From a virus: a DNA stretch of 21,905 nucleotides. The translations under genes were made by a program, and so were the position numbers. Below the pieces are notes generated by a model that did not search any database, had not been told where the DNA came from, and worked only from the letters and a program-made list of their open reading frames with translations. Below are positions 1 to 21,905 of this stretch, in pieces. Each line of letters begins with the position of its first letter. The stretch's first letter is position 1. The stretch spans positions 1-21,905 of IMG/VR virus record IMGVR_UViG_3300008459_000471. One strand, 5' to 3'.

Positions 1-129
1 AATTACTAACCATTCTGCAAATTTAATGGCAAAATTATCGCATATTTCTATACAATCATTTGTGTCAAATTTTAAAAAATGAGGTTTAGAATTTTTTAAT
101 ACTTTTTCAAACTTGTCTTTTAATTCCAT
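1..129 (-). CDS. Hypothetical protein, C-terminus cut by window edge
   Basis: An open frame begins at an ATG (127-129, minus) and stays open to the window edge, giving 43 residues starting MELKDKFEKVLK. I do not recognise it. It is hydrophilic, with no signal peptide or membrane segment. It lies just past the attC-like palindrome at 161-238, in the place of the next cassette gene, about 32 bases from the cassette boundary. That position is the main argument that the ATG is the real start. The function is unknown and the C-terminus is not visible. Confidence 0.5.
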   Translation of the reverse strand, partial: MELKDKFEKVLKNSKPHFLKFDTNDCIEICDNFAIKFAEWLVI

Positions 130-160
130 AATATTTAGTTTTAAATTATCCGCTACTTCT

Positions 161-238
161 TATAACAGGTGTTTGTAAATACCAGCCGAAATTATAGGAG
201 CGTGTAGGCTGGCATCTACAAGCACCGAAACGTTAGGC
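161..238 (-). repeat. attC-like recombination site (integron cassette type)
   Basis: Read on the minus strand, GCCTAAC (232-238) fits the R'' consensus RYYYAAC and GTTATA (161-166) is an R'-like core. Between them is an imperfect palindrome: GGTGTTTGTA (168-177) pairs with TACAAGCACC (217-226) with one wobble, and CCAGCC (182-187) pairs with GGCTGG (207-212), with unpaired bases between the arms. The stop codon of the adjacent gene lies inside GCCTAAC, as is common in integron cassettes. No integrase gene is visible. The resemblance is structural and was not tested with an attC model. Confidence 0.6.
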
Positions 239-433
239 GTAATTTTTACCACACCTACTACATTTTGAAACTTTTGGCATTCTGCCATCATTAGGTATAA
301 ATCCAAATTCGTCTATACAATCTTGCATTTTACAAGTGAATTGATGCCAACCTATTTTGCAAAGTAATCTACCAATAAAACTACGCCTAACATCAGGTTG
401 CTTCAATGGCTTGGTTACGTTTTCTTTTGACAT
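233..433 (-). CDS. Small putative zinc-binding protein (DUF1660-like)
   Basis: This 66-residue protein has a basic N-terminus followed by LLCKIGWHQF and a C-terminal CSRCGKNYA. The Cys/His spacing (Cys25, His30, Cys34, Cys39, then a final CxxC) suggests one small zinc-binding fold. The LLCKxGWH...C..C pattern resembles phage DUF1660-type proteins, an assignment made from memory. The ATG start fits the gene's compact size. The stop codon is embedded in the attC-like site at 161-238, so this looks like a cassette gene picked up with its recombination site. Function unknown. Confidence 0.55.
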   Translation of the reverse strand: MSKENVTKPLKQPDVRRSFIGRLLCKIGWHQFTCKMQDCIDEFGFIPNDGRMPKVSKCSRCGKNYA

Positions 434-509
434 ATTTTCGTTTATTTAAAGTTTTTAATTCTAATTAAGTTTATCGGTTAAAGTCGCCACTAAAGCAACC
501 TGCGTACCG

Positions 510-746
510 TTATAAGATAGCCACACAATCACGTAGATAATGAGAATTGCAATTATTTACACCTTCTAATTCTGAAATACAATACCCTTTTTCGTCTGAA
601 AAATAAGCAGACAACTGACCATCGTCAAAAGATAAAAAACCTATTTTCCCATCAGGCATTTTTAACTTTGTTGTTTCAAAAAATATTTCAATTCCGTTTT
701 TATCTAATTCTTTTGTTGATATTCCATACATAATTGATTTTCTCAT
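510..746 (-). CDS. Hypothetical protein, possible cassette gene
   Basis: This is a 78-residue soluble protein (MRKSIMYGISTKELDK...). I do not recognise the family. The middle, KLKMPDGKIGFLSFDDGQLS, reads like a small beta-rich domain. Upstream is a hairpin whose edge TATAAC shares TATAACA(A/G)GTGTTTG with the attC-like site at 161-238. Downstream, the stop TAA lies in CTTATAACGG followed by a poorly matching GGTT/AACC hairpin, perhaps a decayed attC. The context fits a captured cassette. There is no functional clue. Confidence 0.5.
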   Translation of the reverse strand: MRKSIMYGISTKELDKNGIEIFFETTKLKMPDGKIGFLSFDDGQLSAYFSDEKGYCISELEGVNNCNSHYLRDCVAIL

Positions 747-770
747 AATAATTCTAATTTAAAGCCATCA

Positions 771-803
771 TATAACAAGTGTTTGCCATCAGTGGCAGGC
801 TTG
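771..803 (-). repeat. Partial attC-like hairpin
   Basis: TATAAC (771-776) is followed by CAAG (776-779) and TGCCA (784-788), which pair with CTTG (800-803) and TGGCA (793-797). The left edge shares TATAACA(A/G)GTGTTTG with the attC-like site at 161-238. The other end has no GTTRRRY-like core, so it is probably a decayed or half site. Confidence 0.4.
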
Positions 804-873
804 GGTTTTATTTAATTTTAATTCGGAAATATCTAAACTTCCTTTGTATTTGTTGACTTTGTTGTTTTATTTT

Positions 874-897
874 GTCCCCGACATCAATGTCGGGGAC
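874..897. terminator. Perfect 11-bp hairpin, possible bidirectional terminator
   Basis: GTCCCCGACAT (874-884) pairs perfectly with ATGTCGGGGAC (887-897). The stem is very GC-rich for this sequence and begins 17 bases after the end of the leftward gene at 914. Neither side has a long T-run: plus continues ATTTAAG and minus AAAATAAAAC. Termination is therefore likely but not certain. It could instead be a protein-binding palindrome or an end of a small mobile sequence. Confidence 0.5.
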
Positions 898-913
898 ATT
901 TAAGTTGTAAATA

Positions 914-1198
914 TTACATCATTTTCTCAATTATAGCTTCTATTCTGCCTTTCATTCCGTGACCTGTAACTTTAAGTACTTCGTGAACTTTCCAAAGTTC
1001 GTCTATAATTTCGTTTCTAATTTTATTAATTTCATGCAAATTTTCAGTTGCTAATGCTTCTGAAAGGTTCTCAATTTTTTTAGTTTCTGTTTTCATATTA
1101 GTTTTTGTTTCGTGAATTTCTCCGTTTTTTATGTAGTACTTAGGAATATTGTGAGTTGGTATCAATCTTCCTTGCCATTTTTTAGGGAATATACACAT
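914..1198 (-). CDS. Hypothetical small helical protein
   Basis: The frame gives 94 residues. The C-terminal 60 (from MKTETKKIENLSEALATENL, possible start at 1096) are charged and helical, probably a coiled coil. The N-terminal 34 (MCIFPKKWQGRLIPTH...) look protein-like but differ in character, so the start is uncertain. I do not recognise a family. The gene ends just before the perfect hairpin at 874-897 and is followed on the same strand by the cassette-like genes. It is probably an accessory gene. Confidence 0.5.
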   Translation of the reverse strand: MCIFPKKWQGRLIPTHNIPKYYIKNGEIHETKTNMKTETKKIENLSEALATENLHEINKIRNEIIDELWKVHEVLKVTGHGMKGRIEAIIEKMM

Positions 1199-1234
1199 AT
1201 TAAAAGTATTTAGTTTTGTGCATTGATTTGTAGG

Positions 1235-1339
1235 CTACTTCGTTATCGTAAATGCTGCTATATCTATTTTACCTGTATTACCAAGTTCATATTCTTTTAA
1301 AAATTCTTCTGCTGTTGGTATTGTGTTTAAATTTTCCAT
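1235..1339 (-). CDS. Very small IPTAEEFL-type protein, possibly truncated
   Basis: This is a 34-residue frame starting MENLNTIPTAEEFLKEYE and ending IDIAAFTITK. Small proteins opening with IPTAEEFL are, from memory, common in Bacteroidota phages, where they run about 20-30 residues further. This one stops early, so it may be a truncated relative. It lies between the tRNA-like gene and the 94-residue gene on the same strand. Function unknown. The start is the first ATG, about 30 bases downstream of the tRNA-like gene. Confidence 0.45.
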   Translation of the reverse strand: MENLNTIPTAEEFLKEYELGNTGKIDIAAFTITK

Positions 1340-1369
1340 AACTTCTATTTGTTTTAAATTAATATTTAG

Positions 1370-1444
1370 TGGTCAGAATGGGACTCGAACCCATGTAACA
1401 GTCTTCCATGCAGTGTCTGTACCTTGCCACTCAGTCACCTGACC
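1370..1444 (-). tRNA. tRNA-like gene with abnormal anticodon arm
   Basis: A near-complete cloverleaf is visible: acceptor GGTCAGG pairs with TCTGACC (last pair G-T), the D-arm is ACT/GGT with a GG-containing loop, and the T-arm ATGGG-TTCGAGT-CCCAT is perfect. The anticodon arm is wrong. The best stem, CAGAC/GACTG, has an A-A mismatch and leaves an 11-base loop (ACTGCATGGAA) instead of 7. A Cys GCA triplet is present but no normal anticodon can be assigned. It may be a decayed tRNA, an unusual tRNA or a tRNA mimic. No CCA is encoded. Confidence 0.6.
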
Positions 1445-1445
1445 A

Positions 1446-1895
1446 TTTTCTTCATGTGAGGACACTTATTTATTAGCACCTTTCTCTTATTAAAATACCT
1501 TGTTTACTGCTCAGTGTGGTATCAACTGTAATAACTAATAAGAGTTAAGGTCACGTAGTTAATTCGCAGAAAGTTTCTAATGTTTCAGTTCTACCTTATA
1601 ACTACTTGCTGAGACTCATTTGTGTTGTGTGGAACCATTCATTATCCACCTTAACTCGCATATTCCTTTCTCAAGGGAACAACACATCTAGGATTTCTCC
1701 ATTACTACCAGAATTGACTTGTTACAGCCTATCTTCATAATACCCTGTAATTCAGGATTAGTATCTTTATGTAAATTTAAAAGTTTTGCTTTTATTAAAC
1801 TACCGACCCACTAAGTAGACCCACTAAGTAGACCAGGTGAGATTAGAACTCACTTTTTTTAAATTTACAAACCATCAATGTTTAGGGTATATTTT
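1446..1895 (-). ncRNA. Candidate large ornate structured RNA
   Basis: This roughly 450-base stretch has no gene. It shows several long complementary segments on the minus strand: 7 bp (1740-1746 with 1884-1890) enclosing a perfect 13-bp helix (1770-1782 with 1857-1869), a 10-bp helix (1542-1551 with 1648-1657), and a 9-bp helix (1484-1492 with 1536-1544). Local hairpins include GTGAG/CTCAC (1837-1853) with a T-loop-like loop. TGTGTTG/CAACACA interleaves with the 10-bp helix, suggesting a pseudoknot. Size, complexity and position beside a tRNA-like gene recall the ROOL/GOLLD class of phage RNAs, but I cannot assign it. The strand is inferred from its neighbours. Confidence 0.5.
1805..1834. repeat. 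13-bp direct tandem repeat
   Basis: GACCCACTAAGTA occurs twice in tandem (1805-1817 and 1818-1830), followed by the first four bases of a third copy. It lies inside the innermost domain of the large structured RNA, so it may be a recent duplication in a loop. Confidence 0.75.
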
Positions 1896-1935
1896 AACTA
1901 TTTTACATTTTTTACAAACGGTAAAGTACTCCCAT

Positions 1936-2091
1936 TTACTTTTTATTTTTAAATATTAATTTTGCTGAGATATACATCCCAAATATAAAAATTCCTATTC
2001 CTAACCATGCGTCGATATGGTTAAAACTCCAGATTGACGTAAATATCAAAAATACTGTTGTTAATGTAATTTTTGTAAATTTATTTACCAT
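1936..2091 (-). CDS. 51-residue membrane protein, paralogue of the gene at 3145-3297
   Basis: The sequence MVNKFTKITLTTVFLIF...FNHIDAWLGIGIF...MYISAKL has two hydrophobic stretches (about 8-20 and 28-42) and a lysine-rich C-terminus. It clearly matches the 50-residue protein at 3145-3297, sharing W(S/I)FNH(I/V)DAW(L/V)GIG and the YISAKL end. Both genes follow a copy of the same 200-base structured RNA, so the RNA and gene were duplicated together. No SPFH gene follows this copy. A role at the membrane, such as holin-like or SPFH partner, is inference only. Confidence 0.65.
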   Translation of the reverse strand: MVNKFTKITLTTVFLIFTSIWSFNHIDAWLGIGIFIFGMYISAKLIFKNKK

Positions 2092-2109
2092 AATTTATTT
2101 ATTATTAAA

Positions 2110-2310
2110 AACCAACACATCCATCAAGATTGGGATAAGTTAGAAGTTTTACGTTCAATATTAGTAGGAATTATTGAGCACTGCTCCACCATACTTTTCA
2201 CTTATCTTACTCAATAAACATAACACTTCTTGTAGCGTTAGTGATAGTGAGCTACAGCATTTTATCTCACAGAGCTGTTATCACTTTGTCTACCTTTCTA
2301 TGTGTTGGTT
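2110..2310 (-). ncRNA. Structured RNA element A (copy 1 of a duplicated family)
   Basis: A perfect 11-bp terminal helix (2110-2120 with 2300-2310) closes 201 bases. On the minus strand the inside shows AGTGATA/TATCACT, within which ACAGC/GCTGT and GTGAG/CTCAC interleave as a pseudoknot. Next come a hairpin AACGC/GTGTT with loop TACAAGAA and a second interleaved pair (ATTGAG/CTCAAT with GATAAGT/ACTTATC). The hairpin-loop CAAGA can pair with TCTTG near the 3' end. Three of these features recur in element B. It begins just after the SPFH stop and ends 19 bases before the 51-residue gene, so it could be a cis-regulatory leader or a processed ncRNA. Confidence 0.6.
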
Positions 2311-2316
2311 TATTTT

Positions 2317-3126
2317 TTATCTTACTGTCTTAACAAATGGTAAACCACTACCACCAGCATAGGTTGATGGTAAAACACCATTCCAACGGTTAATTGTTTT
2401 TTCTTGTAACACTTCTGGTGTTAAACCTCTAGAACGAATAATAGATTGTTCTGTTTTTAAAATTTCCAATTCATTCTTTTTCTTTTGTTCTGAAATTAAT
2501 TGGTCCAATACTGAAATATTTGTATTTACTTCATTACGATTATCAATTTTTTCTTTAACTTTCTTAGAGAAATCTAAATTTAAACTGAAACTGATTAATT
2601 CTAAACCAGATTTTTCAAATTCTTTTTTAACAATATCTTGTACATATTGTTCAAATTTTAACGAACCTCCATTCGCCATTAATTGTTCTGTTGTGTAACT
2701 TCTAGAAGCCTCTTTAATTACATCATAAATTCTTGGTTCTAGTACGTTATCTTGCAAAGCGGACATAAAATTATCTCCAGAACCTAATCTAGAATTTTGA
2801 AATACAACGTCTACTACCCTAGTTTCAATAACTTTAAACGAATATAAAGGTTTTGATGTAAATGCTGTATTATCAGCAGCCTTGATATTTAAAATTCGTT
2901 CAGTTCCTTCATCAGTTGTATACTGTCCTCTCTGTTCCCACGCTGGTACTTGGAATAATTCAGTTCCAGGAGCAATCGTAACAACCTTACCTTGTTGTTT
3001 AGAATAATCTGATTTACCATTCTTACCATAATTTTCCATCAACACCCCATAATAATTAGGGGCAACCCTTGTTGTACATGAAGTTAACAACACAAAAACC
3101 AACATAACACTTAATAATTTTTTCAT
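2317..3126 (-). CDS. SPFH/Band 7 domain lipoprotein
   Basis: This 269-residue protein has a lipoprotein signal peptide (MKKLLSVMLVFVLLTSC; lipobox LTSC, Cys17). An SPFH/prohibitin-like domain follows (about 20-190: PNYYGVLMENYG, then the beta-rich LNIKAADNTAF region and DVVFQNSR), then a helical, charged region (about 195-240). SPFH proteins form membrane-bound rings or scaffolds. Phage-encoded members are known in Bacteroidota phages, with unclear roles. Here the lipobox implies membrane anchoring by lipid. The gene follows a tiny membrane-protein gene (3145-3297) by 18 bases and is probably cotranscribed with it. The start at 3126 is the first Met of the signal peptide. Confidence 0.8.
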   Translation of the reverse strand: MKKLLSVMLVFVLLTSCTTRVAPNYYGVLMENYGKNGKSDYSKQQGKVVTIAPGTELFQVPAWEQRGQYTTDEGTERILNIKAADNTAFTSKPLYSFKVIETRVVDVVFQNSRLGSGDNFMSALQDNVLEPRIYDVIKEASRSYTTEQLMANGGSLKFEQYVQDIVKKEFEKSGLELISFSLNLDFSKKVKEKIDNRNEVNTNISVLDQLISEQKKKNELEILKTEQSIIRSRGLTPEVLQEKTINRWNGVLPSTYAGGSGLPFVKTVR

Positions 3127-3144
3127 TTTTTTTTCATTTTTTTT

Positions 3145-3297
3145 TTATTTTAATTTTTTTATTAATAATTTTGCTGAGATATATAAACCTAACACAAAAA
3201 CACCTATCCCAACCCAAGCGTCAACGTGATTAAAAATCCAAACAGTTCCGTAAAGGTATAAAAACGATACAATTACAACTTTAAATACTTTTTCCAT
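3145..3297 (-). CDS. 50-residue membrane protein
   Basis: The chosen start gives MEKVFKVVIVSFLYLYGTVWIFNHVDAW..., matching the start of its paralogue at 1936-2091. A longer frame to 3345 would run into structured RNA element B and add 16 poor residues. It has two hydrophobic segments (about 5-21 and 27-42) and ends KLLIKKLK. It lies between RNA element B and the SPFH gene. Close spacing suggests a membrane partner of the SPFH lipoprotein, or a holin-like protein; both are inference. I know of no named family. Confidence 0.65.
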   Translation of the reverse strand: MEKVFKVVIVSFLYLYGTVWIFNHVDAWVGIGVFVLGLYISAKLLIKKLK

Positions 3298-3332
3298 TTT
3301 TTTATTATAATTAATAATTAATAAAATAAATA

Positions 3333-3532
3333 ACACATCCATCAAGATTGGGATACAGCATTTAAGTTAGAGTTTTAAGAAGGATATTACTCCTTACACC
3401 ATTGCTTTTATCATACTCAACAAAACATAACACTTCTTGATAGTGTTTATAATACGCTAAAATGGATCTTGATACTTGATTCGCCCTTTAGCTTCGAGTA
3501 TCCTATATTATATTGTCTGTTTTTCTATGTGT
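3333..3532 (-). ncRNA. Structured RNA element B (copy 2)
   Basis: This is a 200-base homologue of element A. Shared blocks are the outer ACACAT...ATGTGT helix (3333-3338 with 3527-3532), the tail ATCCCAATCTTGATGG, and the hairpin AACAC/GTGTT (3429-3447) with loop TATCAAGAA. ATCAAGA of that loop can pair with TCTTGAT of the tail (3341-3347 with 3435-3441). In the variable part, pairing is kept while sequence changes: GATACT/AGTATC encloses GCTAAA, which pairs with TTTAGC further on, again a pseudoknot. The shared architecture despite sequence drift supports a selected RNA structure. It precedes the 50-residue membrane gene. Confidence 0.62.
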
Positions 3533-3551
3533 TGGTTTATTTTAATTTATT

Positions 3552-4127
3552 CTACCATGCTGAAGCTTCAGATGATGTACTAGAGGTTGATTGTGTAGGT
3601 GCATCAGCAACTAATCTTTCCATCATATCTCCATTTTTACGATTTAATTTTGATGGTGAAGTCTCTGCAGATTCTACAAAATCAAAATATCTTAATCCGA
3701 TATATTGAGATGGTTTTTGAATAGTACCATAGGTAACAAATACATTTAAAGATTTACCTTCTGAATTATCTTTAATAAGCTTAAATAAGCTATCTAAAGC
3801 TTCTTTAGAAGTAGACACTTCAGGAAATACAAAATCTTTAGCAACTACAGCTTTAGCTGCAGATAATACTCTACCTACTGTCCAACGTTCAAGGTCTGCA
3901 TTTCTTTTAGCGTCATACATTTCATTATTTTTATGATAGTAAAAACCTTGATTTACAAGACCACCATTTACATCTTTAAAAATAAGTTTGTAATCAGGTA
4001 CATTATCTGCGTCACCTGGTTGTTTTTTCTCAACCGACATTGTTACATTCTCTACTTTACCTGCTACACCATTGTTGAAAATTACAACACTACTTTCGAA
4101 ACTTGAATCATTTAAATTGAAACTCAT
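3552..4127 (-). CDS. Probable single-stranded DNA-binding protein
   Basis: This 191-residue soluble protein has an N-terminal beta-rich region (MSFNLNDSSFESSVVIFNNG...KLIFKDVNGGLVNQGFYYH, about 1-70), a central helical part, and a flexible Ser/Thr-rich C-terminus ending in Trp. It is encoded directly downstream of the Sak4-like RecA ATPase; phage Sak4 proteins commonly work with an SSB encoded next door. Neighbourhood and fold impression support SSB. I see no classical SSB signature and the tail is not strongly acidic. It could be another ssDNA-annealing accessory protein. RNA element B begins about 20 bases after the stop. Confidence 0.5.
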   Translation of the reverse strand: MSFNLNDSSFESSVVIFNNGVAGKVENVTMSVEKKQPGDADNVPDYKLIFKDVNGGLVNQGFYYHKNNEMYDAKRNADLERWTVGRVLSAAKAVVAKDFVFPEVSTSKEALDSLFKLIKDNSEGKSLNVFVTYGTIQKPSQYIGLRYFDFVESAETSPSKLNRKNGDMMERLVADAPTQSTSSTSSEASAW

Positions 4128-4295
4128 ATTAATTATTATTTATTGATTATTAAAATTATTTTTTGTTAAAAACTGTTTCTATTTTTAGAAAATACCCTTC
4201 TTGGAAACAGTCAAAGCAAGACGCCAACCTACGATTTGGAGATTTAGTGGCACTAAGTTGTGACTTATCTGTCTTCGATCCTTTGTACTTCAGGC
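4128..4295 (-). other. Intergenic region with terminator-like hairpin and folded segment
   Basis: No gene is seen. On the minus strand ACTGTTTC pairs perfectly with GAAACAGT (4172-4179 with 4204-4211) and is followed by TTTT, a plausible intrinsic terminator after the Sak4 gene, although the loop is 24 bases. Upstream of it (4215-4285) are AAGAC/GTCTT enclosing AGAT/ATCT, TAAGT/ACTTA and the palindrome TTAGTGCCACTAA, suggesting a small folded RNA in the leader of the 191-residue gene. Confidence 0.4.
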
Positions 4296-5066
4296 TTATT
4301 CTTTTACAAAAATCTTATCCCAATGAGATGTGAATTTACCAGTTTCATCAGATTCTAGTACCACGATTTCTCTATTTTTAAGATGCTCAGGTCGAGCACC
4401 TACAGTTAAAGATTCTGCAGGTTTAAAGTTGGCAATTGTTTTATTATCTTTTCTATAAAGATATGCAATGGCATCAGATTGTGAACATACAATAGATGAC
4501 AGTTTACCCGCTAAATCTAAACCTCTTGCTGTCATTTCTTTACCTTCATGCTCAATGATTTTATCTTTAGTATGTCCTGCAATAATCAATGTATCACATA
4601 ATTGTTCTAATTCATTAAGAATGATTAAAACTGCCTCCCTGAGGGGTCCGTAGCCAGCGCCATTTGCAAGCGTTCTAACATCTGTACCTTTGAAGTTTTT
4701 ACCCATTGGTGTATCTAAATACAGTTTTAATGCTAAATCTGTAGCATAGTTTTCTTCTAATGCTGAAATAGTATCAATAGTGATGTATTTATATGTGTGA
4801 CTTTTATTTGATGTGTTAGATTCTTTTAATTTGTCAATAACCATCTTTAAAGCTGCAATAGGTTTTACATTTTCTTTACGAGCAATGTCTAACACATTGA
4901 TTTTTAAACCTGATACAAACCCTGAACCATCTTCTAAATCTAAAATTAGATTATTTTCAAGACGGCTCAAACTTTCTGTTTTACCACATTTAGGTTGTGA
5001 AAATAATATTAACCTTTTAGGGTTAACTCTTGTAGGTTTTGTAACCTTACTTGGTAATTCTACCAT
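4296..5066 (-). CDS. Sak4-like RecA-family ATPase (phage recombination)
   Basis: This is a 256-residue RecA/Rad51-fold ATPase. Walker A is in LILFSQPKCGKTES (about 19-32), Walker B is YITIDT (94-99), and AGHTKD follows near 180. This architecture (often annotated AAA_24) is typical of the Sak4 family of phage single-strand annealing ATPases, which promote recombination together with an SSB. A probable SSB gene lies downstream and the replicative helicase is immediately upstream, with one base between them, so the genes are likely cotranscribed and coupled. It acts on phage DNA in the cytoplasm. The start at 5066 has no credible alternative. Confidence 0.75.
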   Translation of the reverse strand: MVELPSKVTKPTRVNPKRLILFSQPKCGKTESLSRLENNLILDLEDGSGFVSGLKINVLDIARKENVKPIAALKMVIDKLKESNTSNKSHTYKYITIDTISALEENYATDLALKLYLDTPMGKNFKGTDVRTLANGAGYGPLREAVLIILNELEQLCDTLIIAGHTKDKIIEHEGKEMTARGLDLAGKLSSIVCSQSDAIAYLYRKDNKTIANFKPAESLTVGARPEHLKNREIVVLESDETGKFTSHWDKIFVKE

Positions 5067-5067
5067 A

Positions 5068-6003
5068 TTATACGTTTCTTATATTGTTAATAAATTGTTT
5101 AACTTTACTTATTCCCTGACTATCATCAGGAAGTGGTAATTCTTTAAAATAATTGACAGCTCCGTCAAAATACAAAGGACATATTGCACCAGCACCGCCT
5201 TCACGACCACCTAATATTTCTAAAAATCTGATATTATCTTTAAAGAAAGTTATATCATATCCATAATAGTCAGGTATTTCGTGTCTAAACGGACTAAATA
5301 ATCCTAAAATTACGTTTGCATCTCTAGCTGTTAATTTATTATCGGCAAGACCGTCTAATGTAGGTTTAAGTTTGTTAAACTTTTTGTTTTCAATTGATTC
5401 TTGAGCCGCGCTCTGCTGTTGAATTACTACAGGTATATAATTAAATCTATTTCTTAATTTAATTAAATAATCTGACGATAATACAGACATACTTTCATGT
5501 AATGATAATTGTACACCGTTACGTTTTTCACTTGATATCAATGAAATGTGATCAACTATAATCATAACATATTCATCAGGATCGTTTGGTTCATAATAAT
5601 CATTTACTTCTGTAAGCTTACCTTCTATTTCAATCGTACGTTTGTGTAATTTACCATTCGCTAATGCATAATCTCTTACAAGATTAAACATTCCAAAACC
5701 ATGACGTATGTCATCAATAAATTCAACAATTTCTTCTATTTTATCAAAATAAACTTCATATTTTGCAATAATGTCTAATATTCCTTGAGATAAAACGTTA
5801 TCTGCTTTTGTACTTTTAAGGTCTTTTGGGCTGATTCGTAACCCTTCTTTAACATATAAAATGTTTGCAAATGCGGATAACATCTTTTCTTCTTTAGACA
5901 TTTCTAATGTAAAATAGAAGATTTTTAATCTAATATCTAGTTTATTATCTATTATTTGTTGTATTGTATTATACAAAAATAACCAATCCGCAATTTGTGT
6001 TTT
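5068..6003 (-). CDS. dnaB: Replicative DnaB-like helicase, exon 2
   Basis: This is the 3' exon of an intron-split SF4 helicase; joined to 6765-6950 it gives 373 residues with the frame kept. It begins KTQIADWLFLYN, completing Walker A (SKVG|KT). The Walker B region is VMIIVDHISL (about 207-216), and motif H3 is VVIQQQ (about 254-259). The protein lacks the long N-terminal domain of bacterial DnaB, as in many phage helicases. A TTG at 5976 opens an unbroken shorter frame, but no separate start is needed because coding continues upstream to the splice site. It unwinds DNA at the phage replication fork. Confidence 0.8.
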   Translation of the reverse strand, partial: KTQIADWLFLYNTIQQIIDNKLDIRLKIFYFTLEMSKEEKMLSAFANILYVKEGLRISPKDLKSTKADNVLSQGILDIIAKYEVYFDKIEEIVEFIDDIRHGFGMFNLVRDYALANGKLHKRTIEIEGKLTEVNDYYEPNDPDEYVMIIVDHISLISSEKRNGVQLSLHESMSVLSSDYLIKLRNRFNYIPVVIQQQSAAQESIENKKFNKLKPTLDGLADNKLTARDANVILGLFSPFRHEIPDYYGYDITFFKDNIRFLEILGGREGGAGAICPLYFDGAVNYFKELPLPDDSQGISKVKQFINNIRNV

Positions 6004-6764
6004 CTTTTGAAATTATACAAACCATGTAGTTTCATCATGACCCATTAACGTTAAAATGTCTTTTAATGAACGTTCACCATTACCTTTTTCTTCAAATTTT
6101 GATTTACTATTATTAAAATCAACTAAGTATATATAATATTCTGAAGTGTTATTACCAGACTCATACATTACCCATTTTTGTACATCTGGACAAAATAAAA
6201 ATCTTAAATGCATTTTATTACATATGGATAAAGGTTTTGTTAACTTTTCAATTTGTGAAGCAATATGTTTTTTTGAAGCATGTGGGTAATAGGTTTTTAC
6301 AACTGTTAACAATTCATCAAAACTTCTTCTTTTTTTACCACATTGTGAATTTGTACAATGTACATCGTGATAGGTTTCACAAAAAGTATAATTGTAACTG
6401 TGTTGACCCTCATCATAACATCTTTTTAAAAAAGAAACAATTTTTTCTCTGGGGTGTTTTTCAACGTTTACATATAATTTCATACTATAATTTAATAATT
6501 AATTTAACTTGTTTTATTTATTTAATTTTGGTAGTCGTGGTTATAAAATTAATATTTTATATTTATAGCCTGGACTATCTCTTCATCCACGTAGGATGCT
6601 GGACGCTAATAATGTATTACATAACACGCTTGTTAAACCATTTAGTCTCTACACCTTCCTTATAAGATCGTATAAGGCTTGGCACGGTATTGTCATCTTT
6701 CAATGAGTTTCACCGTTTTCATCCAGTTTTCATCTAAATATTACTATTTAGCGGAGCAAAACAT
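6004..6764 (-). ncRNA. Group I intron in the helicase gene
   Basis: Minus-strand core signatures appear in order: GTGCCAAGCC (P4/P6 region), AGAGACTAAATGG (P7 5' strand) and AGAGATAGTCC (P7 3' strand, near 6575). The predicted 5' splice follows the T of the Gly codon in GTGGGT (6765), and the intron ends with G at 6004. Joining these ends restores VGKTQIADW, an intact Walker A. A P1 helix between AGTGGGT and the intron segment GCTCCGCT is possible with a terminal U-G and one bulged C. The intron is 761 bases and carries an ORF after P7, in the P9 region. Confidence 0.8.
6013..6483 (-). CDS. Intron-encoded protein of unknown family
   Basis: This 156-residue protein lies in the 3' part of the helicase intron, ending 9 bases before the 3' splice site. 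It has a Cys/His-rich region (FCETYHDVHCTNSQCGKKRR, about 34-53) that could bind zinc, and a hydrophobic aromatic C-terminal half. I see no GIY-YIG, LAGLIDADG or HNH motif. It may be an unusual homing endonuclease, a maturase-like factor, or a normal phage gene trapped inside the intron. The start ATG at 6483 begins just after an AT-rich stretch following the ribozyme core. Confidence 0.6.
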   Translation of the reverse strand: MKLYVNVEKHPREKIVSFLKRCYDEGQHSYNYTFCETYHDVHCTNSQCGKKRRSFDELLTVVKTYYPHASKKHIASQIEKLTKPLSICNKMHLRFLFCPDVQKWVMYESGNNTSEYYIYLVDFNNSKSKFEEKGNGERSLKDILTLMGHDETTWFV

Positions 6765-6950
6765 ACCCACTTTACTATTTGCCGAGATAAGGTAATACTT
6801 ACCTTGTTCTATACCTGGTGATTCTTTCTCAAATCTTGGAAAACCCCATGGTATGCAGTTAATTTTACCTGATAATAATCTATCTCTACGTTCAGTAATA
6901 GATTTAAATACTCTATTATAAAGGCTTTTTGGTTTATTTAATAAATCCAT
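6765..6950 (-). CDS. dnaB: Replicative DnaB-like helicase, exon 1
   Basis: The 5' exon encodes 62 residues, MDLLNKPKSLYNRV...GKYYLISANSKVG, and ends exactly between G and K of the Walker A motif. The unspliced message would read through into MFCSAK and stop within the intron, giving a useless 68-residue product. Active helicase therefore requires splicing. The start ATG at 6950 lies 3 bases after the stop of the upstream 198-residue gene, so the two are probably cotranscribed. Confidence 0.8.
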
Positions 6951-6953
6951 ACA

Positions 6954-7550
6954 TTATTTAAGTTGTGAGGTCCATCCCTCTGATTTTGTTTCAATCTCAT
7001 CAATAAAAGCACTTAATTTTGAAGATTCACCGTGAGCATCTTTTTTATAAATAAAATAATCTGCCGCCTGTAAATAAGTGTAATTATTTAATGATTTAAT
7101 ATAAATGTCTGCCGCTTTTAAGATTTGTTCTCGACTGTATGACGGATTTTCACGCATCCATTTTAACATCTTATCTGTACAAGCACCAACACTACCCATA
7201 CTACCAGGTTTCAAACCTTTCCATTTATTTCTAAATGTTTCTACAAAATCATTTAAATCTGTATTTAAAAGTCTTTCAGATTTTTTTACAACTCTTTTAT
7301 TTGAAATACTCCCTACTCGATCTATAGATACAAAATCTATAAATAACTTACCTTTTTCTCTAAGTACTACTTCATCTTTATTGTTTTGATTAATTTTAAT
7401 AAATTGTTTTTTTTCTAATGATTCTAAATGATCAAACGAGTTTTCACGAATTACACTGTCATTTAAATATAACAATGTTGTAAATTCATCAAGACTTAAA
7501 TCTTGCTCGTTTAATAATTTAAAATCTAATACGAACGCGTGGTTCTTCAT
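6954..7550 (-). CDS. Putative replication accessory protein (helicase loader candidate)
   Basis: This 198-residue protein has an N-terminal part like a winged helix (LSLDEFTTLLYLNDSVIRENSFDHLESLEKK, about 18-48; then FIKI..DEVVLREKGKLFIDF). The C-terminal helical part includes WKGLKPGSMGSVGACTDKMLKWMRE (about 110-134). It is encoded directly before the helicase exon 1 with 3 bases between. A DNA-binding initiator or helicase-loading role follows from this position and the winged-helix impression. No ATPase motif is present. I do not recognise a named family. Confidence 0.5.
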   Translation of the reverse strand: MKNHAFVLDFKLLNEQDLSLDEFTTLLYLNDSVIRENSFDHLESLEKKQFIKINQNNKDEVVLREKGKLFIDFVSIDRVGSISNKRVVKKSERLLNTDLNDFVETFRNKWKGLKPGSMGSVGACTDKMLKWMRENPSYSREQILKAADIYIKSLNNYTYLQAADYFIYKKDAHGESSKLSAFIDEIETKSEGWTSQLK

Positions 7551-7554
7551 AGGC

Positions 7555-7644
7555 TTATTCTTTATCTATTTTACATATTACACAACCACTAATAATTAAA
7601 AACAATATTAAAAATATTGCAAACATAATATTATGATTATTCAT
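7555..7644 (-). CDS. Tiny putative lipoprotein or membrane peptide
   Basis: This 29-residue frame, MNNHNIMFAIFLILFLIISGCVICKIDKE, has a strongly hydrophobic core and a lipobox-like IISGC. Its start overlaps the end of the zinc-finger gene (7637-7819) by 8 bases, the usual spacing pattern of this block, and it ends 4 bases before the 198-residue gene. It fits a real small gene in an otherwise unfilled gap. The mature lipoprotein would be only about 9 residues, so a plain membrane peptide is equally possible. Confidence 0.45.
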   Translation of the reverse strand: MNNHNIMFAIFLILFLIISGCVICKIDKE

Positions 7645-7819
7645 CTAAACCTTCGTCTTCATTTAATGAAAATACAAAATCTTCAGCTAACTCTATAGTA
7701 ACGTGACCTGCACCTTTACAAAGATTACATGTTGTTTTTTCTAATTTTTTATTATTTTCAGAAGGTTCAAGTGTTTCACCAACACCCATACATTTAGGAC
7801 ATACAATTAAGTTTGACAT
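7637..7819 (-). CDS. Small DnaJ-type zinc-finger protein
   Basis: The 60 residues contain two CxxCxGxG repeats: CPKCMGVG (7-14) and CNLCKGAG (31-38). This is the zinc-binding motif of the DnaJ cysteine-rich domain, and four Cys would bind one zinc. There is no J domain. The C-terminus is acidic (LNEDEGLDE). Free-standing proteins like this occur in phages with unknown roles. It overlaps the upstream 71-residue gene by 13 bases, consistent with translational coupling. Confidence 0.65.
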   Translation of the reverse strand: MSNLIVCPKCMGVGETLEPSENNKKLEKTTCNLCKGAGHVTIELAEDFVFSLNEDEGLDE

Positions 7820-8022
7820 ACTTTTAAATTATTAGTTTTTAATTTTTGATAATTGGTTTTTATTCTATTTATATCTAAATAGTCACTAATTGCATGAATA
7901 CTTAATTCCATATCCAAATCTTGTTGAATATATTCTGCAATTAGTAATGGGTTACTTGTTTGATAATGATTCATTACCAAGTCAACAGCTAAGGCTTGTT
8001 CACTATATTTGTGATACGACAT
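7807..8022 (-). CDS. Hypothetical protein, helix-turn-helix-like
   Basis: This is a 71-residue protein, MSYHKYSEQALAVDLVMNHYQTSNPLLIAEYIQQDLDMELSIHAISDYL.... The middle (NPLLIAEYIQQDLDMELSIHAISDYL) has the rhythm of a helix-turn-helix, with ISDYLDINRI as a possible recognition helix. It lies 2 bases after the DNA polymerase stop. A small DNA-binding role is inference. It overlaps the zinc-finger gene downstream. Confidence 0.5.
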   Translation of the reverse strand: MSYHKYSEQALAVDLVMNHYQTSNPLLIAEYIQQDLDMELSIHAISDYLDINRIKTNYQKLKTNNLKVCQT

Positions 8023-8024
8023 AA

Positions 8025-8947
8025 TTAAAAAAGTGACAGTTGATTAAAATTATTTACTTCGTCTATTATTTCTTGTGTTTTACGAATATAATATGAATAA
8101 TTTATTTGATATTCGTCAAATGGTTTTTCTTTATACTCGTTAAAGATTTCAACACCTTCTCCCACATTAACATGTTGCATTGTACCCATACCATGCTTTT
8201 GTTTGAATAAATATGGTTTATTCTTGCTGAAATAATACCTATTAAGTTGTTGCTGAATTTCGTTATTCCAATATACCACATAGTCTTTACTTATTTTATT
8301 AGATTTACAATAGTCATAGATGTGTAGGTTGTGTTTATCAGGATTTGATATATATTCATTAGGGGGTATCCCTCTAATATAATATTCATTCAATGCCTTA
8401 GATATAATTAATTCATTACATGAATCACCTAATGGTATTTCTCTTTTATTGTCCTCATTAAAAGGTAATTTGAAAAAACCTTTACGTTTTATTTTACCAC
8501 CACCTGTTTCACAAATATAATTATTGACATTTTTATAAATGATTTTATTATAATTCTCATGTTCAAATTCAAGATTAAATTTTCGAGCTGTAATATCTAA
8601 AATATCTTGATATTGTTTTAACATATGCATAGGTACTAACACTTCAATTCCGTCAGTATTTGCAGAGACAACTTGCCATTTGTTAATAATACAAATTTCA
8701 ATACATTTAGTTAAAAATATTTGACCTATTAATCGTAATCTCATTGCACCTTCAGGATAATATAACCAGCTATGGGAATTATCCAATAAACCTGATGTTG
8801 AATTAAGAATAAGTTTAAGAAATGAATCTTTAGCTTTATTTTTATTACGTTTAGCCTCAATACGTTCTGTTTTTACTTGTCTGTATCGATCTAACACTTC
8901 AGGTTGTCTAATACATCCATAATTTAACATTATATTTGGATATAGTG
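8025..8947 (-). CDS. Family B DNA polymerase, exon 2
   Basis: This is the 3' exon of an intron-split polymerase; joined to 9971-10925 it gives 625 residues in frame. It completes motif A (SDIA|SLYPNI), then carries motif B as KLILNSTSG (about 363-371) and motif C as SANTDGIEV, with TDG (416-418) in place of the usual DTDS, a variant I recall from other phage PolB proteins. The thumb follows to the C-terminus, FNQLSLF. The end QLSLF resembles a sliding-clamp-binding peptide, although no clamp gene is in the window. The ATG at 8930 is internal, not a start. Confidence 0.85.
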
Positions 8948-8956
8948 CTTATATCC

Positions 8957-9676
8957 TTAATCCAGTATGTTTCCATCTGGCTGGACTATATCATTATTTA
9001 AAACTTTAACCCATTTAAAACCATACATTGATGGTTTTTCACCACTACAACACGCGTAAATATTATGTACTTTATAGGTGGGATTATCAATTATAATATC
9101 CTTTACCTTTTTCCATTCTTTTATTAGTGTTGTACCGTTTTTAGAATATTGTAAAATTGTGTATTTTGTGTGAATATCCGATACCTTTTTCTTCATTTGT
9201 TCTTTTATTTCTGGATTTTCTTTCCAAAATTTAGATGAAGATTTACTTATTTTAATTCTTTCTTCAGGATTTTCATATCTTTTTTTATGTGAAATACTCA
9301 TTTTAATACGTGTATTTTCATGACAAATCATATTTGTAGAAGAATCTCTTCTCAAATTGTATCCTAATTTAGAATCTGTTGTTTTGTAAAAATCTATCCA
9401 AAACAATTCTTTTTCTTTAATTATTGATTCAAAATCTTTAATATTTTTATCAATAATTTCAAGTACAAAATATTCAAATTTTTCTTTTCCGTATTTCCAC
9501 CACGCATTTATAAAATATTGATTTTCTCTTTTGGGGTCTTTAGCGTTAAGTCCTCCAATATGATTATATATTCGTTGTCTAATATTTATAGATTTTCCAA
9601 TATATTTTTTATCCGTTTCAATATTTCTAATGCAGTAAATACCACAAAGACCCTCATGTAATTTATTTGTTTTCAT
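8957..9676 (-). CDS. GIY-YIG homing endonuclease (intron-encoded)
   Basis: From ATG 9676 the protein is 239 residues. GIY (12-14) and YIG (25-27) are separated by the usual spacing, followed by the Arg-containing helix NIRQRIYNHI and a catalytic-type Glu region (YFVLEII). The middle is basic and rich in KxS repeats, suiting DNA binding, and a NUMOD-like SMYGFKW lies near the C-terminus. It would cut an intronless polymerase gene and drive intron homing. A TTG at 9697 would add 7 residues, but it overlaps a TATCTTTG promoter box. The last codons overlap the P7 3' strand, and the stop is 8 bases from the intron end. Confidence 0.85.
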   Translation of the reverse strand: MKTNKLHEGLCGIYCIRNIETDKKYIGKSINIRQRIYNHIGGLNAKDPKRENQYFINAWWKYGKEKFEYFVLEIIDKNIKDFESIIKEKELFWIDFYKTTDSKLGYNLRRDSSTNMICHENTRIKMSISHKKRYENPEERIKISKSSSKFWKENPEIKEQMKKKVSDIHTKYTILQYSKNGTTLIKEWKKVKDIIIDNPTYKVHNIYACCSGEKPSMYGFKWVKVLNNDIVQPDGNILD

Positions 9677-9694
9677 ATAAAATTTTATTTTATA

Positions 9695-9702
9695 CAAAGA
9701 TA
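9695..9702 (-). promoter_or_regulatory. Putative -7 box of a promoter for the intron endonuclease
   Basis: TATCTTTG on the minus strand is an exact match to the Bacteroidota -7 consensus TAnnTTTG, and is the same octamer as the promoters at 17494 and 18147. It ends 18 bases before the ATG of the GIY-YIG gene. No good -33 TTTG is visible at 19 bases. It suggests that the endonuclease is transcribed separately from the polymerase message. Confidence 0.45.
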
Positions 9703-9970
9703 CATTATTTTGAGGTAATATCCTAATTAATTAGGGTAAATTTTACATAAATTTTATATTACTATAGCGTTTATGTGTTTTAAATACTTCCTGTTTAGTC
9801 TCTGAACCTTTATCCCATTAGGACACTTGGCTGCGGATTGACCAATCTTTATCTTTTTTACTATACTGAGGTAATTATTCTCACCACATAGTATGTTACC
9901 ACCTATGTTTAGTAGATAAAGCTCTAAGGTTATTCCCGTCAATTTAAGAAGTTTTAATTGCGCCACTTTA

Positions 9971-10925
9971 ACGCAATATCTGAGGTCATAATTTGTAAAT
10001 CATTATCTGTATAATATTGTTCATTTTCATTAACAGAATGAAGACCTCCAATACCATATGTTAATCTAATATTTGTATTATTGTAATTAACTAAAAGTTC
10101 TTTACTGAATGTATCTTTACCATTTAATATTTCTAACCATAAATTTTGAAATATTGGTAATTTAAATTCAGGGTCAAAACCTTTTAAGATTTCATTTAAA
10201 TACAATGTAGGTTTTTCATATCTTGTATTTCTGACTTCATTTATCTTTCTAGATGTTATCTTACAATAATCTGATAATAAAGCTTCTGATGCAATTTTTG
10301 GTGCATCCCAAGACCAACAATTTAAATTATACTCTTTAATAATATTACCTCTTAAACGAATTTCTCCCTCCATTTCTAAAGTTAATAATTCTAATATACC
10401 TAAGTCGTGGGTATAATTATAATATCTTAACTTAGGGAGATCTTCTAAAGATAATATAGAGTTTGGTTTAAATGGTAATTCTTGTACAACAGGATAACCT
10501 AATTGAATACCTAAAGATTTTAAACTTATCTTTTTAGAAATTCTTAACATTTTTGACCAATATGCAAACAAATCTATATCAATCCATTTAGATTTCATAT
10601 ATTTAATTTGTTTAACATCTTCGTCAAAAATGTCATCTATTATTTTATCTGAGAAATATTTTAATTCTAGACATATATTTGAATATCCTAAGTACTTCAA
10701 ATTTTCATAATTTTTAACTAAATACTTGACAACCATGTTATCGTAATGTAATCCGTTAAAACTTATTAAAAATCCAGTATAACTTTTAAAAAATCCATAT
10801 ATTTTATCTATATCGTTTCTTTCTTCAGATATTTCATAAAATGTAATTTCTTTAGTGACGAAATCTTTTATACCAACACAGAAATAATTTTTGTAACATT
10901 CTATATCGTATAGTTTTTTATTCAT
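9971..10925 (-). CDS. Family B DNA polymerase, exon 1
   Basis: The 5' exon carries the 3'-5' exonuclease domain: Exo I YDIEC (DIE 7-9), Exo II FNGLHYDN (about 56-63), and Exo III YNYTHD (169-174). It then runs to TSDIA, the start of polymerase motif A (Asp316), where the intron interrupts the Ser codon after its first base. All three exonuclease acidic positions are present, so proofreading is expected. The start ATG overlaps the stop of the 41-residue gene upstream (ATGA), implying translational coupling. It is the main phage replicase. Confidence 0.87.
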
Positions 10926-11047
10926 CGTAGTGGTGTAATACTTCTTAAATCATATTTTATTAATTTAGCTTTTGAGAATTTCTCAATTAAATAACTTCTC
11001 ACTTCTTTTTGAGTTTTAAAAGGTTTAACAAATTGTTTTTCGAACAT
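10922..11047 (-). CDS. 41-residue basic leader protein
   Basis: This short frame, MFEKQFVKPFKTQKEVRSYLIEKFSKAKLIKY...PLR, is highly basic and helical. Its TGA stop overlaps the ATG of the polymerase gene as ATGA, a common coupling arrangement. Structured RNA region 11060-11290 lies directly upstream. Composition and overlap argue for a real gene. Function unknown; possibly a small DNA- or polymerase-binding peptide. Confidence 0.55.
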   Translation of the reverse strand: MFEKQFVKPFKTQKEVRSYLIEKFSKAKLIKYDLRSITPLR

Positions 11048-11059
11048 ATATAATTATTT

Positions 11060-11290
11060 AAAGGTTACTTAATAAATAATAGAGCTTAACATACTACTTA
11101 TCCTACTCTATTTGGTAACACTGAGCTGTTACAGGGAAATCCGTGAGTTGTAAACCTCCGATTTCATGATAGTATATTTGTTTACACTCAACTATCCCAT
11201 ACTTTTAATAAAATAATAGTGTAGGTTGTTAATCTACATTTCCGTTAGGGTTTTACACTTAAACTAACTATTATTTCTCACCATTTACAC
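11060..11290 (-). ncRNA. Candidate structured RNA in the polymerase leader
   Basis: There is no gene between 11048 and 11340. The minus strand holds a perfect 10-bp helix (11211-11220 with 11267-11276) enclosing GTTAG/CTAAC and TGTAG/CTACA hairpins, a three-way junction. Further 3' are GATAGT/ACTATC, GAGTGTAAAC/GTTTACAACTC and GAAATC/GATTTC, which interleave as chained pseudoknots, then GTAACA/TGTTAC and AATAGAG/CTCTATT (11078-11084 with 11106-11112). It may regulate the polymerase operon or be a free ncRNA. It has no obvious sequence identity to elements A and B. Confidence 0.45.
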
Positions 11291-11340
11291 GGATGGTTGT
11301 ATTTTTGATTTAATTTGTATTTCCATATATAACTATATGA

Positions 11341-11874
11341 TTATCTTATAATATTTTTTATTATTTCTTCAATTTCAGATCGTTGTTCAGTTGTAAATAA
11401 TGGTTGTTTAATTTTAGACCATTGATTTAAACTTTGATTTAAAAATTCACCATACCAACCACTCAAGTTTCCTTGAATAATTTCAAAATCTAAAGAATTA
11501 TTTTTAACTCTAAAAGATTTTATTTTACAATCTTTTTTACCCCAACCTTCATTTAAAGCTACAATATCACCAACTGTAAATATTTCACCGTCACTTAAAC
11601 GTTTAATTGAATGTATTCTAGCATTATCACATTTTAACATAGCTTCAATATATCCACAACCATAATTAGAAACATCTGTTATTGTAGGCTTTATTGTACA
11701 TAATCTAGCTAAAGATAATATTTCATACTCTTTTTCAATAACTTCTTCCCAAAATTCAGGATAATCACAACATTTTAAAAAGATAACACCATTACTAGTA
11801 TAATTTTCAGTGGTAATGATATATCCTAATTTAGGGCTTCCTGGATAGGTTTTAATTAAAATGTATTTTTTCAT
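11341..11874 (-). CDS. Conserved-type phage hypothetical protein (YPGSPKLG)
   Basis: This 177-residue soluble protein opens MKKYILIKTYPGSPKLGYIIT, includes YPEFWEEVIEKEYEILS (about 38-54), a central region VGDIVALNEGWG (about 102-113) and a helical end, TTEQRSEIEEIIKNIIR. I recall proteins with this YPGSPxLG plus EYEIL pattern from many Bacteroidota phages, without a known function. The middle could be an SH3-like beta barrel. It lies between the HNH endonuclease and the structured leader. Confidence 0.6.
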   Translation of the reverse strand: MKKYILIKTYPGSPKLGYIITTENYTSNGVIFLKCCDYPEFWEEVIEKEYEILSLARLCTIKPTITDVSNYGCGYIEAMLKCDNARIHSIKRLSDGEIFTVGDIVALNEGWGKKDCKIKSFRVKNNSLDFEIIQGNLSGWYGEFLNQSLNQWSKIKQPLFTTEQRSEIEEIIKNIIR

Positions 11875-11926
11875 TGTTATTTGTTTTAAATGTTATTATT
11901 TAATTCGTGGAGACGATATTTTAATA

Positions 11927-12427
11927 TTATTTATTAATGTAAGTTCTACCACAAGAAATATCTCGAATTGTAGTGTATGGTAAATTATATTGAATTGCTA
12001 AATTTCTTAAATTTAACTTTTCATTATTTTTTCTACGAGTTTTAATAATATTGTAAATAGTTAAAGCTATTTCATTATTTATTAACATGTTTGGTGGTGT
12101 ATTTCCTTTTTCAAATCTTTTACCTATTGGTACAATCATTCTGTTTTTATTATAACAATCTTTCATATTTTCACTTTGTGTACCTAAAAATAAATGATTA
12201 GGATTGACACATTTACGGTTATCACATTTATGACAAACATTTAATGTTTTATCTGTAATTATACCATACGTTAACTCATAAGATAATCTATGAGAACTAT
12301 GTGTTTTTTCTTTTGTTTTAAACGCACCGTATCCATTTAATCTGCATGATGCAGTCCATTCCCAACAATCATCTTCTGATTTAATATTTACTTTATCCCA
12401 GAATTTTTTAATTTGTTGTTCATTCAT
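11927..12427 (-). CDS. HNH homing endonuclease
   Basis: This 166-residue protein has a clear HNH_3-type domain: [16 protein letters not shown] (about 21-36), [11 protein letters not shown] (about 45-55), CHKCDN (65-70), and [15 protein letters not shown] (about 73-87). Catalytic His/Asn and four structural Cys are visible. The C-terminal part (from about 115) resembles a helix-turn-helix ([22 protein letters not shown]). It is probably free-standing: no group I core surrounds it. It lies just after the tmRNA and is flanked by CGTCTCCA repeats (11908-11915 and 12495-12502), suggesting insertion near the tmRNA 3' end. Confidence 0.82.
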
Positions 12428-12461
12428 AATTTATTAAATTTTAATTATTAGGGTGTTATTT

Positions 12462-12502
12462 CGTCTCCAAACATCATAGGATATACCCTGAGTTTGGAGA
12501 CG
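12462..12502 (-). terminator. 11-bp palindrome overlapping the tmRNA 3' end
   Basis: CGTCTCCAAAC (minus 12502-12492) pairs perfectly with GTTTGGAGACG (minus 12472-12462) across a 19-base loop. The first arm contains the tmRNA 3' acceptor strand, so in the precursor this strand can pair either with the tmRNA 5' end or with the downstream copy. No T-run follows. It may be a terminator, a processing signal, or a trace of insertion of the HNH gene. Confidence 0.5.
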
Positions 12503-12862
12503 GTGGGATTCGAACCCACGTCGATCAATGCGTTTGTTATATAATTTTATACAGCTTTTTGTAGTATTTAATCTTTAATGTCCCTTAAACACTACTAAAT
12601 GTGGACAGCTATGGCAATGTTATACTCTAGCCAGTGTTGAGTTTGATTTGGGATTAGCGCACACGCGAATTCTAATTTACCAAATCATTTTAAACTATGC
12701 TGCCATTAATACTTCTTCTTTAGAAGAGTTAATCAATGAAAAAACTTTAGCCATATTGGCTTTTGCTTGATTTTTGCCGTTTAAAATATTCACCTTAGTT
12801 TACAGTTATCTCTCTGGCTGAATTATATAATTACTGACACAACCTCAAAGCCAGTCGTCCCC
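12495..12862 (-). ncRNA. ssrA: Phage transfer-messenger RNA (tmRNA)
   Basis: At 368 bases the size fits tmRNA. The 5' end GGGGACG pairs with 3' CGTCTCC (one G-U), and the T-arm GTGGG-TTCGAAT-CCCAC is perfect. Helix 2 forms between TAATTATATAATT near the 5' end and AATTATATAA near the 3' end. Downstream hairpins such as GATTTGG/CCAAATC and GTAGTGTTTA/TAAATACTAC suit the pseudoknot region. An open frame (12695-12778) from GGC encodes GKNQAKANMAKV..., ending KEEVLMAA then TAG. The end resembles the ALAA degron, and the context AAACGG at its start resembles Bacteroidota tmRNA. CCA is not encoded. It would rescue stalled ribosomes and tag nascent proteins. Confidence 0.9.
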
Positions 12863-12938
12863 TTATTAATTGTTTAAAGTACAATCATAAACTTATTATT
12901 AGAAGGTGACACTTAATGTAATCACCTTCTATAATTTA

Positions 12939-13262
12939 TTATCTTAATGAATCTAACAAGCTCAAACCAATATGTTGAGGTTTTAATTCAATGTCTGATA
13001 TTTTAGCACTTGTTAGTTTTTTAGATTTGTCATCAAATCTATAATCATTCAATACAAAGTTCCAATATATATTCCACAGAAGATTCATTTCTGGTTTGGA
13101 TATATAACCTGTTTTAAAGTATTTGTTATTGATTTTAGATAACGCATCTAATTGTACAAGTCTTAAATGTGGTTTCATTTCCACACATAAACATGCTTTT
13201 AACATAGATGTTACTTTTAATCCTCTGTATCCTTCTTTTTGTAAATTTGTTACTGTTTTCAT
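12939..13262 (-). CDS. Hypothetical protein
   Basis: This 107-residue soluble protein contains KPHLRLVQLDALSKINNKYFKTGYISKPEMNLLWNIYWNFVLNDYRFDD (about 31-79), aromatic and probably helical. I do not recognise it. It is 3 bases downstream of the secreted-protein gene at 13266 and probably in the same transcript. The tmRNA follows about 75 bases later on the same strand. Confidence 0.55.
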   Translation of the reverse strand: MKTVTNLQKEGYRGLKVTSMLKACLCVEMKPHLRLVQLDALSKINNKYFKTGYISKPEMNLLWNIYWNFVLNDYRFDDKSKKLTSAKISDIELKPQHIGLSLLDSLR

Positions 13263-13265
13263 TGT

Positions 13266-13640
13266 TTAATTGTTTATGTTTGAAAATTCAATGTAATTTT
13301 GACCTTCGTGTATTCTAAAATAGTTTTCAAATAATTGTAATGCTACTTTAGCACCATCTTTTTCTGAAATACATTCAAATACTTGGTATTCATAACCACC
13401 TTTTGTTTTACCCTTGACCACTTCACTTATTACATGATATCTGAACACTTCTGTATCAATATACATCGCGATAGTAGTTTGATTGTTTTCATTAAATACA
13501 ACTGTCACATCGGTTTCTAATGATTTAGATTCGACGTTTTCAACACTTGTAAAATAACTTGTATATTTTCTTACAAATGTGGATTGTGCGTTTACAGTGA
13601 TGCATACTAGCAACATTGTAATAGTAATTAGCTTTTTCAT
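13266..13640 (-). CDS. Secreted hypothetical protein with signal peptide
   Basis: This 124-residue protein begins with a typical Bacteroidota signal peptide, MKKLITITMLLVCITVNAQS, with likely cleavage after NA. The mature part is beta-rich (TFVRKYTSYFTSVENVESKSLETDVTVVFN...). Export by a phage-encoded protein suggests a role in the envelope during infection, such as superinfection exclusion; this is inference. The start overlaps the 80-residue gene upstream by 4 bases (ATGA-type). Confidence 0.65.
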   Translation of the reverse strand: MKKLITITMLLVCITVNAQSTFVRKYTSYFTSVENVESKSLETDVTVVFNENNQTTIAMYIDTEVFRYHVISEVVKGKTKGGYEYQVFECISEKDGAKVALQLFENYFRIHEGQNYIEFSNINN

Positions 13641-13879
13641 AATGTTGCTTTTATAATTAGTTTTAAATCATCTGGATCAGCATCTAGAATAGAAACCATT
13701 AGTTTATCTTCAGATTCTGAAGTTTCTAATATATTACTCAAAATTCTTATTTTATCATAAGATAATGTTTTACCTTCTGCAAATACATGAATCTTTTTTA
13801 TTATTTTAGATAAATCTTTTTTTTCAAATATTGACAAATCAGTATTATCCGATTGCCATCTTCCGTTTGCTATTTTCAT
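13637..13879 (-). CDS. Hypothetical protein
   Basis: This 80-residue soluble protein, MKIANGRWQSDNTDLSIFEKKDLSKIIKKIHVFAEGK..., is charged and helical, ending DDLKLIIKATL. No family is recognised. It heads a three-gene run with the secreted protein and the 107-residue protein (overlap of 4 bases, then a gap of 3). The start is the only ATG near the 5' end. Confidence 0.5.
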   Translation of the reverse strand: MKIANGRWQSDNTDLSIFEKKDLSKIIKKIHVFAEGKTLSYDKIRILSNILETSESEDKLMVSILDADPDDLKLIIKATL

Positions 13880-13931
13880 CGTGTTTGTGTAAAATGGTTA
13901 TAATTATTGCGAATACTGTAGTTAGCAGTAA

Positions 13932-14216
13932 TTATTCCAAAATACGCTCAACCAAATCTTCTGCTAATTCTTGTCCGTAAACTGAAAGCATATTTTCAGA
14001 AATAAATCTTTGCAATAGTTCAAGCATTTTTTTTGAGTTTGCAAATAATTTAGCATTTGCCATTACTTCTTCTTGTGATAATCCAAAAACGTGAGCAACA
14101 TTATGCGTATTTACTTCTTTTGAAAATATAATTATTTGCATTAATTCGTCATTGTGTCCTAACAAATCAATTCCTAAATCTTCTTTAAAGTTTCCTTTTG
14201 TTCCTTTGAAATCCAT
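13932..14216 (-). CDS. Hypothetical protein, probable captured cassette
   Basis: From ATG 14216 this gives 94 residues (MDFKGTKGNFKEDLGIDLLGHNDELMQ...). A longer reading to 14246 would put ten hydrophobic residues inside the attC-like palindrome, so the shorter start is chosen. The protein is helical, with VFGLSQEEVMANAKLF (about 44-59) resembling a helix-turn-helix. The gene is flanked by perfect 10-bp inverted copies of GTTAGCAGTA (13921-13930) and TACTGCTAAC (14235-14244). Together with the palindrome upstream, this suggests arrival as a mobile cassette. Confidence 0.55.
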   Translation of the reverse strand: MDFKGTKGNFKEDLGIDLLGHNDELMQIIIFSKEVNTHNVAHVFGLSQEEVMANAKLFANSKKMLELLQRFISENMLSVYGQELAEDLVERILE

Positions 14217-14238
14217 CTCGTTTAGTATTATAACTACT

Positions 14239-14368
14239 GCTAACAACGGTTATACAATAGTTGGGTTAATTTATTAATTTAAAGTCTGTTTTGTGTCGGG
14301 ATAATTTGTGTTTTCGAAAAAATTACGGATATATTATCCCAACCATCGTATAGCCGTCGAACGTTATT
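14239..14368 (-). repeat. attC-like palindrome, long form
   Basis: GCTAAC (14239-14244) and GTTATT (14363-14368) are core-like ends. CGGTTATAC (14247-14255) pairs with GTATAGCCG (14348-14356), and AGTTGGG (14259-14265) with CCCAAC(C) (14338-14344); the arms differ by a few unpaired bases, as in attC folding. An inner GGGATAAT/ATTATCCC (14298-14305 with 14333-14340) is an alternative stem. It fills the gap between the genes at 13932 and 14407. The match is structural; no integrase is visible. Confidence 0.5.
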
Positions 14369-14406
14369 AGTGTTAGTGTTAAAAATAGTTTAATTTCGTA
14401 CATTGT

Positions 14407-14595
14407 TTAGTTGTTTTTCCTGTTGTTAATAATCGCAATAATGAATAATACTGGTAATGATATTGGAGCTGTTAATAATAAAAATATTGATTCTGCAGCT
14501 TCTTCTTCTGTGATATGTTTATAGTTTATTGTTGATGTTATAAATGCACACATCGTAATATAACATATCCCCGCGTATAAAAGTAATAAAAGCAT
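14407..14595 (-). CDS. Small membrane protein
   Basis: This 62-residue protein has two hydrophobic segments: MLLLLLYAGICYITMCAFI (about 1-19) and IFLLLTAPISLPVLFIIAII (about 37-56), joined by a short acidic loop (HITEEEAAES). The C-terminus is NNRKNN. It has no recognised family. Two-segment small membrane proteins in phages include holins, but no lysis gene is nearby to support that. It begins 24 bases after the 162-residue gene upstream. Confidence 0.5.
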   Translation of the reverse strand: MLLLLLYAGICYITMCAFITSTINYKHITEEEAAESIFLLLTAPISLPVLFIIAIINNRKNN

Positions 14596-14619
14596 AATTA
14601 TTTGTTTTAGTTGTTTAAT

Positions 14620-15108
14620 TTATGATAATAATAATCTGATATCATATGTAAAATGTTTTACAATTGGTTGTAAATTTATTTCCACATTTACAGTTGTTTG
14701 TTCGTGTGATGTAGGTACATCCTGTGCAATAATAAATTCATATATTTCATGACTTGTACCACCAAGACCTGTTATCATACCATTTGAAATGTCTGTACGA
14801 TAAAAATTATTTTCACCTTGTTTGTTGGTGTACATTAGATAAATTTTCTTTTTTAATTTTATCGCAATTTCTAATTCTTTTTTTACACCTGAAGGTAACA
14901 TATTTATAGGTTGTATCCAATTATTTGTAACACCTGTAAAAATAAATATATCACAATTTTCAACACGACTTTCATTGTAAGGAAAACCTTGTCTCCACAT
15001 ATATGTAGAAATTAAATTATTTGTAGAATTATCTAATTTATATACACAATGATTATAAGATTTTTCCCTGTCAACCATTGCGACAGGGAAGCTGAAATAG
15101 ACATTCAT
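14620..15108 (-). CDS. Nucleoside 2-deoxyribosyltransferase-like protein
   Basis: This 162-residue protein has an N-terminal strand MNVYFSFPVA (1-10) like the YxSxP opening of the nucleoside deoxyribosyltransferase/DUF4406 superfamily. CDIFIFTGV (52-60) follows, then PSGVKKELEIAIKLKKKIYLMY (72-93), resembling the SxGxxxExxxA catalytic helix with a candidate catalytic Glu (78 or 80). Known members exchange or hydrolyse nucleoside bonds, and phages use them in nucleotide metabolism. The assignment is by motif impression only. The start overlaps the stop of the upstream coiled-coil gene by one base. Confidence 0.5.
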   Translation of the reverse strand: MNVYFSFPVAMVDREKSYNHCVYKLDNSTNNLISTYMWRQGFPYNESRVENCDIFIFTGVTNNWIQPINMLPSGVKKELEIAIKLKKKIYLMYTNKQGENNFYRTDISNGMITGLGGTSHEIYEFIIAQDVPTSHEQTTVNVEINLQPIVKHFTYDIRLLLS

Positions 15109-15431
15109 TACTTTTTATCTTTAAAGTACTTGTTATACGAATCTTGTTTGATTTTTAATTCTCTTTCAAGTAATTCTTTTTCGTATTCTAATTGAATTAT
15201 TTGTTCAAATCTTTTTTGACATTCGGTCATTGTTAGAGCTTGTTGTCCTTGATTTAGATTTGTGTTTAAAGAGAAGTCTTTAGCTTCTAAAATCTGATCG
15301 TTTTTTCTTTCTACTTCTTCTTCAAGACCATCTAATAATGTTTTTTGAAGATTACGTTTAATACGTTTGAAAAAGTCTTCAGCTCTTTCTGATACAGATT
15401 GTGATCTCGATAAAATGTTTTTTGCTTCCAT
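15108..15431 (-). CDS. Coiled-coil hypothetical protein
   Basis: This 107-residue protein is almost entirely helical and charged, with a long predicted coiled coil near the C-terminus (KRFEQIIQLEYEKELLERELKIKQD, about 73-97). There is no signal peptide or membrane segment. Its stop overlaps the start of the deoxyribosyltransferase-like gene by one base, indicating coupling. No family is recognised. Start ATG at 15431. Confidence 0.55.
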   Translation of the reverse strand: MEAKNILSRSQSVSERAEDFFKRIKRNLQKTLLDGLEEEVERKNDQILEAKDFSLNTNLNQGQQALTMTECQKRFEQIIQLEYEKELLERELKIKQDSYNKYFKDKK

Positions 15432-15507
15432 GATTATTTATTTGTTAAATTGTTTTTGTTTATAATTATAATTAAATGAATTAGTTAATATGTAATGAAT
15501 AATAAAT

Positions 15508-15599
15508 AAAATACATTATAAGATTTACTTAATAGTTATATCTTTCAAATGTTCTTGATATGGAATTTATGCAATTTATATCAACTCATAATGTATTTT
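15508..15599 (-). ncRNA. Candidate structured RNA, three-way junction
   Basis: A perfect 12-bp helix, AAAATACATTAT (15508-15519) with ATAATGTATTTT (15588-15599), closes 92 bases. Inside are TTGATAT/ATATCAA and AGAT/ATCT hairpins, forming a three-way junction. It lies in the gene-poor stretch 15435-15659 upstream of the 107-residue gene. AT-rich sequence makes short pairings cheap, but 12 perfect pairs at this spacing are notable. Confidence 0.4.
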
Positions 15600-15612
15600 A
15601 ATTTTAATATAA

Positions 15613-15645
15613 TCAGTCAACCCAGCATAACCTGTAATTGACTGA
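15613..15645 (-). terminator. Hairpin after the 27-residue gene
   Basis: TCAGTCAA (15613-15620) pairs perfectly with TTGACTGA (15638-15645). It lies 15 bases downstream of the small gene at 15660-15743. On the minus strand it is followed by AT-rich sequence without a clean T-run, so it is a weak terminator at best. Confidence 0.35.
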
Positions 15646-15659
15646 CTAAAGTGTTGTTA

Positions 15660-15743
15660 TTAATCCTCTGTTAAAGGATTATCATGAATACAATCTTCTG
15701 AATTGTATACCATGCATATTTCACAATAATAATCATTTTCCAT
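15660..15743 (-). CDS. 27-residue Cys-containing miniprotein
   Basis: The frame MENDYYCEICMVYNSEDCIHDNPLTED is acidic, with CxxC...CxH (Cys7, Cys10, Cys18, His20), which could bind one metal ion. It is intact, starts at the only ATG and is followed by a hairpin. It is too short for a firm call. It may be a real small phage peptide of unknown function. Confidence 0.35.
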   Translation of the reverse strand: MENDYYCEICMVYNSEDCIHDNPLTED

Positions 15744-15758
15744 AATTTTGTTATTTAG

Positions 15759-15881
15759 TTAGTTTAATAATAATGGTAATATATACATTGAATCTAATAG
15801 TGCACATATTGCAAAACAATATGTTTTTTGTAAAATAGACATCTTCTCGTCTAAAGCTGGTATTACACAGATTGTAATCAT
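15759..15881 (-). CDS. 40-residue hydrophobic peptide
   Basis: The frame MITICVIPALDEKMSILQKTYCFAICALLDSMYILPLLLN has a hydrophobic C-terminal half (about 18-40), probably one membrane segment. It lies 15 bases upstream of the 27-residue gene on the same strand. Short leaders with near-identical sequence (ATAATTTTGTTATTTAGT and TGATTTTGTTATTTAGT on the plus strand) precede both genes, which supports them as real paired units. No family is known. Confidence 0.4.
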   Translation of the reverse strand: MITICVIPALDEKMSILQKTYCFAICALLDSMYILPLLLN

Positions 15882-15921
15882 GATTTTGTTATTTAGTCAG
15901 TTAATAATTTGTTTTAAAAAT

Positions 15922-16003
15922 AAACTCTACAAGGTTGCACCTTGAATTACACCAGATATAACTATACAGACTGTATTGTGTTACCAGCAATTGGATAGAG
16001 TTT
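15922..16003 (-). ncRNA. Cloverleaf-like RNA element
   Basis: AAACTCTA pairs with TAGAGTTT (15996-16003 with 15922-15929), closing 82 bases. On the minus strand a D-arm-like CCA/TGG follows, then an irregular central arm (ATACA/TGTAT), then a T-arm-like CAAGG-TGCAA-CCTTG placed directly against the acceptor-like helix, as in tRNA. The loops lack tRNA consensus bases, so it is not a working tRNA. It could be a tRNA mimic or a chance fold. Confidence 0.35.
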
Positions 16004-16096
16004 TGTTAAACATATAACATCTCCAGGAGAAATACTACACTACTAGACTTAATCTAGGTTCAAAAGAGTGCTGATTATATGTTTTATTGTAAATAA

Positions 16097-16192
16097 TTAG
16101 TATCTAAATACTATTTGTAGGATGAAATATGCAATAATACACACACCCAATGCAATCTGATTATTCTGTTTTGAAAGTAATTGTTTTAACAT
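16097..16192 (-). CDS. 31-residue single-span membrane peptide
   Basis: The frame MLKQLLSKQNNQIALGVCIIAYFILQIVFRY has a polar N-terminus and one membrane segment (about 12-29). It is the third tiny gene in this stretch and starts at the only ATG. Two hairpins lie upstream (16250-16320), possibly in its leader. Function unknown; a membrane-active phage peptide is plausible. Confidence 0.4.
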   Translation of the reverse strand: MLKQLLSKQNNQIALGVCIIAYFILQIVFRY

Positions 16193-16450
16193 AATAGCTA
16201 TATTTAATTATTGAATGATTAATTAATTGTGTGAGAGTAATGGTTGAAATGTTGTGTGGAGTTTTAACACAACATATACAACATCACTTTTATTGTGACA
16301 ACATATAACTTATAAAGTGACAAACACTAATATTTTTTTGTGAGACGTTTTACATAGGTACGCTAAACATACGCAAACAAACTAACGTAATGTAAATAAC
16401 ATAACGATAAACGCAACCAAAATAACTCAATATATTACGTACTAAAAGTC
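16193..16450. other. Non-coding stretch with two strong hairpins
   Basis: I see no gene here. TGTTGTG (16250-16256) pairs with CACAACA (16268-16274), and TCACTTT (16284-16290) with AAAGTGA (16314-16320). The rest (16325-16440) is rich in ACGTAA/ACGC-like words without clear pairing. It could be the leader of the 31-residue gene or a spacer between transcription units, since the strong terminator at 16451 is just upstream. Confidence 0.4.
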
Positions 16451-16478
16451 AAAAAATATAAGGCACCCGAAGGTGCCT
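16451..16478 (-). terminator. Intrinsic terminator
   Basis: On the minus strand AGGCACC and GGTGCCT form a perfect 7-bp stem with a tetraloop, followed by TATATTTTTT. It lies 7 bases after the stop of the 153-residue gene. This is the best terminator in the window and suggests that the upstream gene is transcribed largely on its own, at a high level. Confidence 0.85.
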
Positions 16479-16484
16479 ATATAT

Positions 16485-16946
16485 CTATGCTTCAGCCTTA
16501 ACAGTACTTGCTTTAGCAAGAATGTCTGTAAGACTACGTTTCTTCGCAACAACTGCTTTAGCAGGAGTGTACGATTTAGGCATAAGAACCTCTGTCTCAA
16601 CACCCTCAATGTCAACAGTAACCATATGACATACAAGTGTTCCAGGAACACCTTTAGCTAAATCCTGCGCTTTGTCAATAGACATACGCATAGTAAGCTT
16701 ATGGTTAGAAGCAGACTCGAAATCTTCATTCTTGAAGTCCTCTACAGATTGTTGAAAACCATATTCACTAACAGCTTTGAAGCTAACAATAGCAAATTCA
16801 GTACCGTCTTCCCAAACAAATGGTTCTCCGTCTCCGTCAGTATAACCAACGTGAGTTACTTCAATACCTTTATAAGGCACCATAGCTTGTTCAATTACAG
16901 GTTTAGATTCAATGATTCTTAACGCAATTTCTTGAGTAATTTCCAT
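16485..16946 (-). CDS. Abundant-type unknown phage protein, first gene of leftward block
   Basis: This 153-residue protein, MEITQEIALRIIESKPVIEQAMVPYKGIEVTHVGYTDGDGEPFVWEDGTEFAIVSFKAVSEYGFQQ, is acidic in its first two-thirds and appears beta-rich at about 25-115. The basic C-terminus (AKAVVAKKRSLTDILAKAS) is helical. Base use is less AT-rich than its neighbours, there is a long structured leader (16961-17104), and a strong terminator follows at once. All three fit high, early expression. A nucleic-acid-binding role, for example SSB-like, is possible but unsupported by motif. Confidence 0.6.
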   Translation of the reverse strand: MEITQEIALRIIESKPVIEQAMVPYKGIEVTHVGYTDGDGEPFVWEDGTEFAIVSFKAVSEYGFQQSVEDFKNEDFESASNHKLTMRMSIDKAQDLAKGVPGTLVCHMVTVDIEGVETEVLMPKSYTPAKAVVAKKRSLTDILAKASTVKAEA

Positions 16947-16960
16947 AATATAACAGCTTT

Positions 16961-17104
16961 ACGTCCTGCCGACGTTGTTTGTATTGGAAGTGCTGAGTCA
17001 TCGCTACATTCCAAGATTAGACATATTTTAGGTATCTCGTAGCAATAAGCCACGGGTATATCCCAAAATTTAAAAAGGGTCGGGGCATGATCTTGGGTTA
17101 TCCC
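16961..17104 (-). promoter_or_regulatory. Structured 5' leader of the leftward block
   Basis: No gene is seen in 16947-17168. On the minus strand there are CCCAA/TTGGG (17062-17066 with 17093-17097), paired GGG/CCC runs around 17054-17063 and 17095-17104, TTGGAA/TTCCAA (16984-16989 with 17009-17014), and ACGTC/GACGT (16961-16965 with 16971-16975) just before the start codon. It is GC-richer than its surroundings. It looks like a folded leader that could stabilise or regulate the message. Confidence 0.45.
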
Positions 17105-17168
17105 ACACTCACATCAACAATAAAAATTTTCAAAAATTTTAAAAAAAAATATTTTTCAATTCATCCAT

Positions 17169-17232
17169 TTTAAGACACTATTTATACCTCAGATAATAAC
17201 TAATACCAGACATGCTATTACAGTGTCTTAAA
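17169..17232. promoter_or_regulatory. Long inverted repeat in the divergent region
   Basis: TTTAAGACACT (17169-17179) is the exact inverse complement of AGTGTCTTAAA (17222-17232), spaced by 42 bases. It lies between the structured leader and the leftward promoter candidate. It may be a paired operator for a regulator or part of a replication origin. Confidence 0.5.
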
Positions 17233-17263
17233 TCAAACAAAACACATCAAATTTTAGATGTTG

Positions 17264-17271
17264 CAAAGTTA
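17264..17271 (-). promoter_or_regulatory. Candidate leftward promoter -7 box
   Basis: TAACTTTG on the minus strand matches TAnnTTTG. It is centred within an inverted repeat GATGTT/AACATC, which could be an operator. No good -33 TTTG is found at 19 bases, so the call is tentative. A start here would give a leader of about 300 bases before the 153-residue gene. Confidence 0.4.
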
Positions 17272-17370
17272 CGTAACATCGTTCAGGTTATATAATACAA
17301 AATATCCACCTAAACTAATTAACAAATCATTTTCTGCTAAGAAGAAAAGAAAGTAACCAAAGAAAAGAAG

Positions 17371-17409
17371 AATATATATAATATATTCTCCAATTGCGCG
17401 TACACGCGC
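17371..17409. other. AT-only block next to a GC palindrome in the switch region
   Basis: A 17-base AT-only run (17371-17387) is followed by GCGCGT-AC-ACGCGC (17396-17409), a perfect hairpin and alternating purine/pyrimidine tract that stands out in AT-rich DNA. A purine-rich run (about 17338-17370) precedes it. Such a purine tract, unwinding-prone AT block and GC hairpin could be a replication origin or transcription boundary. There are no iterated initiator boxes to confirm it. Confidence 0.35.
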
Positions 17410-17493
17410 GCGTATTTATATAGCTTTTATGTGTCAATAAAAAATATTTTAAAAATAACTGTTAAAAAATTAGGAATTGTCATTTATTTTTCG

Positions 17494-17501
17494 TATCTTT
17501 G
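17494..17501 (+). promoter_or_regulatory. Rightward promoter -7 box with G-rich leader
   Basis: TATCTTTG matches the Bacteroidota -7 box exactly, but the -33 region is weak. The RNA made from it (about 17508 onward) holds a TCGG-A-CCGA hairpin (17538-17546) and TAAAGGT/ACCTTTA (17553-17559 with 17595-17601) around a G-rich loop with several GGAGG-like runs. No ORF of note is present there. It ends just before a second, stronger promoter, so it may make a short untranslated RNA. Confidence 0.5.
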
Positions 17502-17621
17502 TAATGTTATAAACAACACGACAAAAACACAACAGAGTCGGACCGAGAGGCATAAAGGTTTTGGCAGGGAGGTGTATTATAAAAGAGGAGGGTTACCTTT
17601 AGTAAAATAATTAAAAATAAA

Positions 17622-17653
17622 TTTGCATATTTTAAAAATATTTCGTATATTTG
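17622..17653 (+). promoter_or_regulatory. Rightward promoter for the 17677 gene
   Basis: TTTGC (17622-17626), a spacer of 19 bases, then TATATTTG (17646-17653). This is a full match to the Bacteroidota housekeeping promoter (TTTG/TAnnTTTG). The start codon of the first rightward gene is 24 bases downstream, giving a very short leader. Confidence 0.8.
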
Positions 17654-17676
17654 TATAAAATAAAAATAACAACTTT

Positions 17677-17865
17677 ATGACAAGACCTAAGTTTAATATT
17701 GGTGAAAAAGTGTATCATAATACACCAGACTCCGATGAAGCTATTGTAGTAGATATACTTTATTCACATCTACTAGATAAAACAACATACATTGTATCTA
17801 CAGGATTTGGTGCTGAATTTGAATGTATGGAACACGAATTAACTGATGAAAAATTATTATTTTAA
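17677..17865 (+). CDS. Hypothetical protein, SH3-like
   Basis: This 62-residue protein opens with FNIGEKVYHNTPDSDEAIVVDILYSH...TYIVSTGFG. The pattern FxxGExVY...xxAxVxDI resembles small SH3-like/KOW-type beta barrels. It is the first gene after the strong promoter at 17622, so it is probably an early rightward product. Its stop precedes the next gene by 5 bases. Function unknown. Confidence 0.55.
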   Translation: MTRPKFNIGEKVYHNTPDSDEAIVVDILYSHLLDKTTYIVSTGFGAEFECMEHELTDEKLLF

Positions 17866-17870
17866 ATAAC

Positions 17871-18095
17871 ATGGATAATGAAACAAATGGGGTTTGGTTT
17901 GAACCTACAATAATTTATAGTAACGATCAACCTGCAGGATTTAAAGAGTGGTCTAAAGGAATCATCTATAATAAATACAAAATCACATTACCAGATGGTA
18001 CATCTATGAATGCTAAAATGTTCTTAGATCTACAACAAAGATTTGAATCAGGTAATTATACAACATATTTGGTTAACAGATATGTTGAACAATAA
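17871..18095 (+). CDS. Hypothetical protein
   Basis: This 74-residue soluble protein, MDNETNGVWFEPTIIYSNDQPAGFKEWSKGIIYNKYKITLPDGTSMNAKMFLDLQQ..., ends VNRYVEQ. It is beta-rich at first, then helical. I do not recognise it. It is cotranscribed with the 62-residue gene, and its end is followed by a gap holding the next promoter. Confidence 0.55.
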   Translation: MDNETNGVWFEPTIIYSNDQPAGFKEWSKGIIYNKYKITLPDGTSMNAKMFLDLQQRFESGNYTTYLVNRYVEQ

Positions 18096-18122
18096 AATAA
18101 TTTAAAAAAAAGTTACTAAAAG

Positions 18123-18154
18123 TTTGCATATGTCAAATATTATTCGTATCTTTG
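18123..18154 (+). promoter_or_regulatory. Rightward promoter for the long operon
   Basis: TTTGC (18123-18127), 19 bases, then TATCTTTG (18147-18154): a full consensus promoter. It starts the run of overlapping genes from 18180 to the window end. It shares TTTGCATAT and TTCGTAT(C/A)TTTG with the promoter at 17622. Confidence 0.82.
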
Positions 18155-18179
18155 TAGAGAATTTAAAATACATATAAAA

Positions 18180-18446
18180 ATGGTAGATACGATACACGAA
18201 GTAATAAGAGAAGATTTATTATCAAATCAAAAAGAATTATTCAATTTATATAATTATTACACACATAAATATAGAAGTAACGATAGATTATTAGACATTA
18301 ATGTTGGGTTATTTATTAATGATAAACAACAATTTGTAGCTCAAATTTATGTTGCTGATAAACATACTAAAATAAGAGAACAATTAATTCTGGATGAAAA
18401 CCACACAGTTAAAGATACTAATATTATAGTTAAAAGATATGAATAA
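18180..18446 (+). CDS. Hypothetical protein
   Basis: This 88-residue protein, MVDTIHEVIREDLLSNQKELFNLYNYYTHKYRSND..., is followed by a beta-rich half (VGLFINDKQQFVAQIYVADKHTKIREQLILD). No family is recognised. It is the first gene after promoter 18123, with a leader of about 20 bases. It overlaps the next gene by 8 bases. Confidence 0.55.
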   Translation: MVDTIHEVIREDLLSNQKELFNLYNYYTHKYRSNDRLLDINVGLFINDKQQFVAQIYVADKHTKIREQLILDENHTVKDTNIIVKRYE

Positions 18447-18732
18447 AGATAAACACATTCACGTAAGTTCAACTGTCAATATCCCATGTAGCAATGGGAT
18501 ATTAGATGAAACAGTTGACTTTTATAAAAGGACATTATTGTTTGATGCCGTCCGTAATGAAATTAATCTGGTCAAGTCAAAACAGAGTTACCCTCTAGAT
18601 AACAGATCAGATGTAGAATTAACACTAGATGTAGTAATTGTATCTAAAGCTAGATACAATAGGTTAATTGAATTAGAAAAAGTTAATGAGCACACACACG
18701 AACAATTTAAAGAACTTAAAGTAAATGAGTAG
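18439..18732 (+). CDS. Hypothetical protein
   Basis: This 97-residue soluble protein has a beta-like N-terminal half (HIHVSSTVNIPCSNGILDETVDFYKRTLLFDAVRNEINLVKSKQ) and a helical C-terminus (YNRLIELEKVNEHTHEQFKELKVNE). It overlaps its neighbours by 8 bases on both sides, typical of this operon. No family is recognised. Confidence 0.5.
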   Translation: MNKDKHIHVSSTVNIPCSNGILDETVDFYKRTLLFDAVRNEINLVKSKQSYPLDNRSDVELTLDVVIVSKARYNRLIELEKVNEHTHEQFKELKVNE

Positions 18733-18985
18733 TTTTAATACATCCTCTCGTAAAAAAAGTCTTATGTCTGATGATCGTAAGATTAAAAAACACGTTACAG
18801 CTTTTTACAAAATCATAGATGAAATTGAAGCTTTAGCTGTTAAAATTAAAGAATTAAATCTTGAAGTTACAGAAGAAAATGTAAAAGACATTGCTTCAGA
18901 TATTATGGGTAGAGATTTAGATTCAATGGAAATCTTTTTATTAATGGGTAAATTAGAATCACATGTTGAACAAAGTGACAATTAA
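18725..18985 (+). CDS. Hypothetical helical protein
   Basis: This 86-residue, mostly helical and acidic protein has a basic Ser-rich start (MSSFNTSSRKKSLMSDDRKIKKH). The central KIIDEIEALAVKIKELNLEVTEENVKDIASDIMG suggests a helical hairpin. It is in an overlapping series with 8- and 23-base overlaps. No family is recognised. Confidence 0.5.
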   Translation: MSSFNTSSRKKSLMSDDRKIKKHVTAFYKIIDEIEALAVKIKELNLEVTEENVKDIASDIMGRDLDSMEIFLLMGKLESHVEQSDN

Positions 18986-19238
18986 AAATGTATCTGCTTT
19001 TCTAGAAGGTAATTCTAAACAAATATTAGCAGGAATGGGATTACAACCTAAACATATTGAAGAGCAGGTTATGTACAGAGCATCCGTTTGTTCAGATTGT
19101 ATGCAGGTAGGTAAATGTAAGATGTGTGGATGCTCACTACCTGGTAAATTACATGTTGCAAAATCATGTAATCCTGAAAGATTTCCAGATTTAATGAGTA
19201 GTAAAGAATGGGAAGAATTTAAAACAAAATTAAAATAA
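18963..19238 (+). CDS. Cysteine-rich zinc-binding phage protein
   Basis: This 91-residue protein has a conserved-looking cluster CSDCMQVGKCKMCGCSLPGKLHVAKSCNPERFPDLM (Cys43, 46, 52, 55, 57, 69), followed by SSKEWEEFKTKLK. The pattern YRxxxCxxC...CxxCGC...K...C matches a group of small zinc-binding proteins seen, from memory, in many phages, often near replication or structural genes, with no known activity. The antisense frame over the same bases is a shadow. Its last base is shared with the next start. Confidence 0.65.
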   Translation: MLNKVTIKNVSAFLEGNSKQILAGMGLQPKHIEEQVMYRASVCSDCMQVGKCKMCGCSLPGKLHVAKSCNPERFPDLMSSKEWEEFKTKLK

Positions 19239-19468
19239 TGATTAAAGAATATATAATACATAATGAACCTTTAAATGTTATTTTAGATAAGATTGCTACG
19301 TTTATTAAACATGTAACTAAGTTTGATGAATTACATGGTAATTATAATTACGAAGTATCAATATCTAAAAATAGAGATTTATGGAGTGCAAAATTAAAAA
19401 TTGACAATGAAACGAAACATGACACTAAAATATCTAAAACAATTACTGAAGCACCTTCAGTATTATAA
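19238..19468 (+). CDS. Hypothetical protein
   Basis: This is a 76-residue soluble protein, MIKEYIIHNEPLNVILDKIATFIKHVTKFDELHGNYNYEVSISKNRDLWSAKLKIDNETKHDTK..., with mixed helix and strand. No family is recognised. It starts within the stop of the zinc-binding gene (TAATG), and its end is 4 bases before the preferred start of the next gene. Confidence 0.5.
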   Translation: MIKEYIIHNEPLNVILDKIATFIKHVTKFDELHGNYNYEVSISKNRDLWSAKLKIDNETKHDTKISKTITEAPSVL

Positions 19469-19472
19469 TGAT

Positions 19473-19721
19473 ATGGCACCTTTCCCTGTATATGATACAG
19501 AATATGTTGAGGAGGTGAAAACTAAAATAAAAGAAATGGAAGAAAAAAGTAATGAATACGATGAGTTACCTGTAGTAGCTTGTAGACACTGTAAAAGTTT
19601 ACATGTTGTATCTGATGAGTTAGACAATTCAATATGCATGCGTTGTGGTTCTGTAAATGAATTACAGGAGTTTGAAAATATTTATAAATATAAAGAATTT
19701 AAAGATGGCGAGAATTCCTAA
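19473..19721 (+). CDS. Zinc-ribbon protein
   Basis: From ATG 19473 (MAPFPVYDTEYVEEV...) this gives 82 residues. The frame stays open further upstream to 19401, but that would overlap the previous gene by 68 bases. A helical charged N-terminus precedes a zinc ribbon: CRHC (37-40) and CMRC (55-58) in VACRHCKSLHVV...SICMRCGSVNEL. Free-standing ribbons of this sort are common in Bacteroidota phages; possible roles are transcription or nucleic-acid binding. It overlaps phoH by 17 bases. Confidence 0.6.
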   Translation: MAPFPVYDTEYVEEVKTKIKEMEEKSNEYDELPVVACRHCKSLHVVSDELDNSICMRCGSVNELQEFENIYKYKEFKDGENS

Positions 19722-20370
19722 TACCGAGAAGAGAACATTAAAGACTGAGCCAAAATTAATGGTTGATCTTAATTTTGAACAGAAAGAATTTGTAGAATTG
19801 TTTTATCAGTACGATGTTAATTTCTTATTAGGAGATTTTGGATCAGGTAAGTCATTAGCTGCTGTACATACAGCATTAAAAGCTTTTAGAAAAAAGCAAT
19901 TTAATAATATTTGGATTACTAGACCTATGATTAAAAATAATCTAGGAGCTTTACCTGGGGAGATTGAAGATAAATTAAGTCCTTACATATTCCCAATTAT
20001 TCAAAATTTAGAAGTTTGTCAAGGTAAGGAAATGACTGAAAAGATGCAGAAAGAAGGTTTAATTAAGATTATGCCAATAGAGGTTGCCAAAGGTGTAACA
20101 TTTATGAAATCTGTAGTTATTGTTGATGAATTTCAAGATATGGATTACGAAGATTTTAGAACAATTTTAACTAGATTGGGTAATGGAAGTAAAATGATAT
20201 TTTGTGGATCCACCCAACAAGTAGCAAGACAAATTGGTAAAAACAGTTGTATTGAAAGAGTTGAAACTTTAAAAAATTCTAATCTTGTAGGTTTTAAAAC
20301 ACTAACTTCAAATCATAGAAATCCAATATTAACTGAAATAATTAAATATTTAGAAACTAAAAATGAATAA
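19705..20370 (+). CDS. phoH: PhoH-family ATPase
   Basis: The start at 19705 (MARIPNTEKRTL, 221 residues) is preferred over an upstream in-frame ATG at 19657, which overlaps the zinc-ribbon gene more. Walker A is GDFGSGKS (43-50), the family motif RPMIKNNLGALPGEIEDKLSPY is at 73-94, Walker B is VVIVDEFQ (137-144), and GSTQQVARQ is a sensor-like motif near 171-179. PhoH proteins are RNA-helicase/ATPase-like P-loop proteins widespread in phages; their role there is not settled. The protein is phage-sized, without the added domains of bacterial PhoH2. Confidence 0.85.
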   Translation: MARIPNTEKRTLKTEPKLMVDLNFEQKEFVELFYQYDVNFLLGDFGSGKSLAAVHTALKAFRKKQFNNIWITRPMIKNNLGALPGEIEDKLSPYIFPIIQNLEVCQGKEMTEKMQKEGLIKIMPIEVAKGVTFMKSVVIVDEFQDMDYEDFRTILTRLGNGSKMIFCGSTQQVARQIGKNSCIERVETLKNSNLVGFKTLTSNHRNPILTEIIKYLETKNE

Positions 20371-20758
20371 TACTAAAATTGCGAATCTTAATGTTAAATT
20401 AAAAGATTTATTCTTTAAATGGTTGGATGTAACTAAAGCGTGGCATAAACTAAATAATCAACAACAGCAAGTATTAGCACTTTTATTATATTATCATTAT
20501 CGATACAAAAAAGATATAACAAATAATAAAGTTCTTTGGAGACTTTTATTTGATTACGATACAAAAATTAAAATAAAAGAAGATCCTGTATTTGAAAAAG
20601 AATTGAGTGATAGTGCTTTAAATAATATTTTTTCAATATTAAGAAAAAAGAAGATTATTATAGATGGTGAAATATCACCATTGTATATTCCCGAGTTAGC
20701 ATCTAAAAGTAATAATTTTAAAATCATTTTTAATTTTAACATCATAGACAATGACTAA
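20363..20758 (+). CDS. Hypothetical protein
   Basis: This 131-residue protein is helical in the first half (KLKDLFFKWLDVTKAWHKLNNQQQQVLALLLYYHYRYKKDITN, about 12-54). The second half, ending SPLYIPELASKSNNFKIIFNFNIIDND, holds a possible winged helix. It overlaps phoH and the next gene by 8 bases each. The region LNNQQQQVLALLLYYHYRYKK followed by SALNNIFSILRKKKII could be DNA-binding. No named family. Confidence 0.5.
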   Translation: MNNTKIANLNVKLKDLFFKWLDVTKAWHKLNNQQQQVLALLLYYHYRYKKDITNNKVLWRLLFDYDTKIKIKEDPVFEKELSDSALNNIFSILRKKKIIIDGEISPLYIPELASKSNNFKIIFNFNIIDND

Positions 20759-21026
20759 ATCAGACAATGATAAAATTAAAAAACTTATACATCGTATAGG
20801 GTTAAAGTATAATCTTAGAGATGAAGATGTAAATAAAATAATAACTTCACCATACATATATGTTAGACAGATTATCACAAATATGGAAATTGAAGAGAAT
20901 ATAACAGAAGACGAATTTAACAAATTAAAAACAAATTTTATATTTCCAAATATTGGAAAATTATATATTAAATACGGTACTGTATTGAGGTACCAAAATC
21001 AAAAAAAACATGATAGAACAAAGTAA
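20751..21026 (+). CDS. Hypothetical protein
   Basis: This 91-residue basic helical protein begins MTKSDNDKIKKLIHRIGLKYNLRDEDVNKIITSPYIYVRQIIT and ends QNQKKHDRTK. The ITSPYIYVRQII segment resembles, from memory, a short motif common in small Bacteroidota phage proteins that precede structural genes. The role is unknown. It overlaps the following gene by 17 bases. Confidence 0.5.
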   Translation: MTKSDNDKIKKLIHRIGLKYNLRDEDVNKIITSPYIYVRQIITNMEIEENITEDEFNKLKTNFIFPNIGKLYIKYGTVLRYQNQKKHDRTK

Positions 21027-21375
21027 TTTTACGCAGGAAGAAGTATTAAAAATCGCTAAAGATTTTAACATTGAACCAATGTTCAATAAAGTGATTATCA
21101 CATTAAACAAATTAGAAGAAGATGGTAATCTTGTATTATCTGAAAACATGTTGTCTGAAGAACAATATATTGTATCTAAGGGTGATACGGTTCGAGGTTT
21201 AGAAATTGGTCAAAAGGTAATTATTGATATTGAAAGAATGATGATTACTGTAAAATCAGAATCTGTAAATGCTTATGAGGATGTAAAACAAATTAAAATT
21301 GAACCTATATTGTATAATCATACAATGTTTGCAATCATTGAAGATAGATTAATTAAAGCTAAATATAAAAACTAA
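21010..21375 (+). CDS. Possible GroES-like (co-chaperonin fold) protein
   Basis: In this 121-residue protein, residues 22-110 follow a GroES-like order: FNKVIITLNKLEEDGNLVLSE (like the RVVVK...GGIILP start, about 25-45), YIVSKGDTVRGLEIGQKVII (like VVAVG...VKVGDKVLF, about 53-72), and YNHTMFAIIEDRLIKA (like ILAIVE, about 102-117). Phage GroES-like proteins such as T4 gp31 help fold capsid proteins with host GroEL. The match is by spacing and hydrophobic pattern, not identity, so the call is tentative. Confidence 0.45.
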   Translation: MIEQSNFTQEEVLKIAKDFNIEPMFNKVIITLNKLEEDGNLVLSENMLSEEQYIVSKGDTVRGLEIGQKVIIDIERMMITVKSESVNAYEDVKQIKIEPILYNHTMFAIIEDRLIKAKYKN

Positions 21376-21376
21376 T

Positions 21377-21652
21377 ATGGAATTATTTTTACACATTATT
21401 GTAGGTCTAGCAATTGTAGGTCTTATTTATGAATATATACGATTACTTAAAGGTTATGAAAATCTTGCAGAAGTATTTGTAGATTCTGAAGCGGAATATT
21501 TTTATAACGAAAAAGAACTTCAGAAAACAATTGAAGAATTAAAACTTGAAATTGAATTACTTAAAACAGAGTCTGAAAAACAAACTCTTGAAGTAACACC
21601 TAAACCTGTAAGAAAGAAACCCGTTTCTAAAAAAATACCAAACGTAGAATAA
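21377..21652 (+). CDS. Membrane-anchored coiled-coil protein
   Basis: This 91-residue protein has an N-terminal membrane segment (about 4-24, ELFLHIIVGLAIVGLIYEYI), an acidic coiled coil (about 45-68, EKELQKTIEELKLEIELLKTES), and a basic Pro/Lys-rich tail (TPKPVRKKPVSKKIPNVE). The plan resembles an inner-membrane spanin or a scaffold tether, though no partner o-spanin is visible. It shares its last base with the next start (TAATG). Confidence 0.55.
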   Translation: MELFLHIIVGLAIVGLIYEYIRLLKGYENLAEVFVDSEAEYFYNEKELQKTIEELKLEIELLKTESEKQTLEVTPKPVRKKPVSKKIPNVE

Positions 21653-21905
21653 TGAAATTATTTGAAATGCGTGACTTCAATCTCCAAGTGATTCCAGAAG
21701 CTTGGGGATTGTTGCCGTTTAAGGCAATACTTAAACGAGATAAAAACCGTAATAAAGAAACTGCATTTAAGGAAATGTTATTTATATATTTTTATTGTGA
21801 TATACGATCAGATTATGTTTATATAACAGACAATGTAGTTAGAACTACAGAAATTAAAAAAGATATTGGACTTTCTGAAGACTGGAAAATAGATGATGTA
21901 ATCAA
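21652..21905 (+). CDS. Conserved-type phage protein, cut by window edge
   Basis: The first 84 residues are visible: MKLFEMRDFNLQVIPEAWGLLPFKAILKRDKNRNKETAFKEMLFIYFYCDIRSDYVYITD.... I recall similar N-termini (EAWxLxPFKxIxxRDK...FIYFxxDxxSDY) in crAss-like and flavophage genomes near structural genes, but no function is known to me. It is soluble, mixed helical and aromatic. Coupling to the previous gene through TAATG supports the start. Confidence 0.6.
   Translation, partial: MKLFEMRDFNLQVIPEAWGLLPFKAILKRDKNRNKETAFKEMLFIYFYCDIRSDYVYITDNVVRTTEIKKDIGLSEDWKIDDVI

Follow-up and report, generated by a model that had tools for sequence, protein, structure and literature searches.

A kissing-loop non-coding RNA family with exchangeable arms in crAss-like phages

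Elements A and B, which lie on one viral contig of 21,905 nt (IMG/VR record IMGVR_UViG_3300008459_000471, the whole of which is called the window below), are two copies of a real folded non-coding RNA family of crAss-like phages, and this kissing-loop RNA family is previously undescribed. The explanation we favour is that A and B are stand-alone non-coding RNA genes of a crAss-like phage and not leaders. A duplicated pseudoknotted RNA had been proposed here by a first-pass annotation, and the first family model (R1) recovered both copies in place, at 2110-2310 and 3328-3537 on the minus strand; further homologues were found, their pairs covary strongly, and Rfam held no match that would assign them another role. 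The features are as follows.

2110-2310, minus strand: full-length element A, 201 nt, beginning (5′) at 2310 (R1, 103.5 bits)
2300-2310, minus strand: element A, P1 5′ strand AACCAACACAU, paired with 2110-2120 (double changes in the family)
2294-2299, minus strand: element A, AGAAAG joining P1 to P2 (alignment A5)
2287-2293, minus strand: element A, P2 5′ strand GUAGACA, paired with UGUUUAU at 2214-2220
2240-2286, minus strand: element A, arm 2, with P5 as its closing helix and no relation to its counterpart in B
2222-2239, minus strand: element A, P3 hairpin, kissing loop CAAGA at 2228-2232
2135-2206, minus strand: element A, arm 1, closed by P4
2121-2133, minus strand: element A, P6 hairpin CCA-AUCUUGA-UGG, whose loop UCUUG at 2125-2129 kisses the P3 loop
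2110-2120, minus strand: element A, P1 3′ strand AUGUGUUGGUU, then a short U-run (double changes in the family, sequence)
3328-3537, minus strand: full-length element B, 210 nt, beginning (5′) at 3537 (R1, 93 bits)
3448-3513, minus strand: element B, arm 2, matching that of locus L022 at 89% identity over 70 nt
3429-3447, minus strand: element B, P3 hairpin with CAAGA (3435-3439) as its kissing loop
3353-3412, minus strand: element B, arm 1
3339-3351, minus strand: element B, P6 hairpin, loop UCUUG at 3343-3347
3145-3297, minus strand: tiny membrane protein B, 50 aa, a constant neighbour of SPFH and not of the RNA
2317-3126, minus strand: SPFH/Band_7 lipoprotein, 269 aa (PF01145, 4e-10; phrog_200, 5.9e-29)
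1936-2091, minus strand: tiny membrane protein A, 51 aa, starting 18 nt past element A

Members of the family and their carriers

The blocks common to A and B read, on the plus strand, ACACATCCATCAAGATTGGGATA ... TTATC[AT]TACTCAACAAACATAACAC[CT]TCTTG ... TGTTTGTCTTTCTATGTGT. An exact 23-mer scan of IMG/VR viral contigs with the first shared block gave 15 loci, and exact scans with the other shared blocks gave 22, 24, 17 and 19 loci. With duplicates removed, the family comprises 39 distinct elements of ~155-285 nt in ~45 phage contigs. A second covariance model (R2) scored elements A and B at 109.3 and 92.5 bits in a twin contig and gave matches in 44 of the 75 viral records searched, almost every one of which has one or two copies; this is no prevalence figure because many of these records were picked for carrying the element. 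The RNA had no Rfam match at gathering and E-value thresholds: cmscan at the gathering score over the whole window and 17 related loci returned only tmRNA, permuted tmRNA and tRNA, and an E-value search of 1400-4400 gave two matches, both judged to be chance. We found no earlier description of the family in the open-licence literature.

The distribution is phage-only and sporadic. Model searches revealed no convincing copy in 395 Bacteroidota genomes, where a lone 34.5-bit match with many broken pairs was judged to be chance, and only weak matches, none convincing, in eight gut crAss-like genomes (top 23.1 bits). Likewise, a 16-mer scan for bacterial chromosomal copies gave chance matches in genome contigs, some within coding sequence, and the core had no convincing BLAST match among named phage records. 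The window polymerase (phrog_1252) matches gut Crassvirales polymerases at ~30-35% identity, and the same genome encodes Sak4, a DnaB-type helicase, PhoH and tmRNA, which places the carriers among crAss-like phages or their relatives.

Two of these window genes, both on the minus strand, are split. The Family-B-like DNA polymerase (8025-10925) is interrupted by ~1 kb containing a GIY-YIG-like open reading frame (8957-9697), a possible self-splicing or homing insert, and the DnaB-type helicase (5068-6950) breaks close to the Walker A region into 6744-6950 and 5068-5976, the two parts being separated by a possible endonuclease-like open reading frame (6013-6483).

Fold, strand and exchangeable arms

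Fold statistics were computed on a 36-member alignment (A5). The fold shown by this alignment is a compact core made up of a closing helix P1, a helix P2, a hairpin P3, two helices that carry the arms (P4 and P5), the 3-bp hairpin P6 and a kissing contact between the loops of P3 and P6; from the P1 junction extend P2, P4 with arm 1, and P6, and P2 in turn carries P5 with arm 2 and hairpin P3. The AGAAA of the segment joining P1 to P2 is the same in all 36 members. In this structure 94.0% of cells are paired and 30 of 42 pairs show double changes on both sides, with none of 500 shuffled controls as good on any measure and slid versions pairing at 36-47%. Covariation was observed at every pair of P1 (all 11 pairs), P4 and P5, in 4 of the 5 pairs of P3 and in two of the three pairs of P6 (CCA/UGG, CCU/AGG, CCC/GGG, UCA/UGA), and P2 is paired in 96% of cells, with changes mostly from A-U to G.U.

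The P3 loop UCAAGA is complementary to the P6 loop UCUUGA. The contact is near-invariant in close members and therefore amounts to mere complementarity there, but it pairs with changed sequence in more distant ones, as CAAGG/CCUUG in L028b, CCAAG/CUUGG in G016b (by eye) and, in the very divergent L191, UUCUAAG/CUUAGAA (by eye). The sequence bears out what the first-pass annotation had described as common to A and B: the helix that closes the element, the block in the tail, and complementarity of CAAGA with TCTTG. A hammerhead-like or tRNA-Lys-like identity for the P6 loop was dropped, as its residues change in divergent members.

The alignment contains 61 G.U pairs against 14 A.C, which assigns the RNA to the minus strand, on which the adjoining genes also run; this asymmetry ruled out a plus-strand reading.

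Continued pairing in the variable arms, as claimed by the first-pass annotation, was confirmed for their proximal helices P4 and P5 and for the loop-loop contact. It failed for the distal arms, which had no extra stability over dinucleotide shuffles (mean z ~−0.35, equal to random phage DNA), which raises the possibility that these arms are not folded specificity domains. Compensatory changes are nevertheless present in a few arm hairpins, for example GUAUAGG/CCUAUAC versus GUAUGAG/CUCAUAC.

Comparison across members showed a near-fixed core sequence and two arms that are exchanged as cassettes between phages. Clustering of the 39 elements gave 25 arm-2 families and 29 arm-1 families. Arm 2 was shared in 22 pairs, arm 1 in 11 and both in none, a count in which pairs sharing both arms are fewer because identical and near-identical elements had been removed before clustering. 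In ten elements both arms recur elsewhere with different partners. The cleanest case is an orthologous site at which both arms were replaced in place: L028 (5218-5468) and L276 (11970-12161) have flanks of 89.7% identity over 1919 nt before the element and 90.3% over 1151 nt downstream, and keep three core blocks at 87-97%, but their arms 1 and 2 are unrelated. A and B themselves do not resemble one duplicated block of RNA and gene, because their arms are unrelated and arm 2 of B is 89% identical to that of L022.

Other RNA-like regions occur in these phages. RNA-2 (~350-450 nt; about 1470-1890 in the window, minus strand) contains the fixed blocks CATAAAGATAC, GATGTGTTG, CCTTGAGAAAGG, ACACAAATGAGTTCTCAGCAAGTAGTTA, ACTACGTGACCCTACTCTTA and AAGAGGGTGCTAA with variable arms between them, has no Rfam match, often lies directly downstream of the kissing-loop RNA, and is also present in L188, L002, L006, L012, L018, L023, L026, L029, L182 and L190. 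RNA-3 is conserved between two phages (L222, about 550-1150; L233, about 1120-1500). Shells resembling tRNA-Leu keep the acceptor, D and T arms (AGTCAGGTGGCGGAATTGGTAGACGC...CAGGTTCGAATCCTGTCCTGACT), and unrelated inserts of ~20-100 nt take the place of the anticodon arm and the variable arm; they were seen at L012 839-1731 (four copies), in L004, L005, L017, L179 and L185, and in L189, L191, L202, L207, L231 and others. A tRNA-like sequence in the window (GGTCAGGTGACTGAGTGGC...GGGTTCGAGTCCCATTCTGACCA, about 1367-1444, minus strand) has an odd anticodon region and was not called by ARAGORN or Rfam, and in L012, L018 and L233 a small hairpin, GAC..CTTGGAAAGACAAG.., recurs between tRNA-like genes, perhaps as a processing signal.

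Arm sequences also reach beyond the family. Over 87 nt, arm 1 of L012 and part of RNA-3 in L222 and L233 are 80% identical, and arm 1 of L003 and L028b has a module, GAAATAATCC...GTAAATA[CG]TAAAC, in common with an RNA-2 arm in L023, a short and less secure match (E 0.003). One reading, which we regard as quite unlikely, is RNA-domain shuffling, in which a common pool of arm modules would be plugged into several fixed scaffolds (the kissing-loop core, RNA-2, RNA-3 and the tRNA-Leu-like shells without an anticodon arm), giving decoys or inhibitors against host RNA-targeting defences, possibly as kissing-loop oligomers. If true, it would provide a fast-changing decoy or inhibitor RNA repertoire.

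Edges and neighbours of the RNA

Three kinds of site mark the 5′ edge of the RNA. A Bacteroidota-type promoter (TTG..TANNTTTG) ends 5-12 nt before P1 in 9 members, which represent ~3 independent loci since seven have one upstream gene in common, compared with a chance density of ~0.002 per 10-nt window. In L009, L016, L027 and L225, and by eye in L229, the 5′ edge lies 1-3 nt past a tRNA 3′ end. Many members have no visible promoter and begin 3-14 nt past a stop codon, as in A, which begins 6 nt past that of SPFH, in B and in roughly a dozen more. On the 3′ side, a U-run directly follows P1 in L028b, L180, L182, L191 and L226, a 14-bp terminator lies directly behind the element in L277, and a tRNA starts 3-9 nt downstream in L008, L018 and G016b. 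Behind the RNA of L180 and L182 lies a new promoter that serves the membrane gene. Taken together, these 5′ edges (promoter, tRNA, stop codon), 3′ edges (U-run, terminator, tRNA) and fresh promoters favour an independent RNA.

The many members that lack a visible promoter count against this, but the main argument against it is the polarity of the neighbourhood: of 34 members, 27 have tRNA, tmRNA or RNA-2 on the downstream side within 2 kb, compared with 8 of 32 on the upstream side, counts that take in related loci. A trans-acting RNA does not need such polarity, which therefore counts against action in trans, and a cis antiterminator would show the same placement. The main rival is accordingly cis antitermination or Rho insulation, in which the nascent RNA, folding where translation ends, would modify RNA polymerase or block Rho so that the untranslated tRNA and ncRNA arrays further downstream are transcribed. 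The model for it is HK022 putRNA, a small phage RNA element that acts as a cis antiterminator, works alone on the elongation complex and can recur within operons (PMC9378689). The positions just past stop codons fit this reading, as does an invariant core with tolerant arms. However, the terminator of L277 and the U-run plus new promoter of L180 and L182 oppose it, several copies sit inside tRNA arrays with tRNAs already upstream, and antitermination needs no wholesale arm swapping; we consider it unlikely. To our knowledge, putRNA and the kissing-loop RNA have no common sequence.

The starts past stop codons in about a dozen members and past tRNA 3′ ends in four could also point to an element for mRNA 3′-end stabilization or processing, whose knotted fold would stop exonucleases or mark cleavage, protecting the upstream mRNA or freeing tRNAs. 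We find this improbable: promoter-bearing copies have no upstream mRNA needing protection, a simple hairpin would suffice, and the conserved loop contact and arm exchange would be left unexplained.

The first-pass annotation had also seen in each copy a selected unit of RNA and membrane protein. Its gene arrangement was borne out, since each copy precedes a gene for a 50-51 residue membrane protein (1936-2091 and 3145-3297), these proteins are 45% identical, and the SPFH lipoprotein gene (2317-3126) lies between the copies; the constancy of the unit was not. A search of viral contigs with the membrane protein returned the twin contig only, because the peptide is too short, and the SPFH protein was used instead, giving 37 related loci. 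In at least 26 of these 37, tblastn places the tiny membrane gene immediately upstream of SPFH, and the RNA stands beside the membrane-SPFH pair in only 6 of 37, upstream in L178, L180, L182, L183 and L190 and downstream in L188 and again in L178; in L191, the seventh locus, a divergent copy with a weak score lies ~2 kb off. Phages with ~80% identical SPFH lack the RNA at that site, and 33 SPFH-bearing records searched whole yielded a convincing copy in only two. In L187 and L189, a group I intron-like sequence lies in the gene upstream of the membrane-SPFH pair.

The RNA as leader regulator of the tiny membrane protein, or as its partner, would accord with the gene order in the window, L003/L190, L004/L183, L180 and L182. 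We nevertheless hold it to be very improbable: the membrane gene occurs beside SPFH whether the RNA is present or not, such a gene is missing from the vicinity of most RNA copies, which adjoin tRNAs, tmRNA or unrelated genes, and in L180 and L182 the membrane gene has its own promoter. Of the two roles first suggested, a non-coding RNA fits better than a leader, and the adjoining membrane-protein gene is mostly a bystander.

Known systems and possible function

The best reading is an accessory trans-acting phage non-coding RNA of the broad GOLLD/ROOL kind, unrelated in sequence. GOLLD and ROOL are structured phage ncRNAs of unknown function, often near tRNA islands and with pseudoknots or kissing loops, and GOLLD has one conserved and one less conserved region (PMC12286853). 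The kissing-loop RNA resembles them in being phage-encoded, structured, located near tRNA islands and provided with a loop-loop contact, but has no sequence or covariance-model match to them, a different fold and a length of ~155-285 nt compared with ~660 to >800; unlike them, it carries two exchangeable arms and is confined here to relatives of crAss-like phages. It differs from putRNA in having its own terminators in some loci and swappable arms. With the tmRNA and permuted tmRNA of the same phages it shares location and a free-standing character, whereas neither a tRNA-like end nor a tag reading frame was seen in it; in the window ARAGORN and Rfam called tmRNA at 12494-12862 and not at A or B. 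Permuted tmRNA genes (RF04321) occur in L180, L182, L183 and L190 about 4000-5330, and close relatives have ordinary tmRNA. OLE RNA is a structured RNA sometimes mentioned together with a membrane protein; the kissing-loop RNA has no match to its model and an inconstant membrane-protein link.

We judge the chances about even that the element is a stable processed RNA acting in trans, with a core that binds a conserved partner or itself and arms that adapt to a changing target. The RNA would be released as a stable molecule with its ends at P1, either transcribed from a promoter of its own and ended by a U-run or terminator, or processed from tRNA arrays or mRNA 3′ ends. It would then act in trans, its invariant core binding one conserved partner (host RNA polymerase, the ribosome, an RNase or a phage protein) or pairing with another copy of the RNA, and its arms might reach the changing target. 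Abundant expression as a discrete RNA and a homo-oligomeric RNA-only cage mark the GOLLD/ROOL type; the kissing loops of this RNA could work between molecules. Its sporadic distribution, mobility and rapid rearrangement point to an accessory role in host takeover or counter-defence, as a decoy or inhibitor, and not to a housekeeping one.

What large phage RNAs near tRNA islands do is a known puzzle, to which this family adds a small and sharply conserved case. Its natural arm-swap variants, one of them at an orthologous site, make the functions of core and arms separately testable. The exchange of RNA domains as cassettes, possibly across RNA families, would, if true, be an unusual mode of RNA evolution, and structured RNA genes of this kind form part of the dark matter of crAss-like phages that gene-centred annotation has overlooked.
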